Notes under the pieces: model-generated
Seen by the model: the letters and a program-made list of their open reading frames with translations, nothing else
Told to the model about the DNA's origin: nothing
The model's database searches: none
Part shown: piece by piece, positions 1 through 64,000 of the stretch
How positions within the stretch are numbered: position 1 is the stretch's first letter
Layout: every line of letters begins with the position of its first letter
Position numbers and translations under genes: made by a program
Origin: Methylomicrobium agile
Lineage (GTDB): Bacteria; Pseudomonadota; Gammaproteobacteria; Methylococcales; Methylomonadaceae
Length of the DNA: 64,000 nt
Reading direction: 5' to 3'
NCBI RefSeq assembly: GCF_000733855.1
Contig: NZ_JPOJ01000001.1
Coordinates: 2,559,001-2,623,000, forward strand

Positions 1-1
1 T

Positions 2-781
2 TCGGCTTACGGTATCGCGGTGACCGGCACGATGATCGTCGATACGGTATTGGCCTATATCGTGATCCAGGCGCTCTGGAAATGGAACCGGGCGACCAGC
101 ATCGTATTTTTGTCGGCATTTCTGATCATCGATTTCCTGTTCTTCTCATCCAACACCCTGAAAATCCCGACCGGCGGCTGGCTGCCGCTCGCGGTCGCCA
201 CCGTGCTGTTTCTGATCATCACGACCTGGATCAAGGGACGCGCGCTGCTGCACGAGCACATGGAAGAACGGCACGTATTGTTTGAAGAGCTGGAACAGGA
301 CATCAGGGAGAATCTGGCGACGGTCGAGGGGACCGCGATCTATCTGGCCAGAACGCTGCATGGGGTACCTCCCGTACTGCTGCACAACCTCGAACATAAC
401 CATGTGCTGCACGAGCAGATTATCGTACTGACGATCGCCACGAAGGATGAACCGTTTGTGGATGAAGCACACCGGGTCAAAATCCGCAAGTTCGGTCAGG
501 AGCGCGAATTCTATCGCGTCAAGCTCTATTACGGATTCAAGCAGAACGCGGATGTGCGCCGGGCGCTGGATTTGTTGATGCGCGAAGGACTGGTTTTCGA
601 TCCCAAGAAGACTTCGTTTTTCATCGGCAGCGAGCGCGTTTCGTTTCGGGCCCGCAGCCCGATGCCGAAATGGCGGCGGGGCTTGTTTCTGTTTTTGTTT
701 CGTAACGCTTCGAGCCCGATCGAGTTTTTCAAAATTCCGGTCGACCGGGTCATTGAGCTCGGCATTCGCGTCGAGTTATAG
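2..781 (+). CDS. kup: Kup-type potassium transporter, C-terminal part
   Basis: The reading frame is open from the window edge, so the 5' end lies outside. The visible part begins within the membrane domain (SAYGIAVTGTM), continues through the last hydrophobic segments to about residue 85, then a cytoplasmic C-terminal region that is typical of KUP/HAK/KT proton-coupled potassium importers of the inner membrane. The segment IPTGGWLPLAVA is characteristic of the family. Roughly 260 residues of an expected 620-630 are present. The stop is at 779-781, and rmuC follows after 83 bp in the same direction. Family assignment is firm; the symbol rests on overall similarity. Confidence 0.9.
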   Translation, partial: SAYGIAVTGTMIVDTVLAYIVIQALWKWNRATSIVFLSAFLIIDFLFFSSNTLKIPTGGWLPLAVATVLFLIITTWIKGRALLHEHMEERHVLFEELEQDIRENLATVEGTAIYLARTLHGVPPVLLHNLEHNHVLHEQIIVLTIATKDEPFVDEAHRVKIRKFGQEREFYRVKLYYGFKQNADVRRALDLLMREGLVFDPKKTSFFIGSERVSFRARSPMPKWRRGLFLFLFRNASSPIEFFKIPVDRVIELGIRVEL

Positions 782-864
782 TTGGCGCCTCGGGTGAAAA
801 ATCCCTGAACGGGTGCTGAGCCGGGATCCGAAGGATCGGGCGCAATCAACGAAAGAGGAAGCGT

Positions 865-2481
865 ATGGGGTTTGATTGGATGCCGGCGGTCATCGTCGCC
901 GGGCTGTTGCTGGTATCGATTGCGGTTTTGCAATGGATCGCGCTCAGGCGCTTACAGGTTTTATTGAAGGCTGCTGCGCCGGACGGCAGCCTGCAGGAGC
1001 TGCTGCTGACGTTGAAGGTTCAGGAAGCCGCTGTGCAGCAAGGTTTTACCGAGTCCCGGAGGGAGCTTCGCGAGGTTAGCGCGGAAAATCGGCGTGAGTT
1101 GCAGGAGGCTTTCAAAAGCCTGCAGGATACGCTGCTCAATCGGGTCGCCGAAAACCACCATCTCCACAATGCGCAGATGGAAGCGTTCAAGAGCGGATTG
1201 GCCGGCATGTCCGAAAAACTGATCCATAACGCCAGCGAACTCAAGGAGAGCGTGAACCGGTCGTTTCAGGCGACCGGCGAGTCGCTGAACCGGAAACAGG
1301 ACGATTTCCGGGACAAAACCGCCGAGACGCTGAAGCAGTTTCAGGAAGGCATCGAGGCCGATGCGAAGGAAAACCGCCAGGAACTGGCCGCCGGCCTCGG
1401 TTCGTTCGAAGGCAAATTCGCTGAAGGCATCAGGGAGTTCAACGAACAGCTCCGGCTCCGCTTCGGCGATTTGAACCGGCAGCAGCAGGAGGCGAATCAA
1501 CTGGCGAAGGCCGGCATCAACGAAATTCGCGAATCGATCGAAAAACATCTGCATTTGATACGGGAAGACAACACCCGGCAGTTGAACGAGATGCGCCGGA
1601 CCGTCGACGAGAAACTGCACAATACGCTGGAGCAGCGCCTCGGCGAGTCGTTCAAGCTGGTCAGCGACCGGCTGGATCAGGTGCACAAGGGACTCGGCGA
1701 GATGCAGAATCTGGCGGTCGGGGTCGGCGATTTGAAGAGGGTGCTGTCCAACGTCAAAACCCGCGGCATTCTCGGCGAATACCAGCTCGGCAACATCCTG
1801 GAGCAGATCCTGTCGCCCGATCAATACGGCGTGAATGTGGCGACCCGGAAGGGCAGCCAGGCGAACGTCGAATATGCGGTCAAACTGCCGGGCAAAGCCG
1901 ACGACAAGGTTGTCTGGCTGCCGATCGACTCGAAATTTCCGCTCGAAAGCTACCAATCGCTGCTCGGCGCGCTCGACGAAGGCAATCCGGCCTTGGTGGA
2001 TCAGGCGCAAAAACAACTGCTGAAAGCGATCGAAAGCTTCGCGAAGGACATCGCCGGCAAATACCTGGACCCGCCGCATACGACCGATTTCGCGATCATG
2101 TTTCTGCCGGTCGAAAGCCTGTACGCGGAAGTCCTGCGTTCCCCCGAACTGTTCGAGAAGCTGCAGCGCACTTACCGGGTCACGATCACCGGGCCGACCA
2201 CCTTGTCGGCGTTGCTGAACAGCCTGCACATGGGTTTCCGGACCCTGGCGGTGCAGCAGCGCAGCAGCGAAGTCTGGAAAGTGCTGGCCGAGGTGAAGAC
2301 CGAATTCGGCAAATATTCCGAACTGCTCGATACGGTGTACAAGCAGATCACCACGGCCTCCAACTCGCTGGAGCGGCTGAAAACGACGAGGACAGCGGCG
2401 ATGGAGAGGAAGCTGCGCGGCGTGGAAGTGCTGGGTATCGAAAGCGAGCTGGCGCCGCTCGCGTTGCCCGAGCCCGAGTAA
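865..2481 (+). CDS. rmuC: DNA recombination protein RmuC
   Basis: This 538-residue protein has an N-terminal membrane anchor (about residues 5-27), a long Glu/Arg-rich coiled coil (about 50-290) and a conserved C-terminal RmuC nuclease-like domain containing GILGEYQLGNILEQIL and DSKFPLESY. RmuC proteins limit inversions at short inverted repeats. That role is notable in a genome segment rich in palindromes, but the link is my inference. The start is supported by an AGAGGAA ribosome-binding site ending four bases before the ATG. It probably stands alone or downstream of kup; a GC-rich hairpin without a T tract follows the stop near 2494-2520. Confidence 0.93.
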   Translation: MGFDWMPAVIVAGLLLVSIAVLQWIALRRLQVLLKAAAPDGSLQELLLTLKVQEAAVQQGFTESRRELREVSAENRRELQEAFKSLQDTLLNRVAENHHLHNAQMEAFKSGLAGMSEKLIHNASELKESVNRSFQATGESLNRKQDDFRDKTAETLKQFQEGIEADAKENRQELAAGLGSFEGKFAEGIREFNEQLRLRFGDLNRQQQEANQLAKAGINEIRESIEKHLHLIREDNTRQLNEMRRTVDEKLHNTLEQRLGESFKLVSDRLDQVHKGLGEMQNLAVGVGDLKRVLSNVKTRGILGEYQLGNILEQILSPDQYGVNVATRKGSQANVEYAVKLPGKADDKVVWLPIDSKFPLESYQSLLGALDEGNPALVDQAQKQLLKAIESFAKDIAGKYLDPPHTTDFAIMFLPVESLYAEVLRSPELFEKLQRTYRVTITGPTTLSALLNSLHMGFRTLAVQQRSSEVWKVLAEVKTEFGKYSELLDTVYKQITTASNSLERLKTTRTAAMERKLRGVEVLGIESELAPLALPEPE

Positions 2482-2617
2482 GGCGGGAAGCCGCTCCGCG
2501 CCTCAGGAGGGTACGCGGAGCCGCAGTGATCGGAAGGGGTGCACGGCCGTTTCAATGCCCGTGCGGCTTAAGGTGCGGGGTGCGTTTGTCCAGTGTCCGA
2601 GCGGCGGACCGATGCGC

Positions 2618-3064
2618 TTACCGCGGCAGATATTCCGGCAGATGGCTTCTGATTTCGGCCGCCGTCATGCCCGCCAGGTTTTTGTCCAGTTCCAGGCTGA
2701 CGAGGCTATTTAACGGGCCCGGCATGTGCCGCCTGATCAGGCCCAGCACCGACGGGTCGGCGACCACGATCAGCCGGTCGAAGCGGTTGGCGTTACGCGC
2801 CTGTTCGAGGTAGTGCACGATGCCCGCCGCAAACACGTCGGCTTCGTGTTTTTTCGGGTCGGTTTCCTGCTCGAAGGCATGCCCGCCGCCCAGTCCGCCC
2901 GGATTTTTGACCTTGCCGGGCAGGTCCGAAGTGATGTCCCGGTCATGCATCCGGCCTGCCTCGTGGATCAGCGTATCGATCTCCTCCAGCGGCGCGGAAG
3001 ACGATTCGGTCTGAAAAACGCGCGCCCGTGTATGGTCTGCGGCAATTACCCATGTGTTCGTCAT
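2618..3064 (-). CDS. Host-attachment family protein (PF10116-like)
   Basis: The 148-residue soluble protein starts MTNTWVIAADHTRARVF and contains the segment RFDRLIVVADPSVLGLIR, both typical of the family named for a host-attachment factor in plant-associated bacteria and related to release-factor-like baeRF folds. There is no signal peptide. A GGATT ribosome-binding site lies upstream of the ATG on the minus strand. It is a single gene convergent with rmuC and divergent from mtgA. The family name reflects one phenotype and says little about biochemistry, so no function is assigned beyond the family. Confidence 0.75.
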   Translation of the reverse strand: MTNTWVIAADHTRARVFQTESSSAPLEEIDTLIHEAGRMHDRDITSDLPGKVKNPGGLGGGHAFEQETDPKKHEADVFAAGIVHYLEQARNANRFDRLIVVADPSVLGLIRRHMPGPLNSLVSLELDKNLAGMTAAEIRSHLPEYLPR

Positions 3065-3216
3065 AGTTCAATCCTCGATGATTTACGGTGTTGATGGAAG
3101 CGATGAAGCTATTGTGAGCAAAAAGCTCCGCCATTGGCTATTGGTACGATTACCTAACCCGGATATCGGTTTAAGGAAATGCGCAGGTATTCAAGCGAGG
3201 CCAAAGGATTTATCAT

Positions 3217-3999
3217 ATGCGTCTGAAATTTCCGTCTCTCATTTTGTCTGTCTCCTTTTCTCTACTCCCCTTGATCCGAAAAAAACGCCGTTTGAAAACG
3301 GCCCGCCGGCCGCTGCCGCTTCGCCCAATCCTTTACCGGTTCGCCTGGCAGGCCGCCGGCATTTTCATTGCCTCGTCGGTCGGGTTTTGCCTGCTGTTCC
3401 GCTGGCTGCCGCTGCCGACGACGGCTTTCATGCTGAGCCGGTACGTCGAGGACTTCCGCTACGAGACGACGTTCAAACCGATCGATTACCGTTGGGTGGG
3501 CGCCAAAAAAATCTCGCCTGCGGCTTATCAGGCGGTGATCGCATCCGAAGACCAGCGTTTTTTCGAGCATGCGGGTTTCGATTTCCGCGAGATTGAAATG
3601 GCGGTCGACAATTATTTCGACGGCCGCCGCCTCCGGGGCGCCAGCACCATTTCGCAGCAGGTCGCGAAGAATCTGTTTTTGAGTCCGTCCAAAAGTTTTA
3701 TCCGCAAAGCCTTTGAAATCTGGTTCACGCTTCTTCTGGAAGCGTGCTGGAGCAAAGAGCGCATTCTGACCGTGTATCTGAACATCGCCGAATTCGGCGA
3801 CCATCTGTTCGGGGTCGAGGCGGCCAGCCGGCGTTATTTCGGGATTCCGTCCGCCAGATTGAGCCGCGCCCAGGCCGCCCTGCTGGCGGCGACGCTGCCG
3901 AATCCGCTCCGTTTCAAGGCGGCTTCTCCGTCCGCCTACGTCCGCGCGCGGCAGCAATGGATTCTCGGGCAAATGCGCCATGTCGCTTATCCGCGTTGA
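3217..3999 (+). CDS. mtgA: Monofunctional peptidoglycan glycosyltransferase
   Basis: The 260-residue protein has one N-terminal membrane anchor (about residues 44-66, preceded by Arg/Lys-rich sequence) and a single GT51 transglycosylase domain. Visible motifs are EDQRFFEHAGFD with the catalytic Glu, GASTISQQVAKNLFL and KERILTVYLNIAEFG. There is no transpeptidase domain, which separates it from class A PBPs. It polymerises lipid II glycan strands at the periplasmic face. An AAGGA ribosome-binding site lies about nine bases before the ATG. The length is slightly above the usual 230-245 because of an extended basic N terminus. Confidence 0.93.
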   Translation: MRLKFPSLILSVSFSLLPLIRKKRRLKTARRPLPLRPILYRFAWQAAGIFIASSVGFCLLFRWLPLPTTAFMLSRYVEDFRYETTFKPIDYRWVGAKKISPAAYQAVIASEDQRFFEHAGFDFREIEMAVDNYFDGRRLRGASTISQQVAKNLFLSPSKSFIRKAFEIWFTLLLEACWSKERILTVYLNIAEFGDHLFGVEAASRRYFGIPSARLSRAQAALLAATLPNPLRFKAASPSAYVRARQQWILGQMRHVAYPR

Positions 4000-4194
4000 T
4001 GCCGTTTTGAATCCTTGCCGTTTCGATCGGTCATGCGCGGGCGCTGCGCATTGAACGTGGGCTCTGGCCCCCGGTCTTATGGGCGGGGAATCGAATGAAA
4101 AACTTTGTCGTGCCGGCAAGGCGACGGCGGACTTTTGCCCTTATCCGGAAAATGGAGAACTGCCGGGGCGCGGCGAAACCGCCTGTTGGATTTA

Positions 4195-4203
4195 TGGTAG
4201 AAT
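4195..4203 (+). promoter_or_regulatory. Possible extended -10 promoter for moaA
   Basis: In the 282-bp gap 4000-4281 the sequence TGGTAGAAT resembles an extended -10 element (TGn plus TAGAAT) 79 bases before the moaA start. No good -35 was found, and I could not recognise a molybdenum-cofactor riboswitch fold in the leader. The rest of the gap holds nothing that I can name. Confidence 0.3.
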
Positions 4204-4281
4204 TGTACGGTTCGATGACGATTATTACGACGAGCCGGCGCTGCTGCGCGCGGCCCCGGCCATTTTGAGCTACGCGACGCG

Positions 4282-5289
4282 ATGTCAAACCTTCCCCAAG
4301 CCGGCCAACTGATAGACCGTTTCGGTAGAAAGATCGATTATTTGCGGATCTCGATTACCGACCGCTGCGACTTTCGCTGCGTCTATTGCATGGCCGAGGA
4401 TATGACGTTCCTGCCGCGAGCGCAGATTCTGACGCTCGAAGAGATCGAAACGATCGCCCGGGCCTTTACCGAACTCGGCGTCAAAAAGATTAGGATTACC
4501 GGCGGCGAGCCGCTGGTCCGCAAAGGTGCGCTGGATCTGCTGGAAAATCTCGGCAAGCTTCAGGGGCTGAAGGAGCTGGTCATCACCACCAACGGCGCGC
4601 AGCTCGAATCGATGGCGCCGGCTTTGAAACAAGCCGGCGTCAAGCGCATCAACATCAGCCTCGATTCGCTCGATCCCGCCAAATTCAAGGCGATTACCCG
4701 CGTCGGCAATCTTCGGGCCGTGTTGAACGGGATCGCGGCCGCGAAAGCCCAAGGCTTCGAACGCATCAAGCTCAACACGGTCGTGCTGAAAGGCAGCAAT
4801 CACGAGGAAGTCTGCGAGCTGGCGCAATTTGCGGTCGACAGCGAAATCGACATCAGCTTCATCGAGGAAATGCCGCTCGGCGTCGTCGATCACCACGATC
4901 GTGCGCTGGTTTATTATTCGAGCGATCGGATCAAAAAGGATTTGGAAACGCGTTTTATGCTGCTCGCCACACCCGAAAAAACCGGCGGTCCTTCGCACTA
5001 TTTCCGGATAGCCGGGACCGATACCCGCGTCGGTTTCATTTCGCCGCACAGCCATAATTTCTGCGGCGCCTGCAACCGGGTCCGCCTGACCGCCGAGGGC
5101 CGCCTGCTGCTCTGCCTCGGCAACGAGCATTCGGTCGACCTGAAAAAAGTGGTCCGTACGCAGCCGGGCGATATCGACGCGCTGAAGCGGGCCCTGATCG
5201 ATGCGATGCGGATCAAGCCGCTTCGGCACGAATTCAACATGCAGGAGCGGCCGGTGATCCTGCGCTACATGAACATGACCGGCGGTTAG
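4282..5289 (+). CDS. moaA: GTP 3',8-cyclase MoaA
   Basis: This radical SAM enzyme performs the first step of molybdopterin biosynthesis, converting GTP to 3',8-cyclo-7,8-dihydro-GTP with MoaC downstream. The N-terminal 4Fe-4S site is Cys29, Cys33 and Cys36 in CDFRCVYC. The second cluster-binding region has [10 protein letters not shown] followed by a third Cys in LLLCLG. The chain ends in the functionally important Gly-Gly. Its length of 335 residues is normal. No other moa gene is adjacent, so the pathway is dispersed in this genome. The 3' neighbour is a helicase gene only 41 bp away. Confidence 0.96.
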
Positions 5290-5330
5290 CCGTTCGCCTC
5301 CCTTTTCTTTATTTCAATCGAGCCTTTTTG

Positions 5331-6608
5331 ATGTCTTTCGCACAACTGGGCCTTGCCGCGCCGCTCCTGAAAGCGGTCGCGGAGCAGGGCTATGTCACTC
5401 CGACCCCGATCCAGCAACAAACGATCCCCCTGATTCTCGACGGCCGGGACGTACTGGCCGGCGCCCAGACCGGCACCGGCAAAACCGCCAGCTTCACGCT
5501 GCCGCTGCTGCAGCGTTTGGCCGAATCGAACGACAAGCCGCAAAAACCGCGCAAGATCCGCGCGCTGATTTTGGCGCCGACCCGCGAGCTGGCCGCCCAG
5601 GTGCATGACAGCGTCAGGGCCTACGGCAAGCATCTGCCTTTGTTCGCCGAAGTCGTGGTCGGCGGCGTCAGCATCAACGGCCAGATCCGCAGCCTGCAAC
5701 GGGGCTGCGACATCGTCGTCGCGACGCCGGGGCGTTTGCTCGACCATCTGCTGCAAAAAAATATCGAACTGTCGCATCTCGAAATACTGGTGCTCGACGA
5801 GGCCGACCGGATGCTCGACATGGGATTCCTGCCCGACATCCGCAAAATCATCGGACATTTGCCCAGACAGAAGCAGAGCCTGCTGTTTTCGGCGACTTTT
5901 CCCGAGGAAATCCGGGGACTCGCCAAACAGCTGCTGCACGAGCCGGCCGAAGTCTCGGTGGCGCCGCACAATACCACCGCGGACAACATCAAGGAGCTGT
6001 GCTACGGAATTGCCAAGGAGCGCAAGCGCGGGCTGTTGTCGTACCTGATCGGCAGCAACAACTGGAAGCAGGTGCTGGTTTTCGTGCGCACCAAGCACGG
6101 CGCGGACCGGCTCGAAAAGCAGTTGGTCAAGGACGGCATCCGGACCGCCGCGCTGCACGGCGACAAATCGCAGGGGGCGCGGACGAGGGCGCTGGACTAT
6201 TTCAAGACCGGGCAGGTCGCCGCGCTGGTCGCGACCGACATTGCCGCGCGCGGGCTCGACATCGACGAGCTGCCGCACGTGATCAATTTCGACCTGCCGC
6301 AGGTGCCGGAAGACTACATCCACCGGATCGGCAGGACCGGCCGCGCCGGCGCGAACGGGGAGGCGGTGTCGCTGGTCTGTCCCGAAGAAGCCTATCAGCT
6401 CGCCCAGATCGAAAAGCTGCTCGGCCGCGAAATTCCCCGAGTCGCCGATACCGGTTACGCGCCGGTATCCTTGAAAGTGACGGACAGTCCGAATTCCAAG
6501 GCGCCGAAAAATCCGTCCGGCAAAAAGGATTACCGGCACCACAAGAAAACGCCGAAGCGCGGCGGCAAACCGGCGGCCCCAAAGCCGCGGCGCGGCGGTA
6601 GCCGGTAA
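5331..6608 (+). CDS. rhlE: DEAD-box RNA helicase, RhlE-like
   Basis: This is a 425-residue ATP-dependent RNA helicase. Motifs occur in order: the Q motif with [10 protein letters not shown], motif I AQTGTGKT, Ia PTRELAAQ, motif II DEAD, motif III SAT, motif [11 protein letters not shown] and motif [13 protein letters not shown] basic, Pro/Lys/Arg-rich tail (from about residue 385) replaces any RNA-binding domain, which fits RhlE rather than DbpA or DeaD. The ATG at 5331 is preferred to a TTG one codon earlier. A rho-independent-like hairpin follows the stop. Confidence 0.9.
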
Positions 6609-6624
6609 GGCTTGCTTGCGCCGT

Positions 6625-6653
6625 AAAATCCCCACGAGAGAAGGGATTTTATC
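6625..6653 (+). terminator. Hairpin terminator after the helicase gene
   Basis: AAAATCCC and GGGATTTT form a perfect eight-base stem around a ten-base loop, followed by ATCTT. It lies 17 bases after the helicase stop and before the TPR gene. The A/T-rich base of the stem would work in either direction. Confidence 0.6.
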
Positions 6654-6719
6654 TTGATCTTTCCGAAAGCCTGTTGTTATCCTATCGGAATTTGACAACT
6701 ATTACCGAGGAGGCATTCG

Positions 6720-7412
6720 ATGTCGATTTTGAATTCGTTAACCAAGCGCTCGCGCCTGAATTCCGCGATCAAGCAAACCAAGGAAGCGCGCAAGAGCGAA
6801 GGCAATAAAGCGGATTATCTGTTCAAGAAAGTCTACGAAGACTATGCCGACATCGTGCACGACGATCCTCTGCGCGCGGAAGCGCTGTATTTCTGGGGCC
6901 ATGCGCTATTGCACCAGGCCAAGACCAAAACCGGTGACGAAGCGTTGGCTCTTTACCGCGATGCGATCCTGAAATTCGCCTTTTGCCTGACCCTGGAGCC
7001 GAATTATCTGGCGGCCGCGATCGACGGCGGCGTGTGCTACATGGACATGGCCCGGCTGGAAGGTGCGGCGAAAAATTCCGAACTGTACGAGAAAGCCCAG
7101 CGGGAGTTCGAACGCGCCAATTCGATTCAGGCCGGCGCGGCCTCCTACAATCTCGCCTGCATTCATGCGTTGCGCGGCGAGAACGAGGATTGCCTGAAGG
7201 CGCTCGAAAACGCGCGCGACAAAGGCAGCCTGCCCGACACCCAGGATATTCTGAACGATCCGGACATGGCGGGCGTGCAGGATCAAGCCTGGTTTATCGA
7301 ATTGCTGGAGTCGCGGAACAAAAAGCAGGAAGCCGCCGCAAAAGCTTCGGAAGAAGACGCTGCCGAAACCTCGCCCGAGACGGAGCGGGGCCAAACCGAA
7401 ACGGATGCTTGA
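6720..7412 (+). CDS. TPR-repeat protein of unknown role
   Basis: The 230-residue cytoplasmic protein is mostly alpha-helical, with tetratricopeptide-like repeats (for example residues 47-65, 81-103 and 128-165, ASYNLACIHALRGENEDCL). A charged Glu/Ala-rich tail without structure starts around residue 200. A strong GAGGAGG ribosome-binding site precedes the ATG by seven bases. There is no signal peptide. TPR modules hold partner proteins, but neighbours give no hint of which partner. The gene stands alone between a terminator and a palindromic repeat. Confidence 0.65.
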   Translation: MSILNSLTKRSRLNSAIKQTKEARKSEGNKADYLFKKVYEDYADIVHDDPLRAEALYFWGHALLHQAKTKTGDEALALYRDAILKFAFCLTLEPNYLAAAIDGGVCYMDMARLEGAAKNSELYEKAQREFERANSIQAGAASYNLACIHALRGENEDCLKALENARDKGSLPDTQDILNDPDMAGVQDQAWFIELLESRNKKQEAAAKASEEDAAETSPETERGQTETDA

Positions 7413-7443
7413 GCGGCCTGTAGGGTAGCACTTCTACGGTCCG

Positions 7444-7517
7444 GTAGGGTACGCTGCGCGTACCTTTTACGAGAGTCTTGGGATGAAAATTTGAAAGGTA
7501 CGCGCAGCGTACCCTAC
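7444..7517. repeat. Palindromic repeat family A, copy A1
   Basis: Two perfectly complementary 24-base arms (GTAGGGTACGCTGCGCGTAC plus CTTT on each side) enclose a loop of about 26 bases. It lies between the convergent TPR and uracil-glycosylase genes, where it could act as a two-way terminator. Related copies occur near 19448, 28226, 35600 and 45594. Confidence 0.85.
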
Positions 7518-7557
7518 GACCCACCCCTCACCGGAGTATGGAAATCATGGGTTTCAT

Positions 7558-7739
7558 CGTTCCCACGCTCCGGCGTCATCGCCATTTAAGTTAAGCCGTC
7601 ATCCCGGCAGGGATTGCCGGGATCCAGAGTACAGGGATGTGTTAAAGCTTGCCATCCTTGGCAACTGGATTCCGGCAATCCTGCCGGAATGACGAGCTTT
7701 CCCTTAACTTAATGGCGGTGACGCTCCGGCGTGGGAATG
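7558..7739. repeat. Palindromic repeat family B, copy B1
   Basis: A nested inverted repeat of about 180 bp. The outer arms carry GCCATTTAAGTTAAG and CTTAACTTAATGGC. The inner arms carry CGTCATCCCGGCAGGGATTG and its near complement ending CCGGAATGACG. A second copy in the opposite orientation lies at 47084-47251. The right arm overlaps the 3' end of the uracil-glycosylase gene. Confidence 0.8.
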
Positions 7740-8366
7740 CGGCCCTTGACGCTCTGCGTCACGAATCTGCCGCCAGGCCGGATGCGCCTCCAAGAGCGAC
7801 AGGGCCGACTCCAGCAAGCCGATGCCCGGCTCCGTCCGGTGCCAGGTCGAAGCGCCGGACGGATGCGGCAACGGGATTGCTTCGGCTGGATGGCCGTGAA
7901 AAGTGACCTTGTGCAGTTTGCCGATCACCTCGTTCAGCTTGTTGACCGCCATCAACTGGCTGATCGCAAGCTTGCCGACCGGCAGGATCAGCGCCGGCTT
8001 GAGCAGTTCGATTTCAGCCTGGAGCCAGCCCGCGCAATTGCCGATTTCCTCCGTGCTCGGCACGCGGTCGCCGCCTTTCGGATTTTTACCCGGAAAACAG
8101 CGGCACACGGCCGCCATGTAGACGCGGCTTCTGAAGGATTCTTCATCCAGTCCGATTCGCTCGAACCATTTGAATAGCGTCTTGCCGGCCGTCCAGGCGA
8201 ACGGCTTGCCGAAGCCGCCTTCCTTGTCGCCGGGCGCCTGGCCGATCAGCAGGATCGGCGAAAAGACCGGACTGCCGCTGACCACCGGACCGATCATCAG
8301 TGGGCATTTTTTGCACGCCGCGAGCGCAACCCGGTGCGCCCGCATCTGTTCTTCCTGCATCGGCAT
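7704..8366 (-). CDS. Uracil-DNA glycosylase superfamily protein
   Basis: The 220-residue protein belongs to the iron-sulfur type uracil-DNA glycosylases. CKKCPL near residue 18 supplies two cluster cysteines, LIGQAPGDKEGGFGKPFAWTAG holds the active-site loop, and HPSGAS contains the C-terminal motif. Other Cys residues lie near 109 and 131. It would excise uracil in base-excision repair, which fits the adjacent exonuclease III gene (3 bp gap). The last dozen residues and the stop lie inside palindromic repeat B1, so the native C terminus may have been replaced. The exact subfamily is uncertain. Confidence 0.8.
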   Translation of the reverse strand: MPMQEEQMRAHRVALAACKKCPLMIGPVVSGSPVFSPILLIGQAPGDKEGGFGKPFAWTAGKTLFKWFERIGLDEESFRSRVYMAAVCRCFPGKNPKGGDRVPSTEEIGNCAGWLQAEIELLKPALILPVGKLAISQLMAVNKLNEVIGKLHKVTFHGHPAEAIPLPHPSGASTWHRTEPGIGLLESALSLLEAHPAWRQIRDAERQGPHSHAGASPPLS

Positions 8367-8369
8367 CGG

Positions 8370-9134
8370 TTATAAATCAATCTCGATGCCGACCGGGCAA
8401 TGGTCCGAGCCGGTAACCTCGGGAAGGATGAACGCCTGCTTGACCTTGTCGGCCAGCGCCCGGCTGGCCAGCGCGTAATCGATCCGCCACCCGATGTTGT
8501 TGGCGCGGGCATTCGCCCGGAAACTCCACCAACTGTAAGCGACCGTATCCGGATGATGATGGCGGAACGTATCGACGAATCCGGCGTCGAGGAAACGGCT
8601 GAATCCGTCGATTTCGGCCTGCGTATAGCCCGCCGATTTGTTGTAATTCGCCTTCGGCCGCGCGATATCGATTTCGCGGTGCGCGACGTTGAAATCGCCG
8701 CACACGATGACCGGCTTCCGGCTCTCCAGCTTCAACAGATAAGTCAGAAATTCGGCGTCCCAGGTTCTCCGGTAATCGAGCCGGACCAGCTCCTGGCCCG
8801 AATTGGGCACATACACGTTCACCAAATGGAAATGCTCGAATTCGGCCGCAATGACCCGGCCTTCGCGGTCGTGCTCGGCGATGCCGATATCCTTGACCAC
8901 CGCCAGCGGCTCGGCGCGCGACATCAGCGACACCCCAGAATAACCCTTGCGCTCGGCGCAGTTCGAATAAATGTGATAGCCGTCGATGTCCGCCGTTACT
9001 TTCTCGATCTGATCGACCTGCGCCTTGGTTTCCTGCAGCAGCAGGCAGTCCGCGTCGAGCCGCGCCAGCGTCTCGGCGAACCCCTTGCCCTGCACCGCGC
9101 GGATGCCGTTTACATTCCAAGAAACGATTTTCAT
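8370..9134 (-). CDS. xthA: Exodeoxyribonuclease III
   Basis: This 254-residue EEP-fold nuclease cleaves at abasic sites and degrades duplex DNA from 3' ends. [21 protein letters not shown] with the metal-binding Glu, CGDFNVAH and the C-terminal GSDHCPVG with the catalytic Asp-His pair are all visible. The ATG at 9134 is chosen because the family starts with [11 protein letters not shown] and because it overlaps the purC stop by four bases (ATGA), implying translational coupling. Upstream codons in frame lack family similarity. With the uracil glycosylase it forms a base-excision repair pair. Confidence 0.94.
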
Positions 9135-10021
9135 TGCGTCAGCCGGATTTCCGCCTCCCGGTACTTGGCCGCGCAGTATTCCGCCACCTCGGCAGGCAGG
9201 GACGGACCCGGCGCGGTCTTGTCCCAATCGAGCGTTTCCAGGTAATCGCGCACGTATTGCTTGTCGAAGCTCGGCGGGCTGATGCCGACCCGGTATTGGT
9301 CGACCGGCCAGAAGCGGGAGGAATCCGGGGTTAGAATCTCGTCGATCAAAAACAGCGCGCCCTGTTCGTCGGCGCCGAATTCGAACTTGGTGTCGGCGAT
9401 GATGATCCCGCGTTCCTGCGCATAGGCGGCGGCTTCCTTATAGAGCTTGAGGCTGGTTTCGCGCACCTGATGGGCCAGATCTTCGCCGATCAGTTCGACC
9501 GTTCTGGCGAAGGTCACGTTTTCGTCGTGCGCGCCGGCCTCGGCCTTGGTCGAAGGCGTATAGATCGGCTCCGGCAACCGCTCGGCCTGCCGCAGCCCTT
9601 CGGGCAGAAGGATGCCGCAGACGGCGCCGGTTTTCAGATAGTCCTTCCAGCCCGAGCCGATCAGATAACCGCGCACGATCGCTTCGACCGGCAGCGGCTT
9701 GAGCTTCCTCGCCACAATCGAGCGGCCCTCGACTTGGGCGCGTTCGTCCGAATCGGGAATGACCCGTTCGAGCGGGATATCGACCAGATGATTCGGAATC
9801 ACGTGCCGCATTTTCGCAAACCAGAAATTCGAGATATGCGTCAGCACGCGCCCTTTGCCCGGAATCGGATCGGGCAGGATCACATCGAAGGCGGACAGCC
9901 GGTCGGTCGCCACGATCAGCATGTGCCGGTCGTCGATGTCGTAAATATCGCGCACCTTGCCGCGGGCGCGAAGGGGGAGAGAGGTTAAGGCCGATTGGTA
10001 AAGTGCTGCCGGAGCGTTCAT
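9131..10021 (-). CDS. purC: SAICAR synthase
   Basis: Phosphoribosylaminoimidazole-succinocarboxamide synthase joins aspartate to CAIR in de novo purine synthesis. [30 protein letters not shown] and DTKFEFG are all family signatures. The 296-residue length matches the longer bacterial/fungal-like form rather than the 237-residue enterobacterial form. It is the first gene of a minus-strand trio with exonuclease III and a uracil glycosylase; the coupling of purine synthesis to repair genes looks like chance operon assembly. Confidence 0.95.
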
Positions 10022-10573
10022 GGCGCCTCGCTAAAGAAATTCAAAGCGCCGCATTTTACCATTAATTCAGCGCGAGAAGCGCGCCGGAAAGGCCGGTGAA
10101 CAAACAAACGGCCCGGCATTGATAGGTCGTCCGTATGCTTCCCACGCTGGAGCCGGGTAGGTCGGGCACGCTTTTTGTGCCCGACATTGCGGGGATTTCT
10201 CATGCTCATGCTGAAGTTTGGTAAGCAAGATTGCCCCCGAATGTCGGGCAACGATGAAGCTGTTGCCCGGCTTAACGGCATTGACTCTGCGGCTACTTAA
10301 GAAGTATGCCGGAATGACGAATTTATGTGTAGGTCTGCATAAGTATAAGAATATGGCCTCGATGACGAATACAACAGTATTCATATCCAACAGCAATGAG
10401 AACATTTCTCATTCATTGTCAATAAAAATGTCATGGTCGCTTAAGACAAATTTAGCGAAACGATTAATATATTTAAGATTAATTTAATGTATTAAGTTAT
10501 TATTGCGTTATTATTTAGCCCAAATTAACCGTGCCATATCCGTTACCGGTTCAATGCCGTGGCTATCGTGTAT
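10022..10573. other. Gene-free AT-rich stretch upstream of the IS element
   Basis: No convincing gene. The first part contains a family C palindrome (10152-10273). From about 10300 the base composition turns markedly AT-rich with a small hairpin (GAATAC-aaca-GTATTC near 10367). The purC promoter should lie near 10030-10080. The AT-rich tract continues after the IS element, so the IS split a single low-GC region. Confidence 0.6.
10152..10273 (-). repeat. Palindromic repeat family C, single inverted copy
   Basis: It begins GCCGGGTAGGTCGGGCACG and ends with GTTGCCCGGC, and contains a hairpin formed by GTCGGGCACG-ctttt-TGTGCCCGAC. It matches, in reverse orientation, the unit of the tandem array at 13472-14073. 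It is a solitary relative of that array. Confidence 0.75.
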
Positions 10574-10577
10574 TTAG

Positions 10578-11755
10578 GGAAACTCTGAATAAGTCCTACG
10601 CCTGGGATAAAATATCCGCAGCTTGCCATTTTCGATAGGTGCCCGCCATGAAGCAACTCGGACTCAGTGCCCCACTGTTTGTGAAGAAACCGAAACAGAC
10701 TCGGCGGCAGCAATTTCTCCAAGAGATGGAGCAGGTAGTGCCTTGGAGTTTGTGGACGAGCCGGATAGCGCCGCACTACCCGACAGCGGGCCGAGGCCGC
10801 CGCCCCTTTCCCTTGGCGACGATGTTGCGCATTCACCTGATGCAGCAGTGGTTCGGCTATTCCGATCCGGCGATGGAGGAAGTATTGCACGACATGCCGC
10901 TGCTGCGCGAGTTTGCCGGGCTCGATGCGGGCGAGGACGCCCTGCCGGATGAAACCACGATCCTCAAGTTCCGGCATCTGCTGGAACGCCATCAGTTGGC
11001 ACAAACCCTATTTGATGAAACGGCGGCGCTGTTGGCCGAAAAAGGCCTGTTGCTACGGCAAGGCACGATCGTCGATGCGACATTAATCGCTGCCCCGCCG
11101 TCCACCAAGAACCGGGCGCGCAAACGGGATGCCGAGATGAGTTCGACCAAGAAAGGGAACAATTACCACTTTGGGATGAAGGCGCACATTGGGGTCGATG
11201 CCGAGTCGGGGTTAGTGCATACTGTGGAGATGACCACCGCCAAGGTGGCGGATGGGGTCATGACGGAGGCGTTGCTGCACGGCGAGGAACGGGTCGTGCT
11301 GGGCGATCGGGCCTATACCCGCAAGGACCGGAATCTGGCGGCGGATCGCCTGGAAGGTGAGCCGGTTTGGGCCTTTCCGTTCAAGCGGGGGAAGGGTGAG
11401 GAGTTGCCGGTAGAGCAAGCCCTTCACAACCACATGCTGGCGCCGTTACGCGCCATGGTCGAACATCCGTTCCGGATCGTCAAGCGCCAGTTCGGCTATA
11501 CCAAAGTGCGTTACCGGGGGCTGTTCAAGAATGCCCAACAACTCTACTTGCTGTTTGCCCTGGGCAATCTTTATCACGTTCGGCAGGCGCTGCAGCCGAC
11601 CTAGGGAGACCTTTGTCCTTCGCCCTGGAAAACCGAGAACACTGAGTGAAATCACCCCGATAGCGGGCGCTGCCGGGAAGGATTTGCCCATTTTCGGCGA
11701 GGTGCCACGGATGTCGCACGGTGTCGCTTATAAAAACCACTTATTCAGAGCTTCC
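10578..11755 (+). mobile_element. Complete IS5-family insertion sequence
   Basis: The 1178-bp element is bounded by terminal inverted repeats, left GGAAACTCTGAATAAGT and right (complement) GGAAGCTCTGAATAAGT, matching at 16 of 17 bases. It is flanked by a direct TTAG on both sides (10574-10577 and 11756-11759), the YTAR-type four-base target duplication expected for the IS5 group. One intact transposase gene fills it. Ends, duplication and reading frame all being intact suggests recent insertion. Confidence 0.93.
10648..11604 (+). CDS. IS5-family DDE transposase
   Basis: This 318-residue transposase has an N-terminal DUF772-like domain (RGRRPFPLATMLRIHLMQQW) and a DDE catalytic domain. Catalytic Asp is in GTIVDATLI, second Asp in VVLGDRAYTRKD, and Glu in VEHPFRIVKRQFG. 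It moves the surrounding element by cut and paste. The ATG at 10648 has an AGG about nine bases upstream; a GTG nine bases earlier is possible. The gene is full length with no frameshift. Confidence 0.95.
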   Translation: MKQLGLSAPLFVKKPKQTRRQQFLQEMEQVVPWSLWTSRIAPHYPTAGRGRRPFPLATMLRIHLMQQWFGYSDPAMEEVLHDMPLLREFAGLDAGEDALPDETTILKFRHLLERHQLAQTLFDETAALLAEKGLLLRQGTIVDATLIAAPPSTKNRARKRDAEMSSTKKGNNYHFGMKAHIGVDAESGLVHTVEMTTAKVADGVMTEALLHGEERVVLGDRAYTRKDRNLAADRLEGEPVWAFPFKRGKGEELPVEQALHNHMLAPLRAMVEHPFRIVKRQFGYTKVRYRGLFKNAQQLYLLFALGNLYHVRQALQPT

Positions 11756-11759
11756 TTAG

Positions 11760-12068
11760 TAATGAATATCAAACTTTTTCCATGATGCCATTTCAGTTAG
11801 ACAACAATGCAATTTGTATGATTTATATTTTAAAATCATTAGGATATACAATATATTTCACAATCCGGGAGCACCGGAATCTAAATAGATTTTTCATCAA
11901 AAAGGATTAATTTCAAAGCCCCCAGAAAACACTCTCGTTAAATTTATTTTCTCAAGAAAACAAAGAATTCCATTTTTTGTTTAACTGAAAACGATGTATT
12001 GAAAATGTCGCTCGATACCGATAACGGCTAGAGTTTACCGTAATATCTTGTATAACTGGAGAATTGCC
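11760..12068. other. AT-rich leader upstream of the collagen-like gene
   Basis: The 309-bp region is AT-rich with several A and T runs and no gene. It must hold the promoter of the following gene; TTGAAA at 11999-12004 is a possible -35, but the -10 is not clear. GGAGAA at 12058-12063 is a good ribosome-binding site for the ATG at 12069, the start that reads into the poly-C tract. Confidence 0.5.
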
Positions 12069-12076
12069 ATGACACT

Positions 12077-12086
12077 CCCCCCCCCC
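12077..12086 (+). promoter_or_regulatory. Run of ten C after the start codon: candidate phase switch
   Basis: The ATG at 12069, with its ribosome-binding site six bases upstream, reads Met-Thr-Leu-Pro-Pro-Pro and then meets a stop at 12096 because of the ten-base C run. With eleven (or eight) C the frame joins the downstream secreted-protein gene and completes a textbook signal peptide. Slipped-strand changes in such runs switch surface genes in other bacteria; here this is inferred. Confidence 0.6.
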
Positions 12087-12127
12087 GATATACTTTAAAA
12101 AATAACGCCTCTAAACCGTTAGCGCTG

Positions 12128-13450
12128 ATGGTTTCGCTCGCCGCGATGGCGGCTTCGCCAACCGCGCTCGGCGAGCCGACGCTAGTGGGCGACACCTACA
12201 TCAAAACCGGTGTCTCCAAAAATTTCGGCAAAAAGAATCAACTCCTGATCGTGGCCGGCAGCACCAAAGGCGTGCTCGAATTCGATCTGGAAAAATCCAC
12301 GCCGGCCACCGCTTCCGTTTCCAGGGCCACGCTGAGAGTCTTCGTTACCAAGGTCAAAGGAAAGTCGGCCGGCAAGTTGCAAATCCAGGCGATCAATCTC
12401 GATCAGAACGCGCTCAACGATATTTCGGAAACAAATCTGAACGCCGGCTCCAATCTCGCTCTCGGCGATATCGTCACCGAAATTCCGGGGGTCAATACCG
12501 CCAAGGTCAACCAATGGCTGGAATTTGACGTGACCGACGCGCTCAAACTCGCCATAGAAAAAGATACGCCCGACAAATTAATCGCCTTCGCGCTGATCAG
12601 TACCGATACGCTTAGCCTCAGCCTCGAAAGCAAGGAAAGCAAAGCGTCCGGACATGCGGCCACCTTGAATATCGTTTATTCCACGGTAGGAACGGCGGGA
12701 GCGCCGGGAACCATCGGTCCGCAAGGCGCCGCTGGTCCGCAAGGCGCAGTGGGCCCGCAAGGTCCGGCCGGCGGCGGCGCAGGCTCGGTAGGTCCGCAAG
12801 GTCCGCAAGGCGCAGTGGGTCCGCAAGGTCCGGCCGGCGGCGGCGCAGGCTCGGTAGGTCCGCAAGGTCCGCAAGGCGCAGTGGGTCCGCAAGGTCCGGC
12901 CGGCGCGATCGGTCCGCAAGGGCTGCAAGGTTTGGTCGGTCCGCAAGGGCTGCAAGGTTTGGTCGGTCCGCAAGGTTTGCAAGGCGTAATCGGCCCGCAA
13001 GGCGTGCAAGGTCTGATCGGTCCGCAAGGCCCCATCGGTCAGTTGCTTGGCACTGTCGTGAAAACAACTGAAATCTTGAACCCGGTAGCCGGACAACTTA
13101 TAAACGCGACTTGCGATCCGGGGCAAATTCTGGTTGGCGGTGGCCTATTGACTCCCGTGCTGGCAAACGTGTTGCCGCTGATCAACGCCCCCCTACTAAA
13201 CGGCAGCGGGCAGGCGACCGGCTGGTCGGGAGCGTTCGGCTTGTTGAATACTAATGTTACCGGTAACTTGGTTAGTGGAGTTGTAGATATTCTCGGCGCA
13301 ATACTTGGCGGCCTTACCGGGTCGCTCGAAAATACAGCAATCACCGGACAAGTCGCCGGCATTGTGAATAGCCTGTTGCCACTACCAACGGCCGCCCCCA
13401 CCCAGCCATATACTGTCTACGCGCTCTGCGGCCAACCGGCGGACTCTTAA
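12128..13450 (+). CDS. Secreted DNRLRE and collagen-like repeat protein
   Basis: As read, 440 residues from an internal ATG; the natural start is probably 12069, out of frame at present because of a ten-base C run (460 residues if eleven C). The signal peptide core is [19 protein letters not shown]. Residues about 19-185 form a DNRLRE-like beta-sandwich ([23 protein letters not shown]). Residues about 190-305 are Gly-X-Y collagen repeats rich in GPQG. A C-terminal domain with two Cys follows. Collagen-like bacterial proteins usually form trimeric stalks for adhesion or structure at the surface. There is no cell-wall anchor motif. The gene sits in an accessory island next to an IS element. Confidence 0.8.
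12743..12905 (+). repeat. 66-bp tandem repeat inside the collagen region
   Basis: Units start GGCGCAGTGGG at 12743, 12809 and 12875: two full 66-bp units and a partial third. Each encodes 22 residues including an interrupting GGGAGS. A shorter 27-bp unit (GPQGLQGLV) repeats just downstream. In-frame gain or loss of units would change stalk length. Confidence 0.85.
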
Positions 13451-13471
13451 TCGGTAGAACGGCTTTATCGA

Positions 13472-14073
13472 GCCGGGTAGGTCGGGCAACCGCTTCATCG
13501 TTGCCCGGCATTCGGGGGCAATCTTGCTTCCCACGCTCCAACGTAGGAACGAGAAGTCCCCGCAATGTCGGGCACAAAAAGCGTGCCCGACCTACTCGGT
13601 TTTCCTTCCCCTCTTTAAAAAAGCCGGGTAGGTCGGGCAACCGCTTCATCGTTGCCCGGCATTCGGGGGCAATCTTGCTTCCCATGTTCCAACGTAGGAA
13701 CGAGAAATCCCCGCAATGTCGGGCACAAAAAGCGTGCCCGACTTACTCGGTTTTCCTTCCCCTCTTTAAAAAAGCCGGGTAGGTCGGGCAACCGCTTCAT
13801 CGTTGCCCGACATTCGGGGGCAATCTTGCTTCCCATGTTCCAACGTAGGAACGAGAAATCCCCGCAATGTTGGGCACAAAAAGCGTGCCCGACCTACTCG
13901 GTTTTCCTTCCCCTCTTTAAAAAAGCCAGGTAGGTCGGGCAACAGCTTCATCGTTGCCCGACATTCGGGGGCAATCTTGCTTCTCACGCTCCAACGTAGG
14001 AACGAGAAATCCCCGTAATGTCGGGCACAAAAAGCGTGCCCGACCTACTCGGTTTTCCTCTCCTCCTTTAAAT
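13472..14073 (+). repeat. Four-copy 151-bp tandem array (family C)
   Basis: Units begin GCCGGGTAGGTCGGGCAAC at 13472, 13623, 13774 and, with one change, 13925, an exact 151-bp period. Each has two inverted segments, including GTCGGGCACAAAAAGCGTGC which folds on itself. This fills the gap between the collagen-like and glycosyltransferase genes, which converge. Reading frames in the array are artefacts of the 151-base repetition. The last 30 bases run into a family G fragment. Confidence 0.92.
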
Positions 14074-14093
14074 TAAAGAGGGGCAGGGGGATT

Positions 14094-15215
14094 TTACTCC
14101 AGCACTTCCTCCGCGTGCTCCCGCCGCAGACGCTTTTCATTCGCCTCGATAAAAGCCGCGGAATAATGCGCCCGGGCCAGTTCCAGATGGTCCTGAATCG
14201 ATTTATTGCGGACAAAAGTCGTATTTCCGCTTCTGTCCAGTAAACGGTACAGATACAGCAGTTTATCGAGGTGCCGAATCTTGGAGTACAAATAGAAGCG
14301 GGCAAACAAGTCCCAATCGTCCGCTACCGGCAAATTGTGCGAGTAGCCGCCCAATCGCCGCAACTCACTGGCCCGATAGGCCCGCACGTGATTGGGGCCG
14401 ACCGTCAGATACCACGCGAACTGATCCGTAAAGGCGGGGCCGAAAGCGTCATAGACATTCGGCGCCCGGCATTCGAGGTAGGTTCTGTTGTGATAGACCG
14501 TCTCGCGGTAGCGGTCCTTCCAAAAGGCGTCTTCGTAGCGGTGCGGACTGCCGTCCGCATAAAATTCGGCGAAATTGGAATACACCATGCCGACTTCGGG
14601 GTCGGCCTCGAACGCGTTTTTTATCTCTTCCAATGCGAAATCGGTCAGCCTGTCGTCATGGTCCAGTTCGACCAGATACGGACCGTAGGCAAGCCGGGTG
14701 GCAATGTCTTTGACTGTGCCGATGCTGCCGCTATGCTTGATGCGGACCGGCCTGACCCGAATGTCTTCCCGCGCGATCGCCTGCAGCCGCTCCCAGGTCT
14801 CGTCGGTGCTTTCGTCATCGACGACGACCCATTCCCAATTGTTGTAAGTTTGCTCGCGAAGCGACTGGTAAGTATCCCTCAAAAAATCGCCGGTATTGTA
14901 AACGCTCGTATACACGCTGACCAAAGGGTGCCTGTCTTGCAGAACATGCCCCCAAAGGTTGCTGGAATAGCAATTTTCGATCGCCGCAATCAGGTCTTCC
15001 TTCGAAACGAGAGGATCGACGTGAATCCACTTTTTGCGAATTTCGAAAGGCGCGACATTGAGCGACGCCGGAATAAACTCGCTGGTCACGATCACCTGGG
15101 GCTGAAAGATCGCGATGATCGAAAAGAGATTATTTAACTGCTTGCATGCCTTGACGTCGTAAGGAACATCCCATGTTTTACCGATAAACAATACTTTTAC
15201 GTTTGCGGTTGGCAT
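14094..15215 (-). CDS. Family 2 glycosyltransferase
   Basis: The 373-residue protein has an N-terminal domain of about 95 residues that begins VKVLFIGKTWD and resembles a nucleotide-binding or response-type fold, then a GT-A domain starting PLVSVYTSVYNTGDFLRDT. The DDES segment near residue 138 and LDHDD near 190 are the nucleotide-sugar and metal-binding motifs. It has no membrane segments. It probably adds a sugar to a surface polysaccharide or protein. The stop codon lies in a repeat fragment. The neighbouring collagen-like protein is a possible but unproven acceptor. Confidence 0.8.
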   Translation of the reverse strand: MPTANVKVLFIGKTWDVPYDVKACKQLNNLFSIIAIFQPQVIVTSEFIPASLNVAPFEIRKKWIHVDPLVSKEDLIAAIENCYSSNLWGHVLQDRHPLVSVYTSVYNTGDFLRDTYQSLREQTYNNWEWVVVDDESTDETWERLQAIAREDIRVRPVRIKHSGSIGTVKDIATRLAYGPYLVELDHDDRLTDFALEEIKNAFEADPEVGMVYSNFAEFYADGSPHRYEDAFWKDRYRETVYHNRTYLECRAPNVYDAFGPAFTDQFAWYLTVGPNHVRAYRASELRRLGGYSHNLPVADDWDLFARFYLYSKIRHLDKLLYLYRLLDRSGNTTFVRNKSIQDHLELARAHYSAAFIEANEKRLRREHAEEVLE

Positions 15216-15369
15216 AAAATAAAACTGGATTAGGGGTAAAGTTGAAAGACTCCGCGATTATAATGGCGAGCTCATACTCAGGCAATCGCACGCGCCATTT
15301 CCGGAACATTCCACCGGCGGACAAAACGCTTTCCTTATCAAAAAACCATCTCTATAAAAAGGTAATCTC

Positions 15370-15599
15370 GTGCAAATTAAACGGGCAATTTACGGCAAGG
15401 CAGAACGCTCGGTCGAATTTCCTTCGCAACCCAATGTCCGCGTGATCGAGCGCCCCAATACCGGCTTCGACTTTGGCGGCCGCAGCCTTCATTCGTACGA
15501 GACGGTTTTTTCAAACAGAACCGCAATATCTGCAATGCCGAAGTCGAAAGCCTGTCGGAGTATTTCAACCGGCCTTGTCCGGCACCTTTCTTAAAATAA
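15370..15599 (+). pseudogene. Remnant of a glycan-biosynthesis gene
   Basis: One frame gives VRVIERPNTGFDFGGRSLHS, resembling the N-TGFDFG motif of rhamnan-synthesis-F-like and related glycan enzymes. After a run of six T near 15508 the coding sense seems to shift to the next frame (NICNAEVESLSEYFNRP) and ends at 15599. No ATG with a ribosome-binding site covers the whole. I read it as a decayed fragment in the 406-bp gap between the glycosyltransferase and uvrC. The rest of the gap (15216-15369, which holds a short unremarkable frame 15242-15445) has nothing nameable. Confidence 0.35.
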
Positions 15600-15621
15600 C
15601 GGGCCGGCACTCGTTTACTTT

Positions 15622-17364
15622 ATGAATCTCAAACCGACTGAAACGGCTTTCGACGCCAAATTCTTCGTTAAAAACCTGACCACGCGTCCCGGCGTTTATT
15701 GCATGCTCGACGCCGACGGCGAAATCCTCTATATCGGCAAGGCCAAGAATCTCAAAAACCGCGTCTCGACTTATTTCAACAACAAAACGGCCTCCATCAA
15801 GCAGCAGACGATGGTGGCGAAAGTCGCCGCGGTCGAAGTGACCGTCACCCATACCGAAGGCGAGGCCTTGCTGCTCGAATCGCAACTGATCAAACGCTAC
15901 AAGCCGCGTTACAACATTTGCCTGCGCGACGACAAGTCCTATCCTTATATTTATCTCTCCAGCGAACACGCTTTTCCGCAGTTGACTTTTCACCGCGGGG
16001 CCAAAAAGCGGCCGGGCAAATATTTCGGGCCGTATCCGAGCGTCGGCGCGGTCCGGGAGTGCCTGAAACTGCTGCAGAAAATCTTTCCGGTGCGGCAATG
16101 CGAGGATTCGGTCTTTCAAAACCGCGCCCGGCCCTGCCTGCAGCATCAGATCGAACGCTGCACCGCGCCTTGCGTCGGCCTGATCGACAAACCCGGCTAT
16201 GCGCAGGATGTCGAAGGCACGATCCTGTTTCTCGAAGGCAAGGGCGAATTGCTGATCGAGCGATTGATCGCGAAAATGGAACAGGCGGCGTCCGCGCTGG
16301 AATTCGAACGGGCGGCGCAATACCGCGACCAGATCGTCAAATTGCGCGCGATTCTCGAAAGGAATTTCGTGCACGGGGAACGCGGCGATGTCGACATCAT
16401 CGCCTGCGCGGCAAAAGCGAACATGGCCTGCATTCAGGTGTTTTTCATCCGGGGCGGCCAGCATCTGGGCAACAAGCCATTCTTTCCGAAGATGTCGGAC
16501 GAACACGATCCGGCCGCGATCCTGCAGGCGTTCATTGCGCAATATTATCTGGAGCGGCCGCCGCCGCACGAATTGATCGTCAGCCATGCGCTCGAAGAGA
16601 GCGAGCTGATCGCCGAGGTGTTGGCCAATCAGGCCAAGCATCAGGTCGCGATCAGCGCGAACGTCCGCGGCGAACGGCTGAAATGGCTGCAAATGGCCGT
16701 GGAGAATGCGGAAACCTCGCTGCGGAACAAGCTGGCCGACAAACAGGGCCTGTACGCGCGTTTCCTGAGCCTTCAGGACGAACTTAGCCTCGTGGAATTG
16801 CCGAAACGGCTCGAATGTTTCGACATCAGCCACCACCAGGGCGAGCAAACGGTCGCCTCCTGCGTGGTGTTCGACCGGGACGGCCCGGTCAAATCGGCCT
16901 ACCGGCGTTTCAATATCGAGGGCGTCACGCCGGGCGACGATTATGCGGCGATCCATCAGGCCGTCATGCGGCGTTTCAAGCGTCTGAAGCAGGGCGAACA
17001 CGAAGCGCCGGACATTCTCTTCATCGACGGCGGCAAAGGGCAGGTGCGCGAAGCGCAAAAGGCACTGGCGGAATTGGACATAAACAGTGTTATGATAGTC
17101 GGCGTTTCAAAAGGCCCGGACCGGAAGCCCGGCATGGAAAAACTGATCCTTGCCGACCAGAATCAACCGCTTGCGGTCAATCCGGGCGCAGGTGGCCTGC
17201 TGCTGATCCAGCATATTCGCGACGAGGCGCACCGTTTTGCGATCACTGGGCATCGGCAAAGGCTGGGCAAGGTCAAAAAACGCTCGGTATTGGAATCGAT
17301 CGAGGGACTGGGACCCAAACGGCGGCAATCATTACTAAAACAATTCGGGGGCTGCAAGGCGTAA
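15622..17364 (+). CDS. uvrC: Excinuclease ABC subunit C, frameshifted near the 3' end
   Basis: UvrC makes both incisions around UvrB-marked lesions. The GIY-YIG domain is residues about 18-95 (PGVYCMLDADGEILYIGKAK), the UVR motif about 205-240, and the RNase H-like domain starts near 395 (CFDISHHQGEQTVASCVVF, DGGKGQ). The frame ends at 580 residues, but about 32 more residues of the C-terminal helix-hairpin-helix (GLQGVTQAGVDALSSIDG) continue in another frame after a run of five G (17347-17351). Six G would restore a 612-residue protein. It is either a real mutation or a sequence error. Confidence 0.9.
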   Translation: MNLKPTETAFDAKFFVKNLTTRPGVYCMLDADGEILYIGKAKNLKNRVSTYFNNKTASIKQQTMVAKVAAVEVTVTHTEGEALLLESQLIKRYKPRYNICLRDDKSYPYIYLSSEHAFPQLTFHRGAKKRPGKYFGPYPSVGAVRECLKLLQKIFPVRQCEDSVFQNRARPCLQHQIERCTAPCVGLIDKPGYAQDVEGTILFLEGKGELLIERLIAKMEQAASALEFERAAQYRDQIVKLRAILERNFVHGERGDVDIIACAAKANMACIQVFFIRGGQHLGNKPFFPKMSDEHDPAAILQAFIAQYYLERPPPHELIVSHALEESELIAEVLANQAKHQVAISANVRGERLKWLQMAVENAETSLRNKLADKQGLYARFLSLQDELSLVELPKRLECFDISHHQGEQTVASCVVFDRDGPVKSAYRRFNIEGVTPGDDYAAIHQAVMRRFKRLKQGEHEAPDILFIDGGKGQVREAQKALAELDINSVMIVGVSKGPDRKPGMEKLILADQNQPLAVNPGAGGLLLIQHIRDEAHRFAITGHRQRLGKVKKRSVLESIEGLGPKRRQSLLKQFGGCKA

Positions 17365-17462
17365 CCCAGGCGGGTGTGGACGCGCTTTCCAGCATAGACG
17401 GCATCAGCCGTCAATTGGCGCAACGAATATACGACAGCTTTCATCAACCAGATGACCATTGA
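17352..17462 (+). pseudogene. uvrC: Out-of-frame C-terminal end of uvrC
   Basis: This segment reads LQGVTQAGVDALSSIDGISR onward to a TGA at 17460-17462, the second half of the (HhH)2 domain that UvrC uses for DNA binding and 5' incision. Its stop overlaps the pgsA start by eleven bases, the kind of coupling expected for an intact upstream gene. Confidence 0.7.
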
Positions 17463-18015
17463 ATTCAACATACCGACGAACCTGACCTTGCTGCGGATCG
17501 CGCTGATTCCCTTGTTGATGGTCGTATTTTATCTGCCCTGGCCTTATACGAATATCGCCTGCACCGCCATCTTCATCGCGGCGGGCATTACCGACTGGCT
17601 GGACGGCTATCTGGCCAGAAAAATGCAGTTGGAGACGCCGTTCGGCGCGTTTCTGGACCCGGTCGCCGACAAATTGATGGTGGCCTTCGTACTGGTGTTG
17701 ATCGTACAGCAACAAGCCAACCCCTATCTGGCGGTACCGGCCGCGATCATCATCGGCCGCGAGATTACCATCGCCTCGCTCCGGGAATGGATGGCCGAAA
17801 TCGGCCAGCGCGCGAAAGTCAAGGTTTCCCTGCTCGGCAAATGGAAAACGACGGCGCAGATGGTGGCGATCGGGATGCTGCTTTACCGCGAGGATCTGTT
17901 CGGCATTCCGGTCAATGCGATCGGCTATGTCTTGCTGTACATTGCCGCGGTATTGACGTTGTGGTCGATGATCAACTATCTGGCCGCGGCGATTACCGCG
18001 ATCAGGGAAAGCTGA
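17452..18015 (+). CDS. pgsA: Phosphatidylglycerophosphate synthase
   Basis: CDP-diacylglycerol--glycerol-3-phosphate 3-phosphatidyltransferase makes phosphatidylglycerol phosphate in the inner membrane. The CDP-alcohol phosphotransferase signature D-G-x2-A-R-x8-G-x3-D-x3-D is complete (DGYLARKMQ then GAFLDPVADK). About five hydrophobic segments lie at residues 8-30, 35-50, 75-105, 130-150 and 155-180. The 187-residue length is normal. uvrC-pgsA order is a conserved gammaproteobacterial pair. Confidence 0.95.
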   Translation: MTIEFNIPTNLTLLRIALIPLLMVVFYLPWPYTNIACTAIFIAAGITDWLDGYLARKMQLETPFGAFLDPVADKLMVAFVLVLIVQQQANPYLAVPAAIIIGREITIASLREWMAEIGQRAKVKVSLLGKWKTTAQMVAIGMLLYREDLFGIPVNAIGYVLLYIAAVLTLWSMINYLAAAITAIRES

Positions 18016-18100
18016 ATGTTTAAGTTCCGAACGCCTTTTCGTTCCGGGACGCCAATCAACCTAAGATACAGCCCATTGAATCGGCTGTGAAAGAATAACA

Positions 18101-18700
18101 ATGGACCAGGAAAAAGAAGATACCCAGACCAAAGCCGACACGCAGGACGAGATTCTGCTCGCAGCGCTGAAACTGTTCGCCGAAAAGGGCTATTTCAACA
18201 CCTCGCTGACCGACATCGCCGAGGCGGCCGGCGTCAAGGGCACCAGCGGCATTTACCACCATTTCAAAAACAAGCAGATGATCGCCGCGGCGCTTTATGC
18301 GAGCATCTTCGACAGTTTGAACGTGTCGATCGACGATATTCGCCGTAAGAACCCGAAGCCTTCCGAACAGTTGCGCAGCATCGTCGATCTGTTGTTCAGG
18401 CTGGCCGACGATGCGCCGGATGTGATGCAGTTGCTGTTGGTGCTGAACATGAACGAGATATTGCCGGACGAGAAACCGCTGCTCGACACCGCACCGTTCG
18501 CAAAAATCCTCAAAATTTTCCAGGCCGGCGTAAAAAGCGGGGAAATCCGGAATCTGGCGCCGCCATTATGCTTTGCCTATTTTTTCGGGATCGTCAATCA
18601 TACCTTGCGGATGGTATTGCTCGGGGCGCTCGACCGGAAAGCCGACGCCTACCAGTCGCAAACCTGGCTGGCCGCATGGAATGCGATCGCGAAAAAATGA
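18101..18700 (+). CDS. TetR-family transcriptional regulator
   Basis: The 199-residue protein has an N-terminal helix-turn-helix (FNTSLTDIAEAAGVKGTSGI, then YHHFKNKQ) at about residues 28-58 and a helical ligand-binding domain. The N terminus is strongly acidic (MDQEKEDTQTKADTQDE). It is followed 21 bp downstream by the TIGR00266 gene on the same strand, which may be co-transcribed. No clear operator palindrome was found in its 85-bp upstream gap. Ligand and targets are unknown. Confidence 0.85.
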   Translation: MDQEKEDTQTKADTQDEILLAALKLFAEKGYFNTSLTDIAEAAGVKGTSGIYHHFKNKQMIAAALYASIFDSLNVSIDDIRRKNPKPSEQLRSIVDLLFRLADDAPDVMQLLLVLNMNEILPDEKPLLDTAPFAKILKIFQAGVKSGEIRNLAPPLCFAYFFGIVNHTLRMVLLGALDRKADAYQSQTWLAAWNAIAKK

Positions 18701-18721
18701 TCTGAGATGAGATAGGACCGT

Positions 18722-19426
18722 ATGGCTCAATTCACCGTCACCGGGGATGTCGATCCCTTCCTGCATGTCAGCCTGGCCGGCGGCGAAAAGATCTATTGCG
18801 AATCGAACGCGATGGTGATGATGGAAGATACGCTGGAGCTGAAGGGCAAGATGACCGGCGGGCTCGGAGGCGCGCTCATGCGGCGGCTGGCCAATGACGA
18901 GTCGTTTTTCCAGCAGCATATCGAAGCGGTCCGCGGCGCCGGCGATTGCCTGCTCTCGCCGACCCTGCCGGGCGCGATTCAGATACTGGACGTCGGCGAG
19001 GCCAATTACCTGATCAGCGACGGCGCCTTCGTCGCGGCCGATTACAACGTGAACCTGAACGTGCGCACCCAGGGCGTCGGATCGGCGCTGTTCGGGCAGA
19101 CCGGCGGTTTTTTCATCTGCGAGGCGTCGGGCCGCGGCAAAGTGGCCGTATCGGGCTTCGGTTCCAGTTTCATACTCGACGTCGAGCCCGGCAAGGATGT
19201 CGTGATCGACAATGCGCACGTAGTCGCCTGGGACAGCCGTCTGCGTCACGAGATTTCGGTCGCCACCCAGCGGAGCGGCGGCCTGCTGGGTCAACTGGTC
19301 AACAGCGTCGCCAGCGGCGAAGGGATAGTGCTCAGATTTTCCGGCGAAGGCAAGGTCGTCATCTGCTCGCGCAACCGCGAAACCTTTCTGTCCTGGCTGA
19401 TAAAAGGCATGCCCGGCAACCGCTAG
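18722..19426 (+). CDS. TIGR00266/AIM24 family protein
   Basis: The 234-residue beta-rich protein matches the TIGR00266 family: SNAMVMMEDTLELKGKMTGG near the N terminus, followed by GGALMRRL, SPTLPGAIQILDVG and a C-terminal GEGIVLRFSGEGKV. These proteins form stacked beta-helical trimers; their role in bacteria is not settled. AGGA precedes the ATG. The stop codon lies in a 27-base sequence that is repeated 176 bp downstream, beyond inserted palindromes. Confidence 0.8.
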   Translation: MAQFTVTGDVDPFLHVSLAGGEKIYCESNAMVMMEDTLELKGKMTGGLGGALMRRLANDESFFQQHIEAVRGAGDCLLSPTLPGAIQILDVGEANYLISDGAFVAADYNVNLNVRTQGVGSALFGQTGGFFICEASGRGKVAVSGFGSSFILDVEPGKDVVIDNAHVVAWDSRLRHEISVATQRSGGLLGQLVNSVASGEGIVLRFSGEGKVVICSRNRETFLSWLIKGMPGNR

Positions 19427-19624
19427 CCGTTTCAGAACACATTCAAGCCCCGTAGGGTACGCTGTGCGTACCCTCAATGTCGAAAGGTACGCACAGCGTA
19501 CCCTACGGGGGCAGTCGTCTGGCAGTCCTGGCCGGGGCGGGCTCTGCCGGAATGACGTGCTTTCCTTACGAAGGCCATATACCCAAGCGAAAATGCTCTA
19601 GCCATTTCGGAACACATTCAAGCC
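19422..19624. repeat. Palindrome cluster (A2 plus B fragment) between 27-bp direct repeats
   Basis: Direct repeats at 19422-19448 and 19598-19624 match at 25 of 27 bases (CTAGCCnTTTCnGAACACAT core). Between them lie the family A copy 19448-19510, with perfect 25-base arms, and a fragment of family B at about 19518-19560. The first direct repeat includes the stop codon of the upstream gene. The remainder of the gap up to 19832 shows nothing recognisable except the region where the SulP promoter should be. Confidence 0.75.
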
Positions 19625-19832
19625 GCCCGGACAGGATCCATCGCCAAACCTCCGGGCCGCGAACCTCTAATTCCGGCGCCCATGCCGGGCAACGCTCGAC
19701 CTTGAGCGTTTTATCTTAAGCTCGTGTTGACAAAACCAAGATATCGGGCAATATAGTTTCGATTCAAAACTATCTTAACGCCTTTTTACTCGACATCCAT
19801 CTGCTTTCAACCGATCATCGGGACGAAAAACA

Positions 19833-22055
19833 ATGTTCAGCTCGTTATCCAAAAATTTAAAAGACGATATTTCCGCCGGCATTGCCGTTTTTCTGGTCAC
19901 CGTTCCGCTTTCACTGGGCATTGCGATGGCCTCCGGGGCGCCTCCCTTGTCCGGCCTGATCACCGGCATCATCGGCGGCCTGCTCATCTCGCAGATCAGC
20001 GGTTCGACCCTGGGAATCAGCGGCACGGCGGCGGGGCTGACCGTGATCATTCTCGCGGCGATTCAACAACTGGGGTTCAATGCCTTTCTTTTGACCGTGG
20101 TGCTGGCCGGCATGATCCAGGTCGCAATGGGCATTTTGAGAGCCGGGGTGATCGCCTATTATTTTCCCTCCTCGGTGGTCAACGGCATGCTGTTCGGTAT
20201 CGGCATCATCCTGTTCCTGAAACAGCTTCCGCATGCGGTCGGCTACGACCGGGACTACGAAGGCGACGAGACTTTTTTTCAGAACGACCAATATTCCTCG
20301 TTTTCTGAACTGTTCCACCTGTTCGGCAGCATTTCGCCGGGTGCGGTGCTGATTTCTTCGCTCTCGCTGGCAAGCCTGCTGGCCTGGGAGTTCTGGATCA
20401 AGAAAAAATATCCGGGGCTGCGCTTGATGCAGGGCGGCCTGGTCGCCCTGCTGGTCGGCGTGCTGAGCAATTTTCTGCTCGGAAAATTTTATCCGGACTG
20501 GGCACTGAGCGGTTCCCACCTGGTGACGATTCCGATCTTCGAACATCCGGCGGACATCCTCCGCCAGATTTATTTTCCCGACTACAGCCGATTACTCGAC
20601 CCGAAAATCTACTGGTTTGCGCTGACGATCGCGCTGGTTGCGAGCCTGGAAACCCTGCTGGCGGTGGAAGCCGTAGACAAGCTCGACCCGTACAAACGGA
20701 TTACCCCGACCAGCCGCGAACTGATCGTGCAGGGCATCGGCAATATCTGCGCCGGTTTTATCGGCGGTTTGCCGATGACGCAACTGATCATCCGCAGTTC
20801 GGTCAACATCGAGTCCGGAGCAAAAACCCGGGCCTCGTCCTTCATTCACGGGCTGTTATTGCTGTTTACCGTGCTTTTCATCCCGGCCGTGTTCAATCTC
20901 GTGCCGCTGGCGAGCTTGGCCAGCGTCCTGCTGCTGGCCGGCTACCGGCTGGCGCGGCCTCAAAAATTCGAAAACATGTACTTGGCCGGCCGCTACCATT
21001 TCATCCCGTTCTGCGCGACGGTGCTCGGTCTCGTATTGACCGACCTGCTGACCGGCATCGCGATCGGCATGACGATCGCGTTGTTGGCGATTCTGATCGA
21101 AAATTACCGCGGCTCGTTCTATATGCGCGAAACGCACCTCGGCAACAAGACCGTGCTGCGCCTTTCCGAACAGGTTTCGTTTTTGAACAAGGCCAATGTG
21201 CAGCGGACTCTGAAACAATTGCCGCCGGGCTCGGAAATCGTGATCGATGCGACGCGCTCGAAATTCATCGACTACGATATTTACGAAATCATCCAGAACT
21301 TCCGCTCGGAAGCCCAAATCAAGAACATCAAGCTGACCATCGAAAACCTGCGCGGATTCGGCACGTTGCCGCCGCCCGAAACGGTTCGCGCACAAACCTA
21401 CGACTCCCAGCAGTCGCTGACCCCGGCCGAGGTGTTGACAATCCTGAAAGAAGGCAACGAGCGCTTCGTCAACAATCTGAAATCGAACCGCAACCTGCTC
21501 GAACAGGTCAACGACACCCGGAAAGGCCAGTTCCCGATCGCGATCATTTTAAGCTGCATCGATTCCAGAACCTCGGTCGAACTGATCTTCGACCTGGGGC
21601 TGGGCGACGTATTCAGCGCCAGGGTCGCCGGCAACATCGTCAATGACGACATTCTCGGCAGCATGGAATTCGCCTGCAAGCTGGCCGGTTCGAAATTGAT
21701 CGTCGTGCTCGGCCACAGCCTTTGCGGCGCGATCAAGGGCGCCTGCGCCGATGTGGAACTGGACCATTTGACCGGCCTGCTGCAAAAGATCAAACCGGCA
21801 GTGCACGCCGCGCGCGAGGAGCTGGGCGAAGAGACGGCGGCGGATAAGATCCTGCTCGTGCAAAGGGTTGCCGAACGCAACGTGCAGTTGACCGTCGAGC
21901 AAATCCGGAAGCAAAGCCCGCTGCTGGAGGCAATGGAAAAGGCGGGACAAATCGACATCGTCGGCGGCATGTACGATGTCGAAACGGGCCATGTCGAATT
22001 TTACACCGATACGCCGACCGAATATGGCTGCTGCCCCCCCTACGGACCCCGGTGA
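19833..22055 (+). CDS. SulP-family anion transporter fused to beta-carbonic anhydrase
   Basis: This 740-residue protein has three modules: a SulP transport domain with about 10-14 membrane segments (residues 12-430), a STAS domain (about 445-530) and a beta-carbonic anhydrase (about 540-740). The carbonic anhydrase shows the zinc and dyad residues in SCIDSRTS and LGHSLCGAIKGA. Such fusions are thought to carry bicarbonate and interconvert it with CO2 at the inner membrane. The substrate is inferred from the fusion. A carbon-fixing or CO2-recycling C1 lifestyle would fit. No neighbouring gene shares the pathway. Confidence 0.9.
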   Translation: MFSSLSKNLKDDISAGIAVFLVTVPLSLGIAMASGAPPLSGLITGIIGGLLISQISGSTLGISGTAAGLTVIILAAIQQLGFNAFLLTVVLAGMIQVAMGILRAGVIAYYFPSSVVNGMLFGIGIILFLKQLPHAVGYDRDYEGDETFFQNDQYSSFSELFHLFGSISPGAVLISSLSLASLLAWEFWIKKKYPGLRLMQGGLVALLVGVLSNFLLGKFYPDWALSGSHLVTIPIFEHPADILRQIYFPDYSRLLDPKIYWFALTIALVASLETLLAVEAVDKLDPYKRITPTSRELIVQGIGNICAGFIGGLPMTQLIIRSSVNIESGAKTRASSFIHGLLLLFTVLFIPAVFNLVPLASLASVLLLAGYRLARPQKFENMYLAGRYHFIPFCATVLGLVLTDLLTGIAIGMTIALLAILIENYRGSFYMRETHLGNKTVLRLSEQVSFLNKANVQRTLKQLPPGSEIVIDATRSKFIDYDIYEIIQNFRSEAQIKNIKLTIENLRGFGTLPPPETVRAQTYDSQQSLTPAEVLTILKEGNERFVNNLKSNRNLLEQVNDTRKGQFPIAIILSCIDSRTSVELIFDLGLGDVFSARVAGNIVNDDILGSMEFACKLAGSKLIVVLGHSLCGAIKGACADVELDHLTGLLQKIKPAVHAAREELGEETAADKILLVQRVAERNVQLTVEQIRKQSPLLEAMEKAGQIDIVGGMYDVETGHVEFYTDTPTEYGCCPPYGPR

Positions 22056-22229
22056 AACGGTTTCCGATAAAACGGCGGCCGCCCCGGCTTTGGGCAAATC
22101 CGCGGGATGAGGTAAAATGTAAGGCTGCACGCTTCGGTCGAATGAGCTACAACAGCGGCAAGGCCGGCAAGATCGCATTCCTGCCGGCCTTCAACCCCCG
22201 ATTTCAACCACTCAATACGAGATAACCCG

Positions 22230-22631
22230 ATGAAAAAAAATGTGTTTCTGGCGGCAGCCTTGCTGGCTTCCGGCTCTGCGTTCGCGGCCACCGATCATTA
22301 TTTGCTGCGCGAAGGCAACCACGTCCACCATTTGAAAATCACCAAACTGAACGACGAAATCAAAGTCAGCACCGACGTCGATTTCGAACCGAATGCCGAT
22401 GAAAAGGACGCGCATGCCTGTTCGGCCGGCGTTTCGGGCGAAGCCAAGGTCACCGGCGAGAACGAATTGCTGATGAGAAAGCATATCGAAGGGCAGGCCG
22501 ATTATTGCGAACTCAAAATCAAATTGAGCCCGAACGGTGCGAAAATCGAACAATCGACCGACTGCGGCCATTTTGCGGCGGGCATCTGCCATTTCTCCAG
22601 CGACGGCAAGGAATTGGTCAAGATTAAATAA
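22230..22631 (+). CDS. Small periplasmic protein of unknown function
   Basis: The 133-residue protein has a clear Sec signal peptide (MKKNVFLAAALLASGSAFA, cleavage after AFA). The mature part is hydrophilic with four Cys that could form two disulfides, and many His near its start (DHYLLREGNHVHHLKI). I do not recognise a family. It lies alone between the transporter fusion and the convergent comM-type gene. The Cys pattern suggests an oxidised periplasmic fold; metal binding by the His cluster is only a thought. Confidence 0.6.
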   Translation: MKKNVFLAAALLASGSAFAATDHYLLREGNHVHHLKITKLNDEIKVSTDVDFEPNADEKDAHACSAGVSGEAKVTGENELLMRKHIEGQADYCELKIKLSPNGAKIEQSTDCGHFAAGICHFSSDGKELVKIK

Positions 22632-22662
22632 TCTCTCTGTCTGTGCTCGATCGGCGGCGCTC

Positions 22663-24171
22663 TCAGGACCGCCGATCCAGCTTGCGGTAGCCGATGGCCT
22701 CGCTCAAGTGCGCTATCTCTATCGTTTCGGACTCCCCCAAATCCGCGATCGTGCGCGCCAGCTTCAATATCCGGTGATACGCGCGATTCGACAGGCCGAA
22801 TTTGTCCATCGCCTGCTCCAGCAAGCGGTGGCCGGGCTCGGACAAGGCGCAGAACTGTTTGACTTCCTTCGCCGTCATCGCCGAATTGGCCTTGCCGGTA
22901 CGCGCAACCGCCCGTTGGCGGGCCGCCTCGACTCGCGCCCTGATGGCGGCGCTGCTCTCTTCCCCTTCGGGCGAACCCTTGCGCAACACTTCGTGCGGCA
23001 CCCGCGGCACTTCCAGATGCATGTCGATCCTATCCAGCAGCGGCCCCGAAATGCGTGCCCGGTAACGCATCACCTGCTCCGAGGTGCAATGGCAGCGGCC
23101 CGAGGCGTCGCCCAGATAGCCGCAGGGGCATGGATTCATCGCCGCGACCAGTTGGAAGCGAGCCGGAAAATCGGCCTGGCGGTTCGCGCGCGAAATGGTG
23201 ATGTGGCCGGTTTCGAGCGGCTCGCGCAGCACTTCGAGCACTTTCCGGTCGAACTCCGGCAATTCGTCTAAAAATAGCGTGCCGTTATGCGCGAGCGAGA
23301 TTTCGCCGGGACGGGGATTGCTGCCGCCGCCAACCAACGCCGCAGCCGACGCGCTATGATGCGGGGCCCGAAAAGGCGGCCGAAGCCAGTTCGCCACATC
23401 GAGCCCCTGGTCGCTGACCGAGGCGATGGCGGCGGTTTCCTGGGCCTGCCGTTCGGTCAACAGCGGCAAAATGGTGGGCAGCCGTGAGGCCAGCATCGAT
23501 TTGCCGGTGCCCGGCGGCCCCAGCATCAGAATATTGTGCGCCCCGGCCGCGGCGATTTCGAAGGCCCGCTTCACATGGTATTGGCCGTGCACGTCGGCAA
23601 AATCCAGCTCGTCGGCCTGCCGGTCCGGCGGGTGGTATGCGCATTCGGCCGCCAACGATTTCTGCCCGGAAAGAAACGCGCAGACATCCAGCAGATGAAC
23701 CGCCGGAATGATTTCGATGCCTTTGATCAATGCCGCTTCGGCAGTATTGTCCTTGGGCAGAATCAACTTTCGCCGGTTGTTGCGCGCCTGGATCGCGACC
23801 GGCAGCACGCCGTCGACCGAACGCAGGTCGCCGCCCAACGAAAGCTCGCCGATGCATTCGACTTCGGAAAGCAGCGACAACGGGATTTGTCCCGAGCCGG
23901 CCAGAATCCCGAGCGCGATCGCAAGGTCGAAGCGGCCGCCTTCCTTCGGCAGATCGGCCGGCGCCAGATTGACCGTAATCCGCTGTGCCGGGAATTCGAA
24001 ACGCGAGTTCTGAATCGCGCCGCGCACCCGGTCCTTGCTTTCCTTGACCGCCGCCTCCGGCAAGCCGACGATATTCAGCGAAGGCAGCCCGTTGGCGACA
24101 TCGACCTCGACCGTCACCAGCGGCGCATCGATCCCGGTGCGCCCCCGGCTGTAAACAATCGCCAGCGCCAT
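22663..24171 (-). CDS. comM: YifB/ComM family Mg-chelatase-like AAA+ ATPase
   Basis: The 503-residue protein begins MALAIVYSRG, has an N-terminal ChlI-like Lon-protease-fold domain, a central AAA+ domain (Walker A GPPGTGKSML, Walker B TLFLDELPEF) and a C-terminal Mg-chelatase domain with a Cys pair (MNPCPCGYLG). ComM is a hexameric helicase that promotes branch migration during natural transformation. The ATG at 24171 is preferred over an upstream TTG. It lies just downstream of ubiK on the same strand (19 bp), a common arrangement in gammaproteobacteria. Confidence 0.9.
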   Translation of the reverse strand: MALAIVYSRGRTGIDAPLVTVEVDVANGLPSLNIVGLPEAAVKESKDRVRGAIQNSRFEFPAQRITVNLAPADLPKEGGRFDLAIALGILAGSGQIPLSLLSEVECIGELSLGGDLRSVDGVLPVAIQARNNRRKLILPKDNTAEAALIKGIEIIPAVHLLDVCAFLSGQKSLAAECAYHPPDRQADELDFADVHGQYHVKRAFEIAAAGAHNILMLGPPGTGKSMLASRLPTILPLLTERQAQETAAIASVSDQGLDVANWLRPPFRAPHHSASAAALVGGGSNPRPGEISLAHNGTLFLDELPEFDRKVLEVLREPLETGHITISRANRQADFPARFQLVAAMNPCPCGYLGDASGRCHCTSEQVMRYRARISGPLLDRIDMHLEVPRVPHEVLRKGSPEGEESSAAIRARVEAARQRAVARTGKANSAMTAKEVKQFCALSEPGHRLLEQAMDKFGLSNRAYHRILKLARTIADLGESETIEIAHLSEAIGYRKLDRRS

Positions 24172-24190
24172 CGTCAAGCCAAGCCCGCGC

Positions 24191-24454
24191 CTACAGCTCT
24201 TCCTTGCTCAGCGCCTGCCGTTCGAGCGCGGCGACGCGTTTTTCCAGCGCTTCCAGGTTCGCGCGGGTTTTCGCCAGCACCAGCTTCTGCACTTCGAATT
24301 CTTCGCGGGTGACCAGATCCAGCCGGCTCAAGGCGCCTTGCAGCACCGCGTGAAAATTTTTTTCGAGGTCTTCCTTCAAATGGTTCAGGCCCGGCGGGAT
24401 GGTATTGGCCAGCTTGCTGGCGATTTCGTCGATCGATTTGGCATCAAAAAACAT
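24191..24454 (-). CDS. ubiK: Ubiquinone biosynthesis accessory factor (BMFP family)
   Basis: The 87-residue protein starts MFFDAKSIDEIASKLANTIP and has the coiled-coil tail LEALEKRVAALE, as in the BMFP (YqiC/UbiK) family. UbiK assists aerobic ubiquinone synthesis through UbiJ and lipid binding and forms trimers. The ATG at 24454 is chosen over an in-frame upstream start since family members begin with this segment. Transcription with comM is likely. Confidence 0.85.
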   Translation of the reverse strand: MFFDAKSIDEIASKLANTIPPGLNHLKEDLEKNFHAVLQGALSRLDLVTREEFEVQKLVLAKTRANLEALEKRVAALERQALSKEEL

Positions 24455-24587
24455 CGGTAAGCTCCGTAGGAATATCGCCGTAGCGAAAGCGGACGGCATA
24501 AGGCGTCCGGGGTGAATGGAGCGGCTCAAGCCGCTCCGGACTGTCGTGTCAAGTATAGACGCCGTTGCAGGCGATTAAGTCCGGCCG

Positions 24588-25439
24588 TCAGCCGCCGAAC
24601 GCTTTTTTAAAGAATTCCGGCTGCGCCAGCGCCGCCTTGTGGATGTCGACGTTATAAAAATTCGTGTCGAACGGTTTATTCGCCGCGTCCCGTTCACGGA
24701 ACTGTTTCAGGCTCTGTTTGCCCGCGATCGTCGCGCTCCACCAGCCGGACGGGTAAATGCACTGCGGGAAGAACAGCGTCTGCAGATGCGGAAAGCCTGC
24801 CGCCTGCATCGCGCCGCGCATCTCGCCGATCAGCTTCATGTAGAACAGCGCCGATTCGCTTTGCTGCACGACCATGCCGTTTTCGGACAGGCAATTGAAG
24901 CAGTCGCGGTAAAACGCCTCGCTGAACAGGCCTTCGGCAGGACCCGCCGGATCGGTGCTGTCGACGAGGATGATATCGACCGAATTCGGCTCCGCATCCT
25001 TGACCCATTTGATCCCATCGATGAATTTCAGGTCCGCGCGCGGATCGCCGTTCGATTCGCACAGTTCCGGAAAATAAATTTCGGCCAGCCGCGTAACCCG
25101 TTCGTCGATGTCGATCTGCACCGCCTTTTCGACCGTCGGATGCTTCAGCACTTCCTTCAATGTCCCGCAATCGCCGCCGCCGATGATCCAGACCCGCTTC
25201 GGGTCGGGATGGGTATAGAGCGCCGGATGGCTGATCATCTCGTGATAGAAGAAATTATCGCGCGTCGACACCATCGTGCAGCCGTCGATCACCATCAGAT
25301 TGCCGAAACTCTCCGTTTCGTAAATTTCCAAATGCTGAAACGGCGACTGCTCTTCGTGCAGCTTTTTCGTGACTTTCAGCGAAAAGGCCGAAGCGACGCC
25401 GGGCGCTTCTTCGGTAAACCATTCGGAAGGATTCATCAT
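24588..25439 (-). CDS. speE: Spermidine synthase
   Basis: Transfers an aminopropyl group from decarboxylated SAM to putrescine. The 283-residue enzyme has the substrate-binding segment MVIDGCTMVSTRDNFFYHEM, the Rossmann motif IIGGGDCGTLKEVLKH and DIILVDSTDPAGPAEGLFS with the catalytic Asp. It is divergent from speA across only 83 bp, so the two polyamine genes probably share a control region. Two consecutive ATG codons make the exact start ambiguous by one residue. Confidence 0.94.
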   Translation of the reverse strand: MMNPSEWFTEEAPGVASAFSLKVTKKLHEEQSPFQHLEIYETESFGNLMVIDGCTMVSTRDNFFYHEMISHPALYTHPDPKRVWIIGGGDCGTLKEVLKHPTVEKAVQIDIDERVTRLAEIYFPELCESNGDPRADLKFIDGIKWVKDAEPNSVDIILVDSTDPAGPAEGLFSEAFYRDCFNCLSENGMVVQQSESALFYMKLIGEMRGAMQAAGFPHLQTLFFPQCIYPSGWWSATIAGKQSLKQFRERDAANKPFDTNFYNVDIHKAALAQPEFFKKAFGG

Positions 25440-25522
25440 TTGCGTTCCTGTAAGAATAAACGGGTAAAATAGGGCGCATTATATATTAGAATTCCGGACA
25501 TACGACACCATGGAGATCAACT

Positions 25523-27361
25523 TTGAATGCGACTGAATACCCCGATTGGAGCCTCCGAGACGCCGCGGAAACCTATGCGATCGAAAGCTGGGGAGACGGT
25601 TATTTCGGGATCAATGCGGCCGGCCATGTCTCGGTCAAGCCCCGTTCGGAGCAAACGGCCGAACTGGATCTTTACGAAATTGCCCGGTCGCTGCACGAAA
25701 GAAACCTGTCGCTGCCGGTGCTGGTGCGATTCACCGACATATTGAAGGACAAGGTCAACCGGCTGAACCGGGCATTCGGGAACGCCTGCGCGAAATACGG
25801 TTATACGGGCCGCTACACGCCGGTGTATCCGATCAAGGTCAACCAGCAGCGCCAGGTCGTCGAAGGCATTCTGAAAGCGAACCCGATCGGGCTTGAAGCC
25901 GGCAGCAAGCCGGAACTGCTGGCGATCATGGCCCTGTCCGATCAACAGGTGGTCATCTGCAACGGCTACAAGGACCGGGCCTACATCCGGCTCGCGCTGA
26001 TCGGCCAGAAAATGGGACTCGACCTGTATCTGGTGATCGAAAAGCCGGTCGAACTGGAGCTGATCATCGAAGAATCCCGCAAACTGGGCATCCGGCCGAA
26101 CATCGGCGTGCGCGTGCGCCTGTCCAGCATCAGCGCCGGGAAATGGCAAAACAGCGGCGGCGAAAAGTCCAAATTCGGCCTACACGCCAACGAACTGCTG
26201 CAACTGGTCAAACGCCTCAAAGACACACACCTGCTCGACGCGCTGAAACTGATGCATTTCCACATGGGCTCGCAGATCGCCAACATTCACGACATCAAGG
26301 TCGCGCTGAAGGAAGCCGGCCAGTTCTACGTCGAACTGCGCCGGCTCGGCGCGCCGATCAGGATCGTCGACGCAGGCGGCGGCCTCGGCGTCGATTACGA
26401 CGGCAGCCGTTCGCGGCGCGAATCGTCGATGAATTACAGCGTCGACGAATACGCGCAGAACATCGTGCGCAGCTTTGCCGAAATCTGCGCCGAAAAGGAA
26501 GCGCCCGAACCGGACATCATTACCGAATCGGGCCGGGCGATCACCGCGCACCATGCGGTCTTGATCACCAATGTGACCGACATCGAATCGCCCTGCCAGG
26601 ACGGCGAGCCGCCCGCTTTGCCGGAGCGCTGTAATCCGGTCGAACTGTACCATGACGCCCAGTTTGCGCTCGCGGAAGCGCGCGCCCAATTTGCGCAGGA
26701 CACGCTCGATATCGAAGGGCTGGCACGGGCCGAAAACGCCTATGCGCTGCTGTGCCGGCAGCTGCAGCGCCGGCTGAATCCGGCTTACCAAAGCGAGGCG
26801 GCAATTCTGCAGGAGCTGAACGAAAAACTGGCCGATAAGGTGTTCTGCAATTTTTCGCTGTTCCAGTCGATGCCGGACATCTGGGGCATCGACCAAATCT
26901 TCCCGATCATGCCGATCCACCGCCTGGACGAATACCCCGGCCGGCGCGCGGTACTGCAGGATTTGACCTGCGATTCGGACGGACGGATCGATCAGTACAT
27001 CGACGGCCAGAACATCGAAAAAACGCTGCCGGTGCATCCGATCGACAGCCGCGAGCCGTACCTGATCGGCTTCTTCATGGTCGGCGCCTACCAGGAAATC
27101 CTCGGCGACATGCACAACCTGTTCGGCGACACCCATGCGATCAATATCGAACTGGACGAGCACGGCTATCATTTCTACGACTTTCAGGAGGGCGAACATG
27201 TGTCCGACTTGCTCGATTATGTACACATCCGCGCCGAAGAACTGAAAGCCGCCTACCGGGAAAAACTGGCCGCGAGCGGCCTTAGCGAACGGGAACGGCA
27301 CGCGTACGAACAGGAACTCGGCGCCGGCTTGACTTCTTACACTTACCTGGAGAAAGCATGA
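25523..27361 (+). CDS. speA: Biosynthetic arginine decarboxylase
   Basis: This PLP enzyme converts arginine to agmatine on the way to putrescine. The 612-residue chain has the PLP-lysine segment VYPIKVNQQRQVVEGI, the glycine-rich DAGGGLGVDYDGS, and a C-terminal helical domain. The start appears to be TTG at 25523: GGAG lies seven bases upstream, and a nearby ATG at 25510 is out of frame and short. A TTG start may lower expression. The stop overlaps the next gene by four bases (ATGA). Confidence 0.93.
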   Translation: MNATEYPDWSLRDAAETYAIESWGDGYFGINAAGHVSVKPRSEQTAELDLYEIARSLHERNLSLPVLVRFTDILKDKVNRLNRAFGNACAKYGYTGRYTPVYPIKVNQQRQVVEGILKANPIGLEAGSKPELLAIMALSDQQVVICNGYKDRAYIRLALIGQKMGLDLYLVIEKPVELELIIEESRKLGIRPNIGVRVRLSSISAGKWQNSGGEKSKFGLHANELLQLVKRLKDTHLLDALKLMHFHMGSQIANIHDIKVALKEAGQFYVELRRLGAPIRIVDAGGGLGVDYDGSRSRRESSMNYSVDEYAQNIVRSFAEICAEKEAPEPDIITESGRAITAHHAVLITNVTDIESPCQDGEPPALPERCNPVELYHDAQFALAEARAQFAQDTLDIEGLARAENAYALLCRQLQRRLNPAYQSEAAILQELNEKLADKVFCNFSLFQSMPDIWGIDQIFPIMPIHRLDEYPGRRAVLQDLTCDSDGRIDQYIDGQNIEKTLPVHPIDSREPYLIGFFMVGAYQEILGDMHNLFGDTHAINIELDEHGYHFYDFQEGEHVSDLLDYVHIRAEELKAAYREKLAASGLSERERHAYEQELGAGLTSYTYLEKA

Positions 27362-28221
27362 AGGCGGGCATGATCGGGCTCGGCGGCATGGGCGCCGGGA
27401 TGGCGCGGAATCTCGCAAAAGCGAATGTGTTGGAAGGCGTCTACAACCGTACCGCCGCAACCGCCGAAGCGCTCGCGGAAGATCTTCGTGTCACCGCCTT
27501 CAAACGCATCGAAGACCTGGCCGAAGCGGTCGATATCGTGCTGATCTGCGTCTCGGCCGACCGGGACGTACTGGCCGTCGTGGACTCGATACTGGCAACG
27601 GCCAGGCCCGGCACCATCGTGGTCGACATGTCCACCGTCAGCCGCGCGACCGCACAAGAAGCCGCCCGCCGATTGGCCGGAAAGCGCGCATTCTTTCTCG
27701 ATGCGCCGGTATCGGGCGGCGTCGAAGGCGCAAAAAACGGCACACTGGCGATGATGGTCGGCGGCGGCGAGGCGGTATTCGAGCGTGCAGCGCCGGTGCT
27801 TTCGGCGATGGCGACACGGATTTTATACATGGGGCAGACCGGCGCGGGACAAGCCACCAAGGCGGTCAACCAAATCATGTGCGCGGGCATCAACGAGGCG
27901 GTCACCGAAGCGCTGGCCTTCGCCGAAGCGCAGCAGCTGCCGATGGACAAAGTGATCGAAGTGATCGCCGGCGGCGCGGCCGGCAACTGGTTTCTCGAAA
28001 AGCGCGGCCTGACGATGACGCAAGGCGTTTTCAAGCCGGGCTTCCGGCTCGCGCTGCACCACAAGGATCTGAAAATCTGCCAAACGATGGCGGCCGAAGC
28101 CGGCGTCGAGATACCGGTCGGCGAGATGGCGGTCAGGGATTACGAACGGTTGATGGCCGAAGGGCACGGCGATGAGGACATCTCGGCGATGTATCGTCTA
28201 AAACACCGCCGGCGACTGTAA
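27358..28221 (+). CDS. NAD(P)-dependent beta-hydroxyacid dehydrogenase family protein
   Basis: The 287-residue enzyme has an N-terminal Rossmann domain (MIGLGGMGAGMARNL), the substrate-binding segment DAPVSGGVEGAKNGTLAMMV, and the catalytic Lys in GAGQATKAVNQ. It belongs with 3-hydroxyisobutyrate dehydrogenases, tartronate semialdehyde reductases and succinic semialdehyde reductases. Coupling to speA by a four-base overlap hints that its substrate may be an aldehyde or acid tied to amine metabolism, but that is inference. A family A repeat lies immediately after the stop. Confidence 0.85.
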   Translation: MKAGMIGLGGMGAGMARNLAKANVLEGVYNRTAATAEALAEDLRVTAFKRIEDLAEAVDIVLICVSADRDVLAVVDSILATARPGTIVVDMSTVSRATAQEAARRLAGKRAFFLDAPVSGGVEGAKNGTLAMMVGGGEAVFERAAPVLSAMATRILYMGQTGAGQATKAVNQIMCAGINEAVTEALAFAEAQQLPMDKVIEVIAGGAAGNWFLEKRGLTMTQGVFKPGFRLALHHKDLKICQTMAAEAGVEIPVGEMAVRDYERLMAEGHGDEDISAMYRLKHRRRL

Positions 28222-28225
28222 ATCC

Positions 28226-28350
28226 GTAGGGTACGCTGTGCGTACCTTTTCCAGAAGCTTTAAGATGAAGTTTGAAAGGCACGCGCAGCGTACCCTACCG
28301 GGCTGTAGAAGTACTGTAAAACCGTAGAGTTACGCTGCGCGTGCCTTTTG
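28226..28350. repeat. Palindromic repeat family A, copy A3 plus half copy
   Basis: A complete element spans 28226-28298 (GTAGGGTACGCTGTGCGTAC ... GCGCAGCGTACCCTAC). A diverged left arm follows at 28322-28350. It lies between the convergent dehydrogenase and radC genes, a position suited to termination in both directions. Confidence 0.8.
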
Positions 28351-28359
28351 TGGGCCGTC

Positions 28360-29034
28360 TCAAATCAATCCATGCTCCGCAAACGAATAAGGCATTCCGT
28401 CGCCGATGATGAAATGATCCAGCACCCGGATATCGAACAGCGACAGGGACTGCTTCAATTTTTCGGTGATTTGCCGGTCGGCGTGGCTGGGTTCGGTGAT
28501 GCCCGAGGGATGATTGTGCGCGAAAATCACCGCTGCCGCGTTATGGTACAGCGCTTTTTTCGCGACTTCGCGCGGATACACCGCCGCGCCGTCGATCGTG
28601 CCCTTGAACAGTTCTTCCAATTGAATTACCCGGTGCTGGTTGTCCAGAAACAGGCAGGCGAAGACTTCGTAACTGTAGCCGCGCAGTTGCGCGCTCAGAT
28701 AAGCGCGGGTCGCTTCCGGACTGGTCAGGGCGCTGCCGCGCTGCAGCACTTCCCGGAAATGCCGCCGCGCCATTTCCATGACCGCCTGCATTTGTGCATA
28801 TTTGGCGTCGCCGAGCCCGTTCGCCCGGCAAAAGCGTTGTTGGTCCGCATCGAGCAGGGCTTTCAGCGAGCCGAAATCGGCCAGCAGTTCGCGAGCCAGA
28901 TCCACCGCCGATTTGCCGGGCGTGCCGGTGCGCAGGAAAATCGCCAGCAGTTCGGCATCGGTCAGCGCGCCGGCGCCGCGCTGCAGCAATTTTTCCCGCG
29001 GCCGGTCTTCCGCCGCCCAGTCTTTGATTCCCAT
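28360..29034 (-). CDS. radC: RadC/YsxA family JAB-domain protein
   Basis: The 224-residue protein has an N-terminal helix-hairpin-helix region ([20 protein letters not shown]) and a C-terminal JAB/MPN metalloprotease-like domain with the motif HNHPSG and a downstream Ser and Asp (SHADRQIT). The name DNA repair protein RadC is historical; the function is unsettled, although such proteins have been linked to natural transformation. It is divergent from coaBC, as in many gammaproteobacteria. Confidence 0.9.
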
Positions 29035-29137
29035 GGCGTATTCCTCTTTTCGGTAAAAAGCGATTAAGCTTGGATGTTAAGCATAGAAGAATTCATTCAT
29101 CCTTGCCATAATGCGGCTTTTTTCAACTCTGTGCGGT

Positions 29138-30343
29138 ATGAGCGAAGCGAAACGAATTTTATTGGGCGTCAGCGGCGGCATTGCCGTCTACAAAGCGGCG
29201 GAACTGGTGCGATTGCTGCGCAAAGAAGGGGCGGAAGTGCGGGTTGCGATGACGCGGGCGGCTTCCCGGTTCGTCACGCCGCTGACGTTTCAGGCCTTGT
29301 CCGGCAATCCGGTACATACCGAGCTGCTGGATGCCGAAAGTGAAAATGCGATGGACCATATCAGCTTGGCGCGCTGGGCTGACCTCATCGTCATCGCGCC
29401 GGCGACGGCCAACCTGATCGCGAAGCTGAGCCACGGCCTGGCCGACGACCTGCTGACGACGCTGTATCTGGCCGCGACTTGCCCCGTGTATGTCGCTCCG
29501 GCGATGAATCAGGCGATGTGGGGCAAGTCTGCGACTCGGGAGAATGTTGCGGCGTTGCAGCGGCACGGCGTGCGCCTGATCGGTCCCGTCCAGGGCGAGC
29601 AGGCCTGCGGCGAAACCGGTTTCGGACGGATGTCGGAACCGCAGGCTATCTGCGCTGCGCTGTTGGGCGAGCCGGCCGAACGGCCCCTGCAAGGCATGAA
29701 AGTTCTGATCAGCGCCGGACCGACGCGCGAACCCCTGGATCCGGTGCGCTACCTCACCAACCGCAGTTCGGGCAAGATGGGCTATGCGCTGGCCGAGGCG
29801 GCGAGAGACATGGGCGCAAGCGTCATACTCGTTTCCGGGCCGACGCAGTTGCCGCCGCCGGCACAGGTCGACCTGGTGCGCGTCGAAACGGCCGCCGAGA
29901 TGTACGAGGCGGTCATCGCCCGCGCCGAAGCCTCGGATATTTATATCGGCGCTGCGGCGGTCGCCGATTACACTCCTGCCGAAACGCAGTCCGAAAAGAT
30001 CAAGAAACGGGGCGACACGGCCACCCTGGTGCTGCGCAAAACCCGGGACATCCTGGCCGAAGTGGCCGCCCTGGAGAAACGCCCCTTTACGGTCGGCTTT
30101 GCGGCCGAAACGGTCGATCTGGAAGCTTACGCGCTGGACAAACTGGCGCGCAAAAATCTCGACATGATCGCGGCGAATTGGGTCGGGCAGGCAGAAGGCG
30201 GCTTCGACAGCGACCGGAACGCGCTGGAGGTCTTCTGGAAAGGCGGCCGCGAAGCGCTGGCGATGACCGGAAAAAAACGCTTGGCCGACCGGTTGACCGC
30301 CTTGATTGCGGAAAGGCTGCAAGCAGGCGTTGTGGTCCGTTGA
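29138..30343 (+). CDS. coaBC: Bifunctional phosphopantothenoylcysteine decarboxylase/phosphopantothenate-cysteine ligase
   Basis: The coenzyme A enzyme of 401 residues has an N-terminal flavoprotein CoaC half (ILLGVSGGIAVYKAAEL, active-site His in MDHISLARW, APAMNQAMW) and a C-terminal CoaB ligase half starting LQGMKVLISAGPTREPLDPV. The ATG at 29138 (MSEAKRILLG) is favoured over an in-frame ATG nine codons earlier. It runs divergently from radC with a gap of about 100 bp. Confidence 0.94.
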   Translation: MSEAKRILLGVSGGIAVYKAAELVRLLRKEGAEVRVAMTRAASRFVTPLTFQALSGNPVHTELLDAESENAMDHISLARWADLIVIAPATANLIAKLSHGLADDLLTTLYLAATCPVYVAPAMNQAMWGKSATRENVAALQRHGVRLIGPVQGEQACGETGFGRMSEPQAICAALLGEPAERPLQGMKVLISAGPTREPLDPVRYLTNRSSGKMGYALAEAARDMGASVILVSGPTQLPPPAQVDLVRVETAAEMYEAVIARAEASDIYIGAAAVADYTPAETQSEKIKKRGDTATLVLRKTRDILAEVAALEKRPFTVGFAAETVDLEAYALDKLARKNLDMIAANWVGQAEGGFDSDRNALEVFWKGGREALAMTGKKRLADRLTALIAERLQAGVVVR

Positions 30344-30462
30344 GAGGAATTTCGGTTTTTTATTGAAATGGATAAGCTAATCTTCTATGCTGACCCGGCT
30401 TCGAGTTGAAGCCGTTCCATGAAACTCGATTGTTTATGCCCGTTCCAGATACAGGAGACTCT

Positions 30463-32034
30463 ATGAAGATTGGTGTACCGAAAGAAATTCATCAAGGCGA
30501 GAAGCGCGTCGCGCTGACGCCCGAAACCGCCGAACAAATCATGAAGCTGGGTTTTTCGGTCTGTATCGAAAAAGGGGCGGGACAAGGGGCGAATATTTCG
30601 GACGAGGCTTACAAGGAAGCCGGGGTCGAAATCGTCGACGACGCGAAATCGTTGTGGAAGCAGTCCGACATTGTGATGAAGGTCAGGGCGCCGGAGCGCC
30701 ACCCTGAATTGGCGATAGACGAAACCGATTTGCTGCCGGAAGGCGGCCGCCTGATCAGCTTTATCTGGCCGGCGCAAAACGAGGCGCTGATGCAGAAGCT
30801 GGCGGCCAGAGGCGTGACCGTGCTGGCGATGGACAGTGTGCCGCGAATTTCCCGCGCGCAAAAGCTCGATGCGTTGAGTTCGATGGCGAATATCGCGGGC
30901 TATCGGGCCGTGATCGAGGCCGCGCAGCATTTCGGCCGCTTCTTCACCGGCCAGATTACCGCGGCCGGCAAGATTCCGCCCGCGAAAGTGCTGGTGATCG
31001 GCGCCGGTGTCGCCGGCCTGGCCGCGATCGGTGCGGCGAAGAGCATGGGCGCCATTGTCCGCGCCTTCGATACGCGTCCTGAAGTGAAAGAGCAGATCGA
31101 GAGCATGGATGCCGAGTTCCTGATGCTCGATTTCAAGGAAGAAGGCAGCGGCGTCGGAGGCTATGCGAAAACGATGTCGAAGGAATTCATCGAGGCCGAA
31201 ATGGCCTTGTTCGCCCGCCAGGCGATGGAAGTCGACATTATCATCACGACCGCGTTGATTCCGGGCAAACCCGCGCCGGAGTTGATTACCCGGGGCATGG
31301 TCGAATCGATGAAGCCGGGCAGCGTGATCGTCGACCTGGCCGCCGAGCAGGGCGGTAACTGCGCGCTGACCGAAAAGGACGAAGTGGTGGTCAAGCATGG
31401 TGTTACGATCATCGGTTACACCAATCTGCCGAGCCGGCTGGCGAACCAGTCCAGCCAGCTGTATGCGACGAATCTCCGGCATTTGCTGACCGAACTGAGC
31501 CCGGAAAAGAACGGCGAAATCGACGTGAACATGGACGACGAAGTGATCCGCGGCGCGACCGTAATCAAGGAAGGCAAGATTACTTGGCCGCCGCCGGCAC
31601 CGAAACTGTCGGCCGCGCCCGCGCCGCAGACCGAAGCGCCTGCCAATCCGGGCGTTACGGAAAAAGCCAAGACCAATCACCGCCTGATTCCGGCGGCGGT
31701 CAGGCCGTTCATTCCGCTGGTGCTGGGCGGGCTGGCGCTTTACGGACTCGGCAGCGTCGCGCCGGTCTCGTTCATGTCGCATTTCACCGTGTTCGTGCTG
31801 GCCTGCTTCATCGGCTACCAGGTGATCTGGAACGTGACGCCGGCCCTGCATACGCCGCTGATGAGCGTGACCAATGCGATCAGCGGCATCATCGTGATCG
31901 GTGCGCTGGTGCAGGTTTCCGCGCCGGCGATCACGATCGGCGTGCTGGCCGGCCTTGCGATCCTGATCGCCTCGATCAATATCGCGGGCGGCTTTTTGGT
32001 CACCCGACGCATGCTCGAAATGTTCAGAAAATAA
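30463..32034 (+). CDS. pntA: NAD(P) transhydrogenase subunit alpha
   Basis: The proton-translocating transhydrogenase alpha chain of 523 residues. It starts [20 protein letters not shown], binds NAD in domain I ([20 protein letters not shown]) and ends in four hydrophobic segments (from about residue 415) before MLEMFRK, so PntAA and PntAB parts are fused as in E. coli. CAGGAGA lies upstream of the ATG. It supplies NADPH at the expense of proton motive force together with PntB 16 bp downstream. Confidence 0.95.
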
Positions 32035-32050
32035 GAAGAAAGGAAAAACC

Positions 32051-33442
32051 ATGTCCCAAAGTTTAGTCACAATGTCTTACATTGCCGCGACGGTACTGTT
32101 CATTTTGAGCTTGAGCGGCCTCAGTAATCAGGAAACCGCGCGGCGCGGCAACTATTACGGCATGCTCGGGATGGCGATCGCGATCGTCGCGACCGTGCTG
32201 AGCGGTTCGGTCACGGCTTATACGATCCTGATCGCCGCCCTGCTGTTCGGCGGCGCGATCGGCTATAAAGCCGCGAAAGAGGTCGAGATGACGCAAATGC
32301 CCGAGCTGGTCGCGATCATGCACAGCTTGGTCGGGATGGCCGCGGTGCTGGTCGGTTATGCGAATTTCATGGACGAAAGCGGCACCTTGACCGGCATCGA
32401 AAAGACCATCCATGAAGTGGAAATCTATATCGGCATTCTGATCGGCGCGGTAACTTTTTCGGGGTCGGTGATCGCGTTCGGCAAACTGAGCGGCCGGATC
32501 GACGGCAAGCCGATGCTGTTGCCGGCCCGCCACTGGCTGAACCTGGGGCTGTTGGTCGTGGTGACCTATTTCGGCTACCTGTTCCTGCAGCAAGCCGAAA
32601 CTGGCGGCGGTACGATGCCGCTGGCGGTGATGACCGCGATCTCGCTCGCGTTCGGCGTGCATATGGTGATGGCGATCGGCGGCGCGGACATGCCGGTCGT
32701 GGTGTCGATGTTGAACAGCTATTCCGGATGGGCCGCTGCCGCAACCGGTTTCATGCTGAGCAATGATCTGTTGATCGTGACCGGGGCGCTGGTCGGCAGC
32801 AGCGGCGCGATCCTGAGCTATATCATGTGCCGGGCGATGAACCGCAACTTCGTCAGCGTGATCGCGGGCGGCTTCGGCACCGGTACGGGCGGGCCGGCGG
32901 CGGTCATCGAAGGCGACGTGCAGCCGATCGACGCCGAAGAAACCGCGCAGCAACTCCTGGCCGCGAAAAACATCATGATCATTCCGGGCTACGGAATGGC
33001 GGTCGCGCAGGCCCAGCATACGGTCAACGAAATCACCAAGCTGCTGCGCGAAAAAGGCAAGAAGGTCCGCTTCGGAATTCACCCGGTTGCGGGGCGGATG
33101 CCCGGCCATATGAACGTACTGCTGGCCGAAGCGAAGGTGCCGTACGACATCGTCTACGAAATGGACGAAATCAACGAGGACTTTCCGAACGTCGACATCA
33201 CGATGGTGATCGGCGCGAACGACATCGTCAATCCGTCCGCGCTCGACGATCCGAACAGCCCGATCGCCGGGATGCCGGTGCTGGAATGCTGGAAGGGAGG
33301 GATGACGATCGCGATGAAGCGCAGCATGGCGTCCGGCTATGCCGGCGTCGGCAATCCGCTGTTCGTGATGGAGAATACGCGGATGCTGTTCGGCGATGCG
33401 AACGACAGGCTGCAGGCGGTGCTGAAGGCGCTCAGAAGTTGA
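32051..33442 (+). CDS. pntB: NAD(P) transhydrogenase subunit beta
   Basis: The 463-residue partner of PntA has about nine membrane segments in the first 265 residues and a soluble NADPH-binding domain III with [34 protein letters not shown] and the segment [21 protein letters not shown] precedes the ATG. The operon pntAB ends in a palindromic repeat shared with the convergent mutL. Confidence 0.95.
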
Positions 33443-33446
33443 TGTT

Positions 33447-33531
33447 GTAGGCTGGGTTGGAGCGGTAGCGGAAACCCAGCGCATTTTTACCTTGAATGCC
33501 GGGTTTCCGCTACCGCTCCAACCCAACCTAC
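33447..33531. repeat. Palindromic repeat family D
   Basis: An 85-bp near-perfect inverted repeat: left arm GTAGGCTGGGTTGGAGCGGT plus AGCGGAAACCC, right arm its complement ending CAACCCAACCTAC. It occupies almost all of the gap between the convergent pntB and mutL genes and could terminate both. No second copy of this family is visible in the window. Confidence 0.8.
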
Positions 33532-33535
33532 CTAG

Positions 33536-35365
33536 CTATTGACCGCGCATGAAAAACTTGTCCAGTTCCTGGGTCGACAATTCGATCCAGGTCGGACGGC
33601 CGTGATTGCACTGGCCGCTGCGTTCGGTTTCTTCCATATCCCTGAGCAACGCATTCATCTCGCCCACGGTCAGCCGCCGGTGCGCCCTGACCGAACCGTG
33701 GCAGGCCATGGTCGCCAGGAGCGCGTTCGTGCGCTGCTGTACCCGTTGGCTTGTTCCATGCTCGGAGAGATCGGCCAGCACGTCGCGCAGCAGCGTTTCG
33801 GCATCGCATCCGGCCAACAGGGCGGGTACCGAGCGCAACACCAGCGTTTCGGGGCCTGAACGGTTTACTTCCAGCCCCAATTCGGCGAAATACTCGTGCG
33901 CTTGTTCGGCGATGTCCGCCTCGCGCGAGGTAACCACGATCTTGATCGGCAACAGCAGCGGCTGTTGCGCGACCGCCCCTTGTTCATATTGCTTTTTCAA
34001 CCGTTCGTAACTGACCCGTTCGTGCGCGGCGTGCGCATCGACCAAGATCACCCCGTTCGGAGTTTCGGACAGGATATAGATGTTGTGCAGATGCGCGACC
34101 GCGTAGCCCAGCGGCGGAATGCCGGTTTTTTCCGGTCCGGTTCTCGGCGGCAATGGTGTGGCCGGAGGGGATTGTAATGTCGGGGCAGGGTGCAGCGCCC
34201 CGTAAGCCTGGATTTCTTCCTGCACCGACAGCGGCAGCATCGCCTGCTCCGGTGGACGCGGCTGAAATGCCGGCGGCCGGCGTTCGGGCATTGGTTGGGT
34301 TTGGGCGGGCGCTGCGGGCGGCGAGTCAACGGCAGAGAGGGTAACCACGTTTTGCTGCTGGCCCGGACGGACTTCGGCCAGCGAGCGGTGCAGCGCGCTG
34401 AACAGGAAGTCGTGCACCAGCCGGCCTTCCCGGAAACGCACTTCGAGTTTGGCCGGGTGCGCGTTCACGTCGACCAGCGCCGGATCGAGCGCCAGGTACA
34501 GCACGAACACCGGCTGGCGGCCGTGGTAGAGCACATCCTGATAAGCCTGTTTGACCGCGTGCGCGACCAGCTTGTCCTTGATCAGGCGGCCGTTCACATA
34601 GAAAAACTGCATGTCCGGCTGGCTGCGCGAAAAGGTCGGAAGCCCCACCCAGCCGGTCAGTTCCAGCCCGGAAGAAGCGAAATCGATCTTTACGCAATTG
34701 TCGATGAAGGCCGAACCGCAGATGCCGGCGATCCGCTTTTCCTGTTCGGCCGGCGTTTCGGCCGGTTTCAGGTTCAGGATTTCTTTCTGGTTGTGCGTGA
34801 GCCGGAAGCCGATGTCGAAACGGCTCAGCGCCATCCGTTCGACCAGCGTCTGGATGTGCTCGAATTCGGTTTTCTCGGATTTCAGGAATTTGCGGCGCGC
34901 CGGTGTGTTGTAAAACAAATCGCGCACCTCGACCGTGGTGCCCCGAGGGTGCGGGTCGGGCTGCGGATCGAAGTCGCGCTCGGTGCCGTCGGCGGCGACC
35001 CGCCAAGCGCAATCGCTGCCTTCGGTGCGGGAAATCAGCGTCAGGCGCGCGACCGAACTGATGCTCGGCAGCGCTTCGCCGCGAAAGCCCATGCTGGCGA
35101 CGTGTTCGAGGTCTGCGAGCGTCGCGATTTTGCTGGTCGCATGGCGGGACAGGGCGAGCGGCAGGTCCTCTTTGTCGATCCCGCCGCCGTCGTCGCGAAC
35201 CCGGATCAGCCGCGCGCCGCCCTGTTCGATGTCGATTCGGATTTGCCGCGCGCCCGCGTCGAAACTGTTTTCGACCAGTTCCTTGACCACCGAGGAGGGC
35301 CTTTCGACCACTTCGCCCGCCGCGATCTGGTTGACGAGTTGGGTTGGGAGTAAATGAATGCGCAT
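33536..35365 (-). CDS. mutL: DNA mismatch repair protein MutL
   Basis: The 609-residue protein has a GHKL ATPase domain (IAAGEVVERPSSVVKELVEN with the catalytic Glu and Asn, DDGGGI, GFRGEAL), a proline-rich linker (about residues 350-410) and a C-terminal dimerisation domain. The latter contains DAHAAHERVSYE, close to the endonuclease motif DQHA(x)2E(x)4E, plus ACHGSVRA and CNHGRP that support a metal site. It may therefore be a nicking MutL, unlike that of E. coli. The start at 35365 (MRIHLLPTQL) is set by family similarity; 51 upstream codons are excluded. Confidence 0.93.
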   Translation of the reverse strand: MRIHLLPTQLVNQIAAGEVVERPSSVVKELVENSFDAGARQIRIDIEQGGARLIRVRDDGGGIDKEDLPLALSRHATSKIATLADLEHVASMGFRGEALPSISSVARLTLISRTEGSDCAWRVAADGTERDFDPQPDPHPRGTTVEVRDLFYNTPARRKFLKSEKTEFEHIQTLVERMALSRFDIGFRLTHNQKEILNLKPAETPAEQEKRIAGICGSAFIDNCVKIDFASSGLELTGWVGLPTFSRSQPDMQFFYVNGRLIKDKLVAHAVKQAYQDVLYHGRQPVFVLYLALDPALVDVNAHPAKLEVRFREGRLVHDFLFSALHRSLAEVRPGQQQNVVTLSAVDSPPAAPAQTQPMPERRPPAFQPRPPEQAMLPLSVQEEIQAYGALHPAPTLQSPPATPLPPRTGPEKTGIPPLGYAVAHLHNIYILSETPNGVILVDAHAAHERVSYERLKKQYEQGAVAQQPLLLPIKIVVTSREADIAEQAHEYFAELGLEVNRSGPETLVLRSVPALLAGCDAETLLRDVLADLSEHGTSQRVQQRTNALLATMACHGSVRAHRRLTVGEMNALLRDMEETERSGQCNHGRPTWIELSTQELDKFFMRGQ

Positions 35366-35443
35366 CCGCGTGTTTTCAAAAAGGCTTATTTTACCGTCGA
35401 TCGGGCCGAAAGCGTAGAACAGTCGCCCGAATCGAAGCCATAC

Positions 35444-35452
35444 TGGTATAAT
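35444..35452 (+). promoter_or_regulatory. Extended -10 promoter upstream of rlmB-ccm
   Basis: TGGTATAAT is a perfect TATAAT with the upstream TG of an extended -10 element. No good -35 is needed with this type. It lies 218 bases before the rlmB ATG, so the leader would carry the imperfect direct repeats and the family A palindrome that follow. Confidence 0.5.
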
Positions 35453-35479
35453 TACACGATTTTCGGGTAGAGTATGCTC

Positions 35480-35599
35480 GACTGCAGGGATGCAGGAGGT
35501 AGGGCAATGCAGGAGCAATTGCCGACGACTGCAGGGATGCGGGAGGTAGATCGCGTTGGGAACACGCGATCGAGAGTAATGCAGGGAAGCAATTGCCGA
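35480..35599 (+). repeat. Imperfect direct repeats in the rlmB leader
   Basis: GACTGCAGGGATGCAGGAGG at 35480 recurs at 35527 with one change, and AATGCAGG-(A)GCAATTGCCGA at about 35506 recurs at 35578. ATCGCGT-tgggaac-ACGCGAT (35550-35570) forms a perfect seven-base hairpin between them. The role is unknown. Confidence 0.6.
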
Positions 35600-35661
35600 G
35601 TGCGTACCTTTCCAGCCTTTGACCCTTTAATCATTGAAAAGGTACGCACAGCGTACCCTAC
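35600..35661. repeat. Palindromic repeat family A, copy A4 (5' truncated)
   Basis: The right arm AAAGGTACGCACAGCGTACC-CTAC is complete, but the left arm keeps only GTGCGTACCTTT. The element ends eight bases before the rlmB ATG at 35670, leaving no visible ribosome-binding site in that gap. Confidence 0.75.
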
Positions 35662-35669
35662 GCGACTTG

Positions 35670-36413
35670 ATGAAATTAAGCAAAATCTTCGGCCTGCATG
35701 CCGTGCAGTCGGCTTTACAGTATTCGCCGGACAAAATCACCCAGGCCTGGATCGACGGGCAACGGCAGGACCAGCGACTGGCGCGGGCGCTCGGCGAACT
35801 GGAAGCGCTCGGCATCCGGCCCGAGAAAACCGACCGCAAGCGGCTCGACCGCTTCGCCGAAGGCGGGCAGCATCAGGGTATCGTGGTCGAAGTCGAATTG
35901 CCGGGCGAACTGCCGGAGCATGAATTGAAGAATGCGGTGCAGAATCTCGGTGCGCCGGCGCTGTTCCTGGTTCTCGACCAGGTGCAGGACCCGCACAATC
36001 TCGGCGCCTGCCTGCGCACCGCCGACGCCGCCGGCGTGCACGGCGTGATCGTCGCCAAGGACAATGCGGCCGGGATTACCCCGACCGTCTGCAAGGTGGC
36101 GAGCGGCGCGGCCGAAACGGTGCCGGTCTATCAGGTGACCAATCTGGCCCGCACGCTGCGCTGGCTGAAGGAACAGGGCATCTGGGTGTTCGGCGCGGCC
36201 GGCGATACCGCGCAGAGCGCCTATCGATCCGATTTCACCGTACCGATGGCGCTGGTGGTCGGCGCGGAAGGCAAGGGGCTCCGGCGCTTGACCCAGGAAG
36301 CCTGCGACCTGCTGGTCGCGCTGCCGATGCGGGGCAGCGTCGAAAGCCTGAATCTGTCGGTCGCGACCGGGGTGCTGTTGTACGAAGTGCTGCGTCAGCG
36401 GATGCAGGGATGA
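35670..36413 (+). CDS. rlmB: 23S rRNA (guanosine-2251-2'-O)-methyltransferase
   Basis: The 247-residue SpoU-family enzyme has an N-terminal substrate-binding domain (KIFGLHAVQSALQYSP) and a knotted SPOUT domain with LVLDQVQDPHNLGACLRTAD, VVGAEGKGLRRLT and LPMRGSVESLNLSVATGVLL. It modifies the ribosomal P-loop. The ATG at 35670 is set by family similarity. Its stop overlaps ccmA by four bases (ATGA), so cytochrome c maturation genes are read with it. A palindrome sits where its ribosome-binding site should be. Confidence 0.93.
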   Translation: MKLSKIFGLHAVQSALQYSPDKITQAWIDGQRQDQRLARALGELEALGIRPEKTDRKRLDRFAEGGQHQGIVVEVELPGELPEHELKNAVQNLGAPALFLVLDQVQDPHNLGACLRTADAAGVHGVIVAKDNAAGITPTVCKVASGAAETVPVYQVTNLARTLRWLKEQGIWVFGAAGDTAQSAYRSDFTVPMALVVGAEGKGLRRLTQEACDLLVALPMRGSVESLNLSVATGVLLYEVLRQRMQG

Positions 36414-37030
36414 CGGCAAAACCGGTCACGCTGACGGGCGAACGGCTGAGCTGTATCCGCGACGACCGCGTGCTGTTCGAAGCGCTCAGTTTTACCTTGA
36501 CTGAAGGGCAAGTTTTATTGCTCGAAGGCAAGAACGGCAGCGGCAAGACCTCGCTGCTCAGGATTTTGTGCGGTTTTCGCGAGGCCGATGCGGGCCGCGT
36601 GCTGTGGTGCGGCGAAGAAATCGACGACAGTCGTTATTATGCGGACATGGCCTATGTCGGCCATCTGGACGGGATCAAGAAGGAACTGACCGTGCTCGAA
36701 AATCTGGCCGTGTCGCTGGCGCTGGGACGTCCGGGGTATTTTTCGATCGGCGAGGCGCTGGAGAAGGTGCGTCTGGCGGGCTATGACGATGTGCCGGCGC
36801 AAAGTCTGTCCGCCGGACAGAAACGGCGGCTGTCGCTGGCGCGCCTGTTGATCACCCACAATCCGTTGTGGATTCTGGACGAACCGTTCACTTCACTCGA
36901 CAAGGCCGGCATCGCGCTGATCGAATCGTTGATGCGCGAGCATTGCGCCGCCGGCGGGATGATCGTTTTGACTTCGCACCATGACATCGACCTGCACGAT
37001 GCGCTCGTGCAGCGCATTCATTTATCCTGA
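36410..37030 (+). CDS. ccmA: Heme exporter ATP-binding protein CcmA
   Basis: ATPase subunit of the CcmABCD complex that releases holo-CcmE. The 206-residue protein carries Walker A EGKNGSGKTSLLR, signature LSAGQKRRLSLARLL and Walker B LWILDEPFTSLD followed by the H-loop SHHD. It overlaps rlmB upstream and ccmB downstream (one-base TGATG overlap). Length is typical for CcmA. Confidence 0.95.
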   Translation: MTAKPVTLTGERLSCIRDDRVLFEALSFTLTEGQVLLLEGKNGSGKTSLLRILCGFREADAGRVLWCGEEIDDSRYYADMAYVGHLDGIKKELTVLENLAVSLALGRPGYFSIGEALEKVRLAGYDDVPAQSLSAGQKRRLSLARLLITHNPLWILDEPFTSLDKAGIALIESLMREHCAAGGMIVLTSHHDIDLHDALVQRIHLS

Positions 37031-37704
37031 TGACTCTATCCCGAGCTTTTCTGGCGATCATCCGCCGCGACCTGGTGCTGGCGTTCCGACGGCGCGCGGA
37101 GATGATCAATCCGCTGCTGTTTTTCATCCTGGTGATTACGCTGTTCCCGCTCGGCATCGGCGCGCAGCCGAACCTGCTGCAGGCGATCGCGCCGGGCGTG
37201 ATCTGGGTCGCGGCATTGCTCGCGGCGATGCTGTCGCTGGACAGTTTGTTCCGCTCCGATTTCGACGACGGCTCGCTCGAACAGATGCTGCTCAGCCCGT
37301 ACCCGGCCTCGTTGCTGGTGCTGGCGAAAGTGATCGCGCACTGGTTGGTGACGGGGCTGCCGCTATTATTGGTCGCGCCGCTGCTGGCGGTGTTTTTGGG
37401 CCTGCCGACCCAAGCGCTCGGCGTGCTGCTGCTGACTTTGCTGCTCGGCACGCCGGTGCTGAGCCTGATCGGTGCGATCGGGGTCGCGTTGACGGTAGGA
37501 CTTCGGCGCGGAGGGATGATTCTGTCGCTGCTGGTGTTGCCGCTCTATGTGCCGGTGTTGATCTTCGCCGGCAATGCGGTGCAGATGGCCGCCGGCGGCT
37601 TGCCCGTCGATGCGCAGATCGGCATATTGACCTCGATGCTGCTGCTGGCGCTGGTGCTGGCGCCCTGGCCGGCCGCGGCGGCATTAAAGATGAGTATTAA
37701 TTAG
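37030..37704 (+). CDS. ccmB: Heme exporter permease CcmB
   Basis: The 224-residue inner membrane protein has six hydrophobic segments. The conserved FRSDFDDGSLEQMLLSPYP loop is present between the second and third. It pairs with CcmA in the ABC-type complex that acts on CcmE. Its start overlaps the ccmA stop. Normally ccmC follows directly; here a foreign-looking gene lies between. Confidence 0.94.
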   Translation: MTLSRAFLAIIRRDLVLAFRRRAEMINPLLFFILVITLFPLGIGAQPNLLQAIAPGVIWVAALLAAMLSLDSLFRSDFDDGSLEQMLLSPYPASLLVLAKVIAHWLVTGLPLLLVAPLLAVFLGLPTQALGVLLLTLLLGTPVLSLIGAIGVALTVGLRRGGMILSLLVLPLYVPVLIFAGNAVQMAAGGLPVDAQIGILTSMLLLALVLAPWPAAAALKMSIN

Positions 37705-37753
37705 CAGTATCCCGTAAAATGAAATTCCTACCATCAATCTAGAGCACAAGGAT

Positions 37754-38647
37754 ATGGGTTCAGTGAAGTACCGTTCCGTTTTTTCACCCGCAACTCGGCA
37801 GGAAAGAAAAGAAAATTTCGATGATTATTGGCAGTTTAGCCAGCATCACGGCGGTGAATTGTTCGAGCAGGATAGAGATTTGGCCAGAAAACGGGCCCGG
37901 CTTGAACATTTTCAGGACAATCCCGTCAAATTGCGCAAGCCGCTGGCCGATCCGGATGCGTTTTACCGCAATTATGTCGATATGCGGGACGACCCCTGGT
38001 CGCTGGATCGCAGGACTTTGATGCTGACCGGTATTTATAAATTCGCCCGGCATGAATGGGTCGGCATCAAGGGGGCGTGGGATGTAGTGCCCGATATGGC
38101 CAATTCCCATACGGTCGAGGATAAAATCAGCCGCGTGCATCTGGCCGAAGAATTTTGCCATGTCCGTCTTTTTGACGAAATGCTGCGTACTTGCGGGCTG
38201 GACCGGGTGGAATGGGTGCCTTTGAGCCCTTTTAAAGAAAGGGTTTACGAGCTGTTTCCGAAACTCCCCGGTTTCTTAATGGACACGCCCGCGTTTGTCA
38301 CCGAATTGATGGGCGTGACTTTTTATTGCCATTTGAATCGCCTATTCGACGACGTATTGGCCGACGAGCCTGAAGTCCGCGATCGTTTAAAGGATCTGCT
38401 GGATGAGATTACCATAGACGAAATCGCGCATGTCGGGCAGCGCAGGAATTTTATCGGTCCGATAGGCGTGAAAATATCGAAGCGCTTGGTCAGGCCGTTC
38501 TATACGATGTTTTTTAGAGATATTCCCGAAATAGGCCGGTTGTTTGATGTCTCTCAGATGATTAAAGACGGCGAGTCTTTCGATTATAATGGCATATCCG
38601 CTCACCTGATCGAGCGCAGTTGGGTGCCTTCGTATTGTAAACTATGA
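37754..38647 (+). CDS. Putative diiron ferritin-like protein inside the ccm operon
   Basis: I do not recognise the family by name. The 297-residue soluble protein shows the ligand spacing of a four-helix diiron carboxylate centre: Glu101 in RHEWVGIKGAW, Glu133-x-x-His136 in HLAEEFCHVRLF, Glu184 in FVTELMGV and Glu223-x-x-His226 in TIDEIAHVGQRR. This suggests an oxygenase, oxidase or ferritin-type activity. No signal peptide. It lies between ccmB (49 bp) and ccmC (84 bp) on the same strand, a place where ccm operons normally have no gene. Function in heme delivery is possible but unproven. Confidence 0.6.
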   Translation: MGSVKYRSVFSPATRQERKENFDDYWQFSQHHGGELFEQDRDLARKRARLEHFQDNPVKLRKPLADPDAFYRNYVDMRDDPWSLDRRTLMLTGIYKFARHEWVGIKGAWDVVPDMANSHTVEDKISRVHLAEEFCHVRLFDEMLRTCGLDRVEWVPLSPFKERVYELFPKLPGFLMDTPAFVTELMGVTFYCHLNRLFDDVLADEPEVRDRLKDLLDEITIDEIAHVGQRRNFIGPIGVKISKRLVRPFYTMFFRDIPEIGRLFDVSQMIKDGESFDYNGISAHLIERSWVPSYCKL

Positions 38648-38731
38648 AACCGGGCACGAATCACGAAGCGCAAGCCGAGAATCCGGTTTGTGCTTTGGCT
38701 GTGATCTCTTTGCCTTGAGTCTTTTTCCTGT

Positions 38732-39496
38732 ATGTTTCTGATTCCCGATTCATTCGTCCGATTTTTTCACCGCATGGCCTCACCGCCGCATTTCTATGCG
38801 CTGACCGAGCGCCTGATGCCCTGGCTGACGGCCCTTTTCGTTCTGCTGGCCGCATCCGGCCTGTACGGCGGTTTGTATCTCGCGCCGCCGGATTACCAGC
38901 AGGGCGACAGTTACCGGATCATCTATATCCATGTGCCGAGCGCGTGGATGTCTTTGTTCATTTATACCGTAATGGCCGCGGCCGGCGCGATCGGCCTGGT
39001 CTGGCGGATCAAGCTGGCCGAGGTGGTCGCTATCAGCAGCGCGCCGGTCGGTGCCGGTTTTACCTTTATCGCCCTGGTGACCGGCTCGTTGTGGGGCAAG
39101 CCGATGTGGGGGACCTGGTGGGTCTGGGACGCGCGGCTGACTTCCGAACTGATCCTGCTGTTCCTGTATCTCGGCGTGATCGGGCTGTATGGGGCGATCG
39201 ACGACAAGCGCGTCGCTTCCAAGGCCGTTGCGATTCTGGCGCTGGTCGGCGTGGTCAATATTCCGATCATCCATTATTCGGTCGAATGGTGGAATACGCT
39301 GCATCAGGGACCGACGGTCACCAAGCTGGACAAGCCGTCGATCCATGTCAGCATGTTGATCCCGCTGCTGTTGATGGCGCTGGCGTTCAAGGCGTATTAC
39401 CTGATCGCGATGCTGCAGCGGGCGCGCGTTGAAGTCTTGCAGCGCGAAAGGTCCGCGCAGTGGGTACGGAACAAATTTTTTGGAACGGCGTCATGA
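38732..39496 (+). CDS. ccmC: Heme exporter protein CcmC
   Basis: The 254-residue inner membrane protein has six membrane segments and the tryptophan-rich heme-handling motif [15 protein letters not shown] between segments three and four, with His in the flanking periplasmic loops ([21 protein letters not shown]). It loads heme onto CcmE. The last codons overlap the ccmD start. The N terminus is slightly long, and a later start is possible. Confidence 0.94.
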
Positions 39497-39657
39497 GTTT
39501 GCAAGAATTTTTCGCGATGGGAGGCTATGCCTTTTATGTCTGGGCCGCTTACGGGATTACTCTGGCGGTGCTCGCCGCCAATATCCTGATCCCGGTGATG
39601 CAGCGCAAACAATGGCTGCGCCGGCAACTGTCAAAGCACAAACGGAAGGAAGGATGA
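39493..39657 (+). CDS. ccmD: Heme exporter protein CcmD
   Basis: The 54-residue single-span protein starts [20 protein letters not shown], the standard CcmD pattern, followed by a Lys/Arg-rich cytoplasmic tail. It helps release holo-CcmE from CcmABC. The ATG at 39493 overlaps the ccmC stop by four bases, and its own stop overlaps ccmE by four bases. A longer in-frame start exists within ccmC but is unlikely. Confidence 0.9.
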
Positions 39658-40097
39658 ACCCCGCCAGAAAACAGCGATTGCTGCTGATCGGCCTGATGGT
39701 CGTCGGCATCGGCGCGGCGACATTTTTCGCGCTGAAATCATTCAACGACAATCTGATGTATTTTTTCTCGACGACCGACGTGGTAGCCGGCAAGGCGCCC
39801 AAAGACGCCTTGTTCCGCCTGGGCGGGATGGTGGTCAAAGGCTCGGTGTCGCGGCCCGGCGACGGCATGACGGTTCGATTCACGCTGACCGATTTCAGCA
39901 AGGAAGTGCCGGTCGAATATACCGGCATTCTGCCCGACCTGTTCCGGGAAGGGCAGGGCATCGTTGCGCACGGCAAGTTGAACGGGCAGGGTGTTTTTGT
40001 GGCTGAGGAAGTGCTGGCCAAGCATGATGAGAATTACATGCCGCCGGAAGTGAAAGCGAGCCTGAAAAATCAGGAAATACCTAGTGAAAATAAATAA
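39654..40097 (+). CDS. ccmE: Heme chaperone CcmE
   Basis: The 147-residue periplasmic heme chaperone has an N-terminal signal anchor (about residues 8-28) and an OB-fold domain. The HxxxY motif is His124-Asp-Glu-Asn-Tyr128, where His binds heme covalently. [19 protein letters not shown] is also a family signature. The start at 39654 overlaps the ccmD stop. It is followed by a small foreign gene pair, not ccmF. Confidence 0.95.
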
Positions 40098-40117
40098 AAC
40101 ATATCGGAAAAATTCCG

Positions 40118-40390
40118 ATGAAAACGTGTGTTTTTACCGATTATCTGCAGTATAGGGCGGAGCTGCGCGGCTTCGATTTAACTCGGATTGAGCATATCCT
40201 TCGTTATTCGTCCGAACGGTATTTCGATACCGAAACACAACGCCCGATTGTGGTAGGTGAACAGGGTGACAAGCTGGTCATGATTCCTTATGAAGAAAAT
40301 GAAGCTGAAATCATCCCTATTACGATCCATGCAACGACGCGGCAGCAGATAAAATTCAGATTGACAACGGGTAGGCTGACTTATGAATAA
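40118..40390 (+). CDS. DUF4258-like small protein, possible toxin partner
   Basis: The 90-residue protein has the pattern of DUF4258/BrnT-like small RNase-fold proteins: HILRYSSERYFDTETQRPIV, a central IPYEENEAEIIPITIHAT strand pair and a C-terminal Arg-rich KFRLTTGRL. It overlaps by eight bases with a DUF2283 gene, a common partner arrangement that resembles a toxin-antitoxin pair. Toxicity is not shown. Base composition is lower in GC than in ccmE and ccmF on either side, which suggests acquisition. Confidence 0.6.
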   Translation: MKTCVFTDYLQYRAELRGFDLTRIEHILRYSSERYFDTETQRPIVVGEQGDKLVMIPYEENEAEIIPITIHATTRQQIKFRLTTGRLTYE

Positions 40391-40613
40391 TCCCAAAATG
40401 ACCTATTTTCCAGAGCAGGACGTAATCCATTTGGCAATGACCGATGAAGAAGAGGCCGGAAGCATGGAGTTAAGCCCTCATATCACGGCCGAACTAAATG
40501 CCGAGGGCGAACTGATCGGTATCGAAATCCTGAAAGCTAGCGTATTTTTAAGAGACTTTATTCTTGAGAGCACTCAAGCCAAGTTGATGCAAATGCGTAA
40601 ACTGGCCGGTTAA
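40383..40613 (+). CDS. DUF2283 family protein
   Basis: The 76-residue protein fits DUF2283: it begins MTYFPEQDVIHLAM and contains the conserved ELNAEGELIGIEILKAS. These proteins often sit beside DUF4258 proteins and are thought of as antitoxin-like. It overlaps the preceding gene and precedes ccmF by 28 bp, with AAAGG just before the ccmF ATG. The cell may keep the pair in phase with cytochrome maturation simply because of its position. Confidence 0.75.
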   Translation: MNNPKMTYFPEQDVIHLAMTDEEEAGSMELSPHITAELNAEGELIGIEILKASVFLRDFILESTQAKLMQMRKLAG

Positions 40614-40641
40614 ATAATCAACCAAAAAAAGGTCGACTCTC

Positions 40642-42597
40642 ATGATACCCGAAATAGGACACCTCGCGCTGATCATGGCCCTGTGCATGGCGATCGTGCT
40701 GGCCACTTTGCCGATCTTCGGCTCCGCTCGCGCGATCGCCGGCTGGATCGGCGTCGCCAGGCCGGCCGCTTATGCGCAGCTTCTGTTCATGGCGATTGCG
40801 TTCGGCTGCCTGACGGCGAGCTTCATCAGCCACGATTTTTCGGTCGCCTATGTCGCGACCAATTCGAATACGGCACTGCCGACGCTGTATCTGATCTCGG
40901 GCGTCTGGGGCGCGCATGAAGGTTCGCTGTTGCTGTGGGCGCTGGTGCTGGCGTGCTGGACCGGGCTGGTCGCGGGCTTCAGCAGGAGCATTCCCGAGGC
41001 GACCGTGGCGCGCGTGCTCGGCGTGATGGGGCTGGTGTCGATCGGCTTTTTGCTGTTTCTGCTGTTGACCTCCAATCCGTTCGAACGCCTGTTTCCCGCG
41101 CCGGCCGAAGGCCGCGATCTGAATCCACTGTTACAGGACCCCGGCCTCGCGATCCATCCGCCGATGTTATACATGGGCTATGTCGGCTTTTCGGTTGCGT
41201 TCGCATTCGCGATCGCGGCCCTGCTCGAAGGCCGGCTCGATGCGGCCTGGGCGCGCTGGTCCCGGCCCTGGACCAGCATCGCCTGGATGTTTCTGACCAT
41301 CGGGATCGCGCTCGGCAGTTGGTGGGCCTATTACGAGCTGGGCTGGGGCGGCTGGTGGTTCTGGGACCCGGTCGAAAACGCTTCGTTCATGCCCTGGCTG
41401 GTCGGCACGGCGCTGATCCACTCATTGGCCGCGACCGAAAAACGCGGCGTGTTCAAGACCTGGACCGTGCTATTGGCGATCTTCTCCTTTTCGCTGAGCC
41501 TGCTCGGTACTTTCCTGGTCCGCTCGGGCGTATTGACCTCGGTGCATGCGTTCGCGAGCGACCCGGCGCGCGGACTGTTCATTCTGGTGTTCCTCGGGAT
41601 CGTAGTCGGCGGCTCCTTATTGCTTTATGCGGTCCGGGCGCCGGCCGTCAGAAGCAGCGCGACCTTCGAATGGGTTTCGCGCGAGTCGGTGATTCTGTTG
41701 AACAACATCCTTTTGGTCGTGACCGCGGCCAGTATTCTGCTCGGCACGCTCTATCCGCTGGTGATCGACGCGTTGGGCCTCGGCAAGATTTCGGTCGGGC
41801 CGCCGTATTTCAACGCGGTGTTCATCCCGTTGACCGCGCCGCTCGCGATCGCGGTCGGCCTCGGCATGCTGTTGCGCTGGAAGCGCGACCTCTTCGGCGA
41901 ACTGGCCGTGCGGGTGCGCTGGATTGCGCTGGCCTGCCTCGCGCTGGGTTTGTCGTTGCCGCTGGCGATGCCGTTTTATTCGTGGGCAGCCGCGTTGGGG
42001 CTCAGCCTCGCGTTCTGGACGCTGGCGAGTACCGGTCTGTCCTTTTACGACCGGATGGGCGCGAAAGGTTTTTCCTGGGAGCGGCTCAAAGGCATTCCTT
42101 CAGGGTTTTACGGGATGACGCTCGCGCATGCCGGGATTGCGGTCTTCGTGGTCGGGATTACGCTGACCTCGGCCTACAGCGTCGAAAAAGACGTCAGGAT
42201 GGCGCCGGGCGAGGCGCTCGACCTGTCCGGCTACAGCTTCCGCTTTCACGGAATCAAAGAGACGCAGGGCCCCAATTATATCGCCGATCAGGCGTTCGTG
42301 ACGGTTGACTACAAGGGCGAACGGGTCGCCGAAATGGAGCCGCAAAAACGGATTTATCGGGTGCAGAAAATGCCGATGACCGAAGCCGCGATCGACGCGG
42401 GCCTGTTCCGCGACTTGTTCGTCGCGATCGGCGAGCCGCTCGGCAACCAGGGCGCCTGGAGCCTTCGGATTTATTACAAATCGTTCATCCGCTGGATCTG
42501 GCTCGGCGCGATCTTCATGGCGGCTGGAGGATTTTTGGCTGCGCTCGACCGGCGCTACCGGATTGCCAAAAAGTCGAGCGGAGCTAACTATGTGTAA
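40642..42597 (+). CDS. ccmF: Cytochrome c heme lyase subunit CcmF
   Basis: The 651-residue membrane protein of the heme lyase has about 15 membrane segments, the heme-handling motif WGGWWFWDPVENASFMPWL near residue 235, and a large periplasmic loop near the C terminus. His in SGVWGAHEGSLLLW and HPPMLYMGYVG match the conserved heme ligands. With CcmH and CcmG it attaches heme to apocytochromes c. Length is standard. Confidence 0.96.
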   Translation: MIPEIGHLALIMALCMAIVLATLPIFGSARAIAGWIGVARPAAYAQLLFMAIAFGCLTASFISHDFSVAYVATNSNTALPTLYLISGVWGAHEGSLLLWALVLACWTGLVAGFSRSIPEATVARVLGVMGLVSIGFLLFLLLTSNPFERLFPAPAEGRDLNPLLQDPGLAIHPPMLYMGYVGFSVAFAFAIAALLEGRLDAAWARWSRPWTSIAWMFLTIGIALGSWWAYYELGWGGWWFWDPVENASFMPWLVGTALIHSLAATEKRGVFKTWTVLLAIFSFSLSLLGTFLVRSGVLTSVHAFASDPARGLFILVFLGIVVGGSLLLYAVRAPAVRSSATFEWVSRESVILLNNILLVVTAASILLGTLYPLVIDALGLGKISVGPPYFNAVFIPLTAPLAIAVGLGMLLRWKRDLFGELAVRVRWIALACLALGLSLPLAMPFYSWAAALGLSLAFWTLASTGLSFYDRMGAKGFSWERLKGIPSGFYGMTLAHAGIAVFVVGITLTSAYSVEKDVRMAPGEALDLSGYSFRFHGIKETQGPNYIADQAFVTVDYKGERVAEMEPQKRIYRVQKMPMTEAAIDAGLFRDLFVAIGEPLGNQGAWSLRIYYKSFIRWIWLGAIFMAAGGFLAALDRRYRIAKKSSGANYV

Positions 42598-42621
42598 ATT
42601 TCCTAAGGTGCAGATACAGGT

Positions 42622-42840
42622 ATGAACCAGGAACAGATAATAGCTTCAAAAATTCAGCAAATCGAATCGGAAAACTTGAAACACGAGCTGTTATTTTTCT
42701 TGGATTATTTGCTTGCCAAACAGTTTTCCGAGCAAAAAATGAATAAAAGGCTGCCCAAATTTGGCTGCGCTAAAGGATCGTTCAAGATGGCTGACGATTT
42801 TGACGAACCCCTTGAAGATCTCAATGGCTATATGCAATGA
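42622..42840 (+). CDS. DUF2281/VapB-like antitoxin
   Basis: The 72-residue protein has an N-terminal helical segment (IASKIQQIESENLKHELLFF) and the C-terminal PKFGCAKGSFKMADDFDEPL common to DUF2281 antitoxins. It overlaps the PIN-domain gene by four bases (ATGA), the usual antitoxin-first order. It lies 24 bp after ccmF. A higher A/T content than ccmF supports acquisition. Confidence 0.8.
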   Translation: MNQEQIIASKIQQIESENLKHELLFFLDYLLAKQFSEQKMNKRLPKFGCAKGSFKMADDFDEPLEDLNGYMQ

Positions 42841-43220
42841 ATTTATTGCTGGATACCCATACGCTGATCTGGTTGTTGGAGGGGGATGAGAATCTGAGTG
42901 TTTCAGCCAGGAAGCAGATTGAAAATCCGGACAATACCAACTTCATAAGTATTGCCACTTTTTGGGAAATCGCGATAAAACTAAGTTTGAATAAGCTTGT
43001 TATGAAAATCTCGATTTCTCAGTTAAAACGATTGGTTTGGGAGAATGGTCTGGAGGTGTTGCCTATTGCCATCGAGGATACCTTACTTGTGAGCCAGCTA
43101 CCTTTTCATCATAGAGACCCATTCGATAGATTGCTGGCGGCCCAAGCGATGAATCAAAATATGTCTCTGGTCAGCAGAGACCGGGCCATGTCGCTTTATG
43201 ATGTGAAAGTCATCTGGTGA
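42837..43220 (+). CDS. VapC-type PIN-domain ribonuclease toxin
   Basis: The 127-residue PIN protein keeps all acidic active-site residues: Asp6 in LLLDTHTLIW, Glu44 in TFWEIAIK, Asp97 in HHRDPFDRLLAAQA and Asp115 in SRDRAM. PIN toxins of this subgroup cleave specific RNAs. It is coupled to the DUF2281 antitoxin and separated from ccmG by 31 bp. Intact active residues suggest a functional toxin. Confidence 0.88.
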   Translation: MNLLLDTHTLIWLLEGDENLSVSARKQIENPDNTNFISIATFWEIAIKLSLNKLVMKISISQLKRLVWENGLEVLPIAIEDTLLVSQLPFHHRDPFDRLLAAQAMNQNMSLVSRDRAMSLYDVKVIW

Positions 43221-43251
43221 TGCTTACATTTACTCTAGTCAACCTTCTGTA

Positions 43252-43779
43252 ATGTTAAAATACCTGATTCCTTTAGCCATCTTCATCGTACTGGGCGTGT
43301 TTCTCGCGATTGGGCTGAAGCTGAACCCGACCGAGATTCCGTCGCCGTTCATCGGAAAACCGGCGCCGGCGTTCAGCGCACCCCGACTCGACAGTCCGGA
43401 GCAACAACTGGCGCCTGCGGATTTGCAAGGCAAGGTCTGGCTGTTCAACGTCTGGGCGTCCTGGTGCACCTCCTGCCGGGCCGAGCATCCGGTGCTGAAC
43501 GAGCTGGCCAAGCAGCAGGCGGCACCGATCATCGGACTGAACTACAAGGATGCGCGGGAAGATGCGCTGAGCTGGCTGAACCGGCTTGGCAACCCTTATG
43601 AAATGAGCGTGGTCGATCCGGAAGGCCGGATCGGCATCGATTACGGCGTCTACGGCGTCCCGGAAACCTTCGTGATCGACAAGAAGGGCGTGATCCGCCA
43701 TAAACTCACGGGGCCGGTGACGCCCGAAACCGTTCAACAAACCCTGCTTCCCCTGATCGCCAAACTGCAAGCCGAATGA
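43252..43779 (+). CDS. ccmG: Thiol:disulfide interchange protein CcmG (DsbE)
   Basis: The 175-residue periplasmic thioredoxin-like protein is anchored by an N-terminal segment (residues 4-22). The active site is WASWCTSCRAEHP, and EVGVPE-like GVYGVPETFVID contains the cis-Pro loop. It keeps apocytochrome c cysteines reduced. Overlap of four bases with ccmH indicates coupling. Confidence 0.94.
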   Translation: MLKYLIPLAIFIVLGVFLAIGLKLNPTEIPSPFIGKPAPAFSAPRLDSPEQQLAPADLQGKVWLFNVWASWCTSCRAEHPVLNELAKQQAAPIIGLNYKDAREDALSWLNRLGNPYEMSVVDPEGRIGIDYGVYGVPETFVIDKKGVIRHKLTGPVTPETVQQTLLPLIAKLQAE

Positions 43780-44234
43780 AACCGATTACGCTGATTTTTC
43801 TTTTGTTGTTGGCCGGCGCAGGTTTCGCCGGCGTCGAATACCGGGAGTTTACGACCCCCGAGCAGCAGGAAGCCTACGAGTCGCTGACTTCGGAGCTGCG
43901 CTGCCTGGTCTGCCAGAATCAGACGATCGCCGATTCGAACGCGGACCTGGCCGCGGACCTGCGCCGGCAGGTCTACGAAATGCTGCAAAAAGGCCAATCC
44001 AAAGACGAAATCCTGCGCTTCATGACCGAACGCTACGGCGATTTCGTGCTGTACAATCCGCCGTTCAAGAGCAAGACCGTGCTGCTCTGGTTCGGGCCGG
44101 TGCTGTTTTTTCTGATCGGCGTGGTCTTCGTGATCCTGCTGATCCGCCGCAAACGGACCCGTCCCTCCAAGGCGCTCAGCGACGACGAGCGGCAAAAGAT
44201 TCGCCGTCTGCTCGATGAAGGAGACCGCTCTTGA
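43776..44234 (+). CDS. ccmH: Cytochrome c maturation protein CcmH
   Basis: The 152-residue protein has a signal peptide, the redox motif LRCLVCQNQTIADSNA, a transmembrane segment at about residues 104-124 and a short cytoplasmic tail. It acts with CcmG and CcmF in thioether bond formation. The separate CcmI that follows shows the split CcmH/CcmI arrangement rather than the E. coli fusion. Confidence 0.94.
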   Translation: MKPITLIFLLLLAGAGFAGVEYREFTTPEQQEAYESLTSELRCLVCQNQTIADSNADLAADLRRQVYEMLQKGQSKDEILRFMTERYGDFVLYNPPFKSKTVLLWFGPVLFFLIGVVFVILLIRRKRTRPSKALSDDERQKIRRLLDEGDRS

Positions 44235-45460
44235 ACCTGGTATTTTTTCTGATTGCGGGCGTTTTTATGCTGGCCGCTTTTGCGTTTGTGCTGCCGCCGT
44301 TATGGCGTGCGCGGGAGTTGCAGCCGTCCGATCTCGATCACCGCAACATCGAAATCGCCCGCAGCCGCCTGGCCGAATTGAAAAGCAATCTGCGCGCCGG
44401 TGGAATCACTCGGGCGCAATTCGACGAGCAGGCCGCCGAGCTGGAGCTTGCGCTGAGCGACGATCTTTCGATCGAAAGCCGGGTCAAAGCGGCGCATGGC
44501 CGTGGCCGCTGGATGGCGTACGTGGTTGCCCTGGCCGTTCCGTTGCTGGCCGGGTCGCTGTATTTTTCGCTCGGGCGCTTCGATGCGGTCGGACATGGCG
44601 AGGAACTAGCCAAGGCCGCGCCGGACGGGATGCCGACAGCCGCCGACATCGAAAAAATGGTCGCCGGTCTTGCCGAAAAGATGAAGGCGAATCCCGACAA
44701 TGCCGAAGGCTGGCTGATGCTCGGCAAGTCTTACAAATACCTGGAGCAATATCCGAAAGCCGCCGATGCGTTCGCGAATGCCTACCGGCTGCTCGGCGAC
44801 AAGCCCGAGGTGATGCTGCTGTACGCCGACGCGCTCGCCTTCGCGGCGGACAAAAATCTGGCTGGTAAGCCGTCCGAACTGATCTTCAAGGCGCTGGAGC
44901 TCGAACCCGAAAACCCGAACGGCCTTTGGCTGGCGGGTCTCTCCAAAGTTCAGCAGGGCGACCCCAAGGCCGCGGCTGTGCTGTGGCGCAAGCTCGAATC
45001 CTTGCTGCCGGAAGGTTCCGAACCGCGCAAGGAAATGCAGAACATCATCGCCGGCCTGCCCGGCCAGGCGCAAGCCGCGGCCGGCGAGCCGAAGACGCCG
45101 CCGGCCACCGTCCCGGCCAAATCGATTACGGTCGAGGTCGGCCTGGCTCCCGAGCTCCGGTCGTCCGCGAGTCCGGACGATACGGTCTTCATCTACGCCC
45201 AGGCTCCGTCCGGCCCCAAAATGCCGCTCGCGATCGTACGCAAGCAGGTCTCCGACCTGCCTCTGAAGGTTACGCTCGACGATTCGACGGCGATGATGCC
45301 GGCAATGAAATTATCGAATTTCGGCGAAGTGAAACTGCTGGCGCGCATCTCCAAATCCGGGCAGGCCGTCGCGCAGCCGGGGGATTTGATCGGAACGGTC
45401 GAAAATGCGGCGATGCCCGGACGGAGCGAGTATAAAATTCTTATCAATCAGCAGATGTGA
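44231..45460 (+). CDS. ccmI: Cytochrome c biogenesis protein CcmI
   Basis: The 409-residue apocytochrome chaperone has two N-terminal membrane segments (about residues 1-20 and 95-115) around a cytoplasmic coiled segment, periplasmic TPR repeats (about 140-280; AEGWLMLGKSYKYLEQYPKA) and a C-terminal domain ending VENAAMPGRSEYKI. It overlaps ccmH by four bases and ends the operon. Palindromic repeats follow. Confidence 0.92.
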   Translation: MNLVFFLIAGVFMLAAFAFVLPPLWRARELQPSDLDHRNIEIARSRLAELKSNLRAGGITRAQFDEQAAELELALSDDLSIESRVKAAHGRGRWMAYVVALAVPLLAGSLYFSLGRFDAVGHGEELAKAAPDGMPTAADIEKMVAGLAEKMKANPDNAEGWLMLGKSYKYLEQYPKAADAFANAYRLLGDKPEVMLLYADALAFAADKNLAGKPSELIFKALELEPENPNGLWLAGLSKVQQGDPKAAAVLWRKLESLLPEGSEPRKEMQNIIAGLPGQAQAAAGEPKTPPATVPAKSITVEVGLAPELRSSASPDDTVFIYAQAPSGPKMPLAIVRKQVSDLPLKVTLDDSTAMMPAMKLSNFGEVKLLARISKSGQAVAQPGDLIGTVENAAMPGRSEYKILINQQM

Positions 45461-45465
45461 GGGTG

Positions 45466-45653
45466 GGGTACGCCGTGCGTACCTTTAGAGCATTTTCGTT
45501 TTGGGTTTATGTTCATAAGCCATGCCGCTAAGTTAAGGGAAACTCGTCATTCCGGCAGAGCCTGCCCCGGTCAGGGATTGAGATGACTGCCCTCGTAGGG
45601 TGCGCTGTGCGTACCTTTCGACATGGATGGTACGCACAGCGTACCCTACGGGG
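45466..45653. repeat. Repeat cluster: family A fragment, family B fragment, copy A5
   Basis: A left-arm fragment of family A (GGTACGCCGTGCGTACCTTT, 45466-45486 region) is followed by a family B piece (GCCGCTAAGTTAAGGGAAAC then CGTCATTCCGGCAG, about 45523-45570) and a complete family A element (45594-45653). It lies between convergent ccmI and the secreted-protein gene. The remaining gap to 45790 has a small hairpin (CCTTCAGAAGG) and nothing else. Confidence 0.7.
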
Positions 45654-45790
45654 CTGGACTTAACGGCAGGGTACCCTTCAGAAGGTGAGGACTTCCCTAC
45701 GCGCGATATGAAGATGCTTTAATACATCCATGTCATCTCGCCCATTTTCGCGCGCCGGGACCGGTTCAGCGCGCCGATTTTTTGCGGGGA

Positions 45791-46879
45791 CTACGGCGCC
45801 TGGGGAGGCAAGGCGATGCAAAGGCGTCGCTGGGCGCGGTTGTTTTCGAAAAGCGTTACCCGATGGATGATGTCCTCGGCGCTGCTTTTTCCGATCGGAC
45901 CCGCCGCGACTCGGCCGGTTGCCGCGCTGACCAGATGTACATAAGTTTTGTGCGGACCACCCGCCAGACGGGAATTGATCAGCAGTTCGGTGGTGTCCGG
46001 TTCGTCCTCTTTTTGGGGCGCCGTGCTGCCCGGGTTACAGGTTCCGAAAAAAATCAGGCCATTTTTTGTCAGCAGCGAATCCAGCGATTTGGTAAAAGCA
46101 AAGAATCTTTCGGAAGAAATGTCGGCGGAATTCTTTTGCTGGAATAACGGCTCCCGGCAGGTGCGTTCGCAAATATCGAGCCGGTAGGGTTTGAGCCTTG
46201 CCGGGCTGTTGGCCAGCTTGTCCGGTCCGCAGTAGCGCTCGAAGCAGCTTTGGTCCAGAGGCTGCAGCCGCATTTCCAGATTTTTCAATTGCTGAAAGAT
46301 GTCGCTCGACTTCATCGACTTGAAATGATCCAGGTTGGAAGCGATGTAGTCGCTGAATACGCGGTTTTTTGTGAGTCCGTAAGTGACCTCCATTCTGTTC
46401 AACAGGCCCGGCTGCGCTTCGGAAAGCTGAACCAGTTCGCCTTTGTCTCCGTTGATCCGATGTTTTTGCCGGAATACCGCATTTTTCATCACCGGCCCGT
46501 CGAAACCGCCGTGGCTGATGAAGATGATCCGGTCGAAAGGCGGCGATTCCAGAGCCAATCGTTCGACCTGCGGGTAATAATCGGACCAGTTCCAGATATC
46601 GTGCAGTATTTGCACTTCCGAGTTGAAGCGGTTCTTGTAGAAAGTTTTCAAAACGCGCGCGGGTTGTTCGGGCCAGCGGGGAGATTCTTTGGCGTCCGGA
46701 TCCCTGCTCAGCAAGGGAATCAGCAGTACCCGCTTAGGCGACTCGTGTAGTTTCAAGTCGGTCAATTTGCCCTGAAAGGCGCGGCACGACTTGGAATGGT
46801 ATGGGTCGGCGTAAACATCGGCCGAGCCGGCAGCAAACAGCAAGACCGTCAGCAATGGCATGTTCAGGATGTTTTTCAT
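45791..46879 (-). CDS. Secreted protein with caspase-like His/Cys motifs
   Basis: Not a family I can name. The 362-residue protein starts MKNILNMPLLTVLLFAAGSA, a Sec signal peptide probably cut after VYA. The mature part has a strand-like FDRIIFISHGG (His123) and later NGLIFFGTCNPGS (Cys281). Hydrophobic strand-His-Gly and strand-x-x-Cys are the arrangement of clan CD peptidases (caspase, gingipain, CHAT). Several more Cys residues could form disulfides. The chosen ATG overlaps the small upstream frame by four bases. A peptidase role is inference only. Confidence 0.5.
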   Translation of the reverse strand: MKNILNMPLLTVLLFAAGSADVYADPYHSKSCRAFQGKLTDLKLHESPKRVLLIPLLSRDPDAKESPRWPEQPARVLKTFYKNRFNSEVQILHDIWNWSDYYPQVERLALESPPFDRIIFISHGGFDGPVMKNAVFRQKHRINGDKGELVQLSEAQPGLLNRMEVTYGLTKNRVFSDYIASNLDHFKSMKSSDIFQQLKNLEMRLQPLDQSCFERYCGPDKLANSPARLKPYRLDICERTCREPLFQQKNSADISSERFFAFTKSLDSLLTKNGLIFFGTCNPGSTAPQKEDEPDTTELLINSRLAGGPHKTYVHLVSAATGRVAAGPIGKSSAEDIIHRVTLFENNRAQRRLCIALPPQAP

Positions 46880-47094
46880 GATGAGGTCCGGCAAGCATAT
46901 GGGAAATCGGATGCTTTAGCGAGGAATAGGTAGAAAACGCCATGCCGAGCTGCAAGTTCGTCCATAATCAACTTCTTCCATTGGTTGGCGCCATAAGCCG
47001 GCGGAAAATAGGTCCAGAAATCGGTATGCATTGCCGAGGATGCTACAAACTCGGGATTGGGTCGATAATAACTTCCTTCCTGGTTCCTACGCAA
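46876..47094 (-). CDS. Short frame upstream, probably a truncated gene
   Basis: The 72-residue frame has only a TTG start, located within family B repeat copy B2, and its stop overlaps the next gene start by four bases (ATGA). The composition (HTDFWTYFPPAYGANQWKKL) looks protein-like, not random. I read it as the 3' end of a gene cut by the repeat, still coupled to the secreted-protein gene. I do not recognise a family. Confidence 0.35.
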   Translation of the reverse strand: MRRNQEGSYYRPNPEFVASSAMHTDFWTYFPPAYGANQWKKLIMDELAARHGVFYLFLAKASDFPYACRTSS

Positions 47095-47251
47095 AGCGTC
47101 ACTGCCATTAAGTTAAGGGAAAGCTCGTCATTCCGGCAGGGATTGCCGGAATCCAGTTGCCAAGGATGGCAAGCTTTAATACATCCCTGTACTCTGGATC
47201 CCTGCCGGGGATGACGGCTTAACTTAATGGCAGTGACGTAAAGCATAGGAA
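47084..47251. repeat. Palindromic repeat family B, copy B2
   Basis: It has outer arms TTCCTACGCAAAGCGTCACT ... AGTGACGTAAAGCATAGGA, middle GCCATTAAGTTAAG/CTTAACTTAATGGC and inner CGTCATTCCGGCAGGGATTG. It is the inverted counterpart of copy B1 at 7558-7739. It fills the gap between the small frame and the diguanylate cyclase gene; the remaining bases to 47382 show nothing else. Confidence 0.8.
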
Positions 47252-47382
47252 CGATCGGGCGGCATTCCGGGAAGTTATTTTTTGCCACTTCCTGGAGACC
47301 ATTTTAATCTCAAAAAGCTCCTGCTGAATGTGTCTTCCCTTGTATGTTCTTTTGAAATAGCGATGCGGAAGAAATTTTCCGC

Positions 47383-49341
47383 CTATGCCTCAAACGAATA
47401 GCCAAGCCTTTTTTGTTTGGCATGGTACATGCTGGCATCGGCGTAGCGCAGCAAAGCATCACAGTTGTCTGCGTTGCGGGGATAAAGGGCGATGCCGATG
47501 CTGACGCCGAGGCGGACCGCTTCTCCATTGTAGGAGATCGGTTCGTGCATGATTTCGACGATCTTTTTCGCGACGGATGCGCAGGCTTGCTCGTCGCAGT
47601 CCGGCAGCAGCAGCGCGAATTCGTCGCCGCCGAAGCGTGCGGCGGTATCGGTATCGCGCAGGGTGGCCATCAGCTTTTTCGCGACTTCCTTTAACGCATG
47701 GTCGCCCGCGGCATGTCCCAATCTGTCGTTCAACGATTTAAAGCCGTCCAGATCCAGATAATGCACTGCAAAAGGCATCCGGTTGCGATTTGCCATCGCG
47801 AGCGACTGTTGCAGGCGTTCGATGAACAGCCGCCGGTTGGCGAGGCCGGTCAATTCGTCATGAAAGGATAGCCAGATCAGGCGTTCGTCTTCCTGCCTGC
47901 GTTTGGTGATTTCGAAAACCAGGCAGTCGACGCCGATACAGTTGCCGAATTCGTCATAAACCGGCTCGCTGGTGATTTCCAGCCAATGCCGTTCGTCGCC
48001 GCTATCGTAGACTTCAAGCGCGAAGGGAGCGCAGGGTATGCCTTGGCGGTTCAGTTCGAACAGGTTGTTGACGCTGAGGTTTTCGGGATTGTCGGTAATG
48101 TAATGTTGAAATCCGGCAATGAATTCGTCGGGCCGGTGGCCCAGCATCTGGGTGACGGAAGGGCTGACGTAGGTGATTTTGCCCTTTTTGTCGCATTGAA
48201 AGAAAAAATAGTTTTTACTCTGATTTTCGATCAAATTGCGAAAGCGGATATCGTAGTTTTGCAGATCGGTCGCGCGTTTCAGCAGCATCCGTTCAAAATC
48301 GCCCGGCAACTGCGGATTCGGTGGGGGGATGCGTGCCGGTTCGTCCTGACGGGGCGGCGGCGAGGCACGGCGAAGATGGCGCCGGACGCGCAGGCTCCAT
48401 ATCCAGACATAGCCGATAACGAATAAAAACAAGAACGGCGATATCGTTTCCTGCAGGCCGTTTTCGGCCAGTGGCGATTCTTCCGATAGGGCGGGCACGG
48501 CGTTTTTCTCGACGACAACGGAGACCTCGGGAGGCGGAGGCACCCACTTGAAATAGATCGCATTCATTTCCGCTTCGCTCAGCACGTCCAGCCCTTTTTG
48601 CAAAATGCCGGCCAATATCGGCCAGTCTCCGCGCACGGCAATGCTTTCATCGGCAGTATGGCGCTCGTAAAAGCCGGCGAATTTGATGCCGGTCAATTGG
48701 TGCTTGGCTTGAAGATAATTGGCGGTAGCCACGAAAGTGATGCAGGCATCCGCTTTTTGCGCGCCGACCGATTGCAGGCATTCCAGCATCGATCCGACGG
48801 GATGGGGTTTGATCGAGGGATGTTTTTTTCTGATGCCCTCCGAAAATTGATAGCCTTTGGTATAGGCGACGGTTCTGCCGGCAAGGTCATCGGGCGTTTT
48901 GATTTCGGCATCCGATTCCCTGGTAATGAGCGCCAATGATTTGGTCAGATAGGGATGGGTGAAATTAAACCAGAGCCTGCGTTCGGGGCGGTCGACCATC
49001 GTCGCGACGACGTCCGCGCGATGTTCTGCGGCGGCCCTGTAAAGCTGGTTCCATGATTTCCGGGGAAACGGTTCGAAGCGGATGTCCAGTTTCCGGCTCA
49101 GCTCATCGAAAATGTCGACCGCGATGCCGTTGAAGCGCCCGTCCGAATCGGCAAAACTGTAAGGCGGCAGGGAGTCGTCGAAAGCGACCCGGATTTTTTT
49201 ATGGCGCGCGAGCCACGCTTTTTCTTTTGCGGTCAGTTCTATCGAAAGAGGCGCCGTGGCTTGACTGCGCCACATCATTTCGGTGGTGCTGTCTGCCAAC
49301 GCGCAGTTCACCAGCAGGCACAAAGCAATCATGGGGGGCAT
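47383..49341 (-). CDS. Diguanylate cyclase with periplasmic solute-binding sensor and PAS domain
   Basis: About 652 residues from the ATG at 49341 (nine bases later is equally possible). Order: signal peptide, SBP_bac_3-type periplasmic domain (KKIRVAFDDSLPPYSFADS onward, about residues 45-270), a membrane span (about 300-320), a PAS domain (about 375-490) and a GGDEF domain. The catalytic motif ARFGGDEFALLLP is intact, and RDTD five residues before it is the inhibitory c-di-GMP site. No EAL domain. It likely links an amino-acid-like periplasmic ligand to c-di-GMP synthesis. Confidence 0.9.
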   Translation of the reverse strand: MPPMIALCLLVNCALADSTTEMMWRSQATAPLSIELTAKEKAWLARHKKIRVAFDDSLPPYSFADSDGRFNGIAVDIFDELSRKLDIRFEPFPRKSWNQLYRAAAEHRADVVATMVDRPERRLWFNFTHPYLTKSLALITRESDAEIKTPDDLAGRTVAYTKGYQFSEGIRKKHPSIKPHPVGSMLECLQSVGAQKADACITFVATANYLQAKHQLTGIKFAGFYERHTADESIAVRGDWPILAGILQKGLDVLSEAEMNAIYFKWVPPPPEVSVVVEKNAVPALSEESPLAENGLQETISPFLFLFVIGYVWIWSLRVRRHLRRASPPPRQDEPARIPPPNPQLPGDFERMLLKRATDLQNYDIRFRNLIENQSKNYFFFQCDKKGKITYVSPSVTQMLGHRPDEFIAGFQHYITDNPENLSVNNLFELNRQGIPCAPFALEVYDSGDERHWLEITSEPVYDEFGNCIGVDCLVFEITKRRQEDERLIWLSFHDELTGLANRRLFIERLQQSLAMANRNRMPFAVHYLDLDGFKSLNDRLGHAAGDHALKEVAKKLMATLRDTDTAARFGGDEFALLLPDCDEQACASVAKKIVEIMHEPISYNGEAVRLGVSIGIALYPRNADNCDALLRYADASMYHAKQKRLGYSFEA

Positions 49342-49933
49342 TTTCAGGATATACGGGTTGAGTCGGGGAGACGCGCGATTAAATGCGTTATTTCGGAGGC
49401 ATGCATCATGGTTCGAAATATTCGAGCTTCCGATTGAGTTCCATCGGTCATTAGACGGTGCGCCGGTCCTGACGTTCAATGTAGAGGACGGCGACGCTTT
49501 TTTAACGCGTAGCCTCGTTCCGGCAATGCTGTAGAGAATAGAAACAAACATGCGGCAAAAAATTGATCTCGGTCAAAAAATCGTCAATGTTCCAAAATTT
49601 GAAACGAAGGCAGACCAAGCTTTTTTACGGGTTCCCGGCATCTGCATGAAGCCGCGTTCCCTGATTGATCTCGACTGCGCACCGTCGATCCTTTGCTTTG
49701 GCTGGTATTTCAGCACATAGACGGCCCAATTGCCAGTTTTTAAACCGCCTCCGGGTTTCATCGAACCGTCACGGAACCGTTAACGTTTTGTCACAAACGC
49801 TTGCTATTTTATCCGTTGTATCTGTCGGGAACGAGCCAGAAGAAAGGCATGATTTTTCGGACAAGTCGAGCAAGCCCGATGTCTGTATCGGAACGGCCGG
49901 CCTGTTCGGCCGCAAAAGGAAAAATAACTTCGG
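49342..49933. other. 592-bp divergent gap without a gene
   Basis: The region separates the diguanylate cyclase and glycosyltransferase genes. It contains the FNR/DNR-like site described separately and a GCCGGCC-tgtt-CGGCCG-like hairpin near 49895. Frames here (for example 49573-49761 minus) have no family resemblance or ribosome-binding site. Promoters for both genes should lie here. Confidence 0.5.
49563..49576. promoter_or_regulatory. Possible FNR/DNR-type binding site
   Basis: TTGATCTCGGTCAA matches the TTGAT-N4-(A/G)TCAA palindrome of CRP/FNR-family regulators of oxygen or nitric oxide response. It is 222 bases upstream of the diguanylate cyclase start, rather far for direct control unless the transcript starts nearby. 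Confidence 0.3.
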
Positions 49934-50971
49934 ATGAAAATATTTTACGGTGTGCAGGGCACAGGCAACGGCCACATTACGCGGGCTCGCGAAATGGCCA
50001 AAGCCTTCGCGGAAGCGGGCGTCGAGGTGACTTATTTGTTCAGCGGCCGGGAGGCGTCCCGCTATTTCGACATGGAGATCTTCAACGCTTACCAAGTCAG
50101 GAAAGGGCTGACTTTTCACACCCGGAACGGCGATGTCAGCTATCTGAAGACCGCGTTCGAAACGCATCCGATCCATTTCGTCAGAGACATCAAGACGCTC
50201 GATTTCAGCGATTACGATCTGGTGCTCTCCGATTTCGAGCCGGTCACTGCCTGGGCCGGCCGGTTCAGCAACAAAAAAGTCCTCGGCATCGGGCATCAAT
50301 ATGCGTTCAATTATCCTATACCGCGGGAAGGCGGGGATTTCATCGCCGAAAAGGTGATGAAATATTTTGCGCCGACGCGACAGCATATCGGCCTGCACTG
50401 GCATCATTTCGGCCAGCCGATCCTGCCGCCGATCATTGCAGTACATGAGCCGCCCGAGCGATCCATACCGAACAAAATCGTCGTATACCTGCCGTTCGAG
50501 GACCCGCAGGACGTGATCAGGATGCTGAGGCCGTTCAGGGAGCATGATTTTTTCGTCTACATGCCCGTACGCCTGGTTTCCCCTGCCGAGCATATCAAAA
50601 TCCGGCCCTTATCGCGCGAAGGTTTTCAAAACGATCTGGCAGACTGCGCCGGCATCCTCAGCAATGCCGGTTTCGAACTGGTCAGCGAGGCGCTGCAGCT
50701 CGGCAAGAAAATCATGGTCAAGCCGCTGCATTCGCAGATGGAGCAGATTTCAAATGCCGCGGCGCTGAAACAGCTCGGCTACGGACGGATCATGAACGAA
50801 CTCGATTCGAAGGCGCTCGCGCGCTGGCTGGAAAATCCGCACCGGATCCGGGTCACTTACCCGAACGTCGCTAAAATTCTGGTACGCTGGATATGGGAGG
50901 GAATGCCGTTCATCGATGACGATTTTGTCGAGAAATCCTGGAGCGAGGTGAATGTTTTGCATTTTAATTAA
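49934..50971 (+). CDS. MJ1255/VC2487 family glycosyltransferase
   Basis: The 345-residue protein starts MKIFYGVQGTGNGHITRARE, the glycine-rich N-terminal motif of GT-B enzymes related to MurG and UDP-glucuronosyltransferases, and has the C-terminal donor-site segment ILSNAGFELVSEALQLGKK. It matches the conserved MJ1255/VC2487 (TIGR00661) group, whose acceptor is unknown. No membrane segment. CGGATGAAA gives a weak ribosome-binding site. It is monocistronic. Confidence 0.8.
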   Translation: MKIFYGVQGTGNGHITRAREMAKAFAEAGVEVTYLFSGREASRYFDMEIFNAYQVRKGLTFHTRNGDVSYLKTAFETHPIHFVRDIKTLDFSDYDLVLSDFEPVTAWAGRFSNKKVLGIGHQYAFNYPIPREGGDFIAEKVMKYFAPTRQHIGLHWHHFGQPILPPIIAVHEPPERSIPNKIVVYLPFEDPQDVIRMLRPFREHDFFVYMPVRLVSPAEHIKIRPLSREGFQNDLADCAGILSNAGFELVSEALQLGKKIMVKPLHSQMEQISNAAALKQLGYGRIMNELDSKALARWLENPHRIRVTYPNVAKILVRWIWEGMPFIDDDFVEKSWSEVNVLHFN

Positions 50972-51090
50972 CCTGAGCCCGTGATAACGAAAAGCCGGGA
51001 GAGCGCCTCCTTTTTCGCGTAAGATGCTGTTTTAACGATAGCGGCGTCAAAGACGGCAGTTTGGGGAGGAATGAATCTTTTGACGAAATT

Positions 51091-51765
51091 CTAACTTTCA
51101 AACGAGAGTTTCCGTCCAAAGACCGCTTGCCAGTCTTGAGTAAAGCGATTCACCGCCGGTTGCACGGCCGGATGCGCAAACAGTTCGGCCGCGATGCCGG
51201 GCGGCAGCGTGATCGCGCCGACGCCGGCCTTCAACACTTCCAGCACCTGCTGCGTATTCTTGAAGCTGGCCGGCAGCAGCTTGCCGACGAGCCGGTGCCG
51301 GTCGAGCAGCGACTGCAAATCGGCGACGACGCCCGTGCCGTTCGCACCCATCGCATCGATCCGGTTCACATAAGGCGCCAGATAATCGGCGCCGCACAAG
51401 GCGGCCAGAAATCCCTGCTGGACGCTGTAGATCGCGGTCGCCAGGACCGGGATGTTGCGCGTTTTCATCCGTTTGATCGCGATGAGCCCGATCTCGGTCG
51501 CCGGCACCTTTACGACGATCCGATAAGGCAGTTCCTGGAGGTGTAAGGCTTCCCGGACCATCGCGTCCGCGTCTTCGCCGACGACCTGCACATGAATCAC
51601 CGCCTTGTCTCCCAGGATTTCGGCGACTTTCGGCAGCAATTCGGCCAGCCCGATGCCCGAACCGGCCAGAATGGAAGGATTGGTCGTAATGCCGTGCACC
51701 GGCAGGCAGGCAGCGAAGCGCGAGATTTGTCCAAGGTCGGCGGTATCGAGATATAACTCAAACAT
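51091..51765 (-). CDS. fsa: Fructose-6-phosphate aldolase/transaldolase-like protein
   Basis: The 224-residue TIM-barrel enzyme is the short transaldolase type: FELYLDTADLGQISRF, GITTNPSILAGSG and the Schiff-base lysine in IVVKVPATEIGL. It could cleave or join dihydroxyacetone/glyceraldehyde-3-phosphate units, relevant to pentose or ribulose-monophosphate cycling. The ATG at 51765 has AGGA ten bases upstream; a TTG one codon earlier is less likely. Distinguishing aldolase from transaldolase needs the active-site Gln/Phe/Tyr pattern, which I have not settled. Confidence 0.88.
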   Translation of the reverse strand: MFELYLDTADLGQISRFAACLPVHGITTNPSILAGSGIGLAELLPKVAEILGDKAVIHVQVVGEDADAMVREALHLQELPYRIVVKVPATEIGLIAIKRMKTRNIPVLATAIYSVQQGFLAALCGADYLAPYVNRIDAMGANGTGVVADLQSLLDRHRLVGKLLPASFKNTQQVLEVLKAGVGAITLPPGIAAELFAHPAVQPAVNRFTQDWQAVFGRKLSFES

Positions 51766-51873
51766 CAAAATGTCCTGATCGAAATAAACGGAATTTTAAC
51801 GGAGCGGCGAGCTTCGGCAAAGCCTGTTTCGATGACTCGATCTGGCTGTGCGAGAGTTGGCATCCCGAGCCTC

Positions 51874-52020
51874 GCTGGTATATTGTCCCAGTATATGGTC
51901 AATGCCGTTAAGTTAAGATATTGCGTAGGCCGGATAAGCGAAGCGCATCCGGCAATTGCGTGGTGGATGCGCTTCGCTTATCCATCCTACGAGCTGGTAT
52001 ATTGTCCCGGTAAATGGTTC
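51874..52020. repeat. Palindrome (family F) between 27-bp direct repeats
   Basis: GCTGGTATATTGTCCC begins near-identical direct repeats at 51874-51900 and 51993-52020. Between them are a family B scrap (GCCGTTAAGTTAAGA) and a palindrome (51925-51990) with arms GTAGGCCGGATAAGCGAAGC and its near complement. It lies in the divergent gap between fsa and the epimerase gene. Confidence 0.75.
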
Positions 52021-52063
52021 GGGCTTGGATTCGGCGCAGTCAATTACTTTAGGAGGGCTTTAA

Positions 52064-52990
52064 ATGAAAATTCTCGTTACCGGCGGTACCGGATTTATCG
52101 GCAAGGCCCTGGTCAAAGCCCTGATCGGAGAAGGCCATTGGGTGACCGTGTTGAGCCGCAGCCCCGAGAACGTCGAACGGGTTTTCGGTCCGGAAGTGAT
52201 AGGGCTCGGCCATTTGAGCTTTTTGCAGCCTGACGCGTCGTTCGATGTGATCGTGAATCTGGCCGGCGCGCCGATTTTCGACGCGCGCTGGAGCGAAGCG
52301 CGCAAACGGCTGATCCGGGAAAGCCGGATCGGCTTGACCGAACAACTGGTCTCCTGCATCGAGCGGATGACTGTCAGGCCGAAGCTGCTGATCAACGGTT
52401 CGGCGGTCGGTTATTACGGCGATCAGGGCGATCAGATTCTCACCGAAGCATCGTCCGTTCGGCCCGATTTTTCGCACCGGTTATGCGCGGACTGGGAACA
52501 GGCGGCGAGCCGGGCGGCCGAGTTCGGCGTCCGGGTCTGCCTGATGCGGAGCGGGCTGGTGATTGCCGGTGACGGCGGCTTATTGCAGCGGATGCTGTTG
52601 CCGTTCCGCCTCGGCATCGGCGGCCGGCTCGGCAGCGGCCGGCAGTGGATGTCCTGGATACATCGGGAAGACTGGATCCGGATCGCGCAGACGATGATCG
52701 CCGATGAAACGATGCAGGGCCCCTACAATGCGACCGCGCCGAATCCGGTCATGAACCGGCAGTTTACCGCTACACTGGCGCGCTGCCTGCACCGTCCGGC
52801 GCTGTTTCCGCTGCCCGCCTTCGTGTTGAAAACGCTGCTCGGCGAAATGTCTGAGCTGGTATTGGGCAGCCAGCGGGTGCTGCCCGAACGGTTGCTGATG
52901 CACGGCTTCCTGTTTCGCCATCCGGATCTGGAAGGCGCCTTGCGGGCGGCGCTGGGGGCGGAATCGGGAGGTTTTGAAACAAAAATATAG
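52064..52990 (+). CDS. TIGR01777 family NAD-dependent epimerase
   Basis: The 308-residue short-chain dehydrogenase-type protein begins MKILVTGGTGFIGKALVKAL, the NAD-binding glycine motif. SAVGYYGDQGD with the Tyr of the active site, and the C-terminal domain DUF1731 (LGEMSELVLGSQRVLPERLL), place it in the YfcH/TIGR01777 family. Substrate unknown. A strong AGGAGG lies nine bases before the ATG. Single gene. Confidence 0.9.
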   Translation: MKILVTGGTGFIGKALVKALIGEGHWVTVLSRSPENVERVFGPEVIGLGHLSFLQPDASFDVIVNLAGAPIFDARWSEARKRLIRESRIGLTEQLVSCIERMTVRPKLLINGSAVGYYGDQGDQILTEASSVRPDFSHRLCADWEQAASRAAEFGVRVCLMRSGLVIAGDGGLLQRMLLPFRLGIGGRLGSGRQWMSWIHREDWIRIAQTMIADETMQGPYNATAPNPVMNRQFTATLARCLHRPALFPLPAFVLKTLLGEMSELVLGSQRVLPERLLMHGFLFRHPDLEGALRAALGAESGGFETKI

Positions 52991-53021
52991 ACATCTAAAT
53001 GGGGTCTGACGTTTTTAGGAT

Positions 53022-53138
53022 TAAGGGCCGTAGGATGTGCTGAACGAAGTGAAGCGCATCGTTCGCGTGAGAATAGTTCCCTCGATCGATGCGCCTCGTG
53101 CCTCGGCGCATCCTACATTTGGCGCATTTTACGGGTTT
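53022..53138. repeat. Palindromic repeat family E, copy E1
   Basis: CCGTAGGATGTGCTGAACGA at the left and CGGCGCATCCTAC near 53116 form imperfect arms, followed by TTGGCGCATTTTACGGGTT. It covers the end of the LysR gene including its stop codon. The same sequence, including the tail, recurs at 57366-57479. Confidence 0.85.
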
Positions 53139-54015
53139 TGGGTTTACGTCCTTCCAATAAGTCAATCTCGTTGGTCAGGAATGCGACCATACGATCTCGA
53201 AAGACTCGAACTCTTGCAGTTGTGCGCAAATCGACATGGCTGAGTACCCAAATATCAGATCCCGATTCGGTGTACTCAACAGGGATGCGTATCAGTTCAT
53301 CCGCCTCGTCGGCTAAAGAACAAGGGAGTAAAGCCAGCCCTAGGCCTTCCCGGCACATTTCGAACATGGCTACACTGGAGTTGGTCCGGTAAGCTCGCTT
53401 GAGTTTGGGAAAATTTTTCTTGATCCAATACGGCAAACTGACGCCATCGCCTATCCAGGTGATACAGGGCGGTGTTTCCGGCGACAGGTTTAGCCATAGC
53501 GTCGGGTGGCCGTAAACATAATAGGCAAGCCTGCAAATACGTTTGCCGACCACATTCGGCGGCGGCTCGATAAGGGCGTGAATCGCAATGTCGGCCTCGC
53601 GGCCAGCCAGATTCAAAACTTCCTCGGCAGCGATGAGTTCGAAATCGACGTCGGGATAATCTCGCTTGAAATCGCGGATAACCGGCAACACAAAACGCTT
53701 CGCGCATACATCGGAAACCGTCACTTTAATCAATCCCGAAATATCCTCGGAGTCGCTTTCGACCTTGCGATAAATGGCATTGGCTTGGTTCGCCATCACT
53801 TCCGCCAGCGCGACGATCTTTTCCCCAACCGGCGTGATGACCCAGCCTTTTGCAGTACGGTCGAACAAGGCTTTGCCTAGTTGATTTTCCAGTTGCGCAA
53901 CCCGCCGGCTCACGGTGGATTGATTCACTCCGAGCCGTAACCCCGCCTCCGTGACATTACCCGAACGAACTACTTCAATGAAATAACGCAAGTCGTCCCA
54001 ATTTAGATTATGCAT
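53113..54015 (-). CDS. LysR-family transcriptional regulator
   Basis: The 300-residue regulator has an N-terminal winged helix (LRYFIEVVRSGNVTEAGLRL, NQSTVSRRVAQLE) and a periplasmic-binding-like effector domain. It is divergent from the two methyltransferase genes over a 118-bp gap that has a dyad of LysR-box type, so it probably controls them. The last residues (RKMRQM) and the stop fall inside repeat E1. Effector unknown. Confidence 0.9.
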   Translation of the reverse strand: MHNLNWDDLRYFIEVVRSGNVTEAGLRLGVNQSTVSRRVAQLENQLGKALFDRTAKGWVITPVGEKIVALAEVMANQANAIYRKVESDSEDISGLIKVTVSDVCAKRFVLPVIRDFKRDYPDVDFELIAAEEVLNLAGREADIAIHALIEPPPNVVGKRICRLAYYVYGHPTLWLNLSPETPPCITWIGDGVSLPYWIKKNFPKLKRAYRTNSSVAMFEMCREGLGLALLPCSLADEADELIRIPVEYTESGSDIWVLSHVDLRTTARVRVFRDRMVAFLTNEIDLLEGRKPKTRKMRQM

Positions 54016-54030
54016 ATTTGCAATGGCCTT

Positions 54031-54053
54031 ATGCTAAATTCAATATTAGGCAT
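54031..54053. promoter_or_regulatory. LysR-box-like dyad in the divergent gap
   Basis: ATGCTAAAT-tcaat-ATTAGGCAT is an inverted repeat (seven of nine pairs) with the T-N11-A form. It overlaps the likely LysR promoter. A TATAAT at 54079-54084 could be the -10 for the methyltransferase operon on the plus strand. Confidence 0.4.
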
Positions 54054-54133
54054 GCATTTTAATCATTTGCCAGTCGCTTATAATAGTTATTTCGATCAAG
54101 AAGAGCTGTAACGGCTCATGGGGTAAGGTAAGC

Positions 54134-54964
54134 GTGGAACAGAGCATGAATGAACTGATGAACCACACGGCCGAGATGGGTCAGATGGAAATGTTTTCCA
54201 GGGCCTGGTACAACGAATATTTTCGGCGTGCGGCCGAAAGCCCGGCGCATTCACGCTTCTGCAAGGCCGTTTATGGTATAGACCTGTGCCAACACGGCAT
54301 GATGGATATTGAGGAAATGGGTTTTTTGGCTTCATTGCTCAGCGTTGGCGAGAAGGTGCTGGAAGTCGGCTGCTCAAACGGTTACATCACCGAATACCTC
54401 CACGAAAAAACAGGCAGTCATATCCTGGGCCTTGATTATGCGGATGCTGCCATTGCCCAGGCGCAAGACAGAAACCGCGATAAAGCCGGCACGTTGAATT
54501 TTCAGTGCGTAGACCTGATTCATGACGAACTGCCCGGCGACGATTATGATGTTATTCTCGCCATCGATTCGATCTATTTCATGGGCGATTACAATAAGAT
54601 CCTGGTCAAGCTCAATGCCAGACTGCGGCCCGGCGGCCGTATGATCATCGCGGCGTTTCAGGTCAAGGAGGAGCATGATTCCGATGCAATTTTGTTGCCC
54701 GGCCATACGCGCATGGATCAGGCGCTACAGGCTCTGTCATTCCGCTATGTTCAGCACGACTTTACTCCGAATATCCGCAATCACTGGATAAAAAATTACC
54801 AATTCTCTCGCATGCTTCAGCCCGAGTTTGCCGACGAAGGCAATGCCTTTTTGTGCGAGGCGCGCATGGCGGAGAACGGCTGGTTCAAGGATCATGCCGA
54901 GCGCGGTACACTGGTTCGGTTCATGTATGTAATCGAGCATAATGCGGATCTCGCTCCGTGTTAA
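54134..54964 (+). CDS. SAM-dependent methyltransferase (first of pair)
   Basis: The 276-residue protein has an N-terminal helical region (about residues 1-65) and a class I methyltransferase fold: motif I VLEVGCSNGYITEYL, acidic loop LGLDYADAAIAQAQ, and LRPGGRMIIAAF. The start is GTG at 54134 or ATG at 54146. No signal peptide. It overlaps the next frame; gene 2 probably begins 97 bp after its stop. The target molecule is unknown; the context suggests a small-molecule product under LysR control. Confidence 0.8.
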   Translation: MEQSMNELMNHTAEMGQMEMFSRAWYNEYFRRAAESPAHSRFCKAVYGIDLCQHGMMDIEEMGFLASLLSVGEKVLEVGCSNGYITEYLHEKTGSHILGLDYADAAIAQAQDRNRDKAGTLNFQCVDLIHDELPGDDYDVILAIDSIYFMGDYNKILVKLNARLRPGGRMIIAAFQVKEEHDSDAILLPGHTRMDQALQALSFRYVQHDFTPNIRNHWIKNYQFSRMLQPEFADEGNAFLCEARMAENGWFKDHAERGTLVRFMYVIEHNADLAPC

Positions 54965-55061
54965 GCGGAGACTCGCTGCAATAAAACGAAGGCGAAAGGA
55001 CGCAGAGTTATTGCCTGTTTTTTCAAAAATTCCCCCTTTATTGTTGGCAAAGGAAAATATT

Positions 55062-55862
55062 ATGCCGGGCTACGTTGATGAGGTTGTCATTCCGTACGAT
55101 CGTGATCTTGGACCGGTGCTATTCGAGCATTACGGCGCCGATACCGCTCGGCGCGTTGCCGGACAAGCGCCACTGGACGTCCTGGAAATCGCTGCCGGTA
55201 CCGGTATCGTCACCCGCCACATGCGCAATTTGTTGGCGAAGGAAGCCCGCCTGACCGCGATCGATATCAGCGATACGATGATGGACGTGGCCCGGCAGAA
55301 GTTTCAGCCCGGCGAACAAGTCACGTTCATGAATGCCGACGCCACTGCGTTGCCGTTCGATGACGAATCCTTCGATGCCGTGGTCTGCCAATTCGGCATC
55401 ATGTTTTTCGACCGCGACAAGGGGTTGCGCGAGGTTTACAGAACCTTGAGGCCCGGCGGTCGCTATTTGTTCCGTGTCTGGGATTCGGAACGCTATAACC
55501 CGTTTGCCAGTTTGAGCTTCGAAGTCTTTAAACACTATTTTCCGTCGGATACACCGCAGTTTTTATTCGATCCTGTGTCCTGCCATCAAATCGATCCGCT
55601 CAAGGAACAGTTGATTCAGATCGGGTTTGATCCGGTGGTTATTTCCGTGCAGCGTCACGTCTACGATATTCTCGATGTGACGGCGTTTGCGCGGGCTTTG
55701 GTATACACGCCGGTGATTTTCGAAATCAGGGATCGAGGCGGCGTCGATCCCGAGGATATTGTCAAGCAGCTAGCCGAAGCCTTCAAAAAAGAGTTCGGCT
55801 CTGGCCCGACGCGTTATCCGATGCAAGCCATTTTATTCGAGACGGAAAAGCCCAAGGCTTAA
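55062..55862 (+). CDS. SAM-dependent methyltransferase (second of pair)
   Basis: The 266-residue UbiE/Methyltransf_11-like enzyme starts MPGYVDEVVIPYDRDLGPVL with AAAGGA upstream. Motif I VLEIAAGTGIVTRHM, Asp in LTAIDISDTMM and LRPGGRYLFRVWD are present. An in-frame start 120 bases earlier overlaps gene 1 but lacks family similarity. Sequence is distinct from gene 1, so the two are not a recent duplication. Confidence 0.85.
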   Translation: MPGYVDEVVIPYDRDLGPVLFEHYGADTARRVAGQAPLDVLEIAAGTGIVTRHMRNLLAKEARLTAIDISDTMMDVARQKFQPGEQVTFMNADATALPFDDESFDAVVCQFGIMFFDRDKGLREVYRTLRPGGRYLFRVWDSERYNPFASLSFEVFKHYFPSDTPQFLFDPVSCHQIDPLKEQLIQIGFDPVVISVQRHVYDILDVTAFARALVYTPVIFEIRDRGGVDPEDIVKQLAEAFKKEFGSGPTRYPMQAILFETEKPKA

Positions 55863-55919
55863 ACGCCTGGGAAAGGCTTCGTTTCCGTTCGCCCCATCCT
55901 TTGTTATTCGGTATCTACT

Positions 55920-56945
55920 ATGAAATCAAGATTCTCTATCTTCAATTGCGCCATCGGCGGGTTGGCAGTGCTGTTGATGCAGAGCCCGTCTTATGCGATG
56001 CCGGGCATGGACATGCCTTCCGGCGCGAGCGCCCAAGCACCGTCATTGGCCAAAAGCATCGGCGCGCCGATCAATTCCGATGCTGCGGAGTTCGAAATGA
56101 CCTACAGCGCCGATGGCAAAACCGTTTTGTTTGTTTCTACTCGGCCGGGCAGTATCGAGTCCAAAGGCACCCCTTACAGCTTTGATATCTGGATGGCTCA
56201 CAGCGCCAATGGCGCTTGGCAGGCACCGATTCATCTTGGGCCTGGCATCGATCCCAAGGTGGGCCCAAACATCAATACCGAAGCCTGGGAACTTGAGCCC
56301 AGCCTATCGGACGATGGCAACGCGATTTATTTCACTCGCTACCAGCCAGGTAATCTTTCGACCGGCGATTTGTACGTAGTGCAGAAAATCGATGGCATCT
56401 GGCAACAAGCCAAGAGCTGGAATGACGTCCCGGAACTGCCGCATCTCAACACACCGACCGGCGAGGAACATTGCCCGATCATTGCATCGGACAGTCTGAT
56501 TTATTTCAGCTATCAGCAACCGGGCGTCACCCAGGACAGCGACATCTGGAAGGTCGAAAAGAAAAACGGCGCTTGGCAAAAACCGCAAAGCTTGGGAATG
56601 CGGATCAACTCGCCGTACCGGGATCATTTGCACTGGACCGGATTGTCGAAAGACGGCAAAAGTCTGGTGATTACCAGCACGCGCACCGACATGGGTTCGC
56701 GCGGCGGCCACGACGAATGGATTTCGCACCGGAATCCCAAGGGCGAATGGCAGGAACCGCTGAACCTTGGCGACACAGTGAATACCGCCGGCGAAGACAT
56801 GTGTTGGTCGTTCTCGCCGGACGGCAAGAGGTTTTTCGGTGGCTGGGGGCCGCAAGGTTCGTACAACATGGATGTGCTGTGGGTCAACAAAGACGATGTA
56901 CCGTTACTAAAAAATTTCGATCCTATCGGCCCCCGCCAAATCTAA
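55920..56945 (+). CDS. Periplasmic PD40 beta-propeller protein
   Basis: The 341-residue protein has a signal peptide (cut near SYA) and repeated WD40-like PD40 blades, each with the pattern S.DGK...F.S.R: TYSADGKTVLFVSTRPG, SLSDDGNAIYFTRY, GLSKDGKSLVITSTR and SFSPDGKRFF. A Met-rich start (MPGMDMPSG) could bind copper. It is 57 bp downstream of methyltransferase 2 and probably in the same operon. A sensing or binding role is likely; an enzyme role cannot be excluded. Confidence 0.8.
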   Translation: MKSRFSIFNCAIGGLAVLLMQSPSYAMPGMDMPSGASAQAPSLAKSIGAPINSDAAEFEMTYSADGKTVLFVSTRPGSIESKGTPYSFDIWMAHSANGAWQAPIHLGPGIDPKVGPNINTEAWELEPSLSDDGNAIYFTRYQPGNLSTGDLYVVQKIDGIWQQAKSWNDVPELPHLNTPTGEEHCPIIASDSLIYFSYQQPGVTQDSDIWKVEKKNGAWQKPQSLGMRINSPYRDHLHWTGLSKDGKSLVITSTRTDMGSRGGHDEWISHRNPKGEWQEPLNLGDTVNTAGEDMCWSFSPDGKRFFGGWGPQGSYNMDVLWVNKDDVPLLKNFDPIGPRQI

Positions 56946-57124
56946 TGACTAAAACTAAGGCAAAGGCCAGCGAGATTAAGTAGTTTCGTCATTGTTGCTG
57001 TCTTTTAAAGCTTATTCTGACTGCTCCAGGTGAGAATAAGTGGCTGGTTTTAGTGTACTTTGTGACATTCAGTTTAAATACGGATTAAGAGCTGAAGACT
57101 GTTGCGCTGTGAAGGCAGTCTAAT

Positions 57125-57286
57125 AAAATCCCCCTGCCCCTTTTTCAAAAGGGGAGGGGAAAGTGGCATTGTCGAAGGGGCGAGAGCAAGAGTCGCTTCA
57201 ACAATGGCCAAAACGACGTCCCCTTTTTGAAAAGAGAGCAAGTATGCTGGCGACATCCCCCTTTGAAAAAGGGGGCAGGGGATTTT
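57125..57286. repeat. Palindromic repeat family G
   Basis: Arms AAAATCCCCCTGCCCCTTTT and the complement ending AGGGGATTTT bracket a 162-bp element with inner CTTTTTGAAAA-type segments. A related fragment lies at about 14060-14096. The rest of the 525-bp gap from 56946 to 57365 shows no gene. Confidence 0.7.
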
Positions 57287-57365
57287 CTCTACAAATAGTT
57301 GATGAGGCAACGCCGATGCAGCGCTTAATTCGCATTAAAATCCTTGCTTACCGCCCTGCCGCATC

Positions 57366-57479
57366 AAGGGCCGTAGGATGTGCTGAACGAAGTGAAGCGC
57401 ATCGTTCGCGTGAGAATAATTTCTCGATCGATGGGCCTCGTGCCTCGGCACATCCTACACTTGGCACATCTTACGGGTT
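57366..57479. repeat. Palindromic repeat family E, copy E2
   Basis: It matches copy E1 along its whole length with a small number of changes, from AAGGGCCGTAGGATGTGCTG to the tail TTACGGGTT. It covers the stop codon of the DUF4276 gene (57471-57473), as E1 covers that of the LysR gene. Confidence 0.85.
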
Positions 57480-58067
57480 AGGAGCCTGTGACCGTTTGTT
57501 CCATTCGCTACACAGCTTTCTAAACGAGCGACTACGGTCAAACGCTAGCTGCAAGTCTATTTGCGCGGAAAATGCCGGTTGATCGGTCGTTTCGCCATAC
57601 GAGCGGTTGGCCATGCAAGCCTCGATCCAGCCCTTGGCATCGCGCGGTCGTTCGGGATCGATGGCCTTTGCCGGGTCACAATTGAAGCCTCGATTTCCCT
57701 GCAGCGATTCGGCGGCTGCGATAAACCAGGCTTCGTACTCTCTGTTTGCCAACACAACGGAAATTTTACGGTGAGGGACGATACTTTGGGCGCGACACAA
57801 AATCTCTTGACTCAGTTCGGCGGGGCAGTCATCGTCCGCATCGAATAGGATTAATATCCAGCCTTCGTCGCCGCATTTGTTGGCGGCAAGAGTGAGATGG
57901 CGGCGAAATTCGTCATCCTTGTTTAGGAAACGGTCTCGGCGGACACGAATCGGATAGCCTACATCGACATAGACTTCCGGGGTTAACCACTCGTTGAGTC
58001 GCCGTAATAGGACAGGTAAAGCGATGACTTCACCATCGCCCTCCACAATCGCAGTCACATTGATCAC
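57471..58067 (-). CDS. DUF4276 Toprim-like protein, partner of the ATPase
   Basis: The 198-residue protein has the Toprim-like pattern: Glu in AIVEGDGE near the N terminus, LILFDADDDCP with Asp residues in the middle and a conserved ANREYEAWFIAAAES. DUF4276 proteins are usually encoded beside RecF/OLD-like ATPases, as here. The GTG start overlaps the ATPase stop (GTGA). This pair resembles the ATPase plus nuclease design of OLD and PARIS-type defence. Nuclease activity is inferred. The stop lies in repeat E2. Confidence 0.8.
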   Translation of the reverse strand: MINVTAIVEGDGEVIALPVLLRRLNEWLTPEVYVDVGYPIRVRRDRFLNKDDEFRRHLTLAANKCGDEGWILILFDADDDCPAELSQEILCRAQSIVPHRKISVVLANREYEAWFIAAAESLQGNRGFNCDPAKAIDPERPRDAKGWIEACMANRSYGETTDQPAFSAQIDLQLAFDRSRSFRKLCSEWNKRSQAPNP

Positions 58068-59266
58068 GGCTGGCTGTCTCCAAATAAATCGGTTTGTTTT
58101 TGTTCTTGCGCTTCCAGTTGTTTGCGGTCGGGAGCCAGTTGATTTAGACGCAGCAACTCGCCTGCGGAGAACAGTGAGTCTCGCATCGCTTGCCGAGACG
58201 CTTCGTCGATGGGGCCGATCCGGGTTTCGCCTTTTTCGGAAACCACCGACAATAAAGAATCGGCATTCAATTGCCGATCGTCGAGCAGATCCGGACTGTG
58301 GCTGGTGACGATGATTTGAGTTTCTTGCGAAGCCCTATTCAACGCTTCGCGCAAAGCTGAACTTGCCGCCGGATGTAATGCCGTCTCCGGCTCTTCGATA
58401 CCTATCAAGGTGGGGGCGTAATCCCGGTTACCTTGAAACAGTGCAGCCAATACTCCCAATGCCCTTAAGGTGCCGTCAGACATGTTTTGCGCTAGAAAAC
58501 GCCAGGGATACTTGGCGCCGGCCATGTCCTGACGAAATTCAAGGGTTTCCATCGGGCCAATGGACTTACGTTTCACACCATGAACCATAGGTACGACAGT
58601 CTGCAAATATTCCTGGATGATGGCTATACGTTCCGGAGATACTCTTTCTAAGTGCCCAATGACACTAGCGATGTTTTCGCCAACCGGCTTTAGCAACTTA
58701 CCCTCTTGCGGTTTCTGCAGTTCACGCATTAATTTGGGATTCAAATTGTAAAATCCCATTGTTGAGAACAGGTCGAAAACCGGACGAAATTCGGTCAAGC
58801 CGGAAGCGGCTACCAATGCTAAGCGGTCGGAAGTCACGTAGGGGAACGTCGATTCGCTACTGTTGCGCAGTTTGCCTTTATCGATCTGGAAAAATGGGCC
58901 TTTACCAATACCCACCAATACGCATTCCTCGGTTTGCACTTCGTAACCTTGGCCGGAGAGCGCTCCCACATTGAATGCGTAATGTCCTTTTTGCCCATTA
59001 GCGAGTGAGAATTCCAGACGGATGCCGAAATGGTTTGGATGGCCGCTGGAATATCTGCGTACTTCCGACAGGCCCCCGCGTTCGTTTAATGCGTTGTCCA
59101 ACGAACTTGTCAAGGCATCTCGTACCAAGTGCAAGGCATCGAGGAAATTGCTTTTACCGGAACCGTTTGCCCCTACTAAATAGGTCAGTTGGTCCAATTT
59201 TACGTTGCAATAACCAATACTTTTGTAGTTTCGTAATACGACGCGGGTGATACGGGCATGGGCCAT
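58064..59266 (-). CDS. RecF/OLD-like AAA ATPase
   Basis: The 400-residue ATPase has an ABC/SMC-type head: Walker A LVGANGSGKSNFLDAL, signature MSDGTLRALGVLAALF, Walker B LIGIEEPETALHP and the switch His in TSHSPDLLD. Coiled-coil arms are short, as in the AAA_21 group. It is followed by DUF4276 with overlapping codons. It may sense invading DNA or proteins and drive the partner. It is separated from ppdK by 360 bp. Confidence 0.88.
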   Translation of the reverse strand: MAHARITRVVLRNYKSIGYCNVKLDQLTYLVGANGSGKSNFLDALHLVRDALTSSLDNALNERGGLSEVRRYSSGHPNHFGIRLEFSLANGQKGHYAFNVGALSGQGYEVQTEECVLVGIGKGPFFQIDKGKLRNSSESTFPYVTSDRLALVAASGLTEFRPVFDLFSTMGFYNLNPKLMRELQKPQEGKLLKPVGENIASVIGHLERVSPERIAIIQEYLQTVVPMVHGVKRKSIGPMETLEFRQDMAGAKYPWRFLAQNMSDGTLRALGVLAALFQGNRDYAPTLIGIEEPETALHPAASSALREALNRASQETQIIVTSHSPDLLDDRQLNADSLLSVVSEKGETRIGPIDEASRQAMRDSLFSAGELLRLNQLAPDRKQLEAQEQKQTDLFGDSQP

Positions 59267-59417
59267 GGGGTTAGGTTCTCTATATTTTGATGTACGTTAG
59301 GCAATCGAACTGCTTGGCTTGGCTCGGTAATTGGCACCTGATTTTTTCCGGCGTGCTGTATCAACGGCGTTCGAGTCATTGGCGATAGCGTACTCGGAGG
59401 CATGTTGACCTCAAAAT

Positions 59418-59442
59418 GTGCGATTACACAAGATAATCGCAC
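59418..59442. other. Perfect inverted repeat in the gap upstream of the ATPase
   Basis: GTGCGATTA-cacaaga-TAATCGCAC is a perfect nine-base palindrome with A-rich and T-rich flanks on both sides. It may be an operator, a two-way terminator for ppdK or the boundary of the acquired module. The rest of 59267-59626 has no gene. Confidence 0.5.
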
Positions 59443-59626
59443 TTATATTTTCAAATGACAGCTTATTTGTCCTTATCTTGTCCTTGCAAATTATTGCATA
59501 TGGGTAGAAAAGGGTCGAAGCGAGGCGGTCAATGTAAGATGCCATCGAGTTCTTTTCGATGACTTGTAAGGTCAAGCTCAGATTTTTACACAGTAAAGTC
59601 CCGGCTTCCGCCCGGCTGCATCGAGT

Positions 59627-62380
59627 TTATGAGTGATTGAAAAACTCATGTTCCAGGAGTTTCGCATGCGCCGCGGCCAGACGCGCGATTGGAATGCGCG
59701 GCGCCGAGCACGACACATAATCCAGCTTGATATGGTGGCAGAAGCGGATCGATTGCGGATGGCCGCCCTGTTCGCCGCAGATGCCGATCTTCAGGCCGGG
59801 GCGGGTGTGGCGGCCGAATTCTGCGGTCATCTTCATCAGTTGCCCGACGCCCTTGACGTCGAGCACTTCGAACGGATTGTCTTCGAGCAGGCCGACCTCG
59901 TTATACAATGGCAGAAACTTGTTTTCCGCGTCTTCGCGCGAGAACGAGAAAGTTGCCTGTGTCAGATCGTTGGTGCCGAACGAGAAAAACTCGGCCAGTT
60001 CGGCCAACTGGTCGGCGCGGGTACAGGCGCGGACCGTTTCGATCATCGTGCCGAATTTGAAGTCCAGCGTCAGACCGTAGCGGGTTTCGGTCTCCTGCCG
60101 GACTTCGGCGACATATTCCTTGACCCGCTTGAGCTCCTCGGCGGTGATTACCTGCGGCACCATGATTTCGGGCGCAATCTTCAGGCCCTGCTGCGCGCAG
60201 AGCGCGGCGGCTTCCAGCACCGAGCGGATCTGCATCTTGTAGATTTCCGGATACGACATGCCCAGGCGGACGCCACGGTGCCCCAGCATCGGATTCACCT
60301 CGTACAGGTCGCGGACTTTTTTCAGCATCAGTTCTTTTTTCGCGATTGCCTTGCTGATCACCTCCTCGTTCAACAGATCGAACGGGGCGGGCAGCGTCGT
60401 CAGATGCCCGGCCAGCGTTTCCAGCGTGACGCGCTGGCCCTTGATCACCGTTTCGTACTTTTTCAATGCCTGGATTTCGTCTTCCAACTGATGTTCGCTG
60501 GGCAGAAATTCGTGCATCGGCGGATCGAGCAGGCGGACGGTTACAGGAAAAGGCGCCATCGCGGTAAACAATTTCACGAAGTCTTCGCGCTGGATCGGGA
60601 ACAGTTTTTCGAGCGCCGCGGCACGGCTTTCCGGGTCTTCGGCCAGGATCATGTCGATTACCAGCGGCAGACGCTCTTTTGCGTTGAACATCCGTTCGGT
60701 GCGGCACAGGCCGATGCCGGCCGCCCCGTAGGCGAGCGCCTTCTTCGCGCCTTCCGGCGTATCCGCATTCGCATGCACCTTCAGCTCCGCGTATTCGTCG
60801 GCCCATCCCAGCAGCGTCTGCAATTCTTCCGAAACGGTCGGCGCCACGGTCGGAATTTCGCCCAGATAGATCAGTCCGGTGCCGCCGTCGATCGTAATGA
60901 TGTCGCCTTCGTGGATCAGCACCTCGCCGACCTGCGCGCGCCGTGATCTGACGTCGACCCGGATGTCCTCGGCGCCCGCGACGCAGGCCTTGCCCATCCC
61001 GCGCGCCACGACCGCCGCGTGCGATGTCTTGCCGCCGCGGCTGGTCAGGATGCCCTGCGCGGCGAAAAAGCCGTGGATGTCTTCCGGCTTGGTTTCCTCG
61101 CGGAGCAGGATCACCGCTTCGCCGGCCTTGCCCATCATCGCCGCGGTATCCGCGTCGAAAACGCATTTGCCGCAGGCCGCGCCGGGGGAAGCCGGCAGGC
61201 CCTGGGCGAGCGGCGGAATCTTGTTGTTCGGGTCGAGCTGGGGATGCAGCAGTTGTTCGAGCAGTTCCGGATTGATCCTGAGCAGCGCCCGTTCCTTGCT
61301 GATCAGGCCTTCTTTGACCATCTCGACCGAGGTCCGGACCATCGCGGCCGCGTTCATTTTCGCGTTGCGCGTTTGCAGGCAGTACAGCACCCCGCGTTCG
61401 ATCGTGTATTCGAAATCCTGTGCCTCGCGGTAATGCTGTTCGAGCTTGTCGCGCAGTTCGGACAGCTGGCGGTACAGGTCGGGCATTTCCTTGGCCAGTT
61501 CCTGCACCGGTTTCGGCGTGCGGATGCCCGCGACCACGTCCTCGCCCTGCGCATTGACCAGATATTCGCCGTACATTTCGTTTGCGCCGGTGCCGGGGTT
61601 TCGGGTAAAACCGACCCCGGTCGCGCAGTCGTTGCCCATGTTGCCGAACACCATCGTGACGATGTTCGCCGCGGTGCCGTTGGCCATCTTTTCGGTTACG
61701 CGAAACTCGCGCCGGTAGTCCACCGCGCGCCGGCCCATCCAGGAATCGAACACCGCCTTGATCGCCAGCTCCAGTTGTTCGTAGACGTCTTCGGGAAAAG
61801 GACGGCCGGTTTCTTCCCTGACTACCTGCAGGAACGACTCGCTGATCTCCTTTAGATGATCCACGTCGAGCGCGACATCGGCCTTGATGCCCGCCTGTCT
61901 TTTGACCTCTTCGAAATGCGCGTCGAATTTTTCGTCCGGAATGCCGAGCGCGACCTTGCCGAACAGTTGAATGAAGCGGCGGTAGGCGTCGAAGCCGAAG
62001 CGGGGATCGCCGGTCGCTTCGATCAGGCCCTGCAAGGTTTCCCGGTTCAGTCCGAGGTTCAGGATCGTGTCCATCATGCCCGGCATTGAAATGGCCGAGC
62101 CCGAACGCACCGAAACCAGCAAGGGTTGGCTTTTGCCGCCGAAAGCCTTGCCGGTCGTCCGTTCGATTTCCTGCATGTGGCGCCTGACATTGTCCATCAG
62201 TCCGCCCGGCAGCCGGTGATGTTGCAGATAATCCAGGCAGGCCTCGGTCGAGATCACGAAGCCCGGCGGCACGTTCAGGCCAATCTGAGTCATTTCGCAC
62301 AAATTGGCGCCCTTGCCGCCGAGCAGCGCCTTGTTTTTGCCGTCGCCTTGTTGGAAAGAAAAGATGTATTGTGTTGTCAT
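59627..62380 (-). CDS. ppdK: Pyruvate, phosphate dikinase
   Basis: The 917-residue enzyme reversibly converts pyruvate, ATP and Pi to PEP, AMP and PPi. Nucleotide-binding domain: MTTQYIFSF to LVSVRSGSAISMPGMMDTIL. Swivelling domain: catalytic His in RGGKTSHAAVVARGMGKA. PEP-binding barrel: GICGEQGGHP and the C-terminal SCSAPRIPIARLA. The ATG at 62380 has GGGGG upstream and matches the family start; an earlier in-frame start is ignored. PPDK is common in methanotroph C1 metabolism; no neighbour supports a specific pathway. Confidence 0.96.
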   Translation of the reverse strand: MTTQYIFSFQQGDGKNKALLGGKGANLCEMTQIGLNVPPGFVISTEACLDYLQHHRLPGGLMDNVRRHMQEIERTTGKAFGGKSQPLLVSVRSGSAISMPGMMDTILNLGLNRETLQGLIEATGDPRFGFDAYRRFIQLFGKVALGIPDEKFDAHFEEVKRQAGIKADVALDVDHLKEISESFLQVVREETGRPFPEDVYEQLELAIKAVFDSWMGRRAVDYRREFRVTEKMANGTAANIVTMVFGNMGNDCATGVGFTRNPGTGANEMYGEYLVNAQGEDVVAGIRTPKPVQELAKEMPDLYRQLSELRDKLEQHYREAQDFEYTIERGVLYCLQTRNAKMNAAAMVRTSVEMVKEGLISKERALLRINPELLEQLLHPQLDPNNKIPPLAQGLPASPGAACGKCVFDADTAAMMGKAGEAVILLREETKPEDIHGFFAAQGILTSRGGKTSHAAVVARGMGKACVAGAEDIRVDVRSRRAQVGEVLIHEGDIITIDGGTGLIYLGEIPTVAPTVSEELQTLLGWADEYAELKVHANADTPEGAKKALAYGAAGIGLCRTERMFNAKERLPLVIDMILAEDPESRAAALEKLFPIQREDFVKLFTAMAPFPVTVRLLDPPMHEFLPSEHQLEDEIQALKKYETVIKGQRVTLETLAGHLTTLPAPFDLLNEEVISKAIAKKELMLKKVRDLYEVNPMLGHRGVRLGMSYPEIYKMQIRSVLEAAALCAQQGLKIAPEIMVPQVITAEELKRVKEYVAEVRQETETRYGLTLDFKFGTMIETVRACTRADQLAELAEFFSFGTNDLTQATFSFSREDAENKFLPLYNEVGLLEDNPFEVLDVKGVGQLMKMTAEFGRHTRPGLKIGICGEQGGHPQSIRFCHHIKLDYVSCSAPRIPIARLAAAHAKLLEHEFFNHS

Positions 62381-62498
62381 GCTGGTTTTCCCCCTGTAGC
62401 CATAAGCGGACAAATGGCCGAATTCCATAGTCTGCGGCGTTCTTGCGCCTATTGATTATGCAGGTAGGTGTTAAACGGATGCTCCTACCCGTGTCTAG

Positions 62499-62936
62499 CT
62501 AAAAACGTAATGGTGTGACTTGGCCCGTCGCCAAAAAATTCCGGTAGTCGGCCAGTACCTGGGCATGATCGAACGCCAGCAATTCGGGCAGTGTCGCAAA
62601 TGTGAAAATGCCGCAGTTCTTCGCATCGTCGGCGGCGACGGGCATGCCGTGCGCCTCGGCCACATAGCAGGCGGTCGCCGTATGGCCGCGGGCATCGCGC
62701 TTCGGGTCCGAATAAATGCCGAGCAGCGCGGTCAGGCGCACGTCGAGCCCGACCTCTTCTTTCGCTTCGCGGATCGCCGCCCGTTCGACCGTTTCGCCCA
62801 CATCCACAAAGCCGCCCGGTATCGCCCAGCCGTAGGGCGGAAACGCGCGCTCGATCAGGATAAAAGGCCGTTCGGGCAGGTCGATCAGTTCGATGATCGT
62901 GTCGGCGGCAAGCAGCGGGGTGACGGGTTTGGTCAT
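62499..62936 (-). CDS. Nudix hydrolase
   Basis: The 145-residue protein carries a full Nudix box, [20 protein letters not shown] followed by EVGL (Gx5Ex7REUxEExGU). The region [14 protein letters not shown] resembles ADP-ribose and NUDIX repair hydrolases. Substrate unknown. It lies seven bases downstream of the O-methyltransferase gene and is probably co-transcribed with it. Confidence 0.9.
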
Positions 62937-62943
62937 GGCGAAG

Positions 62944-63633
62944 TCAGCCGGTTTTTTTGCGCGCGACGAGCACCCCGTCCCGGATCGGGTTGATGTACGC
63001 GTCGAAGTCGGGATCGCCGAAAATCAGCGCGTTGTGTTCGAGTATCGCTTCGGTCCAGCCGGGCACGACGTCGGTATATTCGTCCATTGCGACACGCCCG
63101 TGCCAGAGCACGTTGTCGGCGATATAGAGTCCGCCGGGGCGGATCCGGTCTTTGGCGAGGCGCCAGACTTCCGGATAATCGCCTTTATCGACGTCGTTAT
63201 AGCAAATATCGAACGGTTCGTGGGTGCCGGTGAAAATATCCTGTGCGAATCCGGTATGGAAATCGATCCTTTCCCATAAACCGGCCACTTTCAGAAAATG
63301 CTCGGCCTGGAACCGGTTCAGCGGATCGCCGTCGGTGCAGACGATCCGGCCTTCGGAGCCCACTGCGCGGGCAAACCAGTAGGCCGAATAACCGTAGCCG
63401 CTGCCGAACTCGAACACGCTCTCAGCACCGATCGATCGGGCCAGCGATTCCAGAAACACCCCGACCAGGCGCCCGACGATCGGAAAACTTCTCTGTACGG
63501 CCAAGGACTCCATATCCTGCAATACAGGGGTATCGGTGCGGCCGAGCAAGCCGCGCAGATAGTTTTCGATCGCCGGATCGACCGGAACGATCGAGGTTCG
63601 ATTGGGCGGTGTGGGGGATGTATGGTCGGTCAT
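62944..63633 (-). CDS. O-methyltransferase family 3 protein
   Basis: The 229-residue protein has the class I fold of caffeoyl-CoA/catechol O-methyltransferases: [43 protein letters not shown] and [15 protein letters not shown] with the metal-binding Asp and Asn. AGGAGA precedes the ATG. Acceptor unknown. Forms a minus-strand group with the Nudix gene and perhaps the TIGR02647 gene 48 bp upstream. Confidence 0.88.
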
Positions 63634-63681
63634 CGGCGGCGTTCTCCTGGCGCTGTGGGAAGGAATGGCTCCGGGCTTTTT

Positions 63682-63918
63682 TCACTCCGCGGTCAGGATG
63701 TCCAGTACGGTCTGGACCTGCTCGGCGGTCTCGCGGCCGAGCGCGGTCAGGTAGCCGCCGTCTTCGTGCGTGACCAGGCCTTTGCGAAACAGGCGCCGGG
63801 TCGCTTCGATCACTTGGGGATCGGCATTTTTATGTACCTTGATGCCTTCCTGCGTGGTGGTCAGGTTATAACGGACCAGCACATTCAGTTCGTCGACGAG
63901 TTCGGGGTTATAAAACAC
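63682..63918 (-). CDS. TIGR02647 family protein
   Basis: About 78 residues with the family pattern VFYNPELVDELNVLVRYNLT, TTQEGIKVHKNAD and a C-terminal YLTALGRETAEQVQTVL. The GTG at 63918 is the best start: GGAG lies eight bases upstream and family members begin just before NPELV. The first ATG in frame is 14 codons earlier. Function unknown; small winged-helix-like fold is suggested by pattern only. Confidence 0.75.
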   Translation of the reverse strand: MFYNPELVDELNVLVRYNLTTTQEGIKVHKNADPQVIEATRRLFRKGLVTHEDGGYLTALGRETAEQVQTVLDILTAE

Positions 63919-64000
63919 GGGAAACGCTCCATTTTCGGTAAAGTAAAATCTGCCGGGCATTGTAACCCGAATTCGCGGCGCCCGTTCAAGCGTCGAGCGG

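What the first reader, a model, noticed from the sequence alone, without database searches (positions are those of the whole stretch)
12069..13450. Poly-C tract puts a secreted collagen-like protein out of frame: a candidate phase switch
The best start (ATG 12069, GGAG at six to eight bases) runs through ten C and stops after nine codons. Eleven or eight C would join it to the downstream frame and create a complete signal peptide ([20 protein letters not shown], then SPTALG). The coding sense after the tract is intact for 440 residues, so this is not decay. Homopolymer switching is established for surface proteins of other bacteria but I know of no such case in this family here.
Basis: partly seen in the sequence, partly recalled or inferred. 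Interest (0 to 1): 0.85.

Follow-up and report, generated by a model that had tools for sequence, protein, structure and literature searches.

The report
Poly-C tract interrupting secreted collagen-like gene
In a methane-eating bacterium, a run of ten C's right after the start codon puts an otherwise intact gene for a secreted collagen-like protein out of frame, which may be an on/off switch or a miscounted run in the assembly; two giant surface-type genes in the same genome are broken in the same way near their starts.

Summary
ATG 12069 reads into ten C (12077-12086) and stops after nine codons; the downstream frame is open to 13450 and encodes CBM96/DNRLRE, collagen repeats and a tail. The 25 relative loci inspected all have an in-frame ATG and leader, and none has a C/G run of 7 or more within 190 bases of it. 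The alignment places ATG 12069 as the homologous start, so 11 (or 8) C is the expected coding length.

New here: two more large secreted-type genes in this genome are out of frame at a G tract near the 5' end and otherwise open (G11, about 2,890 codons after it; G8, about 3,740). The other eight coding C/G runs of 8 or more are in frame.

Best reading: a slippage-prone on/off tract, one of a small set, caught OFF. Not proven. The genome fits Methylomicrobium agile ATCC 35068, a PacBio-only assembly, so a one-base miscount remains a serious rival. The tract is absent from inspected relatives, and long C runs are common in this group, often inside intact frames. Reads, or the closely related M. 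album BG8, would decide; neither was reachable. Slipped-strand switching, also of collagen-like proteins, is known; this would be a new member, in a methanotroph.

The parts
12058..12061 (+). GGAG, Shine-Dalgarno-like, seven bases before ATG 12069
   Evidence: read from sequence
12069..12071 (+). ATG, inferred true start; opens a nine-codon frame in this assembly
   Evidence: leader of relatives lines up with it
12077..12086 (+). tract of ten C, codons 3-6; candidate slippage site
12096..12098 (+). TAA that ends the ATG 12069 frame
12086..13450 (+). downstream coding frame (454 residues plus stop), out of frame with ATG 12069
12086..12172 (+). most of the leader: basic n-region, hydrophobic core, likely cleavage after TALG (by eye, no signal-peptide program was run)
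12185..12646 (+). CBM96 / DNRLRE domain
   Evidence: Pfam PF24517 E 1.1e-10; NF033679 E 1.2e-10
12686..13042 (+). collagen-like Gly-X-Y region with tandem repeat units
   Evidence: Pfam PF01391 E 3.7e-12; tandem repeats
13043..13447 (+). C-terminal part with two Cys, alignable to the G028 relative

Best explanation
The C10 tract just after the start codon is a slippage-prone site that sets whether a secreted CBM96-collagen surface protein is made. With 10 C the ribosome stops after nine codons (OFF); with 11 or 8 C the start joins the leader and the whole protein is made and exported (ON). Slipped-strand mispairing during replication would change the count at high frequency. Shown: the tract, the two frames, the open gene behind it, the homologous start, and two other secreted-type genes broken at 5' G tracts. 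Inferred: that the run length varies in the population, that ON cells export the protein, and that its role is adhesion, matrix or surface coat.
For: Open gene with known domains right after the tract. The leader of relatives lines up with a start at ATG 12069; all 25 relative loci looked at have an in-frame ATG there. Two other large secreted-type genes are interrupted at a 5' G11 and G8 and open for about 2,890 and 3,740 codons after it. Of 11 coding C/G runs of 8 or more in this genome, the three out of frame are in 3 of 4 secreted-type genes and in 0 of 7 others (p 0.024), and lie nearer the gene start as a fraction than the seven in-frame runs that could be placed (1 of 120 orders; 4 of 120 by absolute codons).
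Against: No variation was observed. No tract in the 25 relative loci inspected, and the gene is absent from the one same-genus genome. Long C/G runs are common: 51 of 61 genomes searched have one of 10 or more, and 14 of 30 such runs looked at lie inside a long open frame. A full-length mutS1 is present, which should damp slippage. The assembly is probably long-read only. The statistics are small and were framed after seeing the data.
Confidence: 0.5

Rival explanations
1. Assembly artefact: the true run is 11 C and effectively constant, and the long-read consensus dropped one base. The gene is an ordinary secreted protein.
For: The genome's size and 4 contigs fit M. agile ATCC 35068, sequenced by PacBio only at 210x (PMC4457054). 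A relative with few contigs, G009, has a DUF4347 gene out of frame at both a G9 and a G7, which looks like miscounting. No in-frame coding run of 10 or more exists in this genome as a control.
Against: Eight coding runs of 8-9 in other genes are all in frame; miscounting should not choose secreted-type genes or 5' ends. The G8 break is at a length that is read correctly in seven other coding places.
Confidence: 0.32
2. Loss of function: the run slipped once in the sequenced strain or its laboratory history and the gene is simply off, with no selected switch.
For: No tract in relatives inspected. A different region of the genome is decayed by several frameshifts, so broken genes occur here.
Against: No second lesion in the open frame. 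Three genes broken in the same way at 5' tracts.
Confidence: 0.13
3. Recoding: ribosomal -1 frameshifting or RNA polymerase slippage on the run yields some full-length protein from the 10-C gene.
For: The needed shift is -1 and the run allows perfect re-pairing (sequence). The RNA after the run folds somewhat better than shuffles (z -1.9; 10 of 200 at least as good).
Against: No conserved tract in relatives inspected; the fold begins 26 bases after the run, far for a stimulator; C runs are not the usual slippery type (recalled).
Confidence: 0.05

Closest known systems
Scl2/SclB of Streptococcus pyogenes
   Different: Pentanucleotide repeats, LPXTG-anchored, Gram-positive; here a C run, a CBM96 domain and no match over the SclB cut-off (67.2 against 325 bits, collagen part only)
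C tract of mga in Streptococcus pyogenes
   Same: Reversible switching by one-base changes of a C8 tract in a coding sequence (passages of PMC10330708)
   Different: A transcription regulator, tract near the 3' end, variation shown by sequencing many isolates
PilC and Opa of Neisseria (recalled, no call)
   Same: Surface proteins switched by repeats in the leader-coding part; PilC by a G tract
   Different: Pathogen, unrelated proteins, variation demonstrated
CBM96-collagen proteins of other Methylomonadaceae
   Same: Same domain order and leader; best relative G028, 44% identical
   Different: None of the 25 loci inspected has a C/G run of 7 or more within 190 bases of the start, or a broken start

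Membership tests
Slipped-strand phase-variable (contingency) gene | Repeat tract in the 5' coding part or promoter of sufficient length | tested here: met
   C10 at codons 3-6
Slipped-strand phase-variable (contingency) gene | Change of tract length switches an otherwise intact frame | tested here: met
   11 or 8 C would join ATG 12069 to the open frame; arithmetic only
Slipped-strand phase-variable (contingency) gene | Tract length varies among cells or strains | not testable with these tools
   one assembly, no reads; same-genus genome lacks the gene
Slipped-strand phase-variable (contingency) gene | Reversible change in expression | not testable with these tools
   needs clones and protein assays
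Slipped-strand phase-variable (contingency) gene | Tract kept in relatives | tested here: not met
   25 of 25 loci inspected lack it; supporting rather than strictly defining, as tracts often are strain-specific (recalled)
Scl2/SclB collagen-like adhesin | NF038329 above curated cut-off | tested here: not met
   67.2 bits against 325, residues 201-319 only
CBM96 / DNRLRE domain protein | Domain above curated cut-off | tested here: met
   PF24517 42.0 against 26 bits; NF033679 41.7 against 34 bits

The most novel reading that the evidence does not exclude
A free-living methanotroph switches a set of giant or secreted proteins (CBM96-collagen C10, cadherin/Ig-repeat G11, DUF4347-Calx-beta-RTX G8) on and off independently by 5' G/C tracts, diversifying its cell coat as pathogens do; all three were caught OFF in a laboratory culture.
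Probability: 0.3. Interest if true: 0.75.

Novelty: new member of a known kind. Interest (0 to 1): 0.55.

Why it matters
Contingency loci are studied mostly in host-associated bacteria (recalled). A multi-gene set in a methane oxidiser would point to phage or biofilm pressure on its surface and could explain strain differences in coat and clumping. If instead it is a run miscount, three large secreted-type genes are wrongly broken in a reference methanotroph assembly, which is worth correcting.

Tried and rejected
Internal start at ATG 12128: rejected, no Shine-Dalgarno-like site before it, and it removes the n-region that the relatives have. CTG 12056 start, open through the tract at 10 C: rejected, no ribosome site before it. 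Decay: no second lesion seen. Paralogues with the same leader in the own genome: none; one weak Gly-repeat hit only. Same-genus orthologue: none in G001 at E 0.001. Single-sequence scan of genome contigs: no relative. Plasmid search to name the organism, with 6 kb of one of the three small contigs: one partial hit at 74.8% in Methylotuvimicrobium. A runs (either strand): one of 11 or more. Papers, one open-access library only: 'phase variation' + 'methanotroph' gave 6 papers, seen as a listing, none on this by title; 'methanotroph' + 'slipped-strand' none; 'collagen triple helix' + 'Methylomicrobium' none; 'DNRLRE' + 'phase' gave 7, seen as a listing. The M. album S-layer paper PMC13274458 (abstract and sections 6, 7, 13 and a term search) reports a frameshift (delT) in the S-layer gene of an acid-adapted strain; 'collagen', 'DNRLRE' and 'homopolymer' do not occur in its main text. 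Promoter scan: two overlapping weak + strand sites about 210-240 bases upstream of the ATG and one on the - strand, no terminator, not used. PacBio/homopolymer paper search: 3 listed, none read. No structure prediction and no signal-peptide program was run; mutL was not searched.

Full report
What is there. GGAG 12058-12061, ATG 12069, ten C at 12077-12086, and a stop (TAA 12096-12098) after nine codons. The neighbouring frame is open from CTG 12056 to 13450 and has no ATG, GTG or TTG before 12128. It encodes a signal-peptide-like leader (by eye), a CBM96/DNRLRE domain, a collagen-like Gly-X-Y region with repeat units of 27, 54 and 66 bases, and a tail with two Cys. With 11 or 8 C, ATG 12069 would read straight into this protein. 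CBM96 was defined on an alginate-binding beta-sandwich related to DNRLRE domains (passages of PMC9971899), so a surface or matrix role is a reasonable inference.

The start. Relatives were found in 25 of 237 family genomes (own included) with a profile of the N-terminal part and in 24 loci of named genomes, among them Methyloglobulus morosus, Methylovulum miyakonense and Methylocucumis oryzae. I looked at the starts of 25 of the 29 loci fetched; the four left out (L108-L111) are partial or weak matches, and five of the 25 repeat loci fetched. The starts of the loci were not inspected as such. All 25 have an in-frame ATG with a hydrophobic leader by eye, and none has a C/G run of 7 or more within 190 bases of that ATG; the nearest is a C7 about 200 bases upstream in L106. 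In the alignment the first residue after our tract falls at column 8, so the few residues from ATG 12069 fit the relatives' leader. The C run is thus a peculiarity of this gene. The only same-genus genome held has no match.

The genome. G000 has 4,526,071 bases in 4 contigs; the window is 57% G+C. Its family includes Methylovulum miyakonense (the G025 contig has the same length, 4,687,143, as NZ_KB913025.1). M. agile ATCC 35068 is in print as 4.5 Mb in 4 contigs, PacBio only, 210x (PMC4457054, first of two parts read). I infer that this is the source; it is not proven. M. album BG8 is highly similar to it by ANI (passage of PMC6315193) and was sequenced by 454 and Illumina (PMC3624686, whole text), but no copy could be reached here.

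Audit of runs. Pattern searches of the own genome give 60 C/G runs of 7 or more: 41 of 7, 10 of 8, 2 of 9, 4 of 10, and one each of 11, 12 and 14 (reconciled). I read the surroundings of all 19 runs of 8 or more. Eight are non-coding. Eleven are coding: three out of frame, and eight in frame (C9 in a C5-methyltransferase-like gene; runs of 8 in PAS-, HemA-, Lon-, CobS-, CobW-, TonB-receptor- and IS630-like genes; names by eye). In-frame calls rest on the continuous open frame and on its sequence; the codon score alone was clear on both sides for three of the eight (PAS-, Lon-, CobW-like), one-sided for four, and low for the C9 gene. The IS630-like gene is broken elsewhere, not at its run. Of the 41 runs of 7, 39 were scored: 9 coding in the same frame on both sides, 2 called shifted that are gene junctions, 13 coding on one side only (three inspected further: L134, L149, L158), 15 non-coding. 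L149 has a break at its G7 but lies in a region decayed by several frameshifts, so it is a broken non-surface gene that counts against a clean pattern.

The other two broken genes. G000:C1:3822501, G11: a leader-bearing frame of 118 codons up to the run, then an open frame of about 2,890 codons with cadherin and bacterial Ig domains. The same-genus relative has a continuous 2,702-residue frame and no G run at the place. G000:C1:1996851, G8: 74 codons, then an open frame of about 3,740 residues with the rest of DUF4347 (the match starts at profile position 46), Ig-like, Calx-beta and RTX repeats. Like the gene in the window, each shows one break, at a 5' tract.

Chance or error? The three breaks fall in 3 of 4 secreted-type genes with a coding run of 8 or more and in 0 of 7 others (p 0.024). 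As a fraction of gene length they lie nearer the start than the seven in-frame runs I could place (1 of 120 orders; the IS630-like gene could not be placed, and two genes run off the stretch, so their positions are lower bounds); by absolute codons the rank result is 4 of 120, because the CobS-like run is about 45 codons in. Miscounting should choose neither gene class nor position. But the numbers are small, giant genes make fractions small, the tests were framed after seeing the data, and no in-frame coding run of 10 or more exists here as a control. A few-contig relative, G009, has a DUF4347 gene broken at a G9 and again at a G7, which looks like miscounting. Long runs are common: 51 of the 61 genomes searched, own included, have a C/G run of 10 or more; of 30 such runs read (one per genome, one of them own), 14 lie inside an open frame of 300 codons or more, though one of these, L204, looks out of frame at the run by eye. 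Long runs alone do not mark switches.

Reading. I give 0.5 to a true slippage switch, 0.32 to a miscount, 0.13 to loss of function and 0.05 to recoding. Even if the true count is 11, a run of that length at codons 3-6 is a likely slippage site (recalled from other bacteria), although a full-length mutS1 is present (mutL not searched). Scl2 of S. pyogenes is the nearest precedent in mechanism and protein type (passage of PMC3022705), and the mga C tract shows reversible C-run switching (passages of PMC10330708). My searches found no report of this in methanotrophs, within one open-access library.

Noticed in passing
G000:C1:3822147-3831168 (L061 from 3148; L169 248-9269): Giant cadherin/Ig-repeat gene split by a G11 at codon 119; the same-genus relative is a continuous frame without the G run.
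   Followed up: partly
G000:C1:1996627-2008067 (L125 from 1278; L168 328-11768): Giant DUF4347 / Calx-beta / RTX gene out of frame at a G8 after 74 codons, then open for about 3,740 codons.
   Followed up: partly
G000:C1:3157069-3157075, minus strand (L158): A DUF4347 paralogue (3,302-residue frame, 59% identical over the matched part) has a C7 between an AAGGAA ribosome-site-like sequence and its ATG; a length change would alter the spacing.
   Followed up: no
L055 3143-3152 and L059 2965-2976 (own genome): Two intergenic copies of an inverted repeat (GGTACGC...GCGTACC) carry G10 and C12 in the loop, so the run length differs between copies.
   Followed up: no
G000:C1:2451114-2451134 (L057 3115): C10 directly followed by T11, just after a gene that looks like a TolC-type outer membrane protein; the T run is the only A/T run of 11 or more.
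   Followed up: no
G000:C1:1843661 (L149 about 1363-2404): Decayed region where PepSY-like and dioxygenase-like pieces lie in several frames, including a break at a G7.
   Followed up: partly
window 13471-14072: Four copies of a 151-base tandem repeat directly after the collagen-like gene (96% matches).
   Followed up: no
L184 1759-1767 and 1895-1901 (relative G009): A DUF4347 gene out of frame at both a G9 and a G7; may be sequencing error or a switch.
   Followed up: no
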